A stretch of 64,000 bases of DNA, taken from contig NZ_KI543236.1 of assembly GCF_000496835.1 (NCBI RefSeq), forward strand, positions 707,636 to 771,635, given 5' to 3'. The translations under genes were made by a program, and so were the position numbers. Below the pieces are notes generated by a model. It made no database searches, had not been told where the DNA came from, and saw nothing but the letters and a program-made list of their open reading frames with translations. Positions 1-64,000 of the stretch are shown here, piece by piece (position 1 is the first letter of the stretch; each line of letters opens with the position of its first letter). This DNA is from Thalassobacillus devorans MSP14. GTDB taxonomy: Bacteria > Bacillota > Bacilli > Bacillales > Halobacillaceae.

Positions 1-1
1 T

Positions 2-391
2 ACACCGATGCTCGATGCCGGATTTAATGTCAACATGGCGCATGACCCCGCGATCGTCCGTGATGGAAGTGTTATTGAGTATTGCCGATTAAACGACATC
101 ACCATTCAGGCATGGTCGCCATTCCAGCACGGCATGATTGAGGGACCATTTATCGGAAATGACGCATTTCCGGAAGTCAACGCGAAACTGCAGGAGCTTG
201 CCGAAGAAAAAGGCGTTACAGATTTTGCGATTGCGATCGCGTGGATTTTACGTCATCCGGCTAACATCCAGCCGGTCGTCGGTACGATGAATCCCGATCG
301 TTTACGCGATATCGCCAAGGCATCTGATATCGAACTGACTCGTCAAGAGTGGTACGGGCTCTATCGAGCAGCTGGAAATAATCTCCCATAA
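2..391 (+). CDS. Aldo/keto reductase, C-terminal part (5' end outside window)
   Basis: The frame is open from the window edge, so the start lies upstream. The visible ~129 residues carry the end of an AKR TIM barrel: a YCRLNDITIQAWSPFQ segment (strand with the conserved AWSP-type motif), then an AIAWILRHPANIQPVVGTMNPDRL segment shared by cofactor-binding ends of YcsN/YdhF-like oxidoreductases. The family reduces carbonyl compounds with NADPH in the cytoplasm; the substrate cannot be told. A strong terminator follows directly, so this is the last gene of its unit. Family is confident, substrate unknown. Confidence 0.85.
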   Translation, partial: TPMLDAGFNVNMAHDPAIVRDGSVIEYCRLNDITIQAWSPFQHGMIEGPFIGNDAFPEVNAKLQELAEEKGVTDFAIAIAWILRHPANIQPVVGTMNPDRLRDIAKASDIELTRQEWYGLYRAAGNNLP

Positions 392-398
392 AATTAAG

Positions 399-440
399 AA
401 GAAGTACCTGCCCGGTTCGGGAACAGGTACTTCTTTTTTT
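399..440 (+). terminator. Rho-independent terminator of the aldo/keto reductase gene
   Basis: A perfect 12-bp stem (AAGAAGTACCTG pairing with CAGGTACTTCTT) with a 13-nt loop is followed by a run of T. It lies 8 bases after the stop codon. Confidence 0.9.
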
Positions 441-537
441 GGGTTTCTGGAAGGCTGAACGCCGAATCTATTAGTTCTAAGACCTTCTCCTGTATGAATA
501 AAACGATTATAAGTATAAAGTTGAAACCATTCCTGGT

Positions 538-566
538 TTGGAATAATGTGGTAGAATATTTATAAT
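538..566 (+). promoter_or_regulatory. Sigma-A type promoter for the 589 gene
   Basis: TTGGAA (538-543) and TATAAT (561-566) are separated by exactly 17 bases. The expected start near 573 leaves only a short leader that contains the G-rich ribosome binding site before ATG 589. Confidence 0.55.
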
Positions 567-588
567 TGGTATGGGGGGGGAGACATAG

Positions 589-1224
589 ATGAAGAAAAGA
601 AATTGGGTGATTTTTGGAGTATTAGCTGTCGCTCTGCTTGGCGGAAGTATTTTTTACACGGAGATATTAGGAGCAAAAGGAGAGAAGGGAAAGCAACTTG
701 ATTTTTCTGATGCCAGTGAACAATTATCTAAAAAAGGTTATAAGATATTAGCAATATCCTATGGTCCTGCAGTAGAAGCAGATGTAAAAGTGGAAGTATC
801 GGATGCTGTCTCTGATAAAACCGATGCGGAAGAAGAAATAACAAAAATTATGAAAAATGAGTTGGAAGAACAGGGCTACATAGACGGTACGGTAAAGGTA
901 GAATTCAAAAATTTGGAAAAGATGAAGAAAGAACAGCAATGGTTTTCAGTCGTTCCTGAAATCGACAAGCAGCTGAAACGTGTCAGTGATCATTACGATG
1001 GTATCGCGATTGATGTCAACCCGAAACCGATCGTTTATATTTTGAAAACGACGTATGCAGACGAAAACTTTAATAAAAAAGAGCTTAAACAGTGGATAAA
1101 AACTGGGAATGAAATCATTACAGCGAATAATTTACCATCCACATTGGAAGAAGGGGAAGTTTATGGCATCGTAATCAGAGGGGCGGATAAAGAAGTATTA
1201 CTGAGTGAAATTTTCGGCAAATAA
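589..1224 (+). CDS. Hypothetical membrane-anchored or secreted protein, 211 aa
   Basis: ATG follows a G-rich ribosome binding site about 9 bases upstream. Residues 5-25 form one hydrophobic segment after a KKR start, so this is a signal peptide or a membrane anchor; no lipobox cysteine is visible. The rest is a charged soluble domain with EEITKIMKNELEEQGY (amphipathic helix) and a C-terminal alpha/beta region. I do not recognise the family. It has its own promoter and is followed, without a clear terminator, by small membrane protein genes. Confidence 0.75.
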   Translation: MKKRNWVIFGVLAVALLGGSIFYTEILGAKGEKGKQLDFSDASEQLSKKGYKILAISYGPAVEADVKVEVSDAVSDKTDAEEEITKIMKNELEEQGYIDGTVKVEFKNLEKMKKEQQWFSVVPEIDKQLKRVSDHYDGIAIDVNPKPIVYILKTTYADENFNKKELKQWIKTGNEIITANNLPSTLEEGEVYGIVIRGADKEVLLSEIFGK

Positions 1225-1340
1225 AAGGGGAAGAAGTGAAAGCAGCCACCTGTGAAAATACAAAGGCTTGATTCTGTTGAGAACTGTGCAAAAGCAGTAA
1301 TAAACATGGTAAAGTGGAAAAAGGCAAGGAGGCTTGGGGA

Positions 1341-1523
1341 GTGCGTAAAAGTCTGCGGATTAAAATTGCACTGGTCAGTAACTTGATGATATGTATGTGG
1401 GGCCTTTACCGGATGTTTGCCGAAAATACGCTGGTTTTTATCCCCGTTATTCTTGCTGCAGGCGGGTTGATTGGTTTTATTGCATCAATTTTCGAGTGGA
1501 GAAAGTTACATACAGATAAATGA
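1341..1523 (+). CDS. Small two-helix membrane protein, about 60 aa
   Basis: The GTG at 1341 is preferred over the upstream in-frame ATG (1314) because AAGGAGG at 1326-1332 sits 8 bases before it and nothing sits before the ATG. The product has two hydrophobic stretches ([15 protein letters not shown] and [18 protein letters not shown]) and a short charged tail. It has no recognised family. It is 31 bases upstream of the YnfA-type gene and may be cotranscribed with it. Confidence 0.55.
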
Positions 1524-1554
1524 ACCACTATTAAAAGAGCCGGGAAGTGATCGT

Positions 1555-1881
1555 TTGCTACATGCTTTTGTTTTATTCTTTTTTGCCGGCTTGGCTGAAT
1601 TCGGTGGCGGGTATTTGATATGGTTGTGGCTGAGAGAAGGTAAACCGTTTTATTGGGGGTTGGGCGGAGGTCTTGCATTGGCCTTATACGGTGTGATCGC
1701 TACCTTCCAGACCTTCCCTTCGTTTGGCAGAGTGTATGCTGCGTACGGGGGAGTTTTTATCGTGCTGTCCGTTTTGTGGGGCTGGGGGATCGATAAAAAA
1801 ACGCCTGACCTCTATGATTGGATCGGAGCTGGCATATGTCTGGTCGGTGTTTCCGTCATGTTATTTGCGCCACGTAACTAA
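1555..1881 (+). CDS. YnfA/UPF0060 family membrane protein
   Basis: From TTG 1555 the product is 108 residues, the usual length for UPF0060, and begins with [19 protein letters not shown], the conserved first helix of the family. Starting at ATG 1471 would add 28 non-conserved residues, so the TTG is preferred; GGAAGTGA upstream is only a fair ribosome binding site. Four transmembrane helices are visible ([58 protein letters not shown]). It resembles small multidrug resistance-fold proteins; the transported substrate is unknown. Confidence 0.85.
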
Positions 1882-1896
1882 AAAGGAGGTGGGAAT

Positions 1897-2097
1897 ATGG
1901 TGATTCAATCCAATATGTCTCCTGAAGCTGTTGTTAATGTTTGGGCGGACACCCGCACCATATTTGAAAAATTTCAGGTACCTATACAAACTAAAACTAT
2001 GCAGGATACAGTGGATAGCGAAAAGTTAGAGGACCTTCTTATTGAATTGAATCTGTCCATCGGAAGCTCAGCCGTAACTTGTACCGCAGGCGGCTGA
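1897..2097 (+). CDS. Small DUF542/DUF1858-like protein (66 aa)
   Basis: A near-perfect AAAGGAGGTG ribosome binding site precedes ATG 1897. The sequence MSPEAVVNVWADTRTIFEKF looks like the N-terminal helix of ScdA_N/DUF1858-type domains (pattern: pathogen or iron-sulfur repair proteins with '..P.. ..VF..y.i'), but the usual CCxG is replaced by a C-terminal TCTAGG. It might therefore be a stand-alone member or a degenerate one. Function is not assignable; family call is tentative. No membrane segment is visible. Confidence 0.6.
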   Translation: MVIQSNMSPEAVVNVWADTRTIFEKFQVPIQTKTMQDTVDSEKLEDLLIELNLSIGSSAVTCTAGG

Positions 2098-2151
2098 CAG
2101 TGGTCTTCTGAGAAGGAGTAGGCTGCTCCTAAAAATAAATTGAATAAATGC

Positions 2152-2180
2152 TTGACGGGGAGGAATAATCAGCGTATAGT
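2152..2180 (+). promoter_or_regulatory. Sigma-A promoter and long leader of the cold-shock gene
   Basis: TTGACG (2152-2157), a 17-base spacer and TATAGT (2175-2180) form a good vegetative promoter. Transcription should start near 2187, giving a 5' untranslated leader of about 115 bases before ATG 2303. Long leaders that act as RNA thermosensors are typical of csp genes; whether this one does is inference. Confidence 0.75.
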
Positions 2181-2302
2181 TAGGATTAATTATTCTTGTT
2201 CGTTTAAAGAATGAAAGATGAAGTTTTACGACTTTCCCTTGAATTTCTAGAGCAATAATAGTAATACATTGTGGATCAGTTCCACGCAGGAGGTAACAAT
2301 TT

Positions 2303-2500
2303 ATGTTACAAGGTAATGTTAAATGGTTCAACGCAGAAAAAGGTTTCGGATTTATTGAAGTAGAAGGTCAAGACGATGTATTCGTTCATTTCTCTGCTAT
2401 TCAAGGTGAAGGTTTCAAAACTCTAGAAGAAAACGAAACAGTTTCTTTCGAAATCGTTGAAGGAAACCGCGGACCACAAGCAGCTAACGTTCAAAAATAA
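2303..2500 (+). CDS. Cold-shock protein, CspA/CspB family
   Basis: The 65-residue product is a complete cold-shock domain with RNP1 (KGFGFIEV, about residues 13-20) and RNP2 (VFVHFSAI, about 26-33), the aromatic single-strand nucleic-acid binding surfaces. It acts as an RNA chaperone in the cytoplasm. GGAGG lies 8 bases before the ATG. It is monocistronic: it has its own promoter with a long leader, and a hairpin terminator follows. Codon use is biased to A/T-ending preferred codons, as expected for a highly expressed gene. Confidence 0.97.
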
Positions 2501-2515
2501 GCGTTAATAGCTTAA

Positions 2516-2547
2516 AAGAGACTTCCAACATGGAAGTCTCTTTTTTT
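2516..2547 (+). terminator. Terminator of the cold-shock gene
   Basis: An 11-bp stem (AGAGACTTCCA with TGGAAGTCTCT) is followed by seven T. Confidence 0.9.
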
Positions 2548-2664
2548 GCACTTTAATTATGGCAGTTTTTCGTTAGCTGCCTATTGCAAGCTAATCTTTA
2601 TGTTTTATTTCTTAGGAAAGATAGTAATATAATGGAAGCAGACCAATCAGGAGGTGATTCACCA

Positions 2665-3507
2665 ATGGCAAATGAGCGAGGAATTGAACGCGTATGGACG
2701 GTGGAATACCAGGAAGGAACTGGTCCGCATAAGCAGGTAGGACAAGTGCTGCCGCCTGGCAACTGGGAACAGTTCGACCCATTCCTGTTGATGGCGGAAG
2801 ACTGGTTCCAGCGAGGGACGTTTCCGGACCATCCGCACCGCGGTATGGAGACGATGACATATGTAATCGAAGGGAAATTGAAGCATGAGGACAACCATGG
2901 GGGCTCAGGGGTATTGGAACCTGGCGATGCACAGTTGATGACGGCAGGTAGTGGCATCGTCCATTCGGAAGATCCGCTCCCGGAAGAAACGGTACACAGC
3001 CTGCAATTATGGATAAACCTGCCAAGCGGTAAAAAGTCGGCTGTTCCGCGTTATCAGGACTTGAAGGCAGAAGCCATGCCGGTTCGTAAGGAAGAAGGAG
3101 CTGAAATCCGCATTTACTCCGGGTCCTCCGGCGATGTGATGGTGGATACGGACAACCATGTACCGCTCACTTATGTGGAAGTGAATATGGAGGCAGGAGC
3201 AAAGGTAACACAGGAATTGCCGGGAAGCTTCAATGGTTTCATCTATATTCTGGAAGGGAGCGGCACTTTCGGGAGCGGGGAAACCGAAGGGAAACAGAAC
3301 CAGGTGCTCTGGCTCGGCCGAACTTCCAGTGAAACAAGCAGTGAAGTGTCCATCCACGCGAATAACAGCCTGCGGGCTATTCTGGTTGCTGGTGAGCCAA
3401 TCGGGGAGCCGGTGGTAGCAAGAGGCCCGTTCGTCATGAATTCGGAGGAAGAGATTTTCCAGGCTTATCGGGATTACCAGCAGGGCAAATTCGGACCCTC
3501 CAATTAA
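2665..3507 (+). CDS. Pirin family protein
   Basis: The ATG at 2665 has AGGAGGTGATTCACC just upstream, so I prefer it over the earlier in-frame ATGs; the product is 280 residues, normal for pirins. The N-terminal cupin contains the metal-site signature: FPDHPHRGMETMTYVIEG (His residues) and later GSGIVHSEDP with ...ELQ/SLQLWINLP. A second cupin occupies the C-terminal half. Pirins bind iron and many have quercetin dioxygenase-like activity; the true role here is unknown. It stands alone, with a terminator behind it. Confidence 0.92.
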   Translation: MANERGIERVWTVEYQEGTGPHKQVGQVLPPGNWEQFDPFLLMAEDWFQRGTFPDHPHRGMETMTYVIEGKLKHEDNHGGSGVLEPGDAQLMTAGSGIVHSEDPLPEETVHSLQLWINLPSGKKSAVPRYQDLKAEAMPVRKEEGAEIRIYSGSSGDVMVDTDNHVPLTYVEVNMEAGAKVTQELPGSFNGFIYILEGSGTFGSGETEGKQNQVLWLGRTSSETSSEVSIHANNSLRAILVAGEPIGEPVVARGPFVMNSEEEIFQAYRDYQQGKFGPSN

Positions 3508-3526
3508 TTGAATTTATATTAAATAA

Positions 3527-3566
3527 GGCCTCTCATTCAGTCATCAGCCGGGTGAGAGGCTTTTGT
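3527..3566 (+). terminator. Terminator of the pirin gene
   Basis: GCCTCTCA pairs with TGAGAGGC across a 17-base loop region, followed by TTTTGTTCT. Confidence 0.8.
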
Positions 3567-3675
3567 TCTATCCTGGAATAATTCCTGCACGGGAAACACA
3601 AGTTAATGGGGTGTAGCAACAAAGGATAAAAAATCTTAGCACTTAACCAGAATACATCATTAAGGGGCGGAGACT

Positions 3676-4890
3676 ATGCATTTCCATGAGGTTTTCATTG
3701 AAATACTGATGCTGCTCGCAATATCCATTTTCGTCATCGGGATAGCCAAACTCATTAAACAGCCGTATTCAATAGCGCTTGTATTAGTAGGATTGATTTT
3801 AGGATTGACCGAAACCCCTTTTTTTGAAGCGGCTGAAAATTTCATTACCCAGTCGAATGTATTTCATGCCATCATTGTCTCGTTATTTTTGCCGATTTTA
3901 CTGGCAGATGCCACACTGAAAATACCAATCAAGCATTTTTTTGAATACAAAGCGGTCTCTTTTTCCATCGCTTTCCTCGGCACATTCACTACCTTTATCC
4001 TTATCGGAGCAGCAGTCTATTACCTATTAGGGCTTCCCCTTGTTTTGGCATTCACATTTGCGGCGCTGATGAGTGCGACTGACCCGATCAGTGTCATTTC
4101 CATTTTCAAAACGCTGGGAGTGAGGGAAGAGTTGTCGACGGTGATGGAGACGGAATCGCTATTTAATGATGGAATCGCGGTTGTCCTTTTCAATATCTCT
4201 ACTGTTTACCTCTTATCCTACATAGAAATGGGGGTCGCAGGATTGGGAAGTGGAGTGTTATTGTTTTTGAAGTTTGTGATCGGAGGTTCTGTGGTTGGTG
4301 CTATTTTGGGGTTTGTTACCTCCCAGGTCATCCGCTTATATGATGATTACCCGCTGGAGATTGCAATATCGCTGCTGATGTACTTTGGAAGTTATTTTAT
4401 CGCGGAGCATTTTCACTTTTCAGGGGTCATTGCTGTGGTCATGAGCGGGTTGATATATGGCAGCTATGGAGCCAGGGTGGGGATGACGGAATCTACAAAA
4501 ATAAATATCAATTCCTTCATGGATACGATAACAGAAATTGCCAACAGCTTGATTTTCCTGATGGTCGGATTGGAAATACAGAACATCGATTTCACAGGTA
4601 AATGGATGCTGATCATCTGGGCGATTGTGATTGTCCTGATCGCCCGAACAATGTCCCTCTATTTGAGCACATCATTATCCAGTAAAATACCAGCCAAATG
4701 GAAAGTAATCATGAATTGGGGTGGTTTGAAAGGGAGTTTGTCCATCGCGCTGGCATTAAGTTTACCTTCTTCCTTTGAGGGCAGGGACACTGTGTTAATT
4801 CTCACGTTCGGTGTGGTCGTATTTTCTCTGATTGTACAGGGCCTTACCATCAAGCCATTGATCAGCAAATTGGGATTAATGGAAAAATAA
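3676..4890 (+). CDS. Na+/H+ antiporter, CPA1/NhaP family
   Basis: The 404-residue product has about 12 hydrophobic helices. The CPA1 signatures are present: SATDPISVISIFKTLGV (the TDP motif of the ion site) and ESLFNDGIAVVLF (the FNDG..V motif with the conserved Asp). It exchanges Na+ (or K+) for H+ across the cell membrane, which fits a salt-exposed Bacillaceae. There is no long C-terminal RCK or cyclic-nucleotide domain. AAGGGGCGGAG precedes the ATG. It is a single-gene unit ended by a strong terminator. Confidence 0.92.
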   Translation: MHFHEVFIEILMLLAISIFVIGIAKLIKQPYSIALVLVGLILGLTETPFFEAAENFITQSNVFHAIIVSLFLPILLADATLKIPIKHFFEYKAVSFSIAFLGTFTTFILIGAAVYYLLGLPLVLAFTFAALMSATDPISVISIFKTLGVREELSTVMETESLFNDGIAVVLFNISTVYLLSYIEMGVAGLGSGVLLFLKFVIGGSVVGAILGFVTSQVIRLYDDYPLEIAISLLMYFGSYFIAEHFHFSGVIAVVMSGLIYGSYGARVGMTESTKININSFMDTITEIANSLIFLMVGLEIQNIDFTGKWMLIIWAIVIVLIARTMSLYLSTSLSSKIPAKWKVIMNWGGLKGSLSIALALSLPSSFEGRDTVLILTFGVVVFSLIVQGLTIKPLISKLGLMEK

Positions 4891-4904
4891 ATAATCTTTC
4901 TATA

Positions 4905-4953
4905 AAAAAGTGCCAGATCTCCAGCAGAAGCAGAAGATCTGGCACTTTTTTAA
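4905..4953 (+). terminator. Terminator of the antiporter gene
   Basis: A 15-bp stem (AAAAGTGCCAGATCT with AGATCTGGCACTTTT) and T-run. Confidence 0.92.
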
Positions 4954-4980
4954 AGGATCTCTTTAACATTCATAAGAGGC

Positions 4981-5512
4981 TTATTCAACAAAAGGGCCGA
5001 ATTGTGGAAGACTCAGTTTCAAGATATTTAGGTTCGTTACCGAGACAGAGGGAAGGGTGGCGGGGAAACGATTCGCTTTCCTGTGGGGGAGCTGGCAAGC
5101 CTCCTCGGTCGTTTCACGACCTGTGGGGTCTCGCCTAGCCCCTTCTCCCACGGGAGTCTCACCGTTTCCCCGCCACCTTATCCATATTTTGACGAACGAA
5201 CCCTACGTTGTAAGAAAATATCTTCCACATTTTCTGCATGAAAAGACCTAGTAATTCAGGAAATAAGCCCTCTTTGTAACTGTTATAATGGTGATTCTGC
5301 TTGCAGGTGTTTCCGTTTTCTCATAAACGTAAGGAGGGCCGGGAAATTGCGAGACTCCTATGGGAGGATAGGACATGGTGAGATCCCGGAAGGCGGAGCC
5401 TGAGGAAGCTCACCGTCCGCCCATGGAAAGCGAGTGATTTCCCGGCCCTCCAAGCACTCATATCCGTGACGGAAACAGTTTCTCTCAAAACTGAGTCTTC
5501 CATTACGAGGGA
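4981..5512. repeat. Composite inverted-repeat element, copy 1 (two long hairpin units head to head)
   Basis: This 650-base gap between genes holds no ORF I can support. Unit 1 (about 5055-5177) is a long imperfect palindrome whose ends GGTGGCGGGGAAACG and CGTTTCCCCGCCACC match exactly. Unit 2 (about 5332-5450) is the same kind of hairpin in inverse orientation, ends GGAGGGCCGGGAAAT and ATTTCCCGGCCCTCC. Internal words such as CGCTTTCCTG, GGAGTCTC and GGGGTCTCGCC recur in copy 2 near 15.3 kb. The outer flanks carry GGAAGACTCAGTTT (5006-5019) and its inverse AAAACTGAGTCTTCC (about 5487-5501). Confidence 0.8.
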
Positions 5513-5547
5513 GCTTTAACTGTAGAATCACTACTAGGTTTTTTTGT

Positions 5548-6126
5548 TCAAATTGGTTCGGCTATTAAGGAGTCGGTTCCTTTCATGATATAAGGCACCA
5601 CATACGCTACATAGTCTTCGGCAGGAAGGTCGCAGTTTTTCTTCCAATCTTCTGTCGCACCATAGATAGACCAGCTCAGCATTACGGCAGCCACCCGTAA
5701 TGAATGCTCGTGCTGATCGGGGAACTGTTTCGATAGTATGGTGAGGAACAACTGCTGCATATCTTCCTTGATCAGATTTTCGATTCGATCGGTGAAAGCT
5801 GCGAAGCTGTCCGGACACCTGGTGGACATCGAGGCGTTGAACTTCGTTACAGTCAGGAATACACTTTTAATTGTCTCCTCATTGATGACTTCGTGCTCGC
5901 CGATTTCCTGACATACATTAATCATCAGATCTTCTTTCAATACTTTGTCCAATAAATCATATTTGTCGGTGAAATGATAGTAAAAAGTTGCCCGGTTGAC
6001 GGTCGCTTCCTGGGTGATGTCCTTGATGGTGATATCTTTGAACTTCTTCTTTTCAGAAAGCGTCATGAAGGCATCCATAATCAGTTTTCGGGTACGGAGG
6101 ATGCGGGGGTCGGTTTTTTCTGGCAT
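5548..6126 (-). CDS. TetR/AcrR family regulator, divergent from azoR
   Basis: The 192-residue protein has an N-terminal TetR helix-turn-helix (about residues 10-57) with the recognition segment ATVNRATFYYHFTDKYDLL, then a helical ligand-binding domain of the TetR_C_33-like type (DhaS/YfiR-like). It faces the azoreductase gene, and the 220-base gap contains two similar palindromes, one on top of the azoR promoter. I infer that it represses azoR and itself and is released by an electrophile or quinone-like ligand. Confidence 0.88.
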   Translation of the reverse strand: MPEKTDPRILRTRKLIMDAFMTLSEKKKFKDITIKDITQEATVNRATFYYHFTDKYDLLDKVLKEDLMINVCQEIGEHEVINEETIKSVFLTVTKFNASMSTRCPDSFAAFTDRIENLIKEDMQQLFLTILSKQFPDQHEHSLRVAAVMLSWSIYGATEDWKKNCDLPAEDYVAYVVPYIMKGTDSLIAEPI

Positions 6127-6164
6127 GGGTATTGCCCCTTTCTACTTTTTAAACAGATATCAAT

Positions 6165-6186
6165 AAATGTTGTATATACGATAAAA
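6165..6186. promoter_or_regulatory. Putative TetR operator near the regulator gene
   Basis: The segment contains TTGTATATACGA, an imperfect palindrome (TTGTAT/ATACGA) preceded by TG, which shares the half-site TGTTGTATA with the 6235-6256 site. It lies about 40 bases upstream of the regulator's start codon, where it could mediate autoregulation. Confidence 0.45.
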
Positions 6187-6201
6187 TGCAAAACTTATTG
6201 G

Positions 6202-6256
6202 TTGAGTCACACAGAATAAGTCTTTATAATGCGATTATACGACATTTGTTGTATAA
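6202..6256 (+). promoter_or_regulatory. azoR promoter overlapped by a TetR-type operator
   Basis: TTGAGT (6202-6207), 17 bases and TATAAT (6225-6230) make a good sigma-A promoter. Directly downstream, at the expected start site, is a 22-base palindrome (6235-6256) made of TTATACGACA and TGTTGTATAA around a TT centre, with only one mismatch between arms. Its position is ideal for repression by the divergent TetR protein. Confidence 0.7.
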
Positions 6257-6346
6257 ACAAAAGATGTTTAAAAAGTTGGAATTTCCATCCAGCTATAAAA
6301 TAGTATTTACACTAACATCTAAGATTATATAGGAGGAATCATAGTT

Positions 6347-6979
6347 ATGAACGTATTAGTAGTAAAAGGCAACAACCGTCCAGACGGTATCACAACAAAA
6401 ATGTACGAAACATTTATGGAAGAGGTCAAAGACAACAGCGATCTAAACATCACGACGTATGATGTATTCGCAGAAGACATGCCTTATTTCGGGCAGGACC
6501 TTTTCAACGCCTTGACTAAATTGGAAGCTGGCGAGCGTTTGAATGATGTTGAGCAGCGCCTGCTTGACGCTAAACAAAAAGCAAAAGATGCCCTTGAAGC
6601 TGCCGATGTTATCGTGTTGGCTTTCCCGCTATGGAACTTCACGATCCCGGCGAAGTTGCACACTTTCATCGACTACGTTTCTGAAGCTGGTTTCACATTC
6701 AAATATACAGAAGAAGGAATCAAGCCGCTTATGCCTGGCAAAAAAGTGATCCTGTTGAACGCACGCGGCGGTGTCTATTCTTCTGAAGAAATGGCTCCGA
6801 TGGAAATGTCCGTCAACTTCATGCGTAACGTATTCGGCGGTCTGTATGGCATGGACCTCGTCGATGAAGTGATCATCGAAGGCCATAATGCAATGCCTGA
6901 TAAAGCGGAAGCTATTATCGAGGAAGGTATGACGAAAGTAAAAGAAGCAGCTCGTAACCTTGCTTACCAATACGCGTAA
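6347..6979 (+). CDS. azoR: FMN-dependent NADH-azoreductase
   Basis: The 210-residue protein has the flavodoxin-like fold of AzoR: MNVLVVKGNNRP at the N terminus (phosphate-binding strand-loop), AFPLWNFTIPAKLHTFIDYV (FMN-binding PxWNFxxPAxLKxxID motif) and LLNARGGVYS. The enzyme reduces azo dyes and quinones with NADH and protects against thiol-reactive electrophiles. AGGAGG lies 11 bases before the ATG. It is controlled by an operator-bearing promoter and followed after 33 bases by a DsbA-like oxidoreductase, probably in the same transcript. Confidence 0.95.
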   Translation: MNVLVVKGNNRPDGITTKMYETFMEEVKDNSDLNITTYDVFAEDMPYFGQDLFNALTKLEAGERLNDVEQRLLDAKQKAKDALEAADVIVLAFPLWNFTIPAKLHTFIDYVSEAGFTFKYTEEGIKPLMPGKKVILLNARGGVYSSEEMAPMEMSVNFMRNVFGGLYGMDLVDEVIIEGHNAMPDKAEAIIEEGMTKVKEAARNLAYQYA

Positions 6980-7012
6980 GGCTGAAATTAACAGAAAAGT
7001 GTGGTGCCGGAA

Positions 7013-7735
7013 ATGAAAATTGAAGTATGGTCTGATTTTGTTTGCCCGTTTTGCTATATCGGCAAACGCCGACTCGAGCAGGCGTTAGAAAAGTTCGACC
7101 ACAAGGGTGATGTGGAAGTCATTTTCAAAAGCTACGAATTACAGCCTCACATACAGAGTGATGAAAATGTTTCTGTTTACGAAGTGCTTGCCAGGAAAAT
7201 GGGTACCACGGTCGAACAGGCGAAAGAGATGAACGATCAGCTGGTGGAAACCGCCAGGACCGTTGGTTTGGAGTATAATTTTGACGAGGTGAAACAGACC
7301 AATACGTTGGAGGCTCACAGGTTGTTCAAGTATGCCGAAAAACAGGGCAAAGGACTGGAGTTCACGGAGCATCTGATGCGGGCCTACTTCTCCGAATCCC
7401 GTTTCCTTGGCCGTCCGGATACTTTGATAGAACTGGCAGAGGAAATTGGTCTTGATGGGGAAGCGGCGGAAGATGTACTGGTTAATGATGACTTCCTGGA
7501 AGAAGTACGGAACGACCAGCGTGAAGCCCAGCAAATTGGAGTCCAGGGAGTACCATTCTTCGTGTTCAATCGTAAATATGCAATTTCTGGCGCCCAGCCA
7601 CCCGAACTTTTCCAGGAAACCTTGGAAAAAGTATGGAAGGAAGAAAATGAAACTCCTTCTTTACAGCAGATCCAGACATCCGCGGATGCGGCTTGTACGG
7701 ATGAAAGCTGCGATATCCCAGGTGATGACAATTAA
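7013..7735 (+). CDS. DsbA family oxidoreductase (FrnE-like)
   Basis: The ATG at 7013 gives the family's usual N terminus MKIEVWSDFVCPFCYIGKRR; an in-frame GTG at 7001 is possible but neither has a strong ribosome binding site. The thioredoxin fold carries CPFC (Cys11 and Cys14) and the cis-proline region GVQGVPFFVFNRKYAISGAQ. The C terminus has two extra cysteines (ACTDESCD). FrnE-type proteins act as cytoplasmic thiol-disulfide oxidoreductases. Sitting behind azoR under an inducible promoter, a role in electrophile or disulfide stress is a reasonable inference. Confidence 0.9.
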   Translation: MKIEVWSDFVCPFCYIGKRRLEQALEKFDHKGDVEVIFKSYELQPHIQSDENVSVYEVLARKMGTTVEQAKEMNDQLVETARTVGLEYNFDEVKQTNTLEAHRLFKYAEKQGKGLEFTEHLMRAYFSESRFLGRPDTLIELAEEIGLDGEAAEDVLVNDDFLEEVRNDQREAQQIGVQGVPFFVFNRKYAISGAQPPELFQETLEKVWKEENETPSLQQIQTSADAACTDESCDIPGDDN

Positions 7736-7747
7736 TCTATAATCACC

Positions 7748-7793
7748 AAAGCCCGTTCAGGAAGATAATAAATTCCATGGACGGGCTTTTTGT
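7748..7793 (+). terminator. Terminator of the azoR-oxidoreductase unit
   Basis: AAAGCCCGT pairs with ACGGGCTTT across a 24-base loop, followed by TTGT; a small AATTCC element is within the loop. Confidence 0.75.
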
Positions 7794-8019
7794 AATGGAA
7801 GAAAGTTTTTCACGATAAGTACTGAATGCTGATGAAGTGCAATTGATGACCGTTCGTAATTTTTTTGTGGCGGTGATGATTGCGGTAAAAGGTGCAACAC
7901 TTGCTAGTATTCTGTTTGCGGTCAGGCTATTAAGGTGTGGAAGTAGTATACGTTCAGCAATCGAAAAGAAACTCTTCGGAACAGGATGTGATAGACTAAA
8001 AAAACTAAGGGGGAAGCTT

Positions 8020-8541
8020 ATGCAAAAACAAGTGTTATTCATTCAAGGTGCCGGGGAAGGGGCATATGAACTAGACGGAGTATTGTCGGCATATTTACAA
8101 GATGCACTTGGCCCTGAATATGATGTACTTTATCCTGAAATGCCTAACGAAGGCGAACCTGATTATGGAACATGGAAAGTTCAGATTGAAGAATTTCTCA
8201 GCAGGCTGAATGGCGAGGTAATTCTTGTTGGACACTCTGTGGGCGGTTCAGTGCTTTTGAAATATCTTACTCATGAAAAGGTTACAAATCATATTACGGG
8301 GGTGCTGCTTATCGCACCACCATATGATGAGTCTGTTTTGCCTGAAGCGTCTTCTTTAAAATTTGACCAGTTGCCAAGAATGTTCTTTTATCATAGCCGC
8401 GATGATGAAATTGTACCTTTTTCACATCTTACCTTTTTTGCCGAGAAACTGCCGAAAGCAGCCATTCGGAAGTTTGATGGGCGTGGACATCAATTTTGCA
8501 ACGATTTGTCCGAAGTGGTTATGGATATAAAAGGTTTATAA
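8020..8541 (+). CDS. Alpha/beta hydrolase, RBBP9/YdeN-like
   Basis: I choose ATG 8020 because AAGGGGGAAG stands 5-10 bases before it and the 183 upstream in-frame bases encode no conserved sequence; the product is 173 residues. The nucleophile elbow GHSVGGS is near residue 71, an acid in DDEIVPFSH near 128, and the histidine in GRGHQF near 152, so the Ser-Asp-His triad is complete. The small size and lack of a lid match the RBBP9/YdeN serine hydrolases. The substrate is unknown. It is monocistronic. Confidence 0.85.
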   Translation: MQKQVLFIQGAGEGAYELDGVLSAYLQDALGPEYDVLYPEMPNEGEPDYGTWKVQIEEFLSRLNGEVILVGHSVGGSVLLKYLTHEKVTNHITGVLLIAPPYDESVLPEASSLKFDQLPRMFFYHSRDDEIVPFSHLTFFAEKLPKAAIRKFDGRGHQFCNDLSEVVMDIKGL

Positions 8542-8611
8542 TCCGTGTCCTGTGGAACGATTTGCCGCAAGGGCTTCTATTAAGGAAAGAACTAAAGCAA
8601 AAGAAAATGAA

Positions 8612-8652
8612 AGTAAAAACAAGCACAGAGCAAAAACTCTGAGCTTGTTTAT
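8612..8652. terminator. Bidirectional terminator between the hydrolase and pbuX
   Basis: AAACAAGCACAGAG and CTCTGAGCTTGTTT pair with one internal mismatch around a CAAAAA loop. The T-run on the minus strand serves pbuX. Confidence 0.8.
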
Positions 8653-8661
8653 GTGCTGCTA

Positions 8662-9951
8662 TCAGGAAGCTTTCTTTTCTTTTAATGTGGTTACGTTCAC
8701 GTTGCGTGGAGTCATATGAAATACGATATTAAGCACGATAGCGGTCACACTGCCGGCAACGATCCCATTACTCGTCAGAATCTGAATACCAGATGGCAGC
8801 TGGGCAAACAGCTCAGGAACGACTGTCACGCCAAGCCCCATGCCAACGGAGCAGGCAACGATCATGGAGTTCTCTGGAGAATCAGCAATCACGCTGCTCA
8901 GCATTTTGATGCCCTGGGAGATGACCATTCCGAACATCGCCACCATCGCTCCTCCGAGCACAGCGGCTGGAATGATGGTCGTCAAGGCAGCAATTTTCGG
9001 AATGAACCCTAAGGTGACCAACAGCAGACCAGTTACCAGAATCACTTTTCGAGATTTCACTCCTGTCATGTGGACGAGACCGACATTTTGGGAGAAGGCT
9101 GTATAAGGGAAAGCATTGAAGATGCCTCCAAGAAAAATGGCAAGACCTTCGGCGCGATAGCCTTTTGCCAGGTCTGTTTCGTTTATTTTCTTCCCGGTCA
9201 GGTCGCTCAGCGCAAAGTAGACGCCGGTAGATTCCACGAGTGAAACCATCGCCACCAATATCATCGTCAGGATTGCGGACCATTCAAAGGTTGGCATTCC
9301 AAAGTAAAACGGTTCTACCATATGGAAATAGGATGCTTCACCTACAGCTGAGACGTCCACTTTTCCGGCAAGGGCAGCTGCGATCGTACCAGCGATGATT
9401 CCAAGTAAAATCGCGATCGCCCGGGTAAAGCCTTTGGTAAAGCGATAAATCAATATGATAAATAAGAGCGTACCGAACGCCAGAGATATGTTGGTGATCG
9501 AACCGAAATCTCTGGCGCCCTGTCCGCCACCCATATTATTGATGGCCACGGGAATCAAGGTGATTCCGATAACGGTGACAACCGTTCCTGTAACAACCGG
9601 CGGGAAAAAGCGCACCAGCTTCCCGAAAATACTGCTGATGATTACAACAAATAGTCCGCTAGCGAGAATCGCTCCATAAATAGCTGAAATCCCATACTCA
9701 CCTCCGATGGCAATCATCGGAGCAACCGCCGTGAATGTACATCCGAGTACCACAGGCAGCCCGATTCCTAAGAAACGGTTGCTGACGATTTGAAGAATCG
9801 TCGCTATCCCGCACATCAGAAGGTCGATGGCGACCAGGTAAGTCAGCTGTTCAGAAGTGAGTCCGAGGGCTCCTCCAACAATTAAGGGAATTAAAACGGC
9901 ACCCGTGTACATGGCAAGCAGATGCTGCAGTCCTAAAGTGAAAGTTTTCAT
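8662..9951 (-). CDS. pbuX: Xanthine permease, NCS2 family
   Basis: The 429-residue protein has about 12-14 hydrophobic helices and NCS2 features ([21 protein letters not shown] at the start; [14 protein letters not shown] motif in the middle; [16 protein letters not shown] late). It imports xanthine with H+ symport. It is translationally coupled to xpt: its ATG overlaps the xpt TGA (ATGA). With the guanine riboswitch upstream, this is the standard Bacillus xpt-pbuX salvage operon. Confidence 0.96.
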
Positions 9952-10532
9952 GTTAACGCACGCTCCTTGTCAAAAGTGATATGCTTATCATGCATGGATG
10001 AAATGGTTGCCAGGGATTCTACCCGGATTCCTTGCTGACGTAATATCTTTCCGCCGTTCTGGAACCCTTTTTCAATAACGATGCCGACGCCTGCAAGACT
10101 TGCTCCCGCCTGCTTTATAATTTCAATCATCCCCGAGACCGCCTGGCCATTGGCTAAAAAGTCATCGATAATGAGAATGGAATCATCCGGAGATAGAAAG
10201 TCTTTGGAAATCGTGATGTTATTCATTTCTTTTTTCGTAAATGAATATACCTCCGCAGAAAAATGATCAGCCAGCGTAATAGGCTTTCGTTTTTTGGCAA
10301 ACACCACCGGAACGCCCACGACCAATCCAGCCATCGTTGCCGGAGCGATGCCCGATGATTCCAGTGTCAGGATCCTCGTCACGGTGGCATCCGAAAATCT
10401 GTCTGCGAACTCCTGGCCGATTTTCTGCATCAGGAATGGATCAATCTGATGGTTGAGGAAAGAATCGACCTTGATGACGGTATCGGATAATACATTTCCT
10501 TGGGTTACAATTTTCTGTTCTAGTAAATCCAT
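9948..10532 (-). CDS. xpt: Xanthine phosphoribosyltransferase
   Basis: I start at the ATG giving [19 protein letters not shown] (194 residues, as in B. subtilis Xpt), which has AAAGGGGATA just upstream; earlier in-frame codons lie in the leader. The PRPP-binding motif is [18 protein letters not shown]. The enzyme converts xanthine plus PRPP to XMP in purine salvage. Transcription is gated by the guanine riboswitch upstream; a fragment of a dispersed repeat lies in the leader between the terminator and the start codon. Confidence 0.96.
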
Positions 10533-10611
10533 GATTATCCCCTTTCCAGGAAGTATTAGAAAAATTTGATTCTTTAATCCTTTTAACAAAGTTAAACTTT
10601 ATGAAAATATA

Positions 10612-10652
10612 AAAAGCCCGCTTTCCATTTCACTATGAGGAAAGCGAGCTTT
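10612..10652 (-). terminator. Riboswitch-controlled terminator (expression platform) of xpt-pbuX
   Basis: On the minus strand AAAGCTCGCTTTCC pairs with GGAAAGCGGGCTTT across a 12-base loop and is followed by TTTTAT. It lies 70 bases after the aptamer, the expected place for the expression platform. A second hairpin (about 10682-10710) lies between the aptamer and this terminator. Confidence 0.85.
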
Positions 10653-10723
10653 GTCTTCATTTTATCAATGACAAATAGAATAGAGGGCGGACGAACATCC
10701 CCGCTCTATGGACAGGCTGCTTT

Positions 10724-10788
10724 TCATAGTCGGTTCATTTACGGTAAACCGGTAGAGACTTGCAGGCCATATCCCTGCGATTATATGA
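10724..10788 (-). promoter_or_regulatory. Purine (guanine-type) riboswitch aptamer
   Basis: Reading the minus strand, the segment shows the conserved purine aptamer: TCATATAATCGC (P1 and J1/2), GGATATGGCCTGC, the J2/3 word TCTCTACC, the loop words GTTTACCGTAAAT and GAACC, and the closing GACTATGA. The base that pairs with the ligand is the C of GACTAT, which marks guanine/hypoxanthine rather than adenine specificity. A -10 box TATAAT occurs on the minus strand at 10793-10798, so the aptamer is at the very start of the transcript. Confidence 0.95.
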
Positions 10789-11066
10789 AAAGATTATAAG
10801 TTGGATGATTTAAATACGAATAATAAGTAATTATGATTATATATTGTTCGTATAATAAATAATCTACATGAAAAATTCCCGGATGTCAAAGCATTTTAAA
10901 CATATAATCTAAAGTCAGCCCTGTAATCGCTCAAATTGTTTATAAACGGAAATATTTTGAAAATTATCTTGTGAAAATGGGGAGGCATTGGAATAATTAA
11001 AAGTGACGCTTCAAAATCGGTTTTTAGTTTGTAGGAGTTACAGCTTTTACAGAAAGAAGGGGAGAC

Positions 11067-11978
11067 ATGGAACATGTTATTGATGTAAAAGGGTTATCGA
11101 AAAGTTTCGGCAGTGTCCAGGCGGTAAAGGACATGTCCTTTACCGTATCCCAAGGGGAAATTTTCGGAATCATCGGACCAAACGGAGCGGGTAAAACGAC
11201 CACCCTTGAAATGCTGGAAGGCATCCTGAAACCGGACAACGGTACGATAGATGTGTTGGGGCTTGATCCGAGCAGACAGTTGAGGAAGTTGAACAACCGA
11301 ATTGGTGTCCAATTTCAAGCTACTTCCATTCAGAAGAAAATGAAAGTAAAAGAAGCACTTGATCTTTTTTCATCTTTTTATAAGCAGGCAACGCAAAAAG
11401 AGTATTTAATCGAGATTTTGGGCTTGGGGGATAAGTTGAATGTTGCTTTTGAGGATTTGTCAGGTGGTTGGAAACAGCGGTTGACCCTTGCGCTGGCAAC
11501 GCTTCATAAACCGGAGATATTATTCCTCGATGAGCCGAGTATGGGACTCGATCCTCATGCCCGCCGGGAAATGTGGTCGATGATCAAGCTGATGAGAGAG
11601 CAGGGAAGTACGATAGTGATTACCACGCATTACATGGAAGAGGCGGAGAAGCTGTGTGACCGGGTGGCAATGATATACAGTGGACATTTGAAAGCATTGA
11701 ATACACCGGTAGAACTGCTGAATGAAATGAAAGCTCATTACCTGGCTTTTGAAAGCGATGGCCTGGAGTATGAATACCTGATTACAGTTCCGGGAGTGGC
11801 GCGGGTAGAGCAGGAAGGCGATTCGTTCAAGGTTTTCAGTGAGGATCAGCAAATGACTGCTTACCATATTTTCAATTACTGTCACGATAAAGGCATCAGT
11901 CTGACTAACTTCAAGTTTGAAAAAGGATCCCTCGATGACTTATTCGTTCACTACCTGGAAAAGGGGCAGACGGGATGA
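11067..11978 (+). CDS. ABC transporter ATP-binding protein
   Basis: The 303-residue protein has Walker A GPNGAGKTT (about residues 35-43), a Q-loop in VQFQATSIQ, the signature LSGGWKQR, Walker B ILFLDEPSMGLDP and the H-loop TTHYMEEAEKLCD. The order and C-terminal extension fit drug/antibiotic-type ABC-2 exporters (DrrA-like). AGAAGGGGAGA precedes the ATG. It overlaps the permease gene by ATGA, so the two are coupled. The exported substrate is unknown. The 270-base gap upstream contains no gene that I can support. Confidence 0.93.
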   Translation: MEHVIDVKGLSKSFGSVQAVKDMSFTVSQGEIFGIIGPNGAGKTTTLEMLEGILKPDNGTIDVLGLDPSRQLRKLNNRIGVQFQATSIQKKMKVKEALDLFSSFYKQATQKEYLIEILGLGDKLNVAFEDLSGGWKQRLTLALATLHKPEILFLDEPSMGLDPHARREMWSMIKLMREQGSTIVITTHYMEEAEKLCDRVAMIYSGHLKALNTPVELLNEMKAHYLAFESDGLEYEYLITVPGVARVEQEGDSFKVFSEDQQMTAYHIFNYCHDKGISLTNFKFEKGSLDDLFVHYLEKGQTG

Positions 11979-12715
11979 TACAAGTAATGAAGCTCGCAAG
12001 TATCGAAACGAAAATGTTTTTCAGGGATCGTCTCAGTGTATTCTGGACGTTTTTGTTTCCTGTCGCCATGATTTGGCTGTTCGGTTCCATGTTCGTCGGG
12101 AATGAAATGAACGGCCTTTCTTTTGCCCAGATGTTTGTCCCTTCCTGGATCGGTGTCAATATCGTTACCACATCGTTTTTCACACTCGGAACCGTATTAG
12201 CCGGATACCGGGAAACGGGCGTTTTGCGACGCTATCAGTCTACTCCGCTTCAGCCCTGGAAAATCCTTGCCGCTCATACAGTGCAAGGGACGGTTATTTT
12301 CTTTATTTCTGCTGTACTGCTGATGGTGTTCGGGATGCTGTTATACGATCTAACGCTGCCTGCATACATGGGTAGTACGATTGCAGCCTTATTGATCAGT
12401 ATCGCTGCATTTTTCCCGTTTGCGTTGTTTTTGACCTCTTTGGCTAAAAACACCCAGGCTGCTGCAGCAATCAGTTCGTTATTTTTGAATCTCATGTTGT
12501 TCTTGTCAGGGGCTACGTTCCCGCTGGAGTTCATGCCGACAGTCCTCCAGTATGTGGCTAAAATCCTGCCACTCTACTATGTCATCATCATGTTACGTGG
12601 TACATGGAACGAGTCTCCGATTACAGAATATGGGGTCGAGATAGGTATATTATTAGGAATAGCCGTAATATCTACCATTCTGGCTTCACGCTTTTTCCGC
12701 TGGAGTGGAAAGTAG
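11975..12715 (+). CDS. ABC-2 type transporter permease
   Basis: The 246-residue protein has six hydrophobic helices and the ABC-2 features ETGVLRRYQSTPLQPWKIL (cytoplasmic coupling segment) and FLSGATFPLEFMPTVLQYV before the last helices. It pairs with the ATPase encoded directly upstream (4-base ATGA overlap) to form an exporter in the cell membrane. No regulator gene is in the same operon. Confidence 0.92.
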   Translation: MIQVMKLASIETKMFFRDRLSVFWTFLFPVAMIWLFGSMFVGNEMNGLSFAQMFVPSWIGVNIVTTSFFTLGTVLAGYRETGVLRRYQSTPLQPWKILAAHTVQGTVIFFISAVLLMVFGMLLYDLTLPAYMGSTIAALLISIAAFFPFALFLTSLAKNTQAAAAISSLFLNLMLFLSGATFPLEFMPTVLQYVAKILPLYYVIIMLRGTWNESPITEYGVEIGILLGIAVISTILASRFFRWSGK

Positions 12716-12749
12716 CAAGCATAATTCATTTCTTAACCTGGCTGGAAGG

Positions 12750-12778
12750 TTGAATTGTAACAGAATTTTTATTATAAT
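12750..12778 (+). promoter_or_regulatory. Promoter of tRNA-Leu
   Basis: TTGAAT (12750-12755), exactly 17 bases, then TATAAT (12773-12778), 29 bases before the first base of the tRNA. Confidence 0.8.
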
Positions 12779-12807
12779 ACCGATTGAAAAAATAATTCAA
12801 AATTCCC

Positions 12808-12891
12808 GGCGAAGTGGTGGAATTGGCAGACACGCTTGACTCAAAATCAAGTGCCTTCCCGGGCGTGTGGGTTCGAGTCCCACCTTCGCCA
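12808..12891 (+). tRNA. tRNA-Leu (anticodon CAA)
   Basis: The acceptor arms GGCGAAG and CTTCGCC pair perfectly. The anticodon stem CTTGA/TCAAG encloses the loop CTCAAAA with anticodon CAA at 12842-12844. A long class II variable arm (TGCCTTCCCGGGCG region) and a T arm GTGGGTTCGAGTCCCAC are present, all typical of tRNA-Leu reading UUG. CCA is not encoded. It stands alone with its own promoter and terminator. Confidence 0.97.
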
Positions 12892-12899
12892 CTTGGTTC

Positions 12900-12932
12900 G
12901 AAAGAGCTCTCAGATCGAGGGCTCTTTTTTAT
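12900..12932 (+). terminator. Terminator of tRNA-Leu
   Basis: AAAGAGCTCTC and GAGGGCTCTTT form a stem with one wobble, followed by a T-run. It overlaps the 3' end of the convergent TetR gene. Confidence 0.85.
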
Positions 12933-13533
12933 GCCATGTGGGGAGGACGTATTTCGTTTTGAAGGCGGTCTTCATCGGTTCAGCTTTCAGGAGGGCCGAT
13001 AGTTGTTCGGCCATATATGATGAGGGATGCTTCAATCCGCCGTTGACCCACTCGATGATCATTCCGAGAATCGCATAAGAGTGAAAACTTGCTTGTAAGT
13101 CAGGGTTGACGTCCGGATTAGATGGGAAGGCTGGGAGGTCTTCGAATGCCAGCTTTTTCAATGTCTGAATAAACTTTTCCTGGAAGCCTGGCAAAGCGTT
13201 AGAGCGGATGACAATCTGATAGAACTTTGAGTTTCGTTCCACATGGTCGAAAATTTTTATGACAGATGAAGAGAGGCTGGGCACTTCGAGCGTTTCCTTG
13301 TCGTTATATGGTTCCCGGTAAGACTCAATCAAGCCGGTCATGACATCTTCAATGATTTCATCCAGCAAATCTTCTTTGTATTTATAATGCTTGTAAAAGG
13401 TACCCCGATTATAATCGGCGGTCGTAACGATATCAGTAATTGTGATATCCTGGAAATCTTTTTCCTCCATTAAGGTGAGGAGGGAGTTTTGCAACGCCTT
13501 CTTCGTCCGTCTGACTCGTTTATCTTTATCCAT
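12910..13533 (-). CDS. TetR/AcrR family regulator
   Basis: The start is the ATG at 13533 (MDKDKRVRRTKKAL), because CAGGAGGCGGAGAGG sits immediately upstream; the longer frame adds 24 unrelated residues. The product is 207 residues. The TetR helix-turn-helix is at about residues 8-55 (TADYNRGTFYKHYKYKEDLL) and the C-terminal half resembles the TetR_C_33 domain. No target gene is obvious; upstream, on the opposite strand, is only a possible cysteine-rich micro-ORF. Confidence 0.88.
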   Translation of the reverse strand: MDKDKRVRRTKKALQNSLLTLMEEKDFQDITITDIVTTADYNRGTFYKHYKYKEDLLDEIIEDVMTGLIESYREPYNDKETLEVPSLSSSVIKIFDHVERNSKFYQIVIRSNALPGFQEKFIQTLKKLAFEDLPAFPSNPDVNPDLQASFHSYAILGMIIEWVNGGLKHPSSYMAEQLSALLKAEPMKTAFKTKYVLPTWHKKEPSI

Positions 13534-13696
13534 CCTCTCCGCCTCCTGTCTGATTTTTAATTGTTTACCCAACAATCCCATAAGTAATTGTTGACTATCA
13601 AACAAACGCTCTGATTACGTTCATTATACTTAAAAGTGCAGGTTATTGCACATTTGTATAAACGGAATGAAAGCGCATTAAAAGGAGGCGTTTTAT

Positions 13697-13756
13697 ATCG
13701 CCCACGGCTACCATTGCTGTAAATGTTCACAACGCTGCACCAGTATGTTTTCTTAA
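13697..13756 (+). CDS. Possible cysteine-rich micro-ORF (19 aa, non-ATG start)
   Basis: A textbook AAAGGAGG (13681-13688) stands 8 bases before an ATC codon that opens a 19-codon frame encoding AHGYHCCKCSQRCTSMFS after the first residue. Four cysteines and two histidines in such a short peptide could bind metal. No ATG/GTG/TTG is present at the right spacing, so either ATC is used or the start has been lost. The call rests only on the ribosome binding site and composition. Confidence 0.25.
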   Translation: MAHGYHCCKCSQRCTSMFS

Positions 13757-13781
13757 CATCAGAGAAAGAGCACCACCCATT

Positions 13782-15101
13782 TTAATGGATGGTGAATTCT
13801 TCTTTAAGCAAATATCCTAGCTGCGGGAAGCGGAGTCCGGTTTTCCAGCCTCCCACACCTTTCAGGTTATATTTTTTCACAAGGCGGAACTTCGGGAGCA
13901 GGGACCGGGCATCTTCAAACCACACTTCGTGCGGATCACCGTTTTTATCTGTATAACGGAAGGAAGGGTTAGCATGATAGTAATTATACTGGATGCTGCT
14001 TGCATAATCCGCAGCAATACTTAATGCTTTTTCCTGGGAGTAGGCCTCCGCATATTCCTCATCAGCCAGATTCCAATCATATGCATACATGGCGATTCCT
14101 AAATAAATCTTTTCACCAGGAATGACAGAAGTTGCGTACTCAAGAGTCTTGTCTACTTTTTTAATCGGGGCAATCGGGCCCGGATCACCCCCGGCCCAAT
14201 GCCAGTCATAGGTCATTAAAAACAAGAAGTCGGCATGAGTACCGAGGGTCTGGTAGTCGTAGGCTGCATGATAAGCAGGGTTGCGATCACCTTTCATCGG
14301 GGGAATTGCCAGGCCGACATTGGCGCCAATTTTATCAAGACGGCTGCTTAGCTTTTTAATAAAGTTGTTGAAATTAGATCGGTCTTTCGGGTGAAGGCTT
14401 TCAAAATCGATGATTACTCCCTTATACTCTTTTTGGTGCACTAATGTTGCGATGTTTTCAATTAACTGCCGCTGTTTTTCAGCATTTGCCAACAAAACAT
14501 GGGCAAGGTCGGGGTCAAAGCCTTCAGTGGTCAAGTTTGTAATGGTAGCATAAGGTTTCATCCCTTTTTTCCAGGCAAGTTCGATTGATTCTTCTCCGTG
14601 CAGGCTGCTTAAAGTTCCATTCGAATCAGGGCGATATTCAAAAAAGCTGATGGCATCCAGGTAATTACTATAAAAATTCATAGCCCATTTGTTTTCGCTC
14701 GGAGTGGAGGGAACAAAGAAAGCCCCGATGGTAGCGTCCCTTTTTTTACTTTGGGGAATCTGTAGTCGCTGTCCATTGAACACAATGCGAGAAGAAAGCC
14801 CATTCGTTTGCATTAGATTTTCGATAGATGTCTGATGAAGATTGGCTATTTTCCACAGTGTATCGCCACGTTCTACTACATACGTGTTACCAGGTACCAG
14901 TAAGGACTGACCAGGCAAAAGTTTCGCTGGATCTGCAACCCCGTTGATTTCCTGCAGTTCTTTGGGGGAACGATCGTACACTTCAGCAATTCTCCACAGG
15001 GTGTCATTCTTCTTAACCGTATAAATGATACTTGCATGGCTCGATGATATGGGCGCGAGACAAAGGATACTTAATATAAGGATGAAAACTAACTTTTTCA
15101 T
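13782..15101 (-). CDS. ydhD: LysM-GH18 spore glycosylase, YdhD-like
   Basis: The 439-residue length equals that of B. subtilis YdhD. A signal peptide (MKKLVFILILSILCLAPISSSHA) is followed by two LysM domains (about residues 26-70 and 73-117: YTVKKNDTLWRIAEVY, YVVERGDTLWKIANLH) and a glycosyl hydrolase 18 domain, with the catalytic motif YKGVIIDFESL (Glu as proton donor) and FLMTYDWHW. YaaH/YdhD proteins degrade cortex peptidoglycan fragments during germination. A hairpin with weak T-run overlaps the 3' end. The signal peptide implies export, perhaps to the forespore intermembrane space. Confidence 0.9.
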   Translation of the reverse strand: MKKLVFILILSILCLAPISSSHASIIYTVKKNDTLWRIAEVYDRSPKELQEINGVADPAKLLPGQSLLVPGNTYVVERGDTLWKIANLHQTSIENLMQTNGLSSRIVFNGQRLQIPQSKKRDATIGAFFVPSTPSENKWAMNFYSNYLDAISFFEYRPDSNGTLSSLHGEESIELAWKKGMKPYATITNLTTEGFDPDLAHVLLANAEKQRQLIENIATLVHQKEYKGVIIDFESLHPKDRSNFNNFIKKLSSRLDKIGANVGLAIPPMKGDRNPAYHAAYDYQTLGTHADFLFLMTYDWHWAGGDPGPIAPIKKVDKTLEYATSVIPGEKIYLGIAMYAYDWNLADEEYAEAYSQEKALSIAADYASSIQYNYYHANPSFRYTDKNGDPHEVWFEDARSLLPKFRLVKKYNLKGVGGWKTGLRFPQLGYLLKEEFTIH

Positions 15102-15215
15102 AAGCAGGCCCTTTCTATATTGTTTTCATGTCCATAGTCTGAGCCGAATGAATATCATTATGCAGCTTGTTTATTATTGAGACATTGTTAAATCTCCGTG
15201 TTGATCTTCCATATA

Positions 15216-15790
15216 AGCTCCCAATAGCTGAAGACTCAGTTTCAAGATGGTTGGGTCCGTTACCATGAGTGGAAGGGAATGGTCCGGGAAACAACTCGCT
15301 TTCCTGCGGGGGACCTGGCAAGCTTCCTCGGGCTAAAGCCCTGTGGGATCTTGCCTAGACCCTTCTCCCGCGGGAGTCTCGCCGTTTCCCTCCCCATCCA
15401 GCCAGTTTTGTATTAAACGGACCCTTTACAAAGAGAAAGAATGTAGCTGAAATCTTCATCCTGAGGCATTTTACAAAGGGTGTAGAGGCATTAAAATCTT
15501 CAATCATAGGACAGTTTTCTTCGGCTGATTTTGAGAACTTCCCACGGCAAGGGGGCGTAGGGAAACGGTGAGACTCCTCGAAAATGCTACGCATTTCCTT
15601 CGTGCGTGGGTTAAGTCAAGATGAAAATTCAAAGTCCTGTGGGAGCTGAGTGATAGATGAGGCCCCGCAAGTCGAAGCCTGAGGAGACTCAGCACACGCC
15701 CACGGAAAGCGAATCGTTTCCCGAAGCCCCGCAACTCCAACAATATCTCGAAATCAAGTCTTCCACAATACGGCCATAATGTTGAATAAT
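15216..15790. repeat. Composite inverted-repeat element, copy 2
   Basis: This gap between genes holds the same two-unit arrangement as the 5.0-5.5 kb region. The left flank GAAGACTCAGTTTCAAGAT (15233-15251) matches 5008-5026. Unit 1 (about 15274-15396) contains CGGGAAACAACTCGCTTTCC and GGGAGTCTCGCCGTTTCCC; unit 2 (about 15535-15735) is inverted (GGGAAACGGTGAGACTCC ... CCCACGGAAAGCGAAT). The right end AAGTCTTCCACAATACGGCC...GTTGAATAA (15756-15789) is the inverse of the left end of copy 1 at 4981-5012. The ORFs that cross it are palindrome shadows. Confidence 0.8.
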
Positions 15791-15838
15791 AAAAACCATG
15801 AAGCCGACGGTGGAACAGCCGGTTTCATGGTTTTTTCA
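15790..15838 (-). terminator. Terminator of the ZIP transporter gene
   Basis: AAAAACCATGAA and TTCATGGTTTTTT pair around an internal GCCG/CGGC element; symmetric enough to work both ways. Confidence 0.75.
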
Positions 15839-16651
15839 CCCCAATGCGACGTCAAGTATCATCATGACAGTGAATCCTATCATTAAGGTCATTGACGCCA
15901 GGTCTTTATTTCCTTCCTCCTGAGACCCTGGAATAACTTCTTCCGCAACGACAAAAATCATAGCACCTGCAGCAAAGCTTAAGGCATAAGGTAAAAGAGG
16001 CTCGACTAATGTAACGGCTAACACCCCGATGACTGCGGAGACCGGTTCAACCATACCGGAAAATTGACCGTAAAAGAAGCTTTTTCTGCGTGAAATCCCG
16101 TCTCTTCGCAGCGGCAGGGAAACGGCAACTCCTTCCGGAAAGTTTTGAATACCGATTCCTAATCCTAGAGCCACCGCTCCGGCCAGAGATGATTCAGGGA
16201 AGCCGGCGGCAGCAGCGCCGAAGGCTACCCCGACGGCAAGACCTTCCGGGATGTTATGCAATGTAATCGCAAGCACCAGTAGCGTACTTCGCCGTTTTTT
16301 ATTCGGCTGGAACCCTTCTGCTTCTGTCATCGAGGAACCCGGGTGGAGGTGGGGGATGATTTTATCAACACTCCAGAGAAACACTCCACCCAGCATGAAG
16401 CCCACAGCGGCTGGTATCCATGCGGCTATATCATCTTTCTCTGCCATATCCAGCGCAGGTGCGAGGAGTGACCAGAAACTCGCGGCGATCATGACTCCTC
16501 CGGCAAAACCTAACATCCCGTCTAACAGCTTTTGATTCATCGTTTTCGTTGTAAATACAAGGGCTGCTCCCAACGCTGTCATACCCCAGGTGAAAAGGGT
16601 GGCGATCAGTGCCTGTACCATGGGAGGCAAATTTAAAAATATATCAATCAT
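15836..16651 (-). CDS. ZIP family divalent metal transporter
   Basis: The 271-residue protein has eight predicted helices with the ZIP signatures: [20 protein letters not shown] in helix 4 (HNxPEG metal site) and [15 protein letters not shown] in helix 5 (QNxPEG), and a short loop PHLHPGSS between helices 3 and 4. It belongs to the GufA/ZupT-like branch that takes up Zn2+ and other divalent ions. AGGAGGAATACCAGC lies just upstream of the ATG. It is monocistronic. The 310-base gap upstream has no ORF and no clear metal-regulator box that I can see. Confidence 0.92.
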
Positions 16652-16894
16652 TGCTGGTATTCCTCCTGTGATGTTTGTTTTAATTCAATAAAAAGTTTCC
16701 TTAGGTAAAAAGTTTAAGCTTTAGGAAAATAAAAGTCAATGCTTCATAGATTTTCTATTGAAATTTTCAGTTTTTACAGTCAAATCATGATAAATAAAAG
16801 AGGCAAGATATACCAGTTCCCTTAAGTGGCAAGCAGCTAACCTATTATTCCGCCAATCAGAAAGATCGGATTTGACGTCAGGATACTAAGATGG

Positions 16895-16920
16895 GTTTTT
16901 AAATGATGTAAAGTGGGAAA
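16895..16920 (+). promoter_or_regulatory. Possible sigma-B promoter of the DUF1206 gene
   Basis: GTTTTT (16895-16900), 14 bases, GGGAAA (16915-16920) resembles the sigma-B consensus GTTTAA-N12..14-GGGWAW (good -10, partial -35). It lies 41 bases before the ATG. No good sigma-A promoter is seen nearby. Confidence 0.4.
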
Positions 16921-16961
16921 GGAAGAGTTGAAACGGATTAAAAGTGAAGTGAGGGTTCAGA

Positions 16962-17810
16962 ATGGATACAACGCAATCTATGAGTAATAAAAATGAAGTT
17001 TCAAAAGAAGATATCAAACCATGGATCAGACGCATGGCACGGGCAGGCTATATGGCGAAAGGGCTTGTTTATGCATTGATAGGTGTACTGGCTTTTATGG
17101 CCGCTATCGGTGTTGGCGGAAAGACAACCGGCACAAGCGGTATGTTTCGTTCCATCGCCCAGGTGCCTGCCGGTAATGTGATTCTATGGTTGATTGGTCT
17201 GGGCCTTATTTTGTACATCATGTGGGTTCTTATCAAGGCGTTTAAAGATCCACAAAATGAGGGTTCTGATCTGAAAGGGATGGTTACGAGAACAGGCTAC
17301 TTTGTAAGTGGGGTCATATACGGCGCCCTTGCTTTCAAGGCTTTTAAAATCGCCATCAATGCCGGAAGCGGCAGCGGAGGCTCCCAGGATACCTTATCTG
17401 CTAAGCTGTTATCCCAGCCGTTCGGTGCTTGGATCCTAGGAGCTATTGGTGTCATCACGATTGGATATGGACTATTTGAGCTAATTATTGGGACAACCCA
17501 AAAGTTTTTAAAGAATATCAGAACCATCAAAATGAGTGACCATGAAATACGAATTGCCAGGAATGCCGGGACTGCAGGGTTGACTGCGCGTGGAATTGTC
17601 CTGGGAATAATCGGGTTTTTCATTGTCCGTACAGCCATGACCCATAATCCTAGTAAAGCCAAAGGATTGGACGGCGCTTTGGCGGAGGTTGCCCAGAAAC
17701 CTTTTGGTCAATGGCTATTAGGAGTGGTGGCGCTTGGCCTGATCCTGTACGGCCTTTACCAGATCATTCGTGGCCGCTATGAACAGATGATGTTTGGCAG
17801 GGTGAAGTGA
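16962..17810 (+). CDS. DUF1206 membrane protein (three repeats)
   Basis: The 282-residue protein contains three copies of a two-helix DUF1206 unit: RMARAGYMAKGLVYALIGVLAF (about residue 23), VTRTGYFVSGVIYGALAFKAF (about 108) and NAGTAGLTARGIVLGIIGFFI (about 201), each followed by a GxWILGxxGxxxIGYG-like second helix. The family's function is unknown; it is an integral membrane protein. AGTGAGGG precedes the ATG. It is monocistronic with a possible stress promoter. Confidence 0.92.
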   Translation: MDTTQSMSNKNEVSKEDIKPWIRRMARAGYMAKGLVYALIGVLAFMAAIGVGGKTTGTSGMFRSIAQVPAGNVILWLIGLGLILYIMWVLIKAFKDPQNEGSDLKGMVTRTGYFVSGVIYGALAFKAFKIAINAGSGSGGSQDTLSAKLLSQPFGAWILGAIGVITIGYGLFELIIGTTQKFLKNIRTIKMSDHEIRIARNAGTAGLTARGIVLGIIGFFIVRTAMTHNPSKAKGLDGALAEVAQKPFGQWLLGVVALGLILYGLYQIIRGRYEQMMFGRVK

Positions 17811-17854
17811 AAGTTTTTTTAAAACCATACCACTGAAATATAATAGCTGATATG

Positions 17855-17888
17855 ACAAAAGCGCCTGTTTTTTCACAGGCGCTTTGAT
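17855..17888. terminator. Bidirectional terminator
   Basis: AAAAGCGCCTGT and ACAGGCGCTTT pair around TTTTTC; it serves the convergent genes on both sides. Confidence 0.85.
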
Positions 17889-17889
17889 G

Positions 17890-18216
17890 TTAGGGCTCAA
17901 TTTTATATTTAATATAATCGTAATTGGAGGTAGGAATCCTTTTGATGATGTTGCCTTGTTGATCTTTGTAGATTTCTATCTCCTGATAAGTTTCGACGAG
18001 GTACCCATCCACTTCCTTACTTTCTACCAGTACAGATTCCAAGCTTGTATAGGCAGCGGCATCATTTTCCTGTGTTTGGCTGCTTACTTCGCTTGTTTCC
18101 TCGGCGTTTTCACTCGGTGCAAAGGTAACGCCGCTGATGTTCATGGCTGGTGTTTCAAGAAATGCTGCAAAAAGAAGGATAACTACGACAGCAAGAACAG
18201 AAATTGGGTTTTTCAT
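17890..18216 (-). CDS. Hypothetical membrane-anchored protein, 108 aa
   Basis: A hydrophobic segment at residues 4-20 (PISVLAVVVILLFAAFL) suggests a signal anchor. A low-complexity Ser/Glu/Gln linker follows (about residues 35-55), then a short beta-rich domain rich in Tyr/Glu/Lys (DGYLVETYQEIEIYKDQQGN). GGAGACAAGCG lies 5' of the ATG. I do not recognise the family. It is flanked by a bidirectional terminator and a divergent CNNM-type gene. Confidence 0.65.
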   Translation of the reverse strand: MKNPISVLAVVVILLFAAFLETPAMNISGVTFAPSENAEETSEVSSQTQENDAAAYTSLESVLVESKEVDGYLVETYQEIEIYKDQQGNIIKRIPTSNYDYIKYKIEP

Positions 18217-18430
18217 CGCTTGTCTCCTTTTCGATGATCTTATCGTGAAAGTAACGTTTATTAGTCAATTGCAGTAGATTTATATGTGAAGCCCAAGTGT
18301 TTTATGATCAAAAGGAGAGTAGTCTTTTTGACGGGATGGAGGCTTCATAAAAGTAAAATCTTTATTCTAGCATTGCGGGCCGCTTCTCGATACAATTGAT
18401 GGTAAGTTATACATAAGGAGGAAATTGCTT

Positions 18431-19651
18431 GTGATCATTGCGATCATTTTTTTGATTTTCGTTTCCCTTTTCTTTTCTGGAAGTGAAACAGCACTCACAG
18501 CGGCAAACAAAATGAAACTGCAGTCAAAAGCGAACAAGAGTAATAGAAAGGCTGCCAGGCTGTTAGATTTAATCTCAAGGCCGAGTGAGTTCATTACGAC
18601 AATCTTAATTGGGAACAATATCGCGAATATTCTGCTGCCGACGCTTGTCACGACTCTTGCCATCCAATATGGTTTCAGTGTCGGGGTTGCCTCTGCCATC
18701 CTGACTGTAGTCATCATTATTTTTGCAGAAGTGTTACCGAAATCCGTGGCGGCTGCTTTCCCGGATCGGATTGCGATGGCCGTAGCCCCGGTTATCCGCT
18801 TTTTTGTCCTGGTGTTCAAACCCATCACGATTGTGTTGAATTGGCTTACCGGATCCATTACGAAAGCCTTGTCAAAAGGTAAAACAGAAGAAGTATCCAT
18901 ATCGAAAGAGGAATTCCGGACGATGATCGATATCGCAGATTCGGAAGGGACGTTCAATGAAGCAGAATCCCATCGAATCAAAGGAGTATTCGATTTTTAT
19001 AATTTGAATGTCAAAGACGTCCTGAAGACGCCGCGGGTAGATGTGATTGCTATTCCTCATACTGCTTCCTTTGAAGAAGTGAGGGATCTGGTCGTTCAGC
19101 ATCCTTATACCAGATATCCGGTTTACCGAAAGGATATTGATGACATTGTCGCTGTCTTCCATTCGAAATACTTGATTTCCTGGGCGATGGAGCCTGAAAA
19201 ACCCCTCGCTGACTACTGTTATAAAAATCCCCTCGTCGTCTATGAGTTTCATAAAATTGAGTGGGTCTTCCGTAAGATGACCAAAGAGAAGAAGCATATG
19301 GCGATTGTGCTCGATGAGTATGGCGGGACAGAAGGCATTCTTACCCATGAGGATGTGATTGAGGCAATGATCGGCTTGGAGATCGAGGATGAAATGGATA
19401 CGGAAAACGATGCGATCGTCGAAAAAATTTCAGATCATGAATTGATCTGTGATGGCAAAATTACGCTCCGTCGCTTGAATACCCTCTTCGACACGGAAAT
19501 ACCCGAAGAAGAAGATGTACTGGCTGGTTATCTGCTGAAAGAGTTCAATGATTTTCCGGATGAAGGGGATACCTTGGAACGTGATGGTATCAACTTTAAA
19601 ATCCTTGAACTGGACGGCAGAATGATTCGTAGAGTACAGGTGGTCAAATAG
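18431..19651 (+). CDS. CNNM/HlyC-CorC family membrane protein (DUF21-CBS-CorC_HlyC)
   Basis: AAGGAGG at about 18417-18423 favours GTG 18431 over the TTG 6 bases before it; the product is 406 residues. Order of domains: DUF21 with four helices (residues 1-150; FFSGSETALTAANKMKL is the family hallmark), a CBS pair (about 180-300; DVIAIPHTASFEEVRDLV) and a C-terminal CorC_HlyC domain (about 320-400). B. subtilis relatives (YhdP, YugS) act in Mg2+ export/homeostasis. 24 bases downstream is a GNAT gene that may be cotranscribed. Confidence 0.92.
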   Translation: MIIAIIFLIFVSLFFSGSETALTAANKMKLQSKANKSNRKAARLLDLISRPSEFITTILIGNNIANILLPTLVTTLAIQYGFSVGVASAILTVVIIIFAEVLPKSVAAAFPDRIAMAVAPVIRFFVLVFKPITIVLNWLTGSITKALSKGKTEEVSISKEEFRTMIDIADSEGTFNEAESHRIKGVFDFYNLNVKDVLKTPRVDVIAIPHTASFEEVRDLVVQHPYTRYPVYRKDIDDIVAVFHSKYLISWAMEPEKPLADYCYKNPLVVYEFHKIEWVFRKMTKEKKHMAIVLDEYGGTEGILTHEDVIEAMIGLEIEDEMDTENDAIVEKISDHELICDGKITLRRLNTLFDTEIPEEEDVLAGYLLKEFNDFPDEGDTLERDGINFKILELDGRMIRRVQVVK

Positions 19652-19675
19652 CTCGTATAATAGGGAGAGACTGTT

Positions 19676-20128
19676 ATGGAAGTCAGGAAGCTTCATAAAA
19701 ATGAAAAGCCTCCGATCGAGCTGTTGCTGGAAGCTGATCCTTTCCGAAAGCTGGTAGAGGAATATGTCCAGCGAGGAGACTGCATGCTAGCGGAAAATGA
19801 TGGAAACACGGTCGGTGTCTATGTCCTGCTTCCCACCAGGCCTGGAACGGTGGAATTAGTAAATATAGCTATCGAAGAAAGTCACCGGGGAAAAGGGCTG
19901 GGGAAACAGTTGGTCATGGACGCCATCCGGGTCGCCAAATCACAGGGTTATCAAACCATCGAGCTAGGCACTGGTAATTCCAGCGTCGATCAACTGGCAT
20001 TTTATCAAAAATGCGGGTTTCGGATTGTCGGCGTGGATGCAGACTTTTTTGTGAGACACTATGAGGAAGAAATCTACGAAAACGGTATTCAGTGCCGCGA
20101 CATGATCCGGCTGTCGCTAGATTTATGA
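19676..20128 (+). CDS. GNAT family N-acetyltransferase, YvbK-like
   Basis: The 150-residue product has the GNAT fold with motif A ESHRGKGLGKQLVMDAI (acetyl-CoA pyrophosphate loop, about residues 70-86) and motif B YQTIELGTGNSSVDQLAFYQKCGF. Overall length and the ending FFVRHYEEEIYENGIQCRDMIRL match B. subtilis YvbK. The acceptor substrate is unknown. It lies close behind the CNNM-type gene and ends with a terminator. Confidence 0.88.
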   Translation: MEVRKLHKNEKPPIELLLEADPFRKLVEEYVQRGDCMLAENDGNTVGVYVLLPTRPGTVELVNIAIEESHRGKGLGKQLVMDAIRVAKSQGYQTIELGTGNSSVDQLAFYQKCGFRIVGVDADFFVRHYEEEIYENGIQCRDMIRLSLDL

Positions 20129-20155
20129 GTGGACTGTAAAAAAATATTAGCAGGA

Positions 20156-20193
20156 AAAACAGGCGGCTGCGTAATAGACTGCCTGTTTTTTTA
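20156..20193 (+). terminator. Terminator of the CNNM-GNAT unit
   Basis: AAACAGGC pairs with GCCTGTTT, flanking a partly paired centre (GGCTGC/GACT), followed by seven T. Confidence 0.8.
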
Positions 20194-20336
20194 CGAGTAT
20201 TAGGGAGGAAATAGAGATATAAGAAGGAATTTAGCGAAAAAGATAGAAATTAGATAGTAATGGAAAAAAAGAATCAGGGAAGCTTGTTTTGGTCCGTGCG
20301 TATCAAACCGCTAAAGAAAGTAATGGGGAGGTAACT

Positions 20337-21131
20337 ATGACAGATAGGTATCCCGAAGTTGAAGAAGTGGTCGTTTATATGCATCAGCGAATATACGAAC
20401 CTTTGTCGCTTGCCGACTTGGCCGGTCAGGCGGGCTATAGCCGTTATCATTTCGCCCGTATTTTCAAAGAGCAAATGGGGGTTTCCCCGTTATATTATAT
20501 CTCTGCATTACGTTTGCAGAAGGCGAAAGACCTGTTATTGCAGACGGACTTGCGCGTGCGGGACATTGGCATGGAGATCGGGCAGCAAAGTTTAGGGACA
20601 TTCACCACCAGGTTTACAGAACGGGTGGGAATGACCCCTGCTCAATTCCGCCATTATTCACCGAACGCCAGTGATCACTTTCAATCTTTGAAAAAGATCA
20701 GAGACTGGTCAGACCCTGGCAGCCAAAGTAGGGACGCTCCTACGCTGAAAGGAACCATCACAGCTACGGAACCCTTTAATGGGATCATCCTGGTCGGCTT
20801 GTTTCCGAAACCTATCCCAGAGGGGTTTCCGCTATATGGAACGTTACTTTCCTCGTTAGGAGAATTTTGTTTCCAAGGTGTCCATCCAGGTGTTTACTAT
20901 TTATTAGCTACTTCCGTTTCCTGGAGAATGCAGGCCAGAGACTTCCTGCTTCCGCATCAAACGCTGCGGGCCCGTTCCAAAGACCCAATCATCGTTAAAG
21001 AATCTTCTCCTATCCCACACCAGCAGTTAACCCTCTGTCCTCCACGTCTAGGTGATCCGCCCATTCTGATTTCACTGCCACTGCTGATGAAAAATTTTCT
21101 AAAAAGAGTTAACCCACATAGCAATCGATAA
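20337..21131 (+). CDS. AraC family transcriptional regulator
   Basis: ATG 20337 has GGGGAGG 6 bases upstream and gives MTDRYPEVEEVVVYMHQRIY, the normal start of N-terminal-HTH AraC proteins; the earlier in-frame codon is not supported. The two helix-turn-helix motifs are at about residues 15-60 (LADLAGQAGYSRYHFARIFK) and 65-110 (IGMEIGQQSLGTFTTRFTERVGMTPAQFR). The remaining 150 residues are an unassigned C-terminal domain rich in Leu/Pro. It precedes two VOC genes, which may be its targets. Confidence 0.88.
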   Translation: MTDRYPEVEEVVVYMHQRIYEPLSLADLAGQAGYSRYHFARIFKEQMGVSPLYYISALRLQKAKDLLLQTDLRVRDIGMEIGQQSLGTFTTRFTERVGMTPAQFRHYSPNASDHFQSLKKIRDWSDPGSQSRDAPTLKGTITATEPFNGIILVGLFPKPIPEGFPLYGTLLSSLGEFCFQGVHPGVYYLLATSVSWRMQARDFLLPHQTLRARSKDPIIVKESSPIPHQQLTLCPPRLGDPPILISLPLLMKNFLKRVNPHSNR

Positions 21132-21327
21132 GAAATCGTTTATATTTTCGGGTGCTAGAATGAAACTGTCATAAATAGTCGCTAAAGGAAGTAATCGTTA
21201 ACGAACTCTAACGAGAAAGGAGCGTGCTGCCAGCTGACAGTCTATCTTGGTTTGCTCGATATCCCGTGCCTGGTGTCTATAGCCCAAGCAAGGATGAAAT
21301 TTGAATAAGGAAAAGGAGAGTGAAAAT

Positions 21328-21744
21328 ATGGCCACTCAAGCAAAACAATTGTATGTCAATCTGCCGGTGAAAGACGTAAATAAGTCGATCGATTTTTTTA
21401 AGAAGTTAGGTTTTGAATTCAACCCTGCGTTCACGGATGAAAAGGCAGCTTGTTTAGTGATTGGTGAAAATATCTATGCCATGCTGTTAAAAGAAGACTT
21501 TTTCCGGACTTTTACTAAAAAAGAACTTGCAGATCCCGCCAAACACACCGAAGCAATTCTGGCTTTGTCTGTAGACAGCAAGGAGGCGGTAGATGATTTA
21601 GTCAACAAGGCTTTGGAAGCCGGTGGAAAACCGTCCAATGAACCAATGGACGGCGGGTTTATGTATGGCTGGAGCTTTGAAGATATCGATGGACATTTAT
21701 GGGAAGTCCTATACACGAATGAAAACAAGATTACGGAGAAGTAA
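21328..21744 (+). CDS. VOC family (glyoxalase-like) protein
   Basis: ATG 21328 has AAAAGGAGAG about 9 bases upstream; the product is 138 residues. The fold shows the paired beta-alpha-beta-beta-beta halves (LYVNLPVKDVNKSIDFFKKLGF and the C-terminal YGWSFEDIDGHLWEVLY) of the lactoylglutathione lyase/bleomycin-resistance superfamily. Metal-ligand positions are H/E-like in DGHLWEV. Substrate is unknown. It lies 18 bases before a second VOC gene, a probable two-gene operon. Confidence 0.87.
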   Translation: MATQAKQLYVNLPVKDVNKSIDFFKKLGFEFNPAFTDEKAACLVIGENIYAMLLKEDFFRTFTKKELADPAKHTEAILALSVDSKEAVDDLVNKALEAGGKPSNEPMDGGFMYGWSFEDIDGHLWEVLYTNENKITEK

Positions 21745-21762
21745 AACCTTAAGGAGGGTGAG

Positions 21763-22263
21763 ATGATGGGTGATAAAATACAAAAAATCACGCCGAACTT
21801 ATGGTTTGAAAACCAAGCGGAAGAAGCAGCGGCTTTCTATACTTCCATATTCAAAGATTCCGGGATTGTAAGAGTCACACGCTATATTAACGAAGGTCAG
21901 GAAATCCACGGCATGTCTGAAGGGACAGTGATGACGGTGGAGTTCCAGCTGGAAGGCCAAAGGTTCGTCGCGTTAAATGGCGGGCCCCATTTCCATTTTA
22001 CAGAAGCCATCTCGTTTATTGTCCATTGCGATACCCAGGATGAAGTGGACTACTATTGGGAGAAACTTTCGGACGGAGGAGACGAAAAAGCACAGCAATG
22101 TGGCTGGCTGAAAGATAAATATGGAGTCTCCTGGCAGATCATCCCTGCACGAATTTCCGAATTACTTAGTAACCCTGACCCGGTAAAAGCTGAAAGCGCC
22201 ATGAAGGCCATGTTACAGATGAAGAAAATTGATATGAATGTATTAAAAGAAATCCATAAATGA
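21763..22263 (+). CDS. PhnB/YjdN-like VOC protein
   Basis: The 166-residue product matches the PhnB-like (3-demethylubiquinone methyltransferase-like) VOC group: ITPNLWFENQAEEAAAFYTSIF, FVALNGGPHFHFTEAISFIVHC, and CGWLKDKYGVSWQIIP. Such proteins lack a proven enzymatic role. AAGGAGGGTGAG precedes the ATG-ATG start. Downstream lies the first phased repeat array and then a terminator, so the array is probably in the 3' untranslated region of this operon. Confidence 0.88.
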   Translation: MMGDKIQKITPNLWFENQAEEAAAFYTSIFKDSGIVRVTRYINEGQEIHGMSEGTVMTVEFQLEGQRFVALNGGPHFHFTEAISFIVHCDTQDEVDYYWEKLSDGGDEKAQQCGWLKDKYGVSWQIIPARISELLSNPDPVKAESAMKAMLQMKKIDMNVLKEIHK

Positions 22264-22376
22264 AACATTAGTAAGCGTAGTGGAAGAGACTTCCTCTCCA
22301 TGCGAATGCTTAGACGAGCATTTGGAAAAGGAAAGAAAATAGAGGGAGCTGCATGCTGTTTAGTATATGTGATTAA

Positions 22377-22532
22377 TTTCTAGTAAACAGTATTGCCTGT
22401 CTAGTAAAATTACTTTTCTGTCTAGTAAATTTTAGTTTTTGTCGAGTAAAACCTTCCAAATATCTAGTAAAAATTCGAGTTTGTCTAGTAACCGTTCCCA
22501 CCTGTCTACTAATAAAGAAATTTGTCTCGTAT
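22377..22532. repeat. Phased repeat array A: core TGTCTAGTAAA, 21-bp period, 8 copies
   Basis: Cores begin at 22377, 22398, 22419, 22440, 22461, 22482, 22503 and 22523: seven copies at exactly 21 bp and the last at 20. The 10-base core is TGTCTAGTAA with single substitutions (TTTCTAGTAA, TGTCGAGTAA, TATCTAGTAA, TGTCTACTAA, TGTCTCGTAT); the 11-base spacers are not conserved. Every core carries in-register TAG-TAA stops, so it is not coding on this strand. The array lies 114 bases after a stop codon and 19 bases before a terminator. Confidence 0.9.
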
Positions 22533-22550
22533 TCCCGCTTAATCAAGCTT

Positions 22551-22582
22551 ATCCGCCCTCGTGACGTGGGGCGGATTTTTGA
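22551..22582 (+). terminator. Terminator downstream of array A
   Basis: ATCCGCCC pairs with GGGCGGAT across a 10-base loop, then TTTTTGATT. It closes the VOC operon after the array. Confidence 0.8.
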
Positions 22583-22658
22583 TTGTAACCTTTTTCCTTC
22601 GGTGTACGTCTTAATAAATAATAGTCCTTATTCCTTAAACAATACAGGGGGAGTTCAA

Positions 22659-23120
22659 ATGAAGGTTCCATTTTTCTTATCGGCAATCATTGTAATATCC
22701 GTATTGACGGCCTGTCAGCAGGTAGATGAGCAACCTGATGCCAAAGCCCAACTCAGTCCGGAGACAGCTATTCAAAGAGGGAATGTCGTCAATGTACATG
22801 GCGAGATATACAATCTGGAGCGGTTTGAAAAATTTTTGAGTAATGTGGATGCAGGTAAGAAAGATGAAGTCCGGATTACCACCTATACCATCGAAGGTGA
22901 TCCTATTTTTTACAAGCTGGAATTTGACGGTGAAAAAATTCATTATACGTATGACAACACCATGGATGCATATGCGGATACGGGAAAAGGAATCAGAGAG
23001 GCGGAATGTGCGGATATTGTAAGCACAAAAACAAAGGGCGAAAGGCGTTATGAGTTGAGCAGGTGTAATTCCAGTACCGGAGAATCTTTCTCCTTTGTTG
23101 TTCCGGAACCGGAGGCTTAA
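22659..23120 (+). CDS. Lipoprotein with DUF4362-like domain
   Basis: ATG 22659 is preferred: GGGGGAG lies 7 bases upstream, and the following MKVPFFLSAIIVISVLTACQQ is a complete lipoprotein signal (lipobox LTAC, Cys20). The mature part contains GNVVNVHGEIYNLERFEKFL and RITTYTIEGDPIFYKLEFDG, which I recognise as the DUF4362 pattern. It should be anchored to the outer face of the membrane. Function is unknown. It opens a plus-strand series of accessory genes spaced closely to 26.96 kb. Confidence 0.85.
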   Translation: MKVPFFLSAIIVISVLTACQQVDEQPDAKAQLSPETAIQRGNVVNVHGEIYNLERFEKFLSNVDAGKKDEVRITTYTIEGDPIFYKLEFDGEKIHYTYDNTMDAYADTGKGIREAECADIVSTKTKGERRYELSRCNSSTGESFSFVVPEPEA

Positions 23121-23159
23121 TCATTGCGGCCTGATAAAGCAAAAGAAGGGGAAATCGTG

Positions 23160-24056
23160 ATGGAATTGCAAAAACAGTTTGTAGAATCCGTACGTTTGTA
23201 TTTTAAAAAAGAAGGGGAAGCCTGGCTTGAAAAGCTGCCAGACCTGATTGCATATTGTGAAGAAAAGTGGGCGTTGCAATTGGAAACGCCCTTTTCCCTG
23301 TCGATCAATTATGTAGCTCCTGCAGTCCGTGCAGACGGAACAGAACTGGTAGTTAAAATCTCACTTCCAGGCGCAGGATTTCTCGATGAATGGCAAGCAT
23401 TACAATTGTTTAATGGGGAGGGAATGGCTTCTCTCGTAGATGTAGATCAGGAACATGGCATTTTATTAATAGAAAAGTTAACCCTCGGCTATACACTTGC
23501 AGAAATGGAAGTTGATGAAGAAGCTTGCCAAATAGCAGTTCATGTACTGAAAAAGTTACATCGTCCTGCTCCTAAAAACACCTGTCTTCCAACAACAAAA
23601 GCAAGAGAAGACAACCTGAAAGCAATCCTGGGGAAGAATCCGAATGGGCTGGGACCAATATCAAAAGAAACACTTGAAAAGGCAAGCAGACTATTTACTT
23701 ACTTGAATGAAACCAGTCAAAACCAGCGCTTGCTTCACGGTGATTTTCATCATTACAATGTGCTTGCTTCCGGAAAGGATGACTGGACAGCCATCGATCC
23801 GAAGGGACTTATAGGAGAGACGGAGTATGATTTGATCCAGTTTCTTTTGAACAAGCTGCCGGAAAAAGGTAAGCTGCCCGTGATAGAAAAGCGGGTGGAA
23901 ATTTTTACAGAAGAATTGAATCTGAATAAAGAGAGGCTGCTAATGTGGGGTTATTGCCATACGGTTCTGGCAGCCAGTTGGACGGTTGATGATAAGGGCA
24001 GGTATGATCAGACGTTTGTTGAAGCTATTGAGGTTTTTGAAAAACTATTATCCTGA
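23160..24056 (+). CDS. Aminoglycoside/hydroxyurea antibiotic resistance kinase, APH(6)-like
   Basis: ATG 23160 follows GAAGGGGAAA; the product is 298 residues. The ATP-site Lys is in LVVKISLP and the kinase catalytic loop is LLHGDFHHYNVLASGKDDWTAIDPKGLIGETEYD (HGDxHxxNxL and the DPKG motif), the pattern of the streptomycin 6-kinase family (APH_6_hur). It probably phosphorylates a small molecule; resistance to streptomycin is known for the family but is not shown for this branch. It sits among lipoprotein, GNAT and nucleotidyltransferase genes. Confidence 0.87.
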   Translation: MELQKQFVESVRLYFKKEGEAWLEKLPDLIAYCEEKWALQLETPFSLSINYVAPAVRADGTELVVKISLPGAGFLDEWQALQLFNGEGMASLVDVDQEHGILLIEKLTLGYTLAEMEVDEEACQIAVHVLKKLHRPAPKNTCLPTTKAREDNLKAILGKNPNGLGPISKETLEKASRLFTYLNETSQNQRLLHGDFHHYNVLASGKDDWTAIDPKGLIGETEYDLIQFLLNKLPEKGKLPVIEKRVEIFTEELNLNKERLLMWGYCHTVLAASWTVDDKGRYDQTFVEAIEVFEKLLS

Positions 24057-24119
24057 GTGAAAAATCAGTATACTTTCAGTAGAATTAGAGAGAAATCAGT
24101 ACTACGAGGAGGAAGTAAC

Positions 24120-24584
24120 ATGAAACTGAAGCTAGGGTTTATTTTTATGCTGATGATTTTTACAGTTGGCTGTTCCACAGAACCAAATGCAATGCACACC
24201 TACGATAAGGCGCAAGTCAAAGAAAATTTACAAGCGGTAGATTTTGAATACGAGCTGCCTGAGCAAGTTCCTTTTGAAGTGAAAAGTATGGAAACGGATA
24301 CGCTCGTACCTGACCAGCCTATTTTTTCTGTATATTTTACCGGGACAGAAGGGGAGCAGATGATGCTCGAGGTGGTTAATGCGACTTTGAATACTGCGGG
24401 AAGCAATTTATTTGAGGAAGTAAAAATTGGCGACAGGAAGGGATTCTTTTATGAGAATGCCCAGGGCGCCAGAATGCTTCTTTGGGAAAAAGATGATGTC
24501 CATTACCAATTGAAGACAATTGCCGGCAAAGCGGAAGCACTGGAGGATTCCCAGCTGATCACTACAGCGAAAACATTTAAGTAA
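24120..24584 (+). CDS. Putative lipoprotein, DUF4367-like
   Basis: ATG 24120 has GAGGAGGAAG upstream and starts a lipoprotein signal MKLKLGFIFMLMIFTVGC (Cys18; longer in-frame extension has none). The 154-residue product then shows FEYELPEQVPFEVKSMETD, YFTGTEGEQMMLEVVNATL and a C-terminal DDVHYQLKTIAGKAEA segment, similar in layout to DUF4367 proteins. Function is unknown; family call is tentative. Confidence 0.7.
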   Translation: MKLKLGFIFMLMIFTVGCSTEPNAMHTYDKAQVKENLQAVDFEYELPEQVPFEVKSMETDTLVPDQPIFSVYFTGTEGEQMMLEVVNATLNTAGSNLFEEVKIGDRKGFFYENAQGARMLLWEKDDVHYQLKTIAGKAEALEDSQLITTAKTFK

Positions 24585-24607
24585 TATGGCAGAAGGGTTG
24601 ATTTAGT

Positions 24608-25093
24608 ATGACTTACGAATTCTATCCAATGACCCAGCAACAAGCAGAGGAAATTACTCACCACTGGCATTATGACGGTAAATATTGCTTTTATGACATG
24701 GAATCTGATCAGGAGGATCTTGAGGAGTTTCTCGATCCCAAGCAACGTGGGGAAAATTATTATGTGGTGACCAGTGAGAAAGCATTAGTCGGCTTTTTCA
24801 GTTATCATCCGGTAGATCCGGAAACCATTGATATTGGCCTCGGAATAAAACCTTCGTTAACAGGGGAAGGGCGTGGAAGGGAGTTTGTTGAAGCTGGACT
24901 GAACTTTGCAAAAAAATCATTCAACCCCAGCCAAATAACCTTATCAGTTGCGACCTTCAATCAGCGGGCGATTAAAGTTTATGAAAAAGCGGGATTTGTC
25001 CGCGGCGAGACGTTCATGCAGAATACGAATGGAAGCAGCTATGAGTTTTTGAAAATGAATTACAAGCCTGAGAGGAAGTCAGTAAATGAATAA
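24608..25093 (+). CDS. GNAT family N-acetyltransferase
   Basis: The 161-residue product has GNAT features: YDGKYCFYDMESDQEDLEEFL, IGLGIKPSLTGEGRGREFVEAGL (motif A with QxxGxG-like GEGRG), and the C-terminal TFNQRAIKVYEKAGFVRGETF (motif B) typical of RimJ/RimL-like acetyltransferases. Its target is unknown. It overlaps the start of the next gene by 8 bases, so the two are translationally coupled. Confidence 0.88.
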   Translation: MTYEFYPMTQQQAEEITHHWHYDGKYCFYDMESDQEDLEEFLDPKQRGENYYVVTSEKALVGFFSYHPVDPETIDIGLGIKPSLTGEGRGREFVEAGLNFAKKSFNPSQITLSVATFNQRAIKVYEKAGFVRGETFMQNTNGSSYEFLKMNYKPERKSVNE

Positions 25094-25916
25094 AGTAAAT
25101 GGAGACAGTAATAAACCAGATTTCCATCTTAATGAAATAGGCAAAGAAATAGAAGCATTGCTGGGATCTAAACTGGTCGGCTTATATTTGCACGGATCCC
25201 TTGCCATGGGTGGTTTTAATGCCAGTAACAGTGACATCGATCTCTTAGGAGTCACAAAAGCACGGCTCAACAATCTGGAAGCGCGTTACCTGACCGAACT
25301 CTTTTTAACAAAATCTACCCGTCCTTTTCCAATAGAAATTACCTTCATGCATGAACAGCAATTGGTGGATTGGGAGCATCCAAGCATGTTTGACTTCCAT
25401 TATAGTGAGTACTGGAGAGATGAATTCGAGCAGAAAAAAACGGGTGACACGTTCGTTAATGTGAATTGGAAGGATCCCGATTTGGCCGCTCATCTTACCG
25501 TTACCTATCATAAAGGAATTTGTTTAGCTGGAAAACCGACTCATGAAGTACTTCCGAGGGTGCCAGAAAAAGATTTTGTTGCTTCTATTCAAAATGATTA
25601 TTACGACTGTCTGGATAACATTGTGCATGATCCTGTGTACTGCACATTAAACTTGATTCGTTTTTATCGATATTTAAAAGCTGGTGACATTGTTTCCAAA
25701 CTGGAAGGGGCGAAGTGGGGGATCAGGACTCTTCCTGAAGAATTCCATACTATCATCCAATCGGTACTTGCAATCTATCAGGAAAACGACGACAGCATTG
25801 TTTTAGAAGCAGGGGAGCTGTTTAAAATCAAAGCGTTTTTAAAGGGGAAAATAGAAAATTTGTTAGAGCAAAACACGCGTAACAGCCCAAGGGGGATGAC
25901 TGATGGAGCAAAATAA
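25086..25916 (+). CDS. ANT-like nucleotidyltransferase with DUF4111 domain
   Basis: Residues 25-60 contain the nucleotidyltransferase signature GLYLHGSLAMGGFNASNSDIDLLGV (GSx..DxD metal site), and the C-terminal half resembles the aadA/DUF4111 helical domain (DCLDNIVHDPVYCTLNLIRFYRYLKAG). The family includes aminoglycoside adenylyltransferases (ANT(9), ANT(3'')). Substrate here is not proven. It overlaps the genes on both sides (8 and 14 bases), which shows a tight operon. Confidence 0.87.
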   Translation: MNKVNGDSNKPDFHLNEIGKEIEALLGSKLVGLYLHGSLAMGGFNASNSDIDLLGVTKARLNNLEARYLTELFLTKSTRPFPIEITFMHEQQLVDWEHPSMFDFHYSEYWRDEFEQKKTGDTFVNVNWKDPDLAAHLTVTYHKGICLAGKPTHEVLPRVPEKDFVASIQNDYYDCLDNIVHDPVYCTLNLIRFYRYLKAGDIVSKLEGAKWGIRTLPEEFHTIIQSVLAIYQENDDSIVLEAGELFKIKAFLKGKIENLLEQNTRNSPRGMTDGAK

Positions 25917-26961
25917 GATTGCGGCTAAATTTCTGGATTTTGCTGAACTGGAGTGTAAAGGATCAAGCGCTTTGTATGAGTTCCTGGCTATCAAAGTTGC
26001 TGGTAATGAAGAGCTGCTCCAATTAAGTTCGCATGCGAGAAAAGGACAGCCGATACCTAATTTGTTACTTGGGGCAGTCCACCAGTTATTGTTATCAGGG
26101 AAAACGTATGAACTCGGTAACTTTTACCCGAGTATTACAGAGAAACCAAAGCAGGTGGAAGATTCATTTTCCAGTTTTCTTGATTTTTGTCGTACCTATC
26201 GAAAAGAAATAATAGCAACTATGCAGGAAAAACTCGTGCAAACGAACGAAGTGAGACGCTGTGCGTATCTTTATCCGCTTTTTTGTTACATACAAAAGAA
26301 AACAGGGCGCTCTTTGTCATTGATTGAGATTGGAACAAGCGCAGGTCTTCAATTGTTATGGGATCAGTATAGTTATTCTTATGGTGGGGACTGTTCCTAT
26401 GGGAATAAGGCTTCAGCTGTACACTTATCTTCAAAAGTAAGACAGGGAAGCATGCCGGAGCTCCTTGATAACGCCCCCCCTGTGGCTTCCCGCGTAGGCG
26501 TGGACCTGCATGTCAGTGACCTGAAGGAGGAGGAAGACGCCTTATGGCTGAAGGCACTTATATGGCCGGAACATCAGGAAAGGCTGGAGACTTTTGATAA
26601 AGCGGTGAAGCAGTTCAGTAAATCTCCTCCTTCCTTGATCGAAGGGGATGGCGTCTCGATGCTGGAAGAACTTGCTGCCCAAGCCCCCTCCGCCAGCACG
26701 CTTTGCATTTTTCATACCCATGTCGCCAATCAGATGCCCCGGAAAGTGAAAGAGGAATTGCAGCAGAAAGTGAGTGCAATTGGGCGTAAGCGGGATGTAT
26801 GTCACATCTACAATAATATTTATGACAGGAACCTCCATCTCGATTATGTAATAAATGGAGTAGGTTATGCTGAAACAATTGGGGAGACTGATGGACATGG
26901 GCGTTGGTTCGACTGGGGTGTGAAAGGCTGTTACCTCCAGGGAAACGTGTCTAGTAAATGA
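25903..26961 (+). CDS. DUF2332 family protein
   Basis: The 352-residue protein carries the DUF2332 pattern: ECKGSSALYEFLAIKVAGNEELLQL at the N terminus, RCAYLYPLF, LIEIGTSAGLQLLWDQYSY (a SAM-methyltransferase-like glycine motif) and VFHTHV-like CIFHTHVANQM. Catalytic function is not established. It overlaps the preceding gene by 14 bases. The last codons and the stop lie inside the first core of phased repeat array B, so the array reaches into the coding sequence. Confidence 0.88.
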   Translation: MEQNKIAAKFLDFAELECKGSSALYEFLAIKVAGNEELLQLSSHARKGQPIPNLLLGAVHQLLLSGKTYELGNFYPSITEKPKQVEDSFSSFLDFCRTYRKEIIATMQEKLVQTNEVRRCAYLYPLFCYIQKKTGRSLSLIEIGTSAGLQLLWDQYSYSYGGDCSYGNKASAVHLSSKVRQGSMPELLDNAPPVASRVGVDLHVSDLKEEEDALWLKALIWPEHQERLETFDKAVKQFSKSPPSLIEGDGVSMLEELAAQAPSASTLCIFHTHVANQMPRKVKEELQQKVSAIGRKRDVCHIYNNIYDRNLHLDYVINGVGYAETIGETDGHGRWFDWGVKGCYLQGNVSSK

Positions 26962-27123
26962 TAGTTTTGTCTAGTAAAATTTAGATATTGTCTAGTAAAT
27001 TTTTGATAATGTCTAGTAAAAGACCGAGATTGTCTAGTTAACCTCACATATTGTCCAGTAAGCACCATGGACTGTCTAATAAATGCATCATGTTGTCTAG
27101 TAATTAGACGGTGTTCCAGTAAC
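26948..27123. repeat. Phased repeat array B: core TGTCTAGTAAA, 21-bp period, 9 copies
   Basis: Cores start at 26948, 26968, 26989, 27010, 27031, 27052, 27073 and 27094, then a degenerate last copy (GTTCCAGTAA) at 27113. The steps are 20, six times 21, then 19. The core is TGTCTAGTAA, with single changes TGTCTAGTTA, TGTCCAGTAA and TGTCTAATAA; 11-base spacers differ completely. It shares its core with array A. Copy 1 contains the end of the DUF2332 reading frame (GTG TCT AGT AAA TGA). Confidence 0.9.
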
Positions 27124-27201
27124 TTTTTCTCTAAAAGGTTGTAATCCCTTTACAGCGATAAAGTAAGCGTTACCAAAGGCGGGTGGCGTGTTTTCACCCT
27201 C

Positions 27202-27230
27202 TTGATAACCTGCAGGCTATGCTTTATAAT
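27202..27230 (+). promoter_or_regulatory. Promoter of the glycine riboswitch-serC unit
   Basis: TTGATA (27202-27207), exactly 17 bases, TATAAT (27225-27230). Transcription should start near 27237, about 70 bases before the aptamer. Confidence 0.8.
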
Positions 27231-27307
27231 CCAGGCATATCACTGATTTTTCTGAAAAGACGAATATTAGCAAGCGTTGAATGTCATGGATATCCTATGG
27301 CAGGAGC

Positions 27308-27396
27308 GGCTTCTGGAGAGGGTGCACATCTCGTGCAGCGCCGAAGGGTTCATAATCTCAGGCAAAAGGACGGAAGAGGTACATACGATACCTTTT
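27308..27396 (+). promoter_or_regulatory. Glycine riboswitch (single aptamer)
   Basis: The segment contains the conserved glycine aptamer words: CTTCTGGAGAGGGTG, GCGCCGAAGGG and ATCTCAGGCAAAAGGAC. Only one complete aptamer is visible; the 70 bases upstream could form a partial (ghost) partner but I cannot align a second set of conserved words. A terminator follows at 27405-27436, so control is by premature termination. Confidence 0.88.
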
Positions 27397-27403
27397 ATGT
27401 TGG

Positions 27404-27436
27404 TGAGATTGGGAAGACCCGGTCTCTCTTTTTTAT
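27404..27436 (+). terminator. Expression-platform terminator of the glycine riboswitch
   Basis: GAGATTGGG pairs with CCCGGTCTC (two G-T wobbles) around AAGA, followed by TCTTTTTTAT. Confidence 0.8.
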
Positions 27437-27439
27437 ACA

Positions 27440-27503
27440 TTCATAAGAAAATACGAAGGATTTCGCCATAAGTAACTGGCGACACCTGAGTTTTTCCAAT
27501 AGA
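27440..27503. repeat. Dispersed palindromic repeat (second type), partial copy
   Basis: TAAGAAAATACGAAGGATTTCGCC...GGCGACACCTGAGTTTTTC matches the 60279-60341 element: same order AAGAAAATAC, AAGG.TTTCGCCATAAGTA, TGGCGACA, GTTTTTC. The AAGTTTAACTTT half found at 60.25 kb is absent here. It lies between the riboswitch terminator and serC. Confidence 0.75.
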
Positions 27504-27543
27504 GGCAAGTGCAACTACATACAAAGTGAGGGGATTAGTCGAT

Positions 27544-28626
27544 ATGAAACGAATCTATAACTTTTCAGCGGGTCCTTCAATGCTTCCGCTTCCCGTGCTG
27601 GAAAAAGCACAAAGTGAACTCGTAAACTATAGGGACTCTGGCATGTCTGTCATGGAACTGAGCCACCGGTCCGCGTTGTTTACAGAAATCATCGAGGAAG
27701 CAGAACAGCTGCTGCGTGAACTGATGGGCATACCAGAAAATTACAAAGTGCTCTTCGTACAAGGGGGCGCTTCACAGCAATTTTCTGCGGTTCCGTTGAA
27801 CCTGTTTGGTGCGAACGGAAAAGCAGATTATGTGAATACTGGATCCTGGTCGCAAAAGGCGATCAAGGAAGCGAAGAAATATGGAGATATCCGTATTATT
27901 GCTTCGTCTGAGGAGGATAATTTCACTTATATTCCAGAGGTGGACAGCTCGATGATCGACCCGGAAGCGGACTATGTGCATATCACCACGAACAACACGA
28001 TAGAAGGAACGGCATTCGCGGAAGTCCCGGACACGGGCGATGTGCCCCTCGTGGCGGATATGTCATCGAACATCTTATCCGAACAGATGGATGTATCTAA
28101 GTTCGGCGTGATTTATGCAGGGGCTCAGAAAAACATCGGTCCGGCGGGGCTGACAGTTGTTATCGTGCGTGAAGACTTGATCGGAAATGCACAGGAATCG
28201 TGCCCGGTTATGCTGGATTATAAGACACATAGTGATAAAGGCTCCTTATATAACACGCCACCCACCTATGGGATATATATGGCAAAGCTTGTTTTCGAAT
28301 GGCTGAAGGACCTTGGCGGTGTTAAGGAAATGGAGAAAATCAATCGGGAAAAGGCACAAATCCTTTATGATTATGTGGAGGAATCTGAGCTTTTTTCTTC
28401 TCCTGTTGAAAAGAATAGCCGTTCATTGATGAATATACCGTTCGTCAGTCCTTCTGATGACTTGAATGCGGCATTTGTGAAGGAAGCAAAAGAAGCAGGC
28501 TTGGAAACATTAAAAGGGCACCGTTCAGTTGGCGGGATGCGTGCCAGCATTTATAATGCGATGCCGGTCGATGGCGTCCTGTCCCTTGTCGCGTTTATGA
28601 AAAAATTCGAAAGTAAGCAGAAGTAA
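27544..28626 (+). CDS. serC: Phosphoserine aminotransferase
   Basis: ATG 27544 gives [20 protein letters not shown], the conserved family start (360 residues); AGTGAGGGG is about 10 bases upstream. The PLP lysine is in [17 protein letters not shown]. The enzyme makes O-phosphoserine from 3-phosphohydroxypyruvate and glutamate in serine synthesis (and acts in the pyridoxal route in some bacteria). Its leader bears a glycine riboswitch, which links supply of serine, and so glycine, to free glycine. No serA or serB is adjacent. Confidence 0.96.
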
Positions 28627-28627
28627 T

Positions 28628-28671
28628 CAAAAGAGGTCTCCTCCTATGCTAAGGACGAGACCTCTTTTTAC
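28628..28671. terminator. Bidirectional terminator after serC
   Basis: AAAAGAGGTCTC pairs with GAGACCTCTTTT; shared with the convergent 28671 gene. Confidence 0.9.
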
Positions 28672-29024
28672 TAATCATTAGCTATTTCAATGGTATACAT
28701 TCCTCGTTCGGTAACCAATTTGAATGTATTTTTATCGTACTGGTACTCTGTTGTATCCTCCAGCGGAATTTCATAATAGGAGTCAGGAAGCGGCTGTAAC
28801 CCATTTCCATCCGTTTCGATATGGCCCGATCCGTTCAATTGGATGGTGTGCATGGGCTCGTAACCGTCCATCCTTCTCGTATCTTTGGAATAGGAAATCG
28901 AATCTAACTTCATGGATATACTGTCGTGATCCGATAATTCCTGCTTGGCAATTGTTATGTTTTCACCGTTCCACTTCTGAAGCAGCTGGTTAAATTCTTC
29001 GATGGTTAAGTAGCGCTGTGACAT
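28671..29024 (-). CDS. Hypothetical protein, 117 aa
   Basis: GGAGGG lies directly before an ATGCACATG; the second ATG (29024, MSQRYLTIEEFNQLL) has the better spacing, so I take it. The protein is soluble, with an N-terminal helix (IEEFNQLLQKWNGE) and a beta-rich remainder (GSGHIETDGNGLQPLPDSYYEIPLED). I do not recognise the family. It ends at the bidirectional terminator shared with serC. Confidence 0.7.
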   Translation of the reverse strand: MSQRYLTIEEFNQLLQKWNGENITIAKQELSDHDSISMKLDSISYSKDTRRMDGYEPMHTIQLNGSGHIETDGNGLQPLPDSYYEIPLEDTTEYQYDKNTFKLVTERGMYTIEIAND

Positions 29025-29094
29025 GTGCATCCCTCCAGTTCTTATTTTTACCTGGAGGGCTGAATTGATGCGTATAACAATTCAAATTAAGAAA

Positions 29095-29124
29095 ATAAAA
29101 GAGACGGCCATCAGACCGTCTCAT
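29095..29124 (-). terminator. Terminator of the 29149-29367 gene
   Basis: GAGACGG and CCGTCTC pair around CCATCAGA, with TTTTATTTT on the minus strand. Confidence 0.85.
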
Positions 29125-29148
29125 TATTTATAGAATTCAATTAAATTG

Positions 29149-29367
29149 TCAATTTTTAACTTCGTGCTTTATGTCGTAATCGATAATTTGGATTTTTTCT
29201 ACTGGAAGTTTGAAACTGGAAGACAGCTTTTTCTTCAGGTTTTCCTTGTTTACTTCCGAATCCTCTGCGTATGTGTCCCATTCGATTTCATCCATTCTTC
29301 GGAATAATTCGGGACGATCAAGGTCACTTTCTTTATGGAAATTAATCCACGATACAGATACTAACAT
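29149..29367 (-). CDS. Small hypothetical protein, 72 aa
   Basis: The frame begins at ATG 29367 (MLVSVSWINFHKES) with AGGAGT a few bases upstream, and is bounded by its own terminator. The product is acidic and soluble (RRMDEIEWDTYAEDSEVNKENLKKKL). No family recognised. Confidence 0.65.
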   Translation of the reverse strand: MLVSVSWINFHKESDLDRPELFRRMDEIEWDTYAEDSEVNKENLKKKLSSSFKLPVEKIQIIDYDIKHEVKN

Positions 29368-29576
29368 TCAAAAATCTACTCCTTTCTGGAGTCAGCTAAA
29401 CCATTTCGGGAACATGTCTTTATTCAATTGTTTAACAAGTATAACATGGTTGAGCAATTGTGCATACCCCACCCCTTATTCAATGAGCGATAGGGGGTTT
29501 TAAAAGGTGTCAAAAAAGGTATATGGGATAAACAGGAAATTTGTACTGCAAGTCAACAAACAAGGAGGAGACATCG

Positions 29577-30185
29577 ATGCGGTATCTTATCGTTTCCGAT
29601 ATACATGGAGAGGCTGAGAAACTGGAAAGCGTGCTTGAAAAAGCATCTTTTGATTCAGAGAATGATCAGCTGATTTTGCTTGGTGATTATATAGACCGGG
29701 GCCCTCGTTCGAAAGCAGTCATCGACAAAGTGAAGGAACTGGTGGAGAAAGATGGTGCTGTTGCAATCAAGGGAAACCACGATGATCTGTTCATCCGCTC
29801 GCAATATGAAGGAGAGGCGATGGAGCTTTGGAAAATGAATGGGGCAGCCAGTACGTTGGAATCTTATCAGGGAAAAAGAGGAGAATTGAAAGAAGACCAG
29901 CAGTGGATGGAGAAAAATCTGGAGCTTTACTATGAAACTGACGACTATATCTTCGTTCATGCTGGACTTGAACCGGAAATCCCGATAAAGAAACAGGATG
30001 AAGATACGATGTTGTGGACTCGCCATACGGACCGGATCGGACTGGGTAAAACCGTCGTCCACGGACATACTCCGGTCAAAGATATTATTTATTACGAAGA
30101 TCAGATTGATATCGATACCGGTGCTGCATATGGTGGAAAACTGACTTTGTTGGAGCTGCCGACACATGAAGTGTATACGGTATAA
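29577..30185 (+). CDS. Metallophosphoesterase (PrpE/lambda-phosphatase-like)
   Basis: ATG 29577 has AAGGAGGAGACATC just upstream (202 residues). Motifs of the PPP-type calcineurin-like fold are in order: SDIHGE (DxH), LLGDYIDRGPRSKAV (GDxxDRG), AIKGNHDD (GNHD), FVHAGLEP and VVHGHTP. It is a small two-metal protein or dinucleotide phosphatase; B. subtilis PrpE (Ap4A hydrolase) is a relative. The substrate is not shown. It is monocistronic and ends at a bidirectional terminator shared with guaC. Confidence 0.9.
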   Translation: MRYLIVSDIHGEAEKLESVLEKASFDSENDQLILLGDYIDRGPRSKAVIDKVKELVEKDGAVAIKGNHDDLFIRSQYEGEAMELWKMNGAASTLESYQGKRGELKEDQQWMEKNLELYYETDDYIFVHAGLEPEIPIKKQDEDTMLWTRHTDRIGLGKTVVHGHTPVKDIIYYEDQIDIDTGAAYGGKLTLLELPTHEVYTV

Positions 30186-30227
30186 AAAAGGATGAGCGAG
30201 GCTATCGACCTCACTCATCCTTTTTTC
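30184..30227. terminator. Bidirectional terminator between phosphatase and guaC
   Basis: AAAAAAGGATGAG(C) pairs with CTCATCCTTTTTT around GAGG/CCTC. The stem continues in both directions. Confidence 0.9.
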
Positions 30228-30234
30228 TGCTTCA

Positions 30235-31218
30235 TTAATAAACGCGGTCCCCATTAAAAATGGAGTTTTTCACTACTACATAGTCGACGTGTTTGATCGC
30301 GTCGAGATTCGTACCGCCTGCATACGAAATAGCGGATTGGAGATCCTGTTCCATTTCGACTAACGTATCTCTTAAGGACCCTTTATGCTCGACATACATT
30401 TTTTTGCCCTCGACGTTTTTCTTTTCGCCTTTTTGAAATTCCGATGCGGAACCGAAATATTCCTTGTAGCGTTTTCCGTCCTTTTCATACGTTTCACCTG
30501 GTGATTCCTCATGACCGGCGAAAAGGGAGCCTATCATGACCATGGATGCCCCGAAACGGATGGACTTGGCTACATCTCCATGGGTGCGGATACCTCCGTC
30601 GGCAATGATCGGTTTGCTTGCAGCTTTGGCACACCAGCGTAGCGCAGCCAGCTGCCAGCCGCCGGTGCCGAAGCCAGTCTTGATTTTGGTGATACATACT
30701 TTTCCCGGACCGATGCCGACTTTTGTCGCATCTGCGCCTGCATTTTCAAGCTCTCTGACAGCTTCCGGTGTACCGACGTTTCCGGCAATGACGAAACTAT
30801 CCGGAAGGTGCTCCTTGATATGATGAATCATCTCAATGACTGCATTGGAGTGACCATGGGCGATGTCGATCGTGATGAATTCCGGTACCAGATTTTCTTC
30901 AGCTGCCTGCCGGACAAATTCATATTCTTCCGGTTTGACTCCGACGCTGATGGAGGCGATCAGCCCACGGGATTTCATACCTTTGATAAAATCAATACGC
31001 TGTTCCGGCTGGAATCGGTGCATAATATAGAAGTAGCCGTTTTCAGCCAGCTTGACAGCAATTTTTTCATCTATGATTGTCTGCATGTTGGCAGGTACAA
31101 CGGGAAGTTTGAAAGAGTAATCTCCTAAGCGGATGGTGGTATCACATTCTGATCGGCTATTTACGACACATTTAGCGGGAATCAATTGAATATCTTCGTA
31201 ATCAAATACATTTTCCAT
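30235..31218 (-). CDS. guaC: GMP reductase
   Basis: The 327-residue TIM barrel carries the catalytic-cysteine loop [20 protein letters not shown] and the phosphate-site [34 protein letters not shown] of the IMPDH/GMPR family. The length without CBS domains identifies GMP reductase (GuaC2 type): NADPH-dependent deamination of GMP to IMP. GGGGTGTGAA precedes the ATG. No purine riboswitch or PurR box is visible in the 190 bases upstream. Confidence 0.95.
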
Positions 31219-31405
31219 GGTTCACACCCCTAAAAACGAATATTTTAATGATAACAATATTAAATGTTCGTACATGAGGTAATTTACACCATATAATAGA
31301 AATTGTCAAAGGAATTCAGGCGGTGTTCACCATTTTGTTTAACTCCCGGTTGTTCCGGTCATAAATAAAAGAAAGCAGATAAACGGTAAAAAAGGTGGTT
31401 ATCAC

Positions 31406-32059
31406 ATGAAAGTACGAATCGAATTGACCTACCAGACCCCGAAAGGGACACATAGTGAATTCAGTTCAGAGGAAATGCAAGCAGCTCAGGCGATTTTGAT
31501 TGCCGAAGATTTAGAAAGGACCGGGCGGGTGAAGGATTTCACCTTCATCGATAGTCAGGATCATATGTGGAGTTTGAAAGAACTGAAGGAATATATGAAG
31601 GGGATTGAAACAGAACCGCACAACATTACGGTCTATTTTGACGGAGGATTTGATTTAAAATCAAAAAAGTCGGGACTTGGCTGTGCGATTTACTATGAGC
31701 AGAACGGGAAGTCCTACCGGCGCCGAAAGAATGCTTTGGTGGACGAACTCCAGACAAATAATGAAGCAGAATACGCTGCGCTTCATCTCGCTTTGCAGGA
31801 AATGGAGTTTATGGGGGTGCATCACATGACTGTTACAATCGTAGGCGATTCCCAGGTTGTCATCAACCAGTTGAACGGAGAATGGCCTTGTCTGGAGGAT
31901 GAATTGTCAAAATGGGCGAATCGCGTGGAAGGAAAAATGGAACAGATGGGGATTAAGCCGGAATACAAAGCGGTTTCCCGAAAACGGAACCGGGAAGCGG
32001 ACCGACTCGCTTCGCAGGCGCTGGATGAAACGGAAATCATGAGTACTATCGAATTGTGA
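31406..32059 (+). CDS. RNase H-like domain protein (YpeP/YpdQ-like)
   Basis: After a 75-residue N-terminal region, residues 76-217 form an RNase HI fold with all four catalytic acids: VYFDGGFD (Asp), NNEAEYAAL (Glu), VGDSQVV (Asp) and NREADRLAS (Asp). It may cleave RNA in RNA-DNA hybrids. AAAGGTGG precedes the ATG. B. subtilis YpeP-type proteins are similar; the cellular role is unclear. It is monocistronic. Confidence 0.88.
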   Translation: MKVRIELTYQTPKGTHSEFSSEEMQAAQAILIAEDLERTGRVKDFTFIDSQDHMWSLKELKEYMKGIETEPHNITVYFDGGFDLKSKKSGLGCAIYYEQNGKSYRRRKNALVDELQTNNEAEYAALHLALQEMEFMGVHHMTVTIVGDSQVVINQLNGEWPCLEDELSKWANRVEGKMEQMGIKPEYKAVSRKRNREADRLASQALDETEIMSTIEL

Positions 32060-32179
32060 ATCATCCCCATTGTTAAAGTAATTGTGCGATTTTTTTATAA
32101 ATTATGGAAAATAGTATTGTGAATAGTTTAATGATTTGAAATAATTTTAATAAAGTAATGGTTGAATGAGGTGATGGTC

Positions 32180-32578
32180 ATGGATGCTACAGAAACACTG
32201 ATCCTGTTTTATCCTACTTTGTTTCTATTAGTTGGAATCATGGTCGGGATTGGCTATAAAATAACCAGATGCCATACCTGCCTGGTAGCCTCGTTGGGAT
32301 ACCTGCTTGCCAATGTGGCGTTCTTTTTCTTCGCAGAAGGAGGAGTTCCCGGAATAGAACGGGAAGCAGTTGGATTGGGTATGGCGGTGTTCAAGGGTTT
32401 GACGTGGTCAGAAACAGCAGCCCTCCTGTTTGTTCCGAATATCTATTCATTAGCTTATACATGTTTGCTATTACTGGGCTATCTATATACCGGCATAGCC
32501 GTATTGATGTCCCGCAAACAAGTCAGTACGGAATTAAAGGAGGAAGAACATGGGAGCGCTTCTAACGTTGATTGGTGA
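32180..32578 (+). CDS. Hypothetical membrane protein, about 132 aa
   Basis: The start is uncertain (TTG 32162, GTG 32171, ATG 32174 and ATG 32180 are in frame); I use ATG 32180 because GAGGTGAT precedes it. Three or four hydrophobic helices are visible (ILFYPTLFLLVGIMVGIGY, CLVASLGYLLANVAFFFF, VPNIYSLAYTCLLLLGYLYTGIAVL). No family recognised. Its 3' end overlaps a 31-codon ORF with a strong ribosome binding site. Confidence 0.65.
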   Translation: MDATETLILFYPTLFLLVGIMVGIGYKITRCHTCLVASLGYLLANVAFFFFAEGGVPGIEREAVGLGMAVFKGLTWSETAALLFVPNIYSLAYTCLLLLGYLYTGIAVLMSRKQVSTELKEEEHGSASNVDW

Positions 32579-32645
32579 TATTTTTGCAGCGATTGCCGGC
32601 GGTTTTTCAGAAAAAAACAGAGCGGATAATGAAAAGGGAAAGTAG
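32550..32645 (+). CDS. Micro-ORF, 31-aa hydrophobic peptide
   Basis: AAAGGAGGAAGAAC precedes ATG 32550 with ideal spacing. The product has a hydrophobic/amphipathic N-terminal half (MGALLTLIGDIFAAIAGGF) and a charged tail (SEKNRADNEKGK). It overlaps the upstream membrane-protein gene by 29 bases in another frame and ends directly at a terminator. The layout is that of a genuine small membrane peptide in a two-gene unit. Function unknown. Confidence 0.65.
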   Translation: MGALLTLIGDIFAAIAGGFSEKNRADNEKGK

Positions 32646-32677
32646 ATTCTTCATAAGCTGAGGAATCTATTTTTTTA
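32643..32677 (+). terminator. Terminator of the membrane protein/micro-ORF unit
   Basis: TAGATTC and GAATCTA pair with TTCATAAGCTGAG between, followed by TTTTTTTAAG. Confidence 0.85.
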
Positions 32678-32778
32678 AGGCGGCATCATTAAAGAGCTTT
32701 TCTGAGAGAAACATCATTTATAGCAGGCTTTATGGTAAAAAATGTTTATTTCAATGGGTAGTTTAAGAGATAAAAATA

Positions 32779-32813
32779 GAAAAGCACCTCCTGAGGTCCA
32801 GGAGGTGCTTTAG
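32779..32813 (-). terminator. Terminator of the LTA synthase gene
   Basis: AAAGCACCTCCTG and CAGGAGGTGCTTT pair perfectly around AGGTC. Confidence 0.88.
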
Positions 32814-32821
32814 TTTGACGA

Positions 32822-34714
32822 TTATTTCTTACCTTCGATTTTCTGATTCTTTTCCAGGAAGCGCAGCAAGTCTCCATGTACGACTTTATCGGAGAGCTCC
32901 AGCTCTTTTTTGGCCTTCTGTTTGAGAGGAGCGCATGTTTTATCTTCAATTTCTTCTCCGGTTGATTTGTCGTAACAGATATCTTCTTTAGCAGCATAGA
33001 CATATTTGTCGGTGACAACGCTGCCGTCCCGGAATATCGCTAAGTCTTCACGTTCTTTAGCAAAGAGGTCGACTCCGAATTGTACATCGTGCTTCTCTTT
33101 TATTCCTAATAGATGCAGAATCGTAGGTTTCAAATCGACTTGGCTTCCTACTGTATTCATTTCTTTTCCTTCCATACCTGGAATGTGGATGATCAATGGT
33201 ACTTTCTGCAATTGTACCCGCTCGAATGGTCGGATTTCTTTGCCCAGGATTTCACTCATGGCACGGTTGTGGTTATCTGAGATGCCATAATGGTCGCCGT
33301 AAAGAACGAAAATGGTGTCTTTATATTCGCCTTGTTCTTTCATCATCTGGAAGAACTTCTTGACGGCTTCGTCCTGGTAACGCATGGTCTGGAAGTAACG
33401 GTCGACAGAACCATCCCCGGTTTCTGCCGGTTCGATCATCTTCATTTTTTCATTATCCAGGATATAAGGATAGTGATTGGTCATGGTAATGAATTTTGCA
33501 TAGTATGGTTCTTCCAGCCCTTTGAGCATCGGCATGGATTGTTCAAAGAATGGAATATCTTTCAAACCATAGTTGACCGAGTTTTCTTCTGTAACATTAT
33601 ATTCTTCTTTAGAGAAATAACGATCGTATCCAAGGGATTTGTACATGACATCACGGTTCCAGAATGTATCGTGGTTACCGTGAAGTGCTACAGGTGTGTA
33701 TCCCTCTTCTTTCAAAATTTCCGGTGTTGCATTAAATTCGTTCCCGGCATTGGTAGTGAATACTGCTCCCCGGGATAATCCGTACATAGAATTATCGAGA
33801 AGGAACTCGGAATCGGAAGTTTTTCCCTGGCCGGTATTATGATAAAAGTTTTTGAAGTAAAAACTGTCATCAGTCAGGTCATTTAAAAATGGTGTGATTT
33901 CCTGACCGTGCAATTTACGGTCAATGACAAAATTCTGCGTGGACTCAAGGGAAATCAGCACGACGTTCTTACCTGCCGCTTTTCCATAGTATTTACCCTG
34001 GACACCCATTTTTCCTTGCTGGCCATTGACGTAGTTCAGTACTTCAGTCAATTCATCGCTGTCTGCAAATACACGCTTCGTCGATGTGTTAGCTGTCATG
34101 ACACTATCATAGATGTGATAGTTATAGATTCCTAGAAGTTTGACAAGCTTCATCCGGTCGAAAGTACGTGTGAGAAGCTCAGGGCGTTCCTGATTCGCCA
34201 GGCTCAAGTTCACTGCACCAATGCCGAGGACTGTAGCATAAAGCATAGCAACGGTGCGTTTTTTGAATCGCATGCTTGGCTTTGTCTTTTGGCGGACTGT
34301 CCAGGCGATCAGAATCACGACGTCGATCCAGTACAGGATATCTGTCGGATGGATAAGCGCTTTGGCGCTGCCTCCAAGGTCCAGAAAGTTTTTATATTGC
34401 ATAAGCACCGGCAGCGTGATGAAATCATTGAAAAACCGGAAATAGACAACGTTGGCGAAAAGCACAAATGTCATCAGGGAATAGATGACCATGAAGGCTT
34501 TATTGCGTCGTTTCGGTGAAAAGAAAAACGCTAAACCTAAGAAAAAGAGTATCGAACTGATTGGCGTTATGGCTAATATAAATTGTTGAGTATTATTTTC
34601 AATGTCAAGTGTGAAAGCTGTTTTCAAAGCATAATAGGTTTTTGCCCACAAAAACACGATGGCTACTGTGAAGAATAGCCAGCCTTTTTTTAATAGACTT
34701 TTGTATTCATTCAT
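32822..34714 (-). CDS. ltaS: Lipoteichoic acid synthase family protein
   Basis: The 630-residue protein has five N-terminal transmembrane helices (residues 15-200) and an extracellular sulfatase-like domain with the LtaS motifs: VVLISLESTQNFVI (Glu metal ligand), NTGQGKTSDSEFLLDNS (catalytic Thr), FWNRDVMYKSLGYDRYFSKEEY and LYGDHYGIS (DH metal ligands). It polymerises glycerol phosphate from phosphatidylglycerol onto the glycolipid anchor. B. subtilis has four paralogs, so which one this corresponds to is open. It is monocistronic. AGGAGGTTC precedes the ATG. Confidence 0.93.
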   Translation of the reverse strand: MNEYKSLLKKGWLFFTVAIVFLWAKTYYALKTAFTLDIENNTQQFILAITPISSILFFLGLAFFFSPKRRNKAFMVIYSLMTFVLFANVVYFRFFNDFITLPVLMQYKNFLDLGGSAKALIHPTDILYWIDVVILIAWTVRQKTKPSMRFKKRTVAMLYATVLGIGAVNLSLANQERPELLTRTFDRMKLVKLLGIYNYHIYDSVMTANTSTKRVFADSDELTEVLNYVNGQQGKMGVQGKYYGKAAGKNVVLISLESTQNFVIDRKLHGQEITPFLNDLTDDSFYFKNFYHNTGQGKTSDSEFLLDNSMYGLSRGAVFTTNAGNEFNATPEILKEEGYTPVALHGNHDTFWNRDVMYKSLGYDRYFSKEEYNVTEENSVNYGLKDIPFFEQSMPMLKGLEEPYYAKFITMTNHYPYILDNEKMKMIEPAETGDGSVDRYFQTMRYQDEAVKKFFQMMKEQGEYKDTIFVLYGDHYGISDNHNRAMSEILGKEIRPFERVQLQKVPLIIHIPGMEGKEMNTVGSQVDLKPTILHLLGIKEKHDVQFGVDLFAKEREDLAIFRDGSVVTDKYVYAAKEDICYDKSTGEEIEDKTCAPLKQKAKKELELSDKVVHGDLLRFLEKNQKIEGKK

Positions 34715-34886
34715 CCTGTTGAACCTCCTGTCAATCTTTCATGTCTAGCATAGTAGTTAAATTTAACAAATTTTTACCGAAAAGTAAACATGTACACCCG
34801 AAATATAAACACTCTAATTTGTTATTCCCATGTAAATGAAAGGTTAATCTTATTTATTTGATTTTTTAATAGAATGTAAATATATG

Positions 34887-34935
34887 TTGACCAGGGTGGT
34901 CTAAAAGGAATATACTAAAGTCGACCGGGGTGGTC
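34887..34935 (+). promoter_or_regulatory. Promoter with two TetR-type operators for the TetR-ABC operon
   Basis: TTGACC (34887-34892), 18 bases and TATACT (34911-34916) form the promoter. GACCAGGGTGGTC (34889-34901) overlaps the -35 box and GACCGGGGTGGTC (34923-34935) covers the expected start site; each is a GACC..GGTC palindrome followed by TAAA, and the two differ by one base. Spacing of centres is 34 bp. They probably bind the TetR protein encoded next. Confidence 0.75.
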
Positions 34936-34979
34936 TAAATTAACCGGAACCTCGATATGGATAAAAGGAGGGGATTCCA

Positions 34980-35600
34980 CTGCCAAAAAAATTCATTAAC
35001 TTAGATGAGGAAAAGCAGCGGATGATCTTAAATGCTGCCTTTCACGAGTTTGCTGAAAAAGGCTACGAGCAGGCATCGACGAATGCCATTGTCAAACAGG
35101 CTGGCATAGGAAAAGGGATGCTGTTCTACTATTTTAAGAATAAACAAGGGCTTTATGAATACTTGATTGAATACACGCTCCAAGTGATCATTGATGATTA
35201 TTTAGAGCGGATTGATACAGAAGAACAGGATTTTATCGAGCGTTTTAAACAGGCTTCACGTCTGAAAATGAAAGCATTCCTGGAACACCCTGCTTTGTTC
35301 CGGTTTGCCGGGACATTCATGCTGGACGAAACGACAATTCCGGAAAAGCTGAAACCTCGTATGGAAAAATTGCAGCAGCTGGGCTATGCCATGATGTATG
35401 AAAACATCGATGCGTCATTGTTCCGGAATGATGTCGATGTAGAGAAAGCTTTCCAATTGATCCGCTGGTCGATCGAAGGCTATCAGAATGAACTGAAGCA
35501 GCGGCTGCAAGGAAAAAATTTAGCGGAGTTGGACTTTGATCCTTTGTGGGGTGAGTTCTATGAATACCTGGAAGTTTTGAGGAAAAGTTTTTATTCTTAA
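34980..35600 (+). CDS. TetR/AcrR family regulator with apparent CTG start
   Basis: The conserved TetR start (PKKFINLDEEKQRMILNAAF) extends upstream of the first ATG (35022), and the only codon with proper spacing to the strong AAAGGAGGGG is CTG 34980 (8 bases). No ATG, GTG or TTG is in frame there. The product is 206 residues with the helix-turn-helix at about 25-60 (TNAIVKQAGIGKGMLFYYFKNKQGLY). It is the first gene of an ABC exporter operon (13 bases before the ATPase) and probably represses its own promoter. Confidence 0.87.
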   Translation: MPKKFINLDEEKQRMILNAAFHEFAEKGYEQASTNAIVKQAGIGKGMLFYYFKNKQGLYEYLIEYTLQVIIDDYLERIDTEEQDFIERFKQASRLKMKAFLEHPALFRFAGTFMLDETTIPEKLKPRMEKLQQLGYAMMYENIDASLFRNDVDVEKAFQLIRWSIEGYQNELKQRLQGKNLAELDFDPLWGEFYEYLEVLRKSFYS

Positions 35601-35613
35601 GGGAGGGGTCAGG

Positions 35614-36504
35614 ATGACTGTGTTAACAACCAATAATCTGACGAAGCACTTTGGTAAGGTCCAAGCGCTCAATGGCGTGGATATCGAAGTCCGGGGAGGA
35701 GAAGTGTTCGGGTTTATCGGACCGAACGGCGCTGGTAAATCGACGACGCTCCGGATTTTACTTGGCATGCTGAAAGCGACAGATGGGGAGGCTATCATTT
35801 TTGGAAAAGATGCCTGGAAGGATGCGGTCAATCTCCATGAGCGGATCGCCTATGTGCCGGGAGATGTGAATCTATGGCCGAACCTTACTGGCGGTGAGGT
35901 TATCGATCTGTTTATCAAACTGCGCGGCGGCAAGCGGAATGGGCGTCGCGACGAGCTGATCCGCAGGTTTCAGTTGGATCCCACCAAAAAGTGCCGGGCG
36001 TATTCCAAAGGGAACCGTCAAAAAGTAGCACTGGTAGCTGCTTTCTCCTCAGATGCTGATCTGTATATATTGGATGAACCGACATCCGGCCTTGATCCTT
36101 TGATGGAACGCGTCTTTCAGGAATGTGTCAATGAAGTGAAGCAGCAAGGGAAAAGTGTGCTGCTGTCGAGTCATATTTTATCGGAAGTGGAGAAGTTATG
36201 TGACCGTGTCGCCATCATCCGGGAGGGACGGATCATCGAATCGGGCTCACTTTCTGACCTGCGTCATCTGACCAGAACGCAGCTGCTAGTGGAAACAAAG
36301 CAGCCAATGACTGAGCTAGCCTCCCAGCCAGGCGTCCACCATGTAGAAGAAAAAGGGAGTGCTGTCGTTTTTCAGGTGGATTCGGAAAAGCTTGATCAGG
36401 TACTTGCTTATATCAGCACGTTCGGCATCGTCAAAATAGAAAGTGCACCACCGACCCTGGAGGATTTATTCATGCGCCACTATGAGGGAGTGGAAGGGGA
36501 ATGA
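35614..36504 (+). CDS. ABC transporter ATP-binding protein
   Basis: The 296-residue protein has Walker A GPNGAGKST (about residues 36-44), signature YSKGNRQKVALVAAF (a divergent SKGNRQK in place of LSGGQ), Walker B LYILDEPTSGLDP and H-loop LLSSHILSEVEKLCD. The SKGN signature is typical of the ATPases that pair with large permeases of the polyketide-antibiotic exporter type. GGGAGGGGTCAGG precedes the ATG. It overlaps the permease gene by ATGA. Confidence 0.93.
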   Translation: MTVLTTNNLTKHFGKVQALNGVDIEVRGGEVFGFIGPNGAGKSTTLRILLGMLKATDGEAIIFGKDAWKDAVNLHERIAYVPGDVNLWPNLTGGEVIDLFIKLRGGKRNGRRDELIRRFQLDPTKKCRAYSKGNRQKVALVAAFSSDADLYILDEPTSGLDPLMERVFQECVNEVKQQGKSVLLSSHILSEVEKLCDRVAIIREGRIIESGSLSDLRHLTRTQLLVETKQPMTELASQPGVHHVEEKGSAVVFQVDSEKLDQVLAYISTFGIVKIESAPPTLEDLFMRHYEGVEGE

Positions 36505-38108
36505 ACAAGCGATTGTATGCGAATACTGGGGTGCTGACACGGCTTGTCTTCCGACAGGATCGGATAAGACTGACCATCTGGCTGGCAGCTTTCATCGTAG
36601 CAAACCTGCTGGTTGCCAATGCTTTTGCTACTTTATACCCTAGCCACGCCGAGCGCCAGGCAATGGTGGAAACAATGATGAATCCGGCGGTTACGGCAAT
36701 GGTCGGACCGGTATATGGCTTGGATAACTATACGGTCGGTGTCATGCTGGCACATGAGATGCTGCTATTGACTGCGGTGGTGGTTGGCGTCATGAATATT
36801 CTGCTGGTAGCCCGCCATACAAGAGCGGAAGAGGAAGACGGCCGAGTGGAACTGATTCGTGCCTTACCGACCGGACGGCTGTCCAATGTCGCTTCCACTT
36901 TATTGGTCTATGTGATGACCAATATCCTGCTGGCACTGCTGGTCGCTGGTTCTTTGATGCTGCTTGGAATTGATAGTATCGATGCTGCGGGATCTTTGTT
37001 GTTTGGTGCCTCGCTTGGTGTAACTGGTATCTTTTTTGCCGGACTTACGGCGGTTTTCGCTCAATTGTCTGAAAGCGGAAGGGGTACAGTCGGTCTTGGA
37101 ATGGCGGTATTGCTGATCGCTTATATGATCCGGGCGGTGGGAGATGTCAGCAGTGAAACGTTATCGATGTTTTCCCCGTTCGGTTGGATAGTCCGCACGG
37201 AGACTTTTGTCAATAATTACTGGTGGCCAATATTCGTCACACTCGGAATTTCGGTGCTTTTCATAGGGGCAGCTTTTTACCTGAATGCCATTCGTGATAT
37301 GGAAGCAGGATTCCTTCCTTCCAAAGCAGGTAAAAAACAGGCGTCCCGTTTGCTGCTCAGTCCATTCGGGCTGGCTGTACGGCTGCAGCGGACCGGAATC
37401 ATTTCCTGGGCAATCGCAATGTTCGTGCTTGGTGCGTCATATGGATCGATTCTTGGCGATTTGGAGTCGTTTTTTGCAGAAAACAAAATGATGAAACAGC
37501 TCCTGGGCCCTGTGTCCGGCGTTACCTTGACAGAGCAGTTCATCACGATGCTGATGGCGGTACTGGCGATGATCAGTACCATACCGGCGATGATGTTCCT
37601 GTTGAAATTGAAAGGAGAAGAGGGAAAAGGGCGGGCCGCACATCTTCTCGTCCGCTCGGTTTCAAGAATCCGGCTGCTTGGCAGCTTTCTGGTATTAGCT
37701 CTGGCAGGTGGCTGGGTCATGCTGTCGCTTGCTGCGCTTGGCTTAGGTGTGGTCGGTAATGCGGTCATGGAAGAAGGTATTTCTTTGGGGACCTTTTATC
37801 AATCAGCCATGGTTTATTTGCCTGCCATGTGGGTGATGCTCGGGCTGGCTGTACTGCTGCTCGGCTGGGCTCCAAAGGTAACAGTGATCTCATGGTTGTA
37901 TCTGGTTTATTCTTTTATTGTTGTATATATGGGGGGATTATTCCAACTTGATGAATGGGTGGTCAACATGAGCCCATTCGGCCATGTGCCAGAGCTTCCT
38001 GTCGAGGAAGTCAGCTGGATGAGCTTGCTCGGGTTGACCGGAATCGCGGTGCTCCTGCTTGTGGCAGGGGCAGTTGGATACCGGAAGCGGGATGTCCAGG
38101 GCGGCTAG
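36501..38108 (+). CDS. ABC transporter permease, polyketide antibiotic exporter-like
   Basis: The 535-residue protein has about 12 hydrophobic helices in two six-helix halves (start of second half near LLLSPFGLAVRLQRTGIISWAI). The first part MVGPVYGLDNYTVGVMLAHEMLLL and RADGR-like HTRAEEEDGRVELIRALPTGR is the mark of this family (Tcr/YlxX-like exporters of antibiotics). Together with the upstream ATPase it forms a self-regulated export system; the substrate is unknown. The next feature downstream is phased repeat array C and then a terminator. Confidence 0.9.
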   Translation: MNKRLYANTGVLTRLVFRQDRIRLTIWLAAFIVANLLVANAFATLYPSHAERQAMVETMMNPAVTAMVGPVYGLDNYTVGVMLAHEMLLLTAVVVGVMNILLVARHTRAEEEDGRVELIRALPTGRLSNVASTLLVYVMTNILLALLVAGSLMLLGIDSIDAAGSLLFGASLGVTGIFFAGLTAVFAQLSESGRGTVGLGMAVLLIAYMIRAVGDVSSETLSMFSPFGWIVRTETFVNNYWWPIFVTLGISVLFIGAAFYLNAIRDMEAGFLPSKAGKKQASRLLLSPFGLAVRLQRTGIISWAIAMFVLGASYGSILGDLESFFAENKMMKQLLGPVSGVTLTEQFITMLMAVLAMISTIPAMMFLLKLKGEEGKGRAAHLLVRSVSRIRLLGSFLVLALAGGWVMLSLAALGLGVVGNAVMEEGISLGTFYQSAMVYLPAMWVMLGLAVLLLGWAPKVTVISWLYLVYSFIVVYMGGLFQLDEWVVNMSPFGHVPELPVEEVSWMSLLGLTGIAVLLLVAGAVGYRKRDVQGG

Positions 38109-38130
38109 GATTTATTCCGGGTAGAGTAAT

Positions 38131-38268
38131 AGAGAAGACATTGGTAAAAGAGAGTGCAGAGCGTTAGAGAGCCAAAACCGGGATTAAGAGAGAATTCAGT
38201 AGTATGAGAGACAAAACTGAGATTAAGAGAGACACTTCCAGTAATATGAGAGACAATCTCAGAGAAAT
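38131..38268. repeat. Phased repeat array C: core TRAGAGAGACA, mostly 18/21-bp steps
   Basis: GAGAGA-type cores are aligned at about 38132, 38150, 38167, 38188, 38206, 38227 and 38248, with a weak last copy at 38262. The last four clear steps are 21, 18, 21 and 21. The best copies read TAAGAGAGACA and TATGAGAGACA; spacers are unlike. The array starts about 23 bases after the ABC permease stop codon and ends before a terminator. It is more degenerate than arrays A and B. Confidence 0.7.
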
Positions 38269-38308
38269 AAGGATAATATATATTATCAGAAGACCTATCA
38301 TCTTGAAG

Positions 38309-38345
38309 GGAATCTTTGGCTAATCAGCTAAGGGTTCTTTTTTTA
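38309..38345 (+). terminator. Terminator of the TetR-ABC operon, after array C
   Basis: GAATCTTTGGC pairs with GCTAAGGGTTC (with G-T wobbles) around TAATCA, followed by TTTTTTTATT. Confidence 0.8.
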
Positions 38346-38407
38346 TTGGAGAGATCGACAACTCATAATTAATTGATGATTGTAATACAAACGTAACTCC
38401 ATATTCA

Positions 38408-38462
38408 TTGACTATGAATAATATATTTCATATTATAATTAAAAATGAAATAAATATTTCAT
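38408..38462 (+). promoter_or_regulatory. Promoter with two RpiR-type operators
   Basis: TTGACT (38408-38413), 17 bases, TATTAT (38431-38436). ATGAATAATATATTTCAT (38414-38431) fills the spacer and ATGAAATAAATATTTCAT (38445-38462) covers the start of the transcript. Both are palindromes with the half-site ATGAAATA; centres are 31 bp apart, about three helical turns. The MurR/RpiR protein encoded downstream is the natural candidate ligand. Confidence 0.65.
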
Positions 38463-38468
38463 AAGGAG

Positions 38469-39854
38469 ATGTTGAAAATTACTACGGATAGTAAATCGAT
38501 GATATCGGAGAACAGCGGGAATTCGGCTGCACTTTTCGAAAAAGCGGGAGAAGTCATCCCTGGAGGTGTGACAGCACACATCAAGCACATCGCACCTCAT
38601 CCGCTGTTCATGGAAAAGGCGAAAGGGAGCAGGCTGTATGATGTCGATGGCAATGAGTATATCGACTATCTGCTTTCCTACGGTGCGCTCATCCATGGCC
38701 ATGGGCATGAGCATGTTTACCAGGCAGTCATGAACCAGATGCAATCCGATGGAACAACGATCTTTGGTACGCCGCACAAACTGGAGATTACGATGGCGGA
38801 AAAATTGATCGACTTGTATCCAGGCATCGATATGGTGCGCTACACCAATTCCGGTCTCGAAGCGACACTACTGGCGATCCGGACGGCGATGGCCTGTACT
38901 GGTAAAACGAAACTGGCTAAGTTCGAAGGTCACTATCACGGCGGATACGACCAGGTCCTCTTGAGTGTCAATCCTGACCTCGGGCAGGTCGGGGAGGAAA
39001 AAGCTCCAAAAGCAGTGCCTGAATCCAGTGGTATCCCAGAATATTATGTAGAGAATACAATCATGCTTCCATTCAATGATTTGGAAAATACGGAACGGAT
39101 TTTGCTAGCGCATGCGGATGAAATTTCCGGATTGATTTTGGAACCGGTCCAGGGAGGCTTCATTCCGGCTACACAGGAATTCATGGACGGTATCCGAAAA
39201 ATCACAGATGAGCTGGGGATTGTACTGATTTTTGATGAAGTGAAAACCGGCTTCCGCCTCGGATTGGGCGGTGCGCAGGAAGTATACGGAATCGAACCGG
39301 ACCTGACCGCACTTGGCAAAGTGCTTGGCGGCGGGTTTCCGATCGGTGCCGTTGGGGGCAAGCGGGAGTTCATGATGACTACCGCCGTCAATGCCAGCCG
39401 TGACATTTTGACGGCAGGAGCAGATAATACGAACAAAAAACAAACCGTTTTCCACAGCGGGACATACAACGGGCATCCGACCGTGCTCGCTGCCGGGCTG
39501 GCTACGATTGAATTATTGGAACAGCAAGGAACGCTTGACGATTTATTTAAAAAAACGCAGGTTTTACGCCATCAATTAGAGGCAGTTTATCAAAAACATG
39601 GGCTGGCCATGCAGACAGTCGGGGCAGGAAGCATTTTTAATATCATTTTGACAGATACGCCAATCTTCAATTACCGTGATATGGAAAACCACGATGCCAA
39701 TTTAAGAAAAGAAATCGATTATGAATTACTGAGGCTTGGCATTTATACTAAGCCGATGAACCGTTACTCGATGTCGACAGTACACACCGATGAAGATATC
39801 CAGCGGACTGTCGATGCGCATGACGAAGCGATCCGACGTGTGTTGACCGACTAA
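38469..39854 (+). CDS. Class III aminotransferase, glutamate-1-semialdehyde aminotransferase-like
   Basis: The 461-residue protein has the HemL-like layout: ALFEKAGEVIPGGVTAH at the N terminus, YDVDGNEYIDYLLSYGALIHGHGH, VRYTNSGLEATLLAIRTA, GLILEPVQGGFIP, LIFDEVKTGFR and the PLP lysine in LTALGKVLGGGFPIGAVGG. It is not in a heme gene cluster and is followed by an RpiR regulator, so it probably acts on another amine or amino-sugar rather than being HemL. The start is uncertain: AAGGAG abuts ATG 38469, and TTG 38472 is possible. Confidence 0.9.
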   Translation: MLKITTDSKSMISENSGNSAALFEKAGEVIPGGVTAHIKHIAPHPLFMEKAKGSRLYDVDGNEYIDYLLSYGALIHGHGHEHVYQAVMNQMQSDGTTIFGTPHKLEITMAEKLIDLYPGIDMVRYTNSGLEATLLAIRTAMACTGKTKLAKFEGHYHGGYDQVLLSVNPDLGQVGEEKAPKAVPESSGIPEYYVENTIMLPFNDLENTERILLAHADEISGLILEPVQGGFIPATQEFMDGIRKITDELGIVLIFDEVKTGFRLGLGGAQEVYGIEPDLTALGKVLGGGFPIGAVGGKREFMMTTAVNASRDILTAGADNTNKKQTVFHSGTYNGHPTVLAAGLATIELLEQQGTLDDLFKKTQVLRHQLEAVYQKHGLAMQTVGAGSIFNIILTDTPIFNYRDMENHDANLRKEIDYELLRLGIYTKPMNRYSMSTVHTDEDIQRTVDAHDEAIRRVLTD

Positions 39855-39953
39855 GCAGGGATGGGGCGAATCAATGCTTGCATTGGTCCCCCTTTTAGCT
39901 TGCATTGCCTATGAGAGAAAAGTAATCTGAAAACAGGAGGGAGTGCTGGGACG

Positions 39954-40811
39954 ATGGAAAATGTTTACCAACAAATCGCTTCGAAAATGAGCGATCTAAG
40001 TAAATCGCATGTGCGAATCGCGACATACATATTAGAAAATCAGACCACGGCTCCTTTTTTGACCGTCGGTAAATTGGCGAAAATGGCTGGAGTAGGTGAC
40101 GCTACCGTCGTTCGGTTTGCGACCACACTCGGATATTCCGGCTATGCGGAGATGCAGCAATTCATGCAAAGTTCCGTGCAAAAGCAGCTGACCACTGCGG
40201 AGCGGCTGAAAATATCAGAAGAAGTCTATGATAAAGAATCTTCCGGTGTCTATGAAGTTTTCCAGGATGACATTTCTAATATCCAGGCGACTATAGAGAA
40301 AATGGATGAACAGGCATTCCACCAGGCGGTGGATTCCCTGGTGCAAGCAAGAAAGGTGTACATCATCGCCAATCGCAGTGCCACCTCGCTCGGTGTGTTT
40401 TTACACTATTACCTGAATATTATCCTGAAAAATTCGGAATTGCTCCAGTCGGTGGAAGTATCTGCGGAAAAATTGTCCGAACTTGAAGAAGAGGACGTCG
40501 TCATCGGCATCAGTTTTTCCAGATATACGAAAAGTACCATCCAAATGTTCAGCTATGCCAATAAAAAGCAGGCTACTACCATTGCGATTACCGATAATTT
40601 ATTATCGCCGCTTGTCCCACATGCGATTATCCCGCTGGCGGCTTCCAGTCAGATGCCGAGTCTCATTGATTCATTTGTGGCGCCGCTCAGCCTGATTAAC
40701 GCGTTAATCACTTTCGTCGCGAAAGAAAAGCATGTGGATGTTCATGAGCGGCTCGATGTGCTGGAAGGAATATGGGATCATTTTGGAGTATTTGATAACC
40801 GGAGCAGCTAA
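39954..40811 (+). CDS. MurR/RpiR family transcriptional regulator
   Basis: ATG 39954 follows AGGAGGGAGTG. The 285-residue protein has the N-terminal HTH_6 domain (about residues 1-77; VGKLAKMAGVGDATVVRFATTLGYSGYAEMQ) and a C-terminal SIS sugar-isomerase domain (about 120-260; VYIIANRSATSLGVFLHYYL, EDVVIGISFSRYTKSTIQM). Such regulators sense sugar phosphates. It is 99 bases behind the aminotransferase gene, whose promoter has palindromes of RpiR type, so the pair is probably a regulated catabolic unit. Confidence 0.9.
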   Translation: MENVYQQIASKMSDLSKSHVRIATYILENQTTAPFLTVGKLAKMAGVGDATVVRFATTLGYSGYAEMQQFMQSSVQKQLTTAERLKISEEVYDKESSGVYEVFQDDISNIQATIEKMDEQAFHQAVDSLVQARKVYIIANRSATSLGVFLHYYLNIILKNSELLQSVEVSAEKLSELEEEDVVIGISFSRYTKSTIQMFSYANKKQATTIAITDNLLSPLVPHAIIPLAASSQMPSLIDSFVAPLSLINALITFVAKEKHVDVHERLDVLEGIWDHFGVFDNRSS

Positions 40812-40833
40812 TATATTAAGCGGGGGTTGGACC

Positions 40834-41355
40834 ATGAGAAAAGTAGAAGTCGTTGAATATCAAGAGCGTTGGCCGATGTTGTTTAGCGAAGAAGCCGTGC
40901 GGCTGGAGCAAATTTTCACAGGCATACTTGAGGAGATTTATCATATCGGAAGTACGTCTGTCGCAGGGCTTCCGGCAAAACCGGTGATCGATATCATGCC
41001 AGTGGTGAAAAAGATTGAGCATGTGGATCAGTTTAATGAAGCGATGGAAGCGATCGGTTATGAAGCGAAAGGGGAGCATGGGATCCCGCGTCGACGTTTT
41101 TTTAAGAAAGGAGGGGACGATCGCACCCATCATGTTCATGTATTCGAAGCCGGAAGTCCTGATATCGATCGTCACCTGGCATTTCGGGATTATCTTAGGA
41201 CACATCCTGAAGAAGCGGAAGCATATGGACAATTAAAAGCGGATCTGGCAAAAAAGTTTCCAACCGATATCGAATCCTATATCAATGGTAAAGACCCATT
41301 CATCAAAGAAAGAGAGCGACGGGCGCTTGCCTGGTACCGTAAACAAAATGATTAA
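40834..41355 (+). CDS. GrpB family protein (UPF0157)
   Basis: ATG 40834 gives MRKVEVVEYQERWPMLFSEEA, the conserved GrpB start (173 residues), preceded by GCGGGGGTTGG; the longer frame overlaps the RpiR gene. Family marks are IYHIGSTSVAGLPAKPVIDIMPVV and HHVHVFEAGSPDIDRHLAFRDYLR. GrpB proteins have a nucleotidyltransferase-like fold; their role is unproven. It lies 22 bases behind the regulator and may share its transcript. Confidence 0.9.
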   Translation: MRKVEVVEYQERWPMLFSEEAVRLEQIFTGILEEIYHIGSTSVAGLPAKPVIDIMPVVKKIEHVDQFNEAMEAIGYEAKGEHGIPRRRFFKKGGDDRTHHVHVFEAGSPDIDRHLAFRDYLRTHPEEAEAYGQLKADLAKKFPTDIESYINGKDPFIKERERRALAWYRKQND

Positions 41356-41518
41356 AAGCTGTAGTACGTGCGGAAGTCTGTGTTTAGGCGAGTAAAAATA
41401 AAAAGGGAGTCATCGAGCTAAAGACAAAAAATTAGTACGTATGACAGAAAAGTTGAAACCTTTACGACTGTTCATGCGTACATCCTAATAAGCGTCAAAA
41501 ATGGAAGGAGGAAGCAGT

Positions 41519-41809
41519 GTGTTTGAAGTGTTATTTGATCTCCCATTAAATTTGCATCTCTATGCCATGGTTATGGCGGCACTGCTGCCGTTCTCCTTCC
41601 ATGTTTTCAGCCATTATTTTGAAGGCTCTTACTTAAAAGGGTTAGCTTTCGATACAAGTACCGGATTCGAACGTTCGCTCACAAAAGGGGACGTGTCCAG
41701 TCCTGATTTACCGAAAGATACACACGTGTTTATCATCACAAAGTGTGTCAAACGAAAAGAGGCTCCTGATGGCGACCAGGACGACCATCCTATCCTTCTC
41801 ACACCATAG
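41519..41809 (+). CDS. Small hypothetical protein, about 96 aa
   Basis: GTG 41519 is preferred: AAGGAGG (41505-41511) stands 7 bases before it, whereas the in-frame ATG 41501 overlaps that site. One hydrophobic stretch (residues 12-32, LHLYAMVMAALLPFSFHVFSH) is followed by a polar tail. No family recognised. It is 27 bases before the YidC gene and is probably cotranscribed with it. Confidence 0.65.
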   Translation: MFEVLFDLPLNLHLYAMVMAALLPFSFHVFSHYFEGSYLKGLAFDTSTGFERSLTKGDVSSPDLPKDTHVFIITKCVKRKEAPDGDQDDHPILLTP

Positions 41810-41836
41810 ATTTTAAAATTTGTGAGGAGGAGTAGC

Positions 41837-42604
41837 GTGAAACGTTTGGTGTTACTAGGGAGTTTATTGATGATAGTGTTAAGTGGATGTTCAGGGCCCG
41901 GAGAAGGCGGAAGTGCTTTTATACGCGATATCTTCGTCGACCCATTCACTTTTTTGATTGAAAATACAGCTATCCTGTTTGATGGCAGCTTTGGCATCGC
42001 CATTATATTGATTACGATTCTGATTCGATTGGTGCTTATGCCTTTTACGTTGAAGCAATATAAAAACCAGCAGCATATGAAAGAGAAAATGAGCGTGATG
42101 CAGCCTGAGATGAAGGTCATCCAGGAAAAGTTAAAAGAAACGGATAAACGGGAAGAACAGCTGAAACTGCAGCAGGAAATGATGGAGCTTTATAAGAAAC
42201 ATGGCGTCAATCCTATGGCAATGGGCTGTCTGCCACTTCTGGTACAAATGCCGGTTCTGATGGGTTTTTATTATGCGATCCAAAGCTCTCAGGAAATTGC
42301 CTCGCATTCTTTCCTGTGGTTCAGTCTGGGCGGGCCGGATATTCCGTTGGCATTGATTGCTGGAGTGATTTACTATTTCCAGTTCAAAGTACAGCAAAAA
42401 CTGATGCCGCAAGATTCAGCGAATAATAATCCGATGATGCGCTGGATGGGGCTGATATCCCCTATCATGATCCTGGTGATTTCCTTTAATATGCCAGCCG
42501 CACTGCCATTGTACTGGTCTGTCGGAGGATTGTTCCTGATAGGGCAAACTCTGCTTGCGGGAAACTTGGGTCTTCGCAGTTCTAAAGCAGCGAATCAAGA
42601 ATAA
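41837..42604 (+). CDS. yidC: YidC/OxaA membrane protein insertase
   Basis: GTG 41837 has GAGGAGGAGTAG upstream and gives MKRLVLLGSLLMIVLSGCSGP, a lipoprotein signal with lipobox LSGC, as in Gram-positive SpoIIIJ/YqjG (255 residues). The conserved core has five helices: AIILITILIRLVLMPFTLKQY (with the groove Arg), CLPLLVQMPVLMGFYYAI, WFSLGGPDIPLALIAGVIYYFQF and PAALPLYWSVGGLFLIGQT. It inserts and folds membrane proteins. It is not next to rnpA/rpmH, so it is likely the second paralog rather than SpoIIIJ. Confidence 0.94.
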   Translation: MKRLVLLGSLLMIVLSGCSGPGEGGSAFIRDIFVDPFTFLIENTAILFDGSFGIAIILITILIRLVLMPFTLKQYKNQQHMKEKMSVMQPEMKVIQEKLKETDKREEQLKLQQEMMELYKKHGVNPMAMGCLPLLVQMPVLMGFYYAIQSSQEIASHSFLWFSLGGPDIPLALIAGVIYYFQFKVQQKLMPQDSANNNPMMRWMGLISPIMILVISFNMPAALPLYWSVGGLFLIGQTLLAGNLGLRSSKAANQE

Positions 42605-42616
42605 TCATGGTTAAAA

Positions 42617-42652
42617 AAGGGGCACGTTCCATTCTGGACGTGCCTTTTTGCA
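42617..42652 (+). terminator. Terminator of yidC
   Basis: GGCACGTCC-type stem: GGCACGTTCC pairs with GGACGTGCC around ATTCT, followed by TTTTTG. Confidence 0.85.
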
Positions 42653-42668
42653 AAAGGGAGGACAACCA

Positions 42669-42884
42669 ATGGTAAAAGGGCTCATTTACACGATAAGCCT
42701 GGTTGTACTATCAGTATTACTTTTCTACATTGTCAACCAGGCCTTATATGTGGAAGCTTCATCGATCGCTTTTTTCCTGGCCATGATTGTCAGTCATTTG
42801 ATATTGGAAAAGAATCAATGGTTCATTGAGGTGCTGGCTAAGGAAATAACCGCTTCAAAAACTAATGAAACGGAAGGAGAATGA
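42669..42884 (+). CDS. Small membrane protein, 71 aa
   Basis: ATG 42669 has AAAGGGAGGACAACC upstream. Two hydrophobic helices (LIYTISLVVLSVLLFYIVNQAL and SIAFFLAMIVSHLIL) and a charged tail. No family recognised. Its TGA overlaps the next ATG (ATGA), so the two small genes are coupled. Confidence 0.7.
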   Translation: MVKGLIYTISLVVLSVLLFYIVNQALYVEASSIAFFLAMIVSHLILEKNQWFIEVLAKEITASKTNETEGE

Positions 42885-43108
42885 CGATGTGGTTATTTTT
42901 AGGGTTACTTGCATTGTTAGCTTCGCCAATAGTTTTTATGCTGATCCGTGAAAAATTCGGGTGGGATACCAACCGGTTTTACGGAGATGAACTGAATAAA
43001 GAAAAGCGCACATTAAAAGATGAGGCTTATGATAAGAGCGCGAAGCATGTCGGCGGTCATGATTTCGGAGGAAGCAATCATAATCATGAAGGTGATGGCT
43101 TTCGTTGA
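42881..43108 (+). CDS. Small membrane-anchored protein, 75 aa
   Basis: GAAGGAGA precedes ATG 42881 (ATG 42887 also possible). One N-terminal helix (WLFLGLLALLASPIVFMLI) and a soluble tail rich in His/Gly/Asn/Asp (HVGGHDFGGSNHNHEGDGF), which could bind metal. No family recognised. Coupled to the preceding small gene by a 4-base overlap. Confidence 0.7.
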   Translation: MTMWLFLGLLALLASPIVFMLIREKFGWDTNRFYGDELNKEKRTLKDEAYDKSAKHVGGHDFGGSNHNHEGDGFR

Positions 43109-43152
43109 AAATTGTATTGCCCCTCCGGGGAGCGTGAGTTTCCATAAGATAA

Positions 43153-44217
43153 TTATGTCAACCTGATATCGAATTGCTCCAATAAATCTTTGAAGGCTGG
43201 CCGTTCGTTACCCTCACGTCCTGTCACTGGATCTGCGGTCACTAAAGAATTCAATACCGCTTCTTCTGTCGCTTCCCCAATCGCGCGGAAAGCAGTGTCG
43301 ATATCCCCTTCATGAATCGTGGGGAGGCTAAGCGGCTGAGCCGGTTTATCGTGTGGTATTTTCGTTGCTGTGGAAAAACCGAGTACAATATCTCCGCTGC
43401 CATGGCCGATCATCGCCCCTGTCCGGGACAACCCGGTGACAGATCGTTTGAGAATCCGGTTGAGCTGTCGTTCTGACACTGGGAGATCTGTCGCGACAAT
43501 CACCATCACTGATCCTTTGTCTTTTTGTTCCCCGGAATCGAGGAGTGCCTGCTTTAAGTCCTCTCCCACAGGTTTCCCATTGACACGCAGGTCGCTCAGC
43601 ATACCGAAGTTCGTTAAGACAAGCACTCCCATCGTATATACCCCATGAGCAAACTCCATGAGTCGCGAAGCAGAACCAATTCCGCCTTTCAGAGAGTAAC
43701 AAAGCATTCCCCGTCCGGCACCGACCGCACCTTCTTCAAATTCAGCAGCGGTATTTGTGAGCGACTCTAATACATGTTCTTTCTGAACGGCCTGGGTACG
43801 GACATCATTCAAAAACATATCGTTACATTCACCGATGACAGGATTCACCGTACCGGTGGTCCTTCCGATTTCCGGGTTCTGTTCCATCGTATCTGCAATT
43901 AACGCTTCGGCAGCCGTACCGACACTTGCAGTATTGGTAAGGACAATCGGTGTTTCGAGTGTTCCGAGCTCATTGATCTGTATAGTTCCGATCGTTTTTC
44001 CAAATCCGTTGATGACGTGGCTTGAGGCGATCAATTTTTCCTTGAACACGTTGCCCTGGTGAGGAAGAATGGCAGTCACGCCTGTCTGTATATCCTTATT
44101 TTTTAAGGTAACATGGCCGACAGTTACACCAGCGACGTCGGTGATCGCGTTGAGCGGTCCGCGGCTCAATCGTCCGATTTTCACCCCAAAATCGGCAATT
44201 CTTTTTTGGTTATACAT
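43153..44217 (-). CDS. P1 family peptidase (DmpA/BapA-type aminopeptidase)
   Basis: ATG 44217 (MYNQKRIADFGVKIGRL) has AAGGTGATT upstream; the product is 354 residues. Family marks are RGPLNAITDVAGVTVGHVTL, ETPIVLTNTASVGTAAEAL, TGTVNPVIGECND, EGAVGAGRGMLCYSLKGGIGSASRLM (autoprocessing region with the nucleophile Ser in GIGSAS) and GHGSGDIVLGFST. These Ntn-like enzymes release D- or beta-amino acids from peptides or esters. Substrate unknown. It is monocistronic. Confidence 0.9.
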   Translation of the reverse strand: MYNQKRIADFGVKIGRLSRGPLNAITDVAGVTVGHVTLKNKDIQTGVTAILPHQGNVFKEKLIASSHVINGFGKTIGTIQINELGTLETPIVLTNTASVGTAAEALIADTMEQNPEIGRTTGTVNPVIGECNDMFLNDVRTQAVQKEHVLESLTNTAAEFEEGAVGAGRGMLCYSLKGGIGSASRLMEFAHGVYTMGVLVLTNFGMLSDLRVNGKPVGEDLKQALLDSGEQKDKGSVMVIVATDLPVSERQLNRILKRSVTGLSRTGAMIGHGSGDIVLGFSTATKIPHDKPAQPLSLPTIHEGDIDTAFRAIGEATEEAVLNSLVTADPVTGREGNERPAFKDLLEQFDIRLT

Positions 44218-44293
44218 AACAATCACCTTGCTTTCTGCTAAACTCGTTCATTCATTGTATCACTATTTTTTATGATTAATGGAGGTAAGTCAA

Positions 44294-44587
44294 ATGATAA
44301 TAAGAAAAACTGTCGCCATTATCAATGTGCTCCTCACCGGCATCGTAGCAGTCCTGATTTCTACCTTTTTCGCTTCCGGGGGTATAGGTGAAAATTATTC
44401 CGATCAAACCTTCGTCGCTCCAGAATTTTTTGCAATTCTTGTTATATGGGCAATAGGAGCGTTGTTGGTTATATGGATGTTTTTTAAGGATTCGCTATAT
44501 CTGTTCACTTTGTCCCTGATCCTTACGTGGCTGTCTATCCCGGTTGGCATTAAAATGGCTCAATACGTTGCGTATATTTTTGCTTGA
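44294..44587 (+). CDS. Hypothetical membrane protein, 97 aa
   Basis: ATG 44294 has ATGGAGGTAAG (the ATG of the longer frame is part of this site) upstream. Three helices are visible (VAIINVLLTGIVAVLISTFF, FFAILVIWAIGALLVIWMFF, LYLFTLSLILTWLSIPVGI). No family recognised. Confidence 0.68.
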   Translation: MIIRKTVAIINVLLTGIVAVLISTFFASGGIGENYSDQTFVAPEFFAILVIWAIGALLVIWMFFKDSLYLFTLSLILTWLSIPVGIKMAQYVAYIFA

Positions 44588-44664
44588 TTCAGAATTTTTT
44601 ACCTTTTACCCGAGTAAAGCTTTAAATTATCATTGATTAGGCGTACAATGGATAATAATCTCAA

Positions 44665-44697
44665 ACACCTCCACCTGGCTGGGGGTACTTTTTTATC
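44665..44697 (+). terminator. Terminator or attenuator before ilvE
   Basis: ACCTCCA and TGGGGGT pair around CCTGGC, followed by ACTTTTTTAT. It could end the 44294 gene or attenuate ilvE; I see no T-box specifier region or AGGGTGG box to choose the second. Confidence 0.7.
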
Positions 44698-44742
44698 CAA
44701 ATTACTTACTTAACTAATCTAATCACATAAGGAGCCATGAAC

Positions 44743-45813
44743 ATGAGTAAAAATGCACTTACTATCGTAGAAAGTAAAACCAAACAGCCAAAGCCGAATA
44801 CGGATCAGATTCCATTTGGCCGAACCTTCACCGACCATATGTTTGTCATGGATTATCATGAAGAGAAAGGCTGGTATGAGCCGCGCATTGTACCATACGA
44901 GCCGCTGACGCTGGATCCTGCAGCAATGATTTTCCATTATGGGCAGACAGTTTTTGAAGGGCTGAAGGCTTACCGCTCGGAAGACCGCGTGCTTTTGTTC
45001 CGTCCGGAAAAGAACCTTGAGCGCTTGAATCGATCCAGTGACCGCTTGAGCATTCCGCCAATCGACGAAGAGGAAGTGATGGGGTACCTGGAGGAACTGA
45101 TCAGCCTGGAAAAAAACTGGGTGCCGGATACACCAGGTACATCTTTATATATCCGCCCATTCATTATCGGTACAGAACCGAATCTATCGGTTGCTCCATC
45201 TAAAACGTATAAGCTGATGATTATCCTGTCCCCGGTCGGATCCTATTTTTCCGGCGGTTTGACACCTGTCAAAATCCGCGTCGAAGATAAGTTCACCCGT
45301 GCTGTCAAAGGCGGAACCGGCATGGCGAAGACAGCAGGAAACTATTCCGCCGCTTACCAGGCGCAAAAACAGGCGTATCAGGAAGGAAAAGCTGATGTCC
45401 TTTGGCTCGATGGCGTCGAAAAGCGGTATATCGAGGAAGTCGGCAGCATGAACATTTTCTTCAAAATCGATGGCGAAGTCGTGACACCTGCTTTGAGCGG
45501 AAGCATCCTGCAGGGGATTACGAGAATGTCTGTCATTGAACTGCTGGAAAAATGGAGCGTAACGGTTACAGAACGCCGCATCTCGATTGAAGAACTTTAC
45601 CAATACCATGAAGAAGGCAAATTGGAAGAAGCGTTCGGGACTGGTACTGCCGCAGTCATCTCCCCGGTTGGCGAGTTGAACTGGCTTGGCAAGAAAATGG
45701 TGATCAACAACCACGAAATCGGCGAACTATCGCAAAAACTTTATGACACAATCACCGGCATCCAGACTGGTAAGTTGGAAGACACCCAGGGATGGACTGT
45801 CGAAGTGAAGTAA
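44743..45813 (+). CDS. ilvE: Branched-chain amino acid aminotransferase
   Basis: AAGGAG at 44729-44734 favours ATG 44743 (spacing 8) over ATG 44737. The 356-residue protein has the fold-IV PLP pattern: FGRTFTDHMFVMDYHEEKGW, FHYGQTVFEGLKAYR, the PLP lysine in KGGTGMAKTAGNYSAAY, and GSMNIFFKIDG, GTGTAAVISPVGEL. It transfers amino groups between branched-chain amino acids and 2-oxoglutarate. It is monocistronic and ends with two strong hairpins. Confidence 0.95.
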   Translation: MSKNALTIVESKTKQPKPNTDQIPFGRTFTDHMFVMDYHEEKGWYEPRIVPYEPLTLDPAAMIFHYGQTVFEGLKAYRSEDRVLLFRPEKNLERLNRSSDRLSIPPIDEEEVMGYLEELISLEKNWVPDTPGTSLYIRPFIIGTEPNLSVAPSKTYKLMIILSPVGSYFSGGLTPVKIRVEDKFTRAVKGGTGMAKTAGNYSAAYQAQKQAYQEGKADVLWLDGVEKRYIEEVGSMNIFFKIDGEVVTPALSGSILQGITRMSVIELLEKWSVTVTERRISIEELYQYHEEGKLEEAFGTGTAAVISPVGELNWLGKKMVINNHEIGELSQKLYDTITGIQTGKLEDTQGWTVEVK

Positions 45814-45825
45814 AAGGCACCAGTA

Positions 45826-45865
45826 GCACCCCGGGACATCCAATATCTGGATGTCCCGGGGTGTA
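45826..45865. terminator. Perfect 16-bp hairpin after ilvE (repeat family copy 1)
   Basis: CACCCCGGGACATCCA (45827-45842) and TGGATGTCCCGGGGTG (45848-45863) pair perfectly around ATATC. There is no T-run. Near-identical hairpins lie at 48.03 and 50.28 kb. Confidence 0.8.
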
Positions 45866-45872
45866 CCTGTAC

Positions 45873-45923
45873 GAAAGTCCTCCTTTCCTGCTTACATAGA
45901 TGCAGGGAGGGAGGACTTATTAT
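45873..45923 (+). terminator. Second hairpin terminator after ilvE
   Basis: AAGTCCTCC pairs with GGAGGACTT with inner TTCCTGC/GCAGGGA, followed by ATTATTTTG. Confidence 0.75.
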
Positions 45924-46056
45924 TTTGTAAAAATCCCCACTGGAACAGCAAATCTAGCTCCTGAGTTTTAATTTTACAAATCTATTACAAACTTGCTCCA
46001 TTGTCCTTTACACTGGAAAGGTAGACTGAACAAAAATAACAAAAGGAGTGGGAGAT

Positions 46057-48018
46057 TTGAAGAGAGCTTTACCGATTACGGTCCTGATTGCGATGATTCT
46101 ATCTTTTTACGGTCCCGTGCTGGAAGATGATCATCAAGCACATGCAGCTGTATCAGGAGATGTTATTATCAACGAAGTGGCATGGATGGGTACGACTGTC
46201 AGTTATAGTGATGAATGGCTGGAGCTGTATAATCCGAGCAGCCAGGATGTTGACCTTACCGGTTGGAGTCTGGACGCCCAGGATGGCACTCCAGCTATCG
46301 CCTTGTCAGGTACCATTCCTGCAAAGAGCTATTACATAATAGAAAGAACGGATGATTCAACCGTTTCCGGAGTTGCGGCGAATTTGATCTATTACGGCAG
46401 CCTGTCTAACAGCGGGGAAGTTTTAAAGCTTCGTGATGAAACAGGCAATATTATTGATGAAGTGGATGCATGGCATGCCGGCGATAATGATACGAAAGCT
46501 ACGATGGAGCGGATTGATCCAGACAAAAGTGGAATAAATGCAAATAACTGGGCAAATTCGACAGCTGACTATACGGAGGGACTTGGTACACCAAAAGCAG
46601 CGAATTCCAGTGAAGGAGCATCTGGTTGTGCGGATAAAACAGAGAATATATCCAACGTCTCGGAAGCAGAAGGTGCAATTAACGTATTTTTCAACAAATG
46701 TGCCGACAATCAATATGCTACTGCTGGAAATGAAGCGAATGATCATGTCAATTTGGAAGATCAATTGATCGAAAGGCTGAATAGTGCAACGACCAGCATC
46801 GATTTTGCGACTTATGAAATCAATCTTCCACGGATTGTCGATACCCTGATTGCAAAAGCAGCCGAAGGGGTTAAAGTCCGGGTCATTGCGGATGCCAAGG
46901 ATGCATCGGATCCTCATTATACAGAACGATATAAAACGATGCGGTTGTATGTAGAAAAAATGGTTCGCGGAAGGGACGAAACCATCGGGACAGCTGATGA
47001 TATCCATGTATTTTCTGATTCCCCGATGATGGCAGTAGAGGATAGCGCGGCACGGACTGAGAAGGGATTGCCTTCTGAGGCAAGCGATATTCCGGAAGTG
47101 ACGGTCGAAATCGGCAACAGTACACAAACGGGACGTTTATTTGTGGAAGCGGAGGAGAAGGACACCAATGCTTACTATTCACCAGGAAACCAGATGCATA
47201 ACAAATTTGCAGTGGTGGATGATCGCTGGGTATTCACAGGAAGTTGGAACTTTACGGTGACCGGATTATATGGCTCAGAAGCCAATATGGATGCAGGAAT
47301 TTTGGACGGCAACCAGCAGCATGTTGTCGAAATCAACTGGCCGGAGCTTGCTGGAATCTATGAAACGGAATTCAATGAAATGTGGGGAAGTACAGGGATG
47401 ACTCCGGACAAAGTGACTTCCAATTACAGTTCCCGGAAGGTCGATAACACCGTGCATCAAGTGAATATCAATGGTGTTCCCGTTGAAATCTATTTTTCCG
47501 CAGGTGATGACGCGGTCGGGAGAATGGCGGAACTTGTGAAAAATGAAGCTGATCTTAATACGTATTTTTCTATATTCGCCTGGAGCGATCAGGCACTGGT
47601 TGACGAGTTGAAGTATAAATGGGAAGGGTCGTATAAGGATATGCAAGGTTCCTTGACCGGTTTCGATATCAAAGGAGTGTTCGACACCAGCTTCTGGAAC
47701 CAGTGGTGGTCGGCAAGTGTTGATATGACGGGACGTACCGCTTCCCAGGAAAGTACGAATAATCCGAATACACGCTGGGCTAATCCGGCTCCTGTCTATC
47801 AGGATGAAGAAGCTCGTAAACTTCATAGTAAAACTATGTTGGTTGATGCGAATACGGATAGTGATCCTACTGTTATTGTTGGTTCTACCAATTGGAGCAA
47901 CAATGGCAATAATGTCAATGATGAAAATATGCTGTTCATTCATGATGCAGCAATAACCAATCAATTTTTACAAGAATTCCACGCACGCTATGAACTGGCA
48001 GGAGGCACCATGCAGTAA
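46057..48018 (+). CDS. Secreted phospholipase D-like protein with lamin-tail domain
   Basis: AAAAGGAG is 9 bases before TTG 46057, so I prefer it over GTG 46048; the product is 653 residues. A signal peptide (residues 1-30, ending near HAAVS) is followed by a lamin-tail (LTD) domain (about 32-150: VIINEVAWMGTTVSYSDEWLELYNPS, LTGWSLDAQDG) and two PLD units with HKD-type motifs: MHNKFAVVDDRWVFTGSWNFT (about 380) and LHSKTMLVDANTDSDPTVIVGSTNW (about 588). It should be an exported phosphodiesterase or nuclease. An Asp-rich acidic composition fits a halophile. Confidence 0.88.
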   Translation: MKRALPITVLIAMILSFYGPVLEDDHQAHAAVSGDVIINEVAWMGTTVSYSDEWLELYNPSSQDVDLTGWSLDAQDGTPAIALSGTIPAKSYYIIERTDDSTVSGVAANLIYYGSLSNSGEVLKLRDETGNIIDEVDAWHAGDNDTKATMERIDPDKSGINANNWANSTADYTEGLGTPKAANSSEGASGCADKTENISNVSEAEGAINVFFNKCADNQYATAGNEANDHVNLEDQLIERLNSATTSIDFATYEINLPRIVDTLIAKAAEGVKVRVIADAKDASDPHYTERYKTMRLYVEKMVRGRDETIGTADDIHVFSDSPMMAVEDSAARTEKGLPSEASDIPEVTVEIGNSTQTGRLFVEAEEKDTNAYYSPGNQMHNKFAVVDDRWVFTGSWNFTVTGLYGSEANMDAGILDGNQQHVVEINWPELAGIYETEFNEMWGSTGMTPDKVTSNYSSRKVDNTVHQVNINGVPVEIYFSAGDDAVGRMAELVKNEADLNTYFSIFAWSDQALVDELKYKWEGSYKDMQGSLTGFDIKGVFDTSFWNQWWSASVDMTGRTASQESTNNPNTRWANPAPVYQDEEARKLHSKTMLVDANTDSDPTVIVGSTNWSNNGNNVNDENMLFIHDAAITNQFLQEFHARYELAGGTMQ

Positions 48019-48020
48019 AG

Positions 48021-48075
48021 TCAAAACCACACCCCGGGACATCCAATATCTGGAGGACCCGGGGTGTGGTTTTAT
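48021..48075. terminator. Bidirectional hairpin between PLD and PTS EIIA (repeat family copy 2)
   Basis: AAAACCACACCCCGGG (48023-48038) pairs with CCCGGGGTGTGGTTTT (48058-48073); the loop ACATCCAATATCTGGAGGA shares its sequence with copy 3. It overlaps the end of the minus-strand EIIA gene. Confidence 0.85.
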
Positions 48076-48557
48076 TGTTTGTTTTTTTCTACGATCAAGT
48101 CCATCAATTTGGAGTGGCTCCTTTTTACCTTCTGAGCATCGGTGATAATGAACTCGTTGATTTCATTCGAATTTACAACTACCACCATGGAAAGGGTGCT
48201 GGGAAGTACTTTAGTGATCAAATCTAAGTCAAAAGTAATTAATCTATCTCCTGCATTTACTGTATCTTTTTCATTTACGTGTAGTTCAAAGCCCCGGCCT
48301 TCAAGCAGGTGCGTATCAATGCCGACATGAATCATGATTTCCACGTTTGCTTCTGTCAAAATGGTCACTGCATGTTTGGTAGGGAATGATTGGATAATCT
48401 CCCCTTTGACTGGAGATGCCACCATTCCTTCCGAGGGTTTCACTGCCACTCCATCTCCGAGCATTTTGATGGCGAATTTATTTTTTGGTACCTCGTGTAG
48501 GCTGCTTACCGATCCTGTAAAGGGGGAAAGAATACTCAATCTCTGTTTTTCAGGCAT
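48072..48557 (-). CDS. PTS glucose-type EIIA component (YpqE/Crr-like)
   Basis: The 161-residue protein has the EIIA-Glc fold with the phosphorylated histidine in IEIMIHVGIDTHLLEGRGFEL and the second active-site histidine in TKHAVTI. It resembles B. subtilis YpqE, a free-standing EIIA. It accepts phosphate from HPr and passes it to a PTS permease or regulates other proteins; no EIIB or EIIC gene is adjacent. AGGAGATGATAC precedes the ATG. It is 28 bases downstream of the YerD-like gene on the same strand. Confidence 0.92.
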   Translation of the reverse strand: MPEKQRLSILSPFTGSVSSLHEVPKNKFAIKMLGDGVAVKPSEGMVASPVKGEIIQSFPTKHAVTILTEANVEIMIHVGIDTHLLEGRGFELHVNEKDTVNAGDRLITFDLDLITKVLPSTLSMVVVVNSNEINEFIITDAQKVKRSHSKLMDLIVEKNKQ

Positions 48558-48585
48558 AGTATCATCTCCTCTTCATTCCCTAGGC

Positions 48586-50181
48586 TTATGTGGTTGCCGG
48601 CTTTTTCTTTTTAAGCATTTCCTCCAGCGAATGAAGCTGTCCCTGGTCATCGCGATACACAATATGCTTTCTCTTAAATTTAGTAGGGGAGTCAAGGCCG
48701 GCAGATGCGGCCAAATTGATTAGGCCTTCCCTGAGCGAAATCACATAGTTGCATGTGCGGAAAGATTTCTCTTCGACAATCAAGGCTTTTTGTAAGTCTG
48801 GGTCAGTGGTGGCCACTCCTACGGGGCAGTTATTGGTATGACAAACCTGGGCCTGAATGCATCCCACTGAAAACATCATTCCTCTTGCGATATTAACAAG
48901 GTCTGCTCCCATGGCGAGCGCCATAGCGATTTTATCCGGAGTAATTAATTTGCCAGAGGCAAAAATTTTAACACGATCTCTGACATGGTATTTTTTTAAC
49001 ACATCGTCAACCAGAGGAAGAGCCGTTCTGATTGGAAGACCTGTTGCATCGGCAAGCTCTTGATAGGAAGCACCGGTTCCACCTTCACCCCCATCGACTG
49101 TAATGAAATCGGGACCTTCACCTGTTTTTTTCATGTAAGCAGCCAGCTCTTCTATTTCATCTTCATGACCAACAACAATTTTGATGCCAACCGGTTTTCC
49201 GCCAGTTTTTCTTAATTGTTTAATGAATTCTACCATTTCAGGGGTGGTGTCGAATTGGTAAAAGCGGTTCGGACTATCGATGGAAGTCCATGGTTTGACG
49301 TTTCGGATGGCGGCGATTTCAGGTGTGATTTTGGCAGCATCAACATGACCGCCCCTTGTTTTCCCTCCTTGTGCCAGCTTCAGCTCAAATGCTTTTACTT
49401 CTTCGATTTCACTTTTCCGTTTGAATTCTTCCCAGGAGAAGTTGCCATCTTCTGTACGGACACCAAATAATCCCGGGCCAATCTGGCAAATGATATCGGC
49501 CCCGCCCTTCAAGTGGTGCTGGGTCAGCCCGCCTTCACCAGTATTCATCCAGGTACCCCGCGCTAAACCGAGACCGGTAGACAGAGCGGTGATCGCTTTT
49601 TCTCCCAGAGATCCGTAGCTCATTGCAGACTGTCCGACAAGTCCTTTTATGTGAAAGGGATGCCTGCAGCTGTTTTCCCCAATTACTATGGCATCTTCAG
49701 CCGGCAATAAAACAGGATCGACATCTACATATTCGCGATGTTCCTTCCTTGTAAACAATTTATCTTTGTCGATTTTATAAACCTTGGTCTTAACCGTTTG
49801 ATCCTTATCCATTCGCATCTCGTTACGATGGGCAGGAAACATCGAATTTTTGATATAGTAGCCGGGAGAATCAAAGTCCTTTTCCGACCCAAATCCTAAC
49901 ATTCTATCTTTATATTTAGCAGAAAGGTAAGTGCTTTCCATTTCATTACGAGGAAATGGCTTCCCTTCATAATCGTTGTGGAATAAGTATTGTCTGAGTT
50001 CAGGACCCATTTTCTCTGTGATATATCTGGCTTTTCCTAATACAGGGAAATTTCGGAGGACAGCATGCTCTTTTTGTTTTTCATCTTTCAAACGTAAATG
50101 AAAGATGAAAAGCAACGGAAGCAATAGGACAACTGAAAACAGAACAACGAAACTTATTAAAATGTAATCGACCAGTTCCAT
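48586..50181 (-). CDS. FMN-binding glutamate synthase family protein, YerD-like
   Basis: The 531-residue protein has one N-terminal transmembrane helix (VDYILISFVVLFSVVLLLPLLFIF) and then the glutamate synthase FMN-binding TIM barrel: KGLVGQSAMSYGSLGEKAI, NTGEGGLTQHHLKGGADIICQIGPGLFGVR, KLAQGGKTRGGHVDAAKIT, ITVDGGEGGTGASY and the iron-sulfur cysteines in GCIQAQVCHTNNCPVG. It lacks the glutaminase domain. B. subtilis YerD has this layout. The electron donor and real substrate are not established. Confidence 0.92.
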   Translation of the reverse strand: MELVDYILISFVVLFSVVLLLPLLFIFHLRLKDEKQKEHAVLRNFPVLGKARYITEKMGPELRQYLFHNDYEGKPFPRNEMESTYLSAKYKDRMLGFGSEKDFDSPGYYIKNSMFPAHRNEMRMDKDQTVKTKVYKIDKDKLFTRKEHREYVDVDPVLLPAEDAIVIGENSCRHPFHIKGLVGQSAMSYGSLGEKAITALSTGLGLARGTWMNTGEGGLTQHHLKGGADIICQIGPGLFGVRTEDGNFSWEEFKRKSEIEEVKAFELKLAQGGKTRGGHVDAAKITPEIAAIRNVKPWTSIDSPNRFYQFDTTPEMVEFIKQLRKTGGKPVGIKIVVGHEDEIEELAAYMKKTGEGPDFITVDGGEGGTGASYQELADATGLPIRTALPLVDDVLKKYHVRDRVKIFASGKLITPDKIAMALAMGADLVNIARGMMFSVGCIQAQVCHTNNCPVGVATTDPDLQKALIVEEKSFRTCNYVISLREGLINLAASAGLDSPTKFKRKHIVYRDDQGQLHSLEEMLKKKKPATT

Positions 50182-50279
50182 TTAAGTACGCCCCCTTACG
50201 TGTCATTTCTAATTTTATTCCTCGTCTCATTCTTATTAAACATGGGAGAGAGAAGAGGGGCAAGGTGCTTAACAACAAG

Positions 50280-50322
50280 AACACCCCGGGACATCCAATA
50301 TCTGGAGGACCCGGGGTGAAGA
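50280..50322 (-). terminator. Hairpin at the end of the CoA transferase gene (repeat family copy 3)
   Basis: CACCCCGGG (50283-50291) pairs with CCCGGGGTG (50311-50319) and the loop ACATCCAATATCTGGAGGA equals that of copy 2. A weak T-rich stretch follows on the minus strand. Confidence 0.7.
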
Positions 50323-50345
50323 TGAAGAAGAAGGTGAAGAAGTAT

Positions 50346-51863
50346 TTAGGAGTGCTGCAGGGCGGCTGCTTTCATGGTGCCGGTTTCTTTGAAGCGGGTA
50401 TGCCATTCGAAGGCTTTTTCCAGCACGTGTGGTGTCTGGCCGCCTTTTTCCCACGCGTCTTCATAATACGAATAAAGCTGATCGCGGTACATCGGGTGCG
50501 CACAGTTTTCAATAATCAATGGCACACGTTCTTTTGGTGCCAGGCCGCGCAGGTCCGCGTAACCCTGTTCGGTCACAATGACGTCGACGTCGTGTTCAGT
50601 ATGATCCACATGCGAAACGAATGGGACCACGCTCGAGATGTCGCCATTTTTGGCAATAGACTTCGTGACAAAAATAGCAAGCCGTGAATTACGCGTGAAG
50701 TCACCGGAACCTCCAATCCCATTCATCATTTTGGTGCCAAGCACATGAGTGGAGTTGATGTTGCCATAAATATCGACTTCAAGCGGCGTATTGATCGAAA
50801 TCAGACCTAGCCTGCGGATGATTTCCGGGTGATTCGAAATTTCCTGTGGACGCAATAGCAGCCGGTCCCGGTAGCGGTCGATATTACCGTAAACTTCATC
50901 GAGCTTGGATTCAGACAGTGTAATCGAGCAGCCGGAAGCGAACTTGATTTTTTCTGCATCCAGGAGATCGAAAACTGCATCCTGTAACACCTCTGAGTAA
51001 ACTTCCAAATCCGTGAATTCAGAATCGAGTAAACCATGGAATACGGCATTGGCCACTGAACCAATTCCCGACTGCAATGGGGCCAGATTCTCAGGAAGCC
51101 TTCCTATTTCTACTTCTTTTCGTAAAAAGTCAATCAGGTGGTTTGCCATCGTTGCTGTCTCGTCATCCGGCGGCACTATTGTAGATGGAGAGTCCGGCTG
51201 ATTGGTGATGACGATCCCCTTAATTTTCTCTATATCAACCTGGATGCCGATCGTGCCGATACGGTCATCGACTTCCGTCAACGGAATTGGCTGACGTTTT
51301 CCCTGCGCTCCTAATTCATAGATGTCATGCAAGCCCTCAAATGCATCGGATTGGGCCAGGTTCAATTCAACAATCACATTTTCTGCTTTCTCCGCAAAAA
51401 TAGAAGAGTTGCCAACAGAAGTGGATGGCACAATCATCCCGTCTTCTGTAATTGATACCGCTTCCACAATAGCGTAATCAATCGGATTCAATACATCCTG
51501 ACGAATCGCTTCAGCAGTGTGGGACAAATGCTGGTCGACAAACAGCATGTCTCCATGGTTTATTTCATTTCGCATCGTTTTATCAGCCTGGAACGGCAGA
51601 CGTTTATTCACGATTCCAGCTTCCGCCATCAGCCGATCAATATCAGATCCGAGGGAAGCCCCGGTATATACATTCACTTTAAAATGTTCTTCTTTCGCTC
51701 TTTCAACAAGAGCCGAAGGGACCGCCTTAGCGTCACCGGCACGGGTGAATCCGCTCAAACCAAGCGTCATTCCGTCTTTAATCCAGGAAGCAGCTGTTTC
51801 CTCTGAAACGATGCGATCCTCCAGGCGTGTATCTCTTAATCGTTGTTTATAATTCTGTTCCAT
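50346..51863 (-). CDS. Acetyl-CoA hydrolase/CoA transferase (succinate:acetate type)
   Basis: The 505-residue protein matches the succinate CoA-transferase group of the Cat1/AarC family: TLGLSGFTRAGDAKAVPSALVERA, the CoA-thioester Glu region YAIVEAVSITEDGMIVPSTSVGNS, SPFTIVPP-like STIVPPDDETATMANHLIDFL, and AIFVTKSIAKNGDISSVVPFVSHVDHTEHDVDVIVTEQGYADLRGL. It moves CoA between acetate and succinate or hydrolyses acetyl-CoA. A LytTR regulator follows upstream on the same strand, 126 bases away. Confidence 0.93.
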   Translation of the reverse strand: MEQNYKQRLRDTRLEDRIVSEETAASWIKDGMTLGLSGFTRAGDAKAVPSALVERAKEEHFKVNVYTGASLGSDIDRLMAEAGIVNKRLPFQADKTMRNEINHGDMLFVDQHLSHTAEAIRQDVLNPIDYAIVEAVSITEDGMIVPSTSVGNSSIFAEKAENVIVELNLAQSDAFEGLHDIYELGAQGKRQPIPLTEVDDRIGTIGIQVDIEKIKGIVITNQPDSPSTIVPPDDETATMANHLIDFLRKEVEIGRLPENLAPLQSGIGSVANAVFHGLLDSEFTDLEVYSEVLQDAVFDLLDAEKIKFASGCSITLSESKLDEVYGNIDRYRDRLLLRPQEISNHPEIIRRLGLISINTPLEVDIYGNINSTHVLGTKMMNGIGGSGDFTRNSRLAIFVTKSIAKNGDISSVVPFVSHVDHTEHDVDVIVTEQGYADLRGLAPKERVPLIIENCAHPMYRDQLYSYYEDAWEKGGQTPHVLEKAFEWHTRFKETGTMKAAALQHS

Positions 51864-51989
51864 ACCAAAACCTCCATGCTGTAATTTTCTTATAATTCTA
51901 ACGTCTTCGCGCGTTCATCTCTTGGGTTTTGGTATGAAAAGGCTTAAATTCGTACTGAAATAGAAAATTCCTGACATAACTAAGAAAAA

Positions 51990-52640
51990 TCAGAATGAAA
52001 GTATTCGCCGGAATTGGCTCGCATAGGTCTGGCTCACCGGAATTTTGGTACCATCCTTCATGATCAATAGAAAAGTGGAATGGGAATCCGGCTGAATTTC
52101 CGCAATATAATTGACGTTGATAATGTAAGAACGATGACATCGTAAAAACATTTCCTCCGGCAAGTGAAATTCCACTTCGCTCAACGTGAATTTATGCGTT
52201 CCTGTACCGCGTTCCGATTGCACCCATGTTTTCCGGTTGTGCGCTTCTAAAAACATGACTTCCTCATAAGGAACCGGCATCCAGCGATCCTCGATATGAA
52301 GGGTCAGGAACTTGGACAGAAATTTCAATTGTTTCGAAGGCAATATCGCAGTAACACAGCCCTTTGGATTTCCGGAATCGATGATGGGCACCGAGGTACC
52401 GAAGTAAGGGGTGCCGAATACCTTCCCATTGATATGATCCGACGTTTTCTTCCGGACGCTGAGCGCCTTGAACGTAACGGTATTTTCATTGATCTTGTCA
52501 CCGGGTTTGATTTTCAGATCGATATGCTTGCTTGGTTTATAATAAATGAATTGCTGAGAATCGGACACAGCAATAGAAGCTTCTTTCGGGAATAATTCTC
52601 TGAATGATTCAACCATGGAAGAAACGGAAAAATAGTCCAC
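51990..52640 (-). CDS. LytTR-domain transcriptional regulator without receiver domain
   Basis: The 216-residue protein has an N-terminal PAS-like sensory region (about residues 1-110; SVSSMVESFRELFPKEASIAVSDSQQFIYYKPSKHID, GTSVPIIDSGNPKGCVTAILPSKQ) and a C-terminal LytTR DNA-binding domain (about 112-215; VPYEEVMFLEAHNRKTWVQS, LPEEMFLRCHRSYIINVNYIAEIQPDS). It lacks a response-regulator receiver domain. It lies directly upstream of the CoA transferase gene on the same strand and is probably its regulator. Confidence 0.9.
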   Translation of the reverse strand: MDYFSVSSMVESFRELFPKEASIAVSDSQQFIYYKPSKHIDLKIKPGDKINENTVTFKALSVRKKTSDHINGKVFGTPYFGTSVPIIDSGNPKGCVTAILPSKQLKFLSKFLTLHIEDRWMPVPYEEVMFLEAHNRKTWVQSERGTGTHKFTLSEVEFHLPEEMFLRCHRSYIINVNYIAEIQPDSHSTFLLIMKDGTKIPVSQTYASQFRRILSF

Positions 52641-52796
52641 TTTTAAACCTCCTCTAACGCAATCGTTATTAAAATTATAGACATTTTTTTGACAGGATGG
52701 AAAGTATGAGCTTCAAATCGAAAAAAAATATACATTTATCATTTTTAGAGTCCGGGGGATACTATTCTGGATACTTCTGTAAAAGGGTGAATGATA

Positions 52797-53639
52797 ATGA
52801 AGTTTGGCAGTCATGTTTCGATTCGGGACGGCTATTTAGGAGCAGCAAAACAGGCAGCGGCAATGAATGCAGCTGCTTTTCAATATTTTCCGAAGAACCC
52901 CCGCAGCCTGGCAGTCAAAGACTTCAATCGCGATGATACCATGCTCTGCAGAGATTTTTGTACGGAACAAGGAATTATCTCTATATCCCACACCCCTTAT
53001 CCAACCAGCCTGACTCCTGCAGATGATGAAAAGCGTAAGCAGGTGGTGGAGTCATTGCTGAATGATCTTGAAATCACGGATGCGTGTGGGTCGGTCGGGG
53101 TGGTCGTCCATTTTGGAAAACGAATCGATGATGACGATCCGCTCGTCAGCTACCAGTTAATGATTGCTGTCCTCAATGAAGTTCTTTCCCAGTGGAAGGG
53201 AGAATGTAAAATACTGCTCGAAAACAATGCCGGAAAGCCTGGTTCCATGGGGACAACGTTAGAAGAACTCGTCCAGGTCCGGAGTCTTTGTGACCAGCCA
53301 GAGAAAATCGGTTTCTGCCTCGATACCTGTCATGCGTTTGCCAGCGGACTTTGGAACGGTGCCAACTGGAAGGAAGTGCTGGAAAAAGGAACGGAGCTTG
53401 AATATTTCAATCATCTGGAAGCCGTTCATTTCAATAATTCCAAATATGATACCGGCTCAGGAAAAGACCGTCATGCAACTATTTTTGGAGATGATGGTTA
53501 TATCACAGAGGAGCAATTTGACCAATTGATTAAAGCACCCGTTATGGCTGGTATTCCGTTCATTTTAGAAACTCCGAAAGAAACTCCAACACACGAAACG
53601 GAACTTAAACAATTGCATAGGAAATGGGGAGCAGGATAA
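52797..53639 (+). CDS. Endonuclease IV family AP endonuclease
   Basis: ATG 52797 (MKFGSHVSIRDGYLGAAKQAAAM) is the family start; product 280 residues. The zinc-site residues of the TIM barrel are visible: ISHTPYP, VVVHFGK, ILLENNAG, FCLDTCHAF, AVHFNNSK, DRHATI and FILETPKETP. This matches the deoxyribonuclease IV (Nfo) fold but is a second, divergent type rather than the canonical Nfo. It probably cuts at abasic sites in DNA. It is monocistronic and ends in a terminator followed by phased repeat array D. Confidence 0.88.
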   Translation: MKFGSHVSIRDGYLGAAKQAAAMNAAAFQYFPKNPRSLAVKDFNRDDTMLCRDFCTEQGIISISHTPYPTSLTPADDEKRKQVVESLLNDLEITDACGSVGVVVHFGKRIDDDDPLVSYQLMIAVLNEVLSQWKGECKILLENNAGKPGSMGTTLEELVQVRSLCDQPEKIGFCLDTCHAFASGLWNGANWKEVLEKGTELEYFNHLEAVHFNNSKYDTGSGKDRHATIFGDDGYITEEQFDQLIKAPVMAGIPFILETPKETPTHETELKQLHRKWGAG

Positions 53640-53644
53640 GGAAT

Positions 53645-53680
53645 AGAAACGCGTGGCTTATGCCATGCGTTTTTTTTGAG
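53645..53680 (+). terminator. Terminator of the endonuclease IV gene
   Basis: AACGCGTGGC pairs with GCCATGCGTT (one wobble) around TTA-T, followed by TTTTTTTG. Confidence 0.88.
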
Positions 53681-53712
53681 ATAAATGAGCTTATATACAC
53701 CACTTCCCCCTT

Positions 53713-53767
53713 ATGAGAGACACTCTTGACATTATAGGAGACACTATTAAGAATAAAAGGGACATTT
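53713..53767. repeat. Phased repeat array D: core TATGAGAGACA, 21-bp period, 3 copies
   Basis: The cores GAGAGAC, AGGAGAC and AAGGGAC end at 53721, 53742 and 53763: two steps of exactly 21 bp. Core sequences read TTATGAGAGACA, TTATAGGAGACA and TAAAAGGGACA; the first is the same word as in array C. It lies between a terminator and a second hairpin (53787-53808). Confidence 0.65.
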
Positions 53768-53785
53768 CCAGAAAAGCCTCCTCCC

Positions 53786-53820
53786 CCTGCCAAATAAGGG
53801 CAGGTAACTATTTTTAAAAA
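53786..53820. terminator. Hairpin after array D
   Basis: CCTGCC pairs with GGCAGG around AAATAAG, followed by TAACTATTTTT. Short stem, so moderate confidence. Confidence 0.5.
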
Positions 53821-53824
53821 ACAG

Positions 53825-53881
53825 TTGCAAAACGACATTAGTGTCGATATAATTAAATTAACTTAAACGACATAGGTGTCG
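53825..53881 (+). promoter_or_regulatory. Promoter with two TetR-type operators for the MFS-TetR operon
   Basis: TTGCAA (53825-53830), 17 bases, TATAAT (53848-53853). CGACATTAGTGTCG (53833-53846) sits between the boxes and CGACATAGGTGTCG (53868-53881) lies downstream of the start site. Each is a CGACA..TGTCG palindrome; centres are 35 bp apart. They probably bind the TetR protein of this operon. Confidence 0.8.
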
Positions 53882-53899
53882 TTTTTAAGAGGGGCTGGG

Positions 53900-55177
53900 A
53901 TGAGAGTGGAAAATGGATTGCTGAAAAACAGAGGGTATCTCACATTGATGGCAGCGCAGGCGGTTTCGAGTATTGGTGACTGGCTTAGTATTGTTGCGGT
54001 AATTACGATGGTGGGGTTGAAATGGAATGCGTCCCCGATGCAGGTTTCTCTGATCATTCTATGTCTGGCCATCCCTATGGCGCTGCTTGGACCATTAGCA
54101 GGAACGGTGGCCGACCGGTTCAGCCGGAAAACTTTGATGGTTGCATCCGATCTGGTACGTGCCGGCTTGATTCTTGTGTTGGCGGCTGCTGATACCATTT
54201 GGATCGTCTATGCAAGCTTGTTTACGATTGGTGTATTTTCGGCTGTGTTCATCCCGGCGAAGAACGGTAAGTTGAAAGAGCTGGTCAAACAGGAAGATAT
54301 GAAAAGTGCGATGTCGATCACATCGATGATTGATTCCATGACAAAGGTAATAGGGCCGTTACTAAGCGGTGTGTTAGTCACCGCCTTTGGTGCAAAAATC
54401 GTATTTTTCATCGACTCCGGCACCTTCCTTGTCTCAGCCGCAATGATTATGATGCTGCCGAAAGCTATTGTTGTAGTGGTAGAGGAAGATGATGATGACA
54501 AGGTGAAACCCTCTTTCAAGGAAGAATTTAAAGTGGGGATCACTTTCATCAAATCGAATACGTATATGCTGGCGGGGATGTTTTTCTTAGGATTCAGTCT
54601 GTTGATTCTCCAATTATCTGATTCGCAAATCATCGTACTGCTCCGGGAGCTGACCACTGCTTCCCCGGATCTGTTCGGCTATATTGTTACGGCGTCTGGG
54701 CTCGGGATGTTTTTTGCCGGGATGCTGCTGGCGAAAAAGACGGACTACCAAGCCTTCCCCTTGATGCTGGCGGGTGTTTGCGGGATTGGAATAAGCTTTG
54801 GTATGATGGCTGTATTTACATCCTTTGATATCGGATTTTCGGTAATATGGGCTCCGGCATTGGGGTTGATGGCAGGTTTCGCAGCGAGTCTGGTGTTCGT
54901 GCCATTTCAGGCCACCGTTCAGGTTGACACACCGGTTCACATGACGGGCAGAGTGTTTGGCGTCATCAATAGTGTCACCACAACGGCCACTATCATCGGT
55001 CCGTTACTTGGCGGATGGCTGGCCACAGTAATCGGAGTCATCCCGACATTTATCATCACGGCCACACTTTTAGTCGCGGTTTCATTAGTCGGAATTATCT
55101 TTAAAGGGAACATAGAACGGGGGAACACAAATGTCGCCGAAAGTGAGCAAGGAACACCTGAAGCAACGACGAGCTGA
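53900..55177 (+). CDS. MFS transporter (drug-exporter-like)
   Basis: ATG 53900 has AGAGGGGCTGGG upstream (425 residues). Twelve helices are visible, with the MFS loop-2/3 motif GPLAGTVADRFSRKTLMVASD after helix 2 and the same-length halves typical of the MFS_3 (enterobactin-exporter-like) family. A long acidic loop between helices 6 and 7 (VEEDDDDKVKPSFKEEF) is present. It is regulated by operators in its promoter; its last 47 bases overlap the TetR gene in another frame. Confidence 0.9.
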   Translation: MRVENGLLKNRGYLTLMAAQAVSSIGDWLSIVAVITMVGLKWNASPMQVSLIILCLAIPMALLGPLAGTVADRFSRKTLMVASDLVRAGLILVLAAADTIWIVYASLFTIGVFSAVFIPAKNGKLKELVKQEDMKSAMSITSMIDSMTKVIGPLLSGVLVTAFGAKIVFFIDSGTFLVSAAMIMMLPKAIVVVVEEDDDDKVKPSFKEEFKVGITFIKSNTYMLAGMFFLGFSLLILQLSDSQIIVLLRELTTASPDLFGYIVTASGLGMFFAGMLLAKKTDYQAFPLMLAGVCGIGISFGMMAVFTSFDIGFSVIWAPALGLMAGFAASLVFVPFQATVQVDTPVHMTGRVFGVINSVTTTATIIGPLLGGWLATVIGVIPTFIITATLLVAVSLVGIIFKGNIERGNTNVAESEQGTPEATTS

Positions 55178-55748
55178 TATTCTTGCAGCTGCAAAAACAG
55201 TTTTCATCAAACATGGGTACGAACGGACGACGATGAAGCATGTCATGGAAGAAGCGAAAGTCAGCAGGGGAGGATTGTATCAATATTTCTCCAATAAAGA
55301 AGAGTTATATGAGGCGATTTTGAAAGAAAATTTATTGCAGGTCTCTGAAGAAACACAGGAGTTTCTTGAAAATGAAGTGAAGTCCTACTGGGATTTATTG
55401 CTGCTTCGGATATTTGGAGAGGATCGGGAACCAGATGACGAGATGGATCCGCTGGCACCGAGCAACCTGGAATTTTTCATTATCGGAAGAAATGACGAGC
55501 GGCGCCGGAAGTACGGGCAGGAGCGATATCAGAATGGGCTGAAAATCTATGCGGATGTCATCAAAGCTGGTCAGGAAAATGGAGAATTCAGTGACAGGTA
55601 TGACAGTGAAATGCTGGCCCGTGCGATCATCACCTATATTGATGGACTGGCACTGGATCACGCCATCCTTCCAGAGCAGGATGTCCAACTCAAAGAGCAG
55701 TCCACCATACTGCTTGAGTTTTTGAAAATGGCTTTGGAAGTGGAATAG
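55131..55748 (+). CDS. TetR/AcrR family regulator of the MFS operon
   Basis: ATG 55131 follows ACGGGGGAACAC. The 205-residue protein has a TetR HTH at about residues 10-57 (TMKHVMEEAKVSRGGLYQYFSNKEELY) and a ligand domain. It overlaps the MFS gene by 47 bases and two CGACA..TGTCG sites lie in the shared promoter, so it is probably the autoregulated repressor of the exporter. Confidence 0.92.
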   Translation: MSPKVSKEHLKQRRADILAAAKTVFIKHGYERTTMKHVMEEAKVSRGGLYQYFSNKEELYEAILKENLLQVSEETQEFLENEVKSYWDLLLLRIFGEDREPDDEMDPLAPSNLEFFIIGRNDERRRKYGQERYQNGLKIYADVIKAGQENGEFSDRYDSEMLARAIITYIDGLALDHAILPEQDVQLKEQSTILLEFLKMALEVE

Positions 55749-55772
55749 TGTTTATTAAAAAAATATCTTAAA

Positions 55773-55809
55773 CGAAAAAGGGAGCTCCAATTCGGAGCTT
55801 CTTTTATTA
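55773..55809 (+). terminator. Terminator of the MFS-TetR operon
   Basis: GGAGCTCC-like stem: GAGCTCC pairs with GGAGCTT (wobble) around AATTC, followed by CTTTTATT. Confidence 0.75.
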
Positions 55810-55841
55810 TGACAATATGAATCCGGGGAGTTGGTGAGTTC

Positions 55842-55952
55842 ATGGCTGAGGCTGTAAATCTCGATCAAACTCCCAAATGGGTCTTGGCAGTAAATCACAA
55901 ATTTTTCGTATCAGTGATGCGTATCACATACGCTTTGCTTAAATTCCGGTAG
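55842..55952 (+). CDS. Possible 36-aa micro-ORF
   Basis: ATG 55842 opens a 36-codon frame (MAEAVNLDQTPKWVLAVNHK, then a cationic, amphipathic end HKFFVSVMRITYALLKFR). GGGGAG lies 11 bases and GGTGAG 4 bases upstream, so the ribosome binding site is only fair. It lies in the 240-base gap between the TetR terminator and the hemerythrin gene. Support is weak. Confidence 0.25.
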   Translation: MAEAVNLDQTPKWVLAVNHKFFVSVMRITYALLKFR

Positions 55953-55989
55953 GATAAGCATAGAGTAATAGAAAAAAGGAGTGGCCGAT

Positions 55990-56517
55990 ATGAGTCATGA
56001 ATGTGCTGGAATACAAGTAGAAAGCGGAACCAAACTTAGTGCCCCTTTACAGCATCTGAAAGATGAACATCCCATCCTGCTAGGCATGATGGATGAACTG
56101 GAAAATCTGGCCGGGCAGCTGAAGACAGCGGAGGATGCTCACACTAATTTATTGAGGCTTCGGGAAGAAGTGGTTTTATTTATGGAAGTGCTCCTCCCGC
56201 ATTCTGAAAAAGAGGAAGGATTCCTGTTCCCGATGCTCGGGAGTTATATCGGTAAAGAAACAGGTCCGATTGTTGTGATGGAATATGAACACGAGATGGC
56301 GAAAAAGAACTTCGAAGCTTATCTGAAAGGGACATTCCACATTGATGAAACCGTTACAACAAAAGAGGCGGAAAAGCTTTACAACCGGGTCATTGAAGGG
56401 TGCAGCATTTTGATATCTCACTTTCACAAAGAAGAAAATGTCCTGTTTCCTATGGCTGAAAATATTCTTTCCGATGTAGACAAAGCGAAATTGGCGAAAC
56501 ATTATAAGGTTTCTTAA
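55990..56517 (+). CDS. Hemerythrin domain-containing protein
   Basis: AAAAGGAG lies 9 bases before ATG 55990; the GTG at 55981 has no spacing. The 175-residue protein is a four-helix bundle with the diiron ligands HLKDEHPILLGMMDE (first His), LPHSEKEEGFLFPML (His, Glu), VMEYEHEMAKKNF (His) and LISHFHKEENVLFPMAE (His, Glu). It should bind a non-heme diiron centre for O2, NO or peroxide sensing or storage. It is monocistronic. Confidence 0.92.
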   Translation: MSHECAGIQVESGTKLSAPLQHLKDEHPILLGMMDELENLAGQLKTAEDAHTNLLRLREEVVLFMEVLLPHSEKEEGFLFPMLGSYIGKETGPIVVMEYEHEMAKKNFEAYLKGTFHIDETVTTKEAEKLYNRVIEGCSILISHFHKEENVLFPMAENILSDVDKAKLAKHYKVS

Positions 56518-56518
56518 C

Positions 56519-56559
56519 TGAAATGACACGGCTGAACTTCCAGTCGTGTCATTTTTCTT
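56519..56559. terminator. Bidirectional terminator between hemerythrin and lipase genes
   Basis: AAATGACACG pairs with CGTGTCATTT around GCTGAACTTCCAGT, T-run on both sides. Confidence 0.88.
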
Positions 56560-57502
56560 CTATAAATTTCTTAATAAACGAAAACACCAGCTCCCGGATT
56601 TCTTTTGATTCATTAAAAAGGGCATGCCGGCTATTATCGATTTGGACCATTTTTGAATTGGTGAATTTATTTTCTATAAACTTGAGGTTATATGGCCAGG
56701 CCACCGTATTATCTTTATTTCCCTGTATCACAAAAGTCGGCGTGTTAGAAGGAGGATACTGGTCCAGCAGCTTATTCCAGTGCAGCATGGCACCGACCCA
56801 GTCAAGCGGGATGACGGAAGTCTGCAGCGGATCCAGTTTTCTTGCCTTCAGGTATTGCGTATTAGAGGAATTGACCCGAAAATTCCGTTTCACTTTATCA
56901 AGGAAAGGAATCATACTGGCTATATAATAACCGAGAACGGTTCCGTACCAATGCGAGGAATGCACCAGTGGAGCCGCCAGAATTACTTTGTCAAACACAT
57001 GGTCATGATGCTTTAATACATAATCGATAGCAATTGCGCCACCGGTACTGTGGCCGATTACATAGTAGGGACCTTGCATTTCTTTTTTTGTGAGGTCCAT
57101 CAGTTTTTCCAGCGAATGGACATAATCAGAAAACCGTTGGACAGAAGCCGTTTTTCCTTCTGACAGCCCATGGCCTTCGAGGTCATAGCTGATCACCGTA
57201 TATCCATGCTTGTTTAAAAATTGGATCACATGGTTTAGATGACCGACGTGATCCAGGTAACCGTGCAATAGAAAAATGGTTCCTTTGCTTTGGTTAGGTG
57301 CAAACATCTGCACCATCGTCTTCGTTCCATTGGTTTCTATTTTCCCGAAATGGAATGCGCCGTCAGATATGTATAGCTCATAGTAATTCAGATAGGCGGC
57401 TATCTCAGGTGTTATGACCGTGGGATGATCGAAGCTGAAAGGTTTCTCCCAAGCGGAAAGCCGCTGTAATATATGTTCTATTGAATTGTTTTGGGGTGGC
57501 AT
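56549..57502 (-). CDS. Alpha/beta hydrolase, monoglyceride lipase-like
   Basis: The 317-residue protein has the fold with an HG oxyanion motif LLHGYLDHVGHLNHVI (about residue 75), nucleophile GHSTGGAIAIDY (about 147), acid in VIQGNKDNTVAW (about 264) and DNSRHALFNE His (about 292). The lid and YDLEGHGLSEG loop are those of hydrolase_4/lysophospholipase (PldB-like) enzymes. It hydrolyses lysophospholipids or monoglycerides. AAGGAGTCC precedes the ATG. It is monocistronic. Confidence 0.9.
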   Translation of the reverse strand: MPPQNNSIEHILQRLSAWEKPFSFDHPTVITPEIAAYLNYYELYISDGAFHFGKIETNGTKTMVQMFAPNQSKGTIFLLHGYLDHVGHLNHVIQFLNKHGYTVISYDLEGHGLSEGKTASVQRFSDYVHSLEKLMDLTKKEMQGPYYVIGHSTGGAIAIDYVLKHHDHVFDKVILAAPLVHSSHWYGTVLGYYIASMIPFLDKVKRNFRVNSSNTQYLKARKLDPLQTSVIPLDWVGAMLHWNKLLDQYPPSNTPTFVIQGNKDNTVAWPYNLKFIENKFTNSKMVQIDNSRHALFNESKEIRELVFSFIKKFIEEK

Positions 57503-57556
57503 AAAACAGGACTCCTTGCTTCTATTTTATATATTCTTTCAAAAACGATTACAACA

Positions 57557-57598
57557 GAAAAAGATGATTCCGCCTGGAATTACGAAATCATCTTTTAT
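57557..57598 (-). terminator. Terminator of the parM-parR pair
   Basis: AAAAGATGATT and AATCATCTTTT pair; on the minus strand the second arm is followed by TTTCTG. Confidence 0.8.
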
Positions 57599-57622
57599 GA
57601 TATCCCAAATCCCGTCGTAATG

Positions 57623-57994
57623 CTAACCACCGAAAGCTTCCAATACATCATCGAGCTCATCAGGGTCTATTTCTTTCTGGACGACGCGCTGAATCCGCGG
57701 CATCTGCCGGGATGGAGCGACCGGAGGATGAGCAGATAACATCTTTTTGATGCTCGCCAGTTCTTTAAGGATTTCATCATTATTATCCGCAGTGGGAGCG
57801 GAGGTTTTCTCTGAAAAATAATTTTCCAATGCCGAAAAAACTAAATGGACGAGTGTGCTGTTGGTGGCATGATAAGCGATTTGTTCCTGGGTCTTTTTAG
57901 AAATAAAGTGGGACTCTCCGGTTTTAATATCGATATATTCATCAGGAACGGTAATCGCCACGCGGTTCACATAATCCGTGTAGGTTTCAGCCAT
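57623..57994 (-). CDS. Small ParR/Alp7R-like adaptor
   Basis: ATG 57994 (MAETYTDYVNRVAITVPDEYI) is preferred: AAAGGGTGA is 6 bases upstream; two upstream in-frame codons overlap it. The 123-residue protein has a basic N-terminal ribbon-helix-helix-like segment, a helical middle (LVHLVFSALENYFSEK) and an acidic C-terminal peptide (DPDELDDVLEAFGG), the layout of adaptors that couple DNA to actin-like filaments. No sequence signature of a known ParR family is certain. It overlaps the parM gene end (GTGATG). Confidence 0.6.
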   Translation of the reverse strand: MAETYTDYVNRVAITVPDEYIDIKTGESHFISKKTQEQIAYHATNSTLVHLVFSALENYFSEKTSAPTADNNDEILKELASIKKMLSAHPPVAPSRQMPRIQRVVQKEIDPDELDDVLEAFGG

Positions 57995-57999
57995 GGTCA

Positions 58000-59193
58000 T
58001 CACCCTTTAGTCGTAACGTAATCGATTGCTTCTTCCTGGTGCTGTTTTTTCATTTCGTTCATTTGCGCCAGAATGAGAAGACCGATGACATTCAATTTCT
58101 CCAGATCCTCCGGAAAAGATAATTCGATTGGACGGCCTTTCTCCTGCCATTTGACAGCAGCTTCCTGGATCTGTCTTTTAGCAAGCTTTGCTGCGCCCCC
58201 GACAGCGATGTATCGCGCTGCCCCTTTGATTTCATTCGAGCTGTTCCGGACGCGGTCGAACAATTCGAGGTATTTGATGGCCATGGATTTTAACTGGGGA
58301 ATGACGTATTTACTGATGTCTTTTTTAACCCCTGCGAATGGTTCGACATACCATTCGGATTGGCCTGCATACAGTTTTTCTTCCAGCTCCGTCCGTGAAT
58401 CGAATTTGTATAACTCATTCTTGCTGACCTTCTGAATGATGATGTCCAAGAATGGGTTGATTCCGAACGGCTCTCCTTCAATAGAAGCTACTGGTTTATT
58501 ATTCTTGATACCGACAAAGTCGACGGAATCCCCACCCAGGTCACCGATGATGATTCCTTTCTGGGAATCCTTGACAAGCTCGTCGTCCTTAATAGTCAAA
58601 TCATGTAAGTCACGGGTCATTCCAAGATAGGCGCAGGCGCCTTCGGCTCCGACAATGACATCCTTAATATTCATTTTGACAGCGACTTCTTTTGGTTCAG
58701 CAATGCCAGGAACTTTATGGAAAATGATGGTGTGCGTTCCGACCAGAGACTCTTTCAGGGGCTGTTTTTTTCGTTTGAATTGGGTAGTAGGCAGGGATAC
58801 GGCTAATTGGTCGATTTCATAGGTGATATCCGTTTCCTCCGGGTTTGCGAGCATGGCGTGATAGGCAGCGATTCCGAATAACAGGATGTAAGTGCGGTCT
58901 TCATCGACCTTCTGATTATTGAATGAAGTCAGGCTGACATTACGCTGACGTGTCGCTGCCTTTCCGACATAATAGACTTCCCGTTTGTCTATGATCGCCT
59001 GACTTTTCACTTCGACAATCAGATTCTCATCCAGTATCACATCTTCTTCATCATAAGGGAGCTCATAAAATTCTTCATCAAATAACGCGATTGCATTCGG
59101 CATTTCATATTCACTGATTATCCCATCATCCGAAGCGAGGACTTTATACCAGCTGTTTCCGATGTCAACCGCCAGAAAACTTTGTCTATCCAT
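58000..59193 (-). CDS. ParM/StbA family actin-like ATPase
   Basis: ATG 59193 has AGGAGGTCGATCGA upstream; the product is 397 residues. The actin-fold nucleotide motifs are AVDIGNSWYKVL (phosphate 1), IGDLGGDSVDFVG (phosphate 2) and YIAVGGAAKLAKRQ (adenosine). ParM/AlfA/Alp7A proteins form filaments that push or position DNA. This copy sits on what appears to be the chromosome beside spore-protein genes, with a small adaptor gene overlapping its end and no evident plasmid replication gene. Confidence 0.87.
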   Translation of the reverse strand: MDRQSFLAVDIGNSWYKVLASDDGIISEYEMPNAIALFDEEFYELPYDEEDVILDENLIVEVKSQAIIDKREVYYVGKAATRQRNVSLTSFNNQKVDEDRTYILLFGIAAYHAMLANPEETDITYEIDQLAVSLPTTQFKRKKQPLKESLVGTHTIIFHKVPGIAEPKEVAVKMNIKDVIVGAEGACAYLGMTRDLHDLTIKDDELVKDSQKGIIIGDLGGDSVDFVGIKNNKPVASIEGEPFGINPFLDIIIQKVSKNELYKFDSRTELEEKLYAGQSEWYVEPFAGVKKDISKYVIPQLKSMAIKYLELFDRVRNSSNEIKGAARYIAVGGAAKLAKRQIQEAAVKWQEKGRPIELSFPEDLEKLNVIGLLILAQMNEMKKQHQEEAIDYVTTKG

Positions 59194-59342
59194 TCGATCG
59201 ACCTCCTCATTCTGAATCATATGCAACAGGGGGGTGGGCGTGTGCCTGTATCCATTTTTAAAATATCCTCACCTGCTCGTCCACCTCGTACAAATTCCAC
59301 GGTTATACTGCCTCATTCATCTATGCCGTTAGACTTTGTCTG

Positions 59343-59351
59343 CATAGGATA
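59343..59351 (+). promoter_or_regulatory. Sigma-K-like -10 box before the first spore-surface paralog
   Basis: CATAGGATA matches the sigma-K -10 consensus CATANNNTA exactly, 34 bases before ATG 59385; the AGGAGGA ribosome binding site follows. No convincing sigma-A promoter is seen in this gap. Confidence 0.5.
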
Positions 59352-59384
59352 AAGTGTACCTTAAATATAAAGGAGGAAATTTAA

Positions 59385-60191
59385 ATGAAAAAAGACAACA
59401 ATTGTGTAGACGTAAATAAGTCTGCATCTGTTGAACAATGCGAAAACACGGCAGTTGACCCGATCGTCACGCCGGAGAATGCAGGCTTAGTTGCAAGGCT
59501 GCCTGTCACGCTGGCTGAATTGAATGTTTCTACGAGTACTTCTGCTAATATTTGTTTTCCGGAACCGGTATTAGAAATTAAGGATGTTAAAAAGAGAGTG
59601 AAGATCATCCAATGCCTTTTGATGCTGCCTGGTACGGATACGCCAAATGCACCTTTTGTGAGGGATAATTATCAGTTGTTCTTGAGAGGTTTCGTCCGCA
59701 AAAACATCCAGTATGCGTCACCGATTCTGGATGCTTCCGGTGCATGTATATCCTCAAAAATGCTGTCTCATACTGTGGATCTTCCATTTGAATGTGTGAC
59801 GACAATTGCGGGGGAAGATTTCATTCAGCCGCCTCAGCTCCCGGCATATAACTCTCGTAACGAATTCGACTTTTTCCGGGCTCAGGAACTTGGCAAAGGA
59901 TATCCAGAGAAAGATCAGCTGTTATCCAGTGACTTGTCCCAATATCATCAGGATAGCACGCAGTATTACAACCAGTTTCCTTATTGCGAAATCATTTCCA
60001 GCAATTTGACAGAGTACGATGAAGCAACAGACCGGATGCCTCTCCCTGGCAACTATGCAGCATTCGAAGAAGGATACTTCCACAATATGGTCGAGAAAAT
60101 GTTCTTCGATTTTACCATCAAAGTGTTGCAGAACCAGCAAGTCCGCATCGAATCATTGGGCAATGGTAATGCCGGCGCTGCTGGCTGCTAA
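59385..60191 (+). CDS. Putative spore-surface protein, paralog 1 (CsxC/SPOCS-like)
   Basis: AAAGGAGGAAATTTAA precedes the ATG. The 268-residue cysteine-containing protein has a signature domain (about residues 40-130): ARLPVTLAELNVSTSTS, ICFPEPVLEIKDVKKRVKII, LFLRGFVRKNIQYASP, VDLPFECVTTI, and a later AQELGKGYPEKDQLLSSDLSQYHQDS, YNQFPYCEIISSNLTEYDEATDRMPLP. This resembles CsxC-type exosporium or SipL/SPOCS-domain proteins; exact family is tentative. It has no signal peptide, as expected for a mother-cell-made coat protein, and a sigma-K-like box upstream. Confidence 0.7.
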   Translation: MKKDNNCVDVNKSASVEQCENTAVDPIVTPENAGLVARLPVTLAELNVSTSTSANICFPEPVLEIKDVKKRVKIIQCLLMLPGTDTPNAPFVRDNYQLFLRGFVRKNIQYASPILDASGACISSKMLSHTVDLPFECVTTIAGEDFIQPPQLPAYNSRNEFDFFRAQELGKGYPEKDQLLSSDLSQYHQDSTQYYNQFPYCEIISSNLTEYDEATDRMPLPGNYAAFEEGYFHNMVEKMFFDFTIKVLQNQQVRIESLGNGNAGAAGC

Positions 60192-60198
60192 GCATCAA

Positions 60199-60240
60199 CT
60201 AAGCATTATTCCTCTATGAGGGATAATGCTTTTTCTTTTG
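60199..60240 (+). terminator. Terminator of paralog 1
   Basis: AGCATTATTCC pairs with GGGATAATGCT around TCTATGA, then TTTTTC. Confidence 0.88.
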
Positions 60241-60248
60241 TACTTTAA

Positions 60249-60341
60249 GAAAGTTTAACTTTGTTAAAGGATTAAAGTATAAGAAAATACCAAGGCTTTC
60301 GCCATAAGTACTTGGCGACAAGCCAAGTTTTTCTAATAATA
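60249..60341. repeat. Dispersed palindromic repeat (second type), full copy
   Basis: This element reads AAGTTTAACTTTGTTAAAGG, ATTAAAG, AAGAAAATACCAAGGCTTTCG, CCATAAGTACTTGGCGACAAG, CCAAGTTTTTCTAATAA. The centre can fold (AAGGCTTTCGCC / GGCGACAAGCC). Copies: 27440-27503 (right part), and 10554-10601 (outer parts only, inverted). Confidence 0.75.
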
Positions 60342-60458
60342 TAGACTATTCAGCCTTATAAAATTTGGTGCCTGGACCCAGGGGGTAAAGCAAAAACTTT
60401 TTGTAGCGTCGGGCAAGTGACATTCATCGAAAGCTGTACTTTTTTTATTTGACCATAC

Positions 60459-60485
60459 ACATAGGCAAAAATCCTACATATGATG
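60459..60485 (+). promoter_or_regulatory. Sigma-K-like promoter before paralog 2
   Basis: AC at 60459-60460, 16 bases, CATATGATG (60477-60485) against the sigma-K pattern AC-N16..17-CATANNNTA; only the last base differs. It lies 28 bases before ATG 60513, behind the ribosome binding site GGGAGGG. Confidence 0.45.
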
Positions 60486-60512
60486 AACCAACTTGAATCA
60501 GGGAGGGTACCC

Positions 60513-61248
60513 AATGTCTGTGTTCGAACACGACCATGATCATTGTGATAAACCAGAAAAGCACTGTCACCACAAACCGGATATTTGTATCGGAAAAATT
60601 GTAACCAAAGTACCTGTTGTATTAGCGGAGCTTACCATTCAGGTAGACATGAATGCTTCAATAACTTTTCCGGAACCGGTACTGGAAATCAAGGATGTAA
60701 AAAAACGGGTGAAAATCACCCAATGCAGACTGTTATTGCCGACGAATAAACTATTCATCAAAGGTTTTGTCCGTAAAAATATCCAGTATGCAAGCCCGTG
60801 TACAGAAATAGAGGAGAATACAGCGACAAGTATCGCTTCGGATCTGCATTCGTATACCGTTGATATTCCATTCGAGACAGTCACAGAAATAAAAAAGTAT
60901 TGTTCGAAGCCGGTGATGCCAAAGGTCAATCATAGGGAAGAATTCGATTTCTTTGTATCGAAACCGTTACCATCCGGCTATCCGGAAAAAGATGAGGTAC
61001 TCACTAGCGATCTTTCCCAATATCATCAGGAAAGTATGCAATATTACAATCAGCTGCCTTATTGTGAGTTGATTGCAAGTAAAATCATTGAATGGGATGA
61101 GGCTGTCAATCGGATGCCGCTCCCGAATGCTTCCCCGGTGGAGGAGGGCTATTTCACCGAACTAGAGGAGAAAATGGTAGTAGATTTAAGGGTGAAAGTA
61201 CTTCAGGAACAACAATTACGGGTGAGATCTACGACCAATGATGACTGA
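60513..61248 (+). CDS. Putative spore-surface protein, paralog 2 (CsxC/SPOCS-like)
   Basis: I prefer ATG 60514 region start (MSVFEHDHDHCDKPEKHCHH), since GGGAGGG stands about 9 bases upstream of it, rather than the in-frame codon at 60493. The product begins with a His/Cys/Asp-rich metal-binding-like leader, then the same domain as paralog 1: TKVPVVLAELTIQVDMN, ITFPEPVLEIKDVKKRVKIT, LFIKGFVRKNIQYASP, VDIPFETVTEI, LSQYHQESMQYYNQLPYCEL. The two share long identical stretches, so they arose by duplication. Confidence 0.7.
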
Positions 61249-61255
61249 TTAGGGC

Positions 61256-61296
61256 AGGAAAAGGGATGGTACGGGAAAAGTATGATCCCTTTTCCG
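61256..61296 (+). terminator. Terminator of paralog 2
   Basis: GGAAAAGGGAT pairs with ATCCCTTTTCC around GGTACGGGAAAAGTATG; a short T-run follows. Confidence 0.8.
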
Positions 61297-61350
61297 TTTT
61301 GGGAATAATTTCAAGCCGAGAGGATAAGGGGGTGCCAGAAAGGATACCAG

Positions 61351-62571
61351 GTGTATTCTTTCCATGCAGGTATGAATGACTTCGAGCGAGCGATATGGAG
61401 TTTTCCAAAAACGGATCGGTATGATGCTGACAATGGAAAGGAAAGCAGCAATCGATCAGGTTCTGCCGAGCAATCAATCCATAGGTCTAATACTTCTCCA
61501 TCACAACCCATCATTTACCAGCCTCCTCAGACGATCGGTCGCCGCGTAGAACCGGAAAAAATACAAGAGGAGAAGCAGGAGGACAAAGAAAAGCTAGTAA
61601 AGAAACAGAAGCATAAAAAGAATGATTGGGAAAAAATCAGACTTGCGCTAGCCGCAGAGGAAGCAATGGAAGATGAAGGGGAGAGGGAGGAGGAGCTAGC
61701 TGAGGCTGATAATAGTCGCAATGATCATGACGTTTTCACAGGAGAAGACCCGGAAGCGAATGCTAGTGAGGGATCCGGTTATGGAGGCTTCCTGAAAGCT
61801 TTTATGAATGACAATAGTACCGTTTCCCCCGAACCTATTCAAGAAGATTCCCTAGAAAACAGCGAGTCGACACATCAAAGGTATAACTTTCCTGTGATCG
61901 ACTGGCTGGAAGCAGCATTGGAAAGACCGAAATGCGAGGACCGTAATTCATTAGGAAGCTTTTCGTATAGTAGTCCTGAGATTCCATGCGAAAAACCGGA
62001 AAGGAATGCCCTTTCTTTTCAGCCGGGCGGCACCATTAGAAAACAGAAGTATTCGATGGTTAAGCTGCCTGTATGTTTAGCTTCTTTGGATTTGCGATTG
62101 GACTTAAACCGAAACCTTGATATACCTCTCCCGGTCTCCCGGGTGAATCAGGTCGATTGGGATCTTACTGCTGTCAAAGGAAAGGTCGTGCTTCCAGAAC
62201 ACACCGTGTTCCTGGTACTGATCCTCACCGCCACCATCGAAGTAGTTTGTGATGACCGGCTGCAATTGATAAAAATAGATGTTCCGATAGAAAAAACATT
62301 CCAGGCCGACTGGAAAAAGGAGCCCGTGATTCCCTTTAGTAAATCACGTGAATATATGTTTCTATGCCCGAAACGAAAACAGATTTCCACGCATAGGGAA
62401 TCCTATCAAACGTTTGCGGAAGAAATAGAGTTTTCCATTCCTTACTGTCAAATTATCTCGCATGAGGAGCTGTTAAATAAGCAGGATGCCACTGGTTTGA
62501 GCGTAACCGGGCACGTTAATGCAAAGCTTGAATTAACACAATCTCAATATGTAAAACTAGCGAAGATATAG
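61351..62571 (+). CDS. Divergent spore-surface paralog 3 with charged N-terminal extension
   Basis: GTG 61351 follows AGAAAGGATACC (about 7 bases). The 406-residue protein starts with about 230 residues of low-complexity, highly charged sequence (EEKQEDKEKLVKKQKHKKN, EEAMEDEGEREEELAEADNS) before a domain with VKLPVCLASLDLRLDLNRN, LDIPLPVSRVNQVDWDLTAV, and LTATIEVVCDD, where the GFVRKNIQY motif of paralogs 1-2 is lost. It is the most divergent member of the cluster. No sigma-K box was identified. The charged leader may be disordered and be a coat-binding or cross-linking region. Confidence 0.65.
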   Translation: MYSFHAGMNDFERAIWSFPKTDRYDADNGKESSNRSGSAEQSIHRSNTSPSQPIIYQPPQTIGRRVEPEKIQEEKQEDKEKLVKKQKHKKNDWEKIRLALAAEEAMEDEGEREEELAEADNSRNDHDVFTGEDPEANASEGSGYGGFLKAFMNDNSTVSPEPIQEDSLENSESTHQRYNFPVIDWLEAALERPKCEDRNSLGSFSYSSPEIPCEKPERNALSFQPGGTIRKQKYSMVKLPVCLASLDLRLDLNRNLDIPLPVSRVNQVDWDLTAVKGKVVLPEHTVFLVLILTATIEVVCDDRLQLIKIDVPIEKTFQADWKKEPVIPFSKSREYMFLCPKRKQISTHRESYQTFAEEIEFSIPYCQIISHEELLNKQDATGLSVTGHVNAKLELTQSQYVKLAKI

Positions 62572-62606
62572 AAAAGGTGCCTCCAGTGGAGACACCTTTT
62601 TCCATA
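62569..62606. terminator. Bidirectional terminator between paralogs 3 and 4
   Basis: AAAAGGTGTCTCC-type stem: AAAAGGTGCCTCC pairs with GGAGACACCTTTT (one mismatch) around AGT. Confidence 0.85.
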
Positions 62607-62607
62607 A

Positions 62608-63381
62608 TTATCCGTTCATTCGTCTGATTCGTTCGTTGATGCGGTCTCTCATGCTTGATGGTCGATGCGCTTCACACTCTCGATCTGCGCCGCCATTTGC
62701 TGACATACGCTGCTGCGTTTGCAACAGTTTGAATAGTAAGTTGATATCCATTTTTTCAGTGATGCGATTGAAACGGCCAAAACGATCATGGTCTTTATAC
62801 AGATCCAATTCAAAAATATCCGCATAAAGCAGTTTGCATTCAATCGGCTCATTGAAGTATTCATACGTGTAAGATCCGCTGCGGCAGCGATCAGCACCAT
62901 GCTTATGGTTATCAAGGTAACGGTACTCACCTGTTAATGAACTTTTTTGGCTGAAGTCTTGTTCTACAAGTTCAAATACTTCCACATCATCACTGCAAGT
63001 GAAAGGGACATCGACACTATAATCTTTTAGGTTGCCACTGCACGCCTCCACATACTGGATGTTTTTGTGTACCACACCAGTAATGAAAACTTTAACCAGC
63101 GTTTCAGATATAGGGCTTCGGAAAGCCTCACATTGCTTCAGTGAGACATTCTTCTTAATTGCTTTGACTTCTCTCGCTGGTGTCGGCAAATGAACATCTG
63201 CTTCAACTGTAGCTTGCAGCTCTACTTCCGATAACACGACAGGTACATCGATATCGAAGTCAGATGGATTACCGTTTGCGTTACAAGAAACACTCTTTGC
63301 TTTTACTTTGTCACAAGCCATTCCTGGCGGACACTTCTTTTGATAATTATTGCAGCTAGTGTTCTTTTTCATATTTTCCAC
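62608..63381 (-). CDS. Putative spore-surface protein, paralog 4 (CsxC/SPOCS-like)
   Basis: AAGGAGTGG precedes the ATG (MENMKKNTSCNNYQKKCPPG; the in-frame MKKN is also possible). The 257-residue protein has a Cys-rich N terminus and the shared domain: IDVPVVLSEVELQATVEAD, VHLPTPAREVKAIKKNVSLK, VFITGVVHKNIQYVEAC, VDVPFTCSDDVEVFE, and a C-terminal region CKLLYADIFELDLYKDHDRF. It is transcribed towards paralog 3, so the cluster has converging ends. A SigE-like box TATACAAT lies about 75 bases upstream on the minus strand. Confidence 0.7.
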   Translation of the reverse strand: MENMKKNTSCNNYQKKCPPGMACDKVKAKSVSCNANGNPSDFDIDVPVVLSEVELQATVEADVHLPTPAREVKAIKKNVSLKQCEAFRSPISETLVKVFITGVVHKNIQYVEACSGNLKDYSVDVPFTCSDDVEVFELVEQDFSQKSSLTGEYRYLDNHKHGADRCRSGSYTYEYFNEPIECKLLYADIFELDLYKDHDRFGRFNRITEKMDINLLFKLLQTQQRMSANGGADRECEAHRPSSMRDRINERIRRMNG

Positions 63382-63649
63382 TCCTTATATTTTTATTGCC
63401 AAAAAGAATCCCGGAGTATTCATAAATCATACTCCTTTCTATTGGCTTACTATTGTATATGCGTTCAGGAGTGATAAAGGATGGACTAGTGTAGCTGGCA
63501 ATACGCATATATTGCTGGAATAGAGAAGAAATGAGCAGAAGCCTTGAAAATGGCGAATTGGTAGAATACTATTTTTTTCTTTTAAAAATTGTTAAATATC
63601 AGTGTGAATTTACAATTAAACTCCTGTATGTTGAAGGATGGTGGATGGA

Positions 63650-63697
63650 GCCCGGGAAACCACTTGTTTTCCGTGGGCATACGGTGAGCCTGGTAAA
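63650..63697. repeat. Solo remnant of the long-hairpin repeat unit
   Basis: CCCGGGAAACCACTTGTTTTCC, then GTGGGCATACGGTGAGCCTGG, is a diverged copy of the inverted CGGGAAACGATTCGCTTTCC / GTGGGCGTGTGCTGAG end seen at 15.69-15.73 kb. Only one arm is present here. Confidence 0.55.
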
Positions 63698-63738
63698 AAA
63701 AGACATGCAGCCAGGAGGCCAGCGTGTCTTTTTTTGAG
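63692..63738 (-). terminator. Terminator at the right-edge gene
   Basis: AAAAAAAGACATGC pairs with GCGTGTCTTTTTTT with an inner GCCAGGAGGCC fold; it serves the minus-strand gene ending at 63761. Confidence 0.8.
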
Positions 63739-63760
63739 GTCATTTTTACATAAAGTGTGC

Positions 63761-64000
63761 TCAACGAGGGAACACTGGTTCATCGGAAGGAAGTTCTTTT
63801 GCCAGTTGATCAACATGGCCTTGTACAAGCTCGACGGCTTCATCCAATTTTTCAAAAAAGACATCTCTGATCGTGCCGTCATTTTCCTTGGCAGCATGCT
63901 TATATTTCGGATCATAATAGTGGTTAAGCAGCTGCTCGGTGACAGTCCGATAGTCACGTGCTGCCAGCGCTTCGTCAATAATCTCACGAGCTTCAGCTGC
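63761..64000 (-). CDS. C-terminal fragment, probable tRNA 2-selenouridine synthase (MnmH-like)
   Basis: An open frame enters from the right edge and ends at TGA 63763-63761 (79 residues seen). ARDYRTVTEQLLNHYYDPKYKHA has the look of the MnmH/YbbB C-terminal region (...LL..YYDPLY). Other frames here (for example one giving a Ser/Thr-rich peptide) are not coding. The rhodanese and P-loop domains would lie outside the window, so this is a cautious call. Confidence 0.5.
   Translation of the reverse strand, partial: AAEAREIIDEALAARDYRTVTEQLLNHYYDPKYKHAAKENDGTIRDVFFEKLDEAVELVQGHVDQLAKELPSDEPVFPR

Follow-up and report, generated by a model that had tools for sequence, protein, structure and literature searches.

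Several types of dispersed or clustered short repeats have been described in bacterial genomes. STAR elements of Staphylococcus are interspersed intergenic direct repeats without known function, in which copies of a GC-rich 14-mer core, T(G/A/T)TGTTG(G/T)GGCCC(C/A), are separated by locus-specific spacers of at least 40 bp, although most loci have only one copy (PMC3532100). REP elements are palindromic units of 20-40 bp (PMC3733652), which alternate in orientation in the composite BIMEs (PMC2817692), are species-specific in sequence, are frequent between convergent genes and bind gyrase (PMC1525189). Plasmid iterons and partition centromeres consist of direct repeats of about two helical turns that are bound co-operatively by one protein, the repeats of iteron arrays being 17-22 bp long and next to a rep gene or origin, while CRISPR arrays alternate repeats and spacers that are both longer than about 20 bp. 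Lastly, the MerR-like protein BldC binds direct repeats in promoters, spaced one helical turn apart, as head-to-tail co-operative multimers and distorts the DNA (PMC5859096).

Here, we describe intergenic arrays of about eight copies of an 11-nt core, TGTCTAGTAA, at steps of 20-21 bp, which resemble each of these systems in some respects. STAR elements are nearest to them as repeats and REP/BIME elements in placement, but neither matches in core or spacing. They share with STAR elements an intergenic location, several loci per genome and spacers that differ by locus, but neither the core nor the spacing, as the spacers are about 10 nt long; helical phasing or a fixed copy number did not come to our attention in the description of STAR elements. 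Like REP elements, they are frequent between convergent genes, but the cores of the two main arrays studied here (A and B, Table 1) all point one way, and the core has only a CTAG centre instead of a palindromic unit. The unit length is that of an iteron, but there are about ten arrays dispersed over the chromosome; arrays A and B are not next to a rep gene or origin, their neighbours being PF06983, DUF4362, DUF2332 and Aminotran_5 genes, and three arrays on the contig of dnaA lie about 96-319 kb from it. In searches with a low-complexity filter, array A had only two short plasmid hits (27-28 nt, E 0.2 and 0.6), and an array of genome G222, another genome of the order, had none on plasmids or phages. 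A CRISPR array does not fit, since cores of 10-11 bp and spacers of 10 bp are too short and since the spacers align between orthologous arrays. We saw no description of such arrays in the literature, although our searches covered open-access papers in PubMed Central only and not subscription journals.

The analysed window is a stretch of 64,000 nucleotides from Thalassobacillus devorans MSP14 (GCF_000496835.1, contig NZ_KI543236.1, positions 707,636 to 771,635); in the following, G, L and C numbers denote genomes, retrieved loci and contigs of the host genome, respectively. A first-pass annotation of this window had described eight cores, seven of them at exact 21-bp steps and the last at a 20-bp step, with unconserved 11-bp spacers. 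This observation is confirmed, with three corrections: a ninth core, TGTTTAGTATA, precedes the first one named by 20 bp, so that both end steps are 20 bp; the exact word TGTCTAGTAAA occurs in only two of the nine cores; and with an 11-nt core, the spacer is 10 nt long. The array is not a chance pattern. Single cores with up to 2 mismatches occur 28 times in the window against 14.6 expected (0 of 100 shuffles reach 28), pairs of cores 21 bp apart with up to 3 mismatches yield 40 matches in the whole genome (including a coding look-alike at C1 858 kb) against 0 for the reversed pattern, and chains of four or more 8-mers at 20-22 bp yield 0 in 704 kb of Markov-shuffled sequence. The hairpin following array A was read by eye; a simple hairpin routine did not flag it in the window, but did so in G001, the genome holding the ortholog of array A, which corresponds to T. 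cyri loci of the scan described below. In G001, the sequence of the gene before the orthologous array does not align with the PF06983 gene.

Table 1. Arrays, neighbouring genes and other elements, with positions in the window unless a retrieved locus is named
Feature	Position	Strand	Description
Array A	22357..22533	+	Nine cores at 22357, 22377, 22398, 22419, 22440, 22461, 22482, 22503 and 22523; steps 20,21,21,21,21,21,21,20
Terminator-like hairpin	22551..22580	+	ATCCGCCC...GGGCGGAT, then T-run, directly after array A; also present in G001
Gene before array A	21763..22263	+	Pfam PF06983 (3-dmu-9_3-mt)
Gene after array A	22659..23120	+	Pfam PF14275 (DUF4362)
Array B	26948..27104	+	Eight cores, first step 20, then six of 21; the first core holds the last codons of the gene before it
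Gene before array B	25903..26961	+	Pfam PF10094 (DUF2332); ends inside the first unit of array B
Probable array of a related dialect	38167..38256	-	Core TGTCTCTC on the minus strand (GAGAGAC repeat), steps of about 20-21 bp, after the gene ending at 38108; does not fit the eight-unit frame
Glycine riboswitch	27303-27383		Between array B and an aminotransferase class-V gene
Purine riboswitch	10707-10808	-	
Array-like open frame	L029:6317-6505		Host genome, C1 about 858 kb; 62 codons
Filobacillus milosensis array	L099:7549-7684		Between genes read by eye as trpC and trpF
Tandem coding blocks	L008:580-1173		Host genome, C1 about 867 kb; beside an array

In the host genome (3.94 Mb in nine contigs), we count ten arrays, at C1 730, 734.6, 809.7, 830.7 and 868 kb, C2 828, 926 and 1051 kb, C3 473 kb and C4 24 kb, leaving out a weak match at C1 683 kb and the look-alike at C1 858 kb; five of the ten thus lie in C1:730-868 kb. 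A pattern scan of genome contigs yielded 37 stretches, of which 26 are found in mostly salt-loving Bacillaceae (Thalassobacillus cyri and devorans 10, Piscibacillus salipiscarius 11, Gracilibacillus lacisalsi 3, Filobacillus milosensis 1, Aquisalibacillus elongatus 1) and all chain to five or more cores; of the 11 elsewhere, only L133 (Gemmatimonadaceae) chains to four or more. In searches with a sequence-only profile of five units, 4 of 44 genomes of the family match under stricter filters, all in the genus Thalassobacillus, which is represented by 5, and in the order, 14 of 199 genomes match at E 1e-4, in 13 of 98 genera.

We compiled 51 distinct arrays of this core, a set that includes orthologs and the look-alike L029. 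Of these, 27 have exactly eight units, 8 have six, 7 have seven, 5 have five, 3 have nine and 1 has ten. In the 38 arrays with seven or more units, the first step is 20 bp in 31 and the last in 29, whereas inner steps are 21 bp in 169 of 188 (Fisher p 2e-29, with steps taken as independent although orthologs are included). Eleven arrays have exactly the steps 20,21,21,21,21,21,20, among them L078 of genome G002, which has a changed core; L086 and L090 of G002, also with changed cores, score well when this frame is imposed. The frame is shared by arrays with unrelated spacers in Thalassobacillus and Piscibacillus, but it is not universal: the three Gracilibacillus arrays (six units), the Filobacillus array (seven) and one Piscibacillus array (L117) have only 21-bp steps (L121 minus: 21s and one 22), and an array of G222, with another core, has 14 units.

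The first-pass annotation had proposed either a protein-binding array with all sites on one face of the DNA, 21 bp being two helical turns, or a 3' RNA element, and had named equally conserved spacers or recent tandem duplication as grounds for rejecting the former. Neither holds for this dialect as a whole, and the phased-binding interpretation is supported in part, although binding itself remains an inference. In eight pooled ortholog pairs, cores differ at 46 of 597 positions (7.7%), spacers at 109 of 552 (19.7%) and flanks at 154 of 833. Fourteen pairs were aligned, of which four others reuse the same loci and two (L013/L016, L081/L088) are arrays of one genome. Two of the eight pairs (L073/L132 and L027/L020) show no difference between core and spacer, and the core caller favours sequences near the consensus, which inflates core conservation. 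Spacers of one array are no more alike than spacers of different arrays of the same genome (0.388 versus 0.395), so that recent tandem duplication does not explain this dialect and the whole unit is not conserved between neighbours, as it would be in a minisatellite. The spacers are not wholly random, however: over 77 units, they carry a weak pyrimidine-then-purine trend, in which pyrimidines lead, followed by A and then T before the next core. At one junction, between two small genes before the Bax-inhibitor gene, the array is shared by four species, with cores kept and spacers changed; genome G000 has lost a unit, and the fifth species, G004, has a terminator-like hairpin there and no array, so the array is dispensable there.

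Four of the five genomes of the genus carry arrays of this core. The fifth, G004, has 0 TCTAGTAA pairs and no match to the five-unit profile, but has two other cores at 21-bp steps, ACACGCGTTT (19 matches; near-palindromic, so both strands count) and TTTATGCTCG (12 matches), of which the other four genomes have none and for which reversed controls are 0. Other genomes of the order show further core ‘dialects’, such as TTTACTAGCCA, TTTACTGTCCAAAC, TTTACTATCC, TTACTTGCC, TTTACTCGTGARTTT, CGCATAAA and TTCGGTAA, some with only four or five units; of 26 loci fetched with the profile, 23 show a chain of four or more and 3 do not. In 68 arbitrarily placed stretches (1.27 Mb; one of 239 bases was skipped), variable-spacer arrays were 3 at 21 bp, 1 at 20 bp and 1 mixed 20/21, while two further hits, at 27 and 45 bp, are one low-complexity stretch. 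One of the three, L145, lay in a stretch that was chosen knowingly, and genomes G143 and G222 were chosen because they had matches elsewhere, but this sample is fairer than an earlier period spectrum (20 variable arrays at 21 bp in 1.5 Mb), which includes stretches chosen for hits and whose near-exact column is contaminated by N runs. Some dialects show near-exact duplicated units and 42-bp alternation, which suggests how arrays grow; in G222, the stretches L203 and L199 contain very long arrays of 34 and 23 copies of TTTACTCGTGA in 20 kb, with near-exact duplicated units.

The arrays lie at gene 3' ends. Of the 51, 27 lie between convergent genes, 20 between co-directional genes (6 sense and 14 antisense, p 0.12 for a bias), 2 between divergent genes and 2 are unclassed, i.e. 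27 of 49 classifiable arrays are convergent and 2 of 49 divergent, against 30 and 45 of 166 comparable gaps in 304 kb of the host genome. Of the ten arrays of the host, eight are convergent, A and B being the exceptions. These contexts rest on a crude ORF caller, an earlier version of which gave 25 convergent, 16 antisense, 7 sense, 2 divergent and 1 edge, and orthologous junctions are sometimes classed differently (L074, L082); moreover, the background used ORFs of 80 codons and the arrays ORFs of 50, but with 50 or 100 codons, the background is 22 of 130 or 27 of 162 convergent. Arrays often begin within about ten bases of a stop codon, which for array B and the Filobacillus array lies in or against the first unit, and many touch terminator-like hairpins on one side or the other. 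We also considered a replication polarity, with the AGTAAA strand leading, but regard it only as a weak lead. In G222, 11 of 14 loci fit (p about 0.06; 11 of 13 without L202), as counted by hand, in part from a listing of only about 100 of 293 places and with the arm of some loci assumed, the misfits being the loci at 1.38 Mb, in L200 and in L202; in Thalassobacillus, where some loci are orthologs, 9 of 15 fit, 5 do not and 1 is ambiguous. A search for the B. subtilis dif site with a possibly inexact query found nothing in 4 genomes.

With about even confidence, we favour the explanation that the array is a DNA-level docking platform. Our analysis establishes the geometry (about eight directly repeated cores over about 155 bp, inner steps of two helical turns and usually end steps of 20 bp), the conserved cores and free spacers, the number of arrays in this genome, their placement at gene 3' ends, and lineage-specific cores with the same period. 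That a host-encoded, sequence-specific and so far unidentified protein binds each core is inferred from sequence alone, as is the further proposal that its copies assemble head-to-tail on one face of the DNA into a complex of about eight subunits that bends or wraps it, in analogy to BldC. The shortened end steps suggest, again by inference, that the end subunits are held differently, as in a closed or wrapped particle. Placed mainly between convergent genes and often beside terminators, such a complex would act on chromosome structure or as a transcription or supercoil boundary rather than as a promoter switch, and in this view lineages would differ in core because the specificity of the protein changed and the arrays followed. 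The variable unit number (24 of the 51 arrays have 5-7 or 9-10 units), the arrays with only 21-bp steps, the two ortholog pairs without extra core conservation and the empty site in G004 speak against this explanation. If the arrays do bind a dedicated protein, many spore-forming bacteria may have a chromosome-organizing or boundary system that is easily overlooked because its DNA word differs between species; the constant 20-21-bp phasing offers a way to look for it in any genome, and the differing words provide a natural experiment for finding the protein, which should change between species whose words differ. A bolder reading, which is not excluded but which we consider rather unlikely, is that of a widespread, undescribed chromosomal architecture of Bacillales, in which a fast-evolving, head-to-tail assembling protein builds a defined nucleoprotein particle at gene 3' ends and co-evolves with its recognition word, the word being replaced between species of one genus.

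Among the alternatives, all of which appear less likely, the best surviving one is that of dispersed repeats in the manner of STAR or REP/BIME elements, which spread and are kept by a mobilizing or repair mechanism that recognizes the core, without host function, and which lie at 3' ends because they do least harm there. The patchy taxonomic spread of one core (Thalassobacillus, Piscibacillus, Filobacillus, Aquisalibacillus, Gracilibacillus), the empty site in G004, the tandem expansion in other dialects and the precedent of STAR elements (PMC3532100) are in line with this possibility. However, the spacers give no sign of recent copying in this dialect, the frequent eight-unit geometry with 20-bp ends is not expected from drift or slippage, and cores evolve slower than flanks.

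An RNA element in 3' untranslated regions, i.e. repeated sites for an RNA-binding protein or a sponge for small RNAs, is doubtful. Arrays A and B do lie downstream of genes on the same strand, A before a terminator, and the Filobacillus array, within an apparent trp operon whose trpC frame ends inside the array's first stretch, is probably transcribed. Yet the orientation to the transcribing gene is mixed, two Gracilibacillus arrays (L116, L122) start just after the T-run of a terminator, and an exact 20/21 geometry has no obvious reason in single-stranded RNA, so that the proposed 3' RNA element is not supported. In folding comparisons, arrays A and B do not fold better than shuffles (z -0.40, -1.04, -1.04, 0.06), whereas two Piscibacillus arrays fold somewhat better (z -1.79 to -2.53); pairing of mirrored units, as in a long hairpin, is only marginally above expectation (0.349 versus 0.320, p 0.045, 13 arrays), and the best candidate for a fixed stem in each spacer reached z 2.9 over the position pairs tried; neither the long hairpin nor the fixed stem was retained. 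There was no Rfam match at gathering score in the window and none over array A at E up to 1.

Similarly doubtful is a topology or DNA-shape element, in which phased core/spacer steps make curved or wrappable DNA used by gyrase, HU or another general protein between convergent genes. The length of about 155 bp, the two-turn phasing, the convergent-gene bias and the gyrase binding of REP elements (PMC1525189) would agree with it, but general wrapping would need neither a strict 10-bp word nor a change of this word between species of one genus, and gyrase sites are roughly symmetric, whereas the cores of arrays A and B all point one way.

Coding heptad repeats, suggested by the seven-codon period, by the reverse-strand reading LLDKxxx, by the open frame in L029 (...LLDKLEDLLDKLEDLLE), whose LLDKLED heptads are written in the same 21-bp word on the reverse strand and which is either a coincidence or an array captured as a gene, by the Filobacillus array, which is open in one such frame, and by a depletion of stops in reverse frame 2 (10 versus 22.8 expected, 0 of 500 shuffles) that we ascribe, without proof, to linked letters at the core edge, are largely contradicted for this dialect, since all six frames have stops (13, 92, 10, 15, 138 and 24 in 92 units), reverse frame 0, the LLDK frame, shows no clear depletion (13 versus 16.8, P 0.15), the usual 20-bp end steps shift every frame (a stronger argument than the in-register TAG-TAA stops invoked by the first-pass annotation, as the core closes only some frames), and the L029 frame has no Pfam match and, among the fetched loci, only weak other hits, mostly to other arrays.

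Two further observations concern repeats at other loci. Seven viral contigs match the core pair, and five of them (L268, L270, L271, L272 and L273) carry three TGTCTAGT cores 22 bp apart, possibly representing one conserved viral locus. In the host genome, the tandem blocks in L008 translate to repeated HSRHKQPVLRKG...ACTFL segments.
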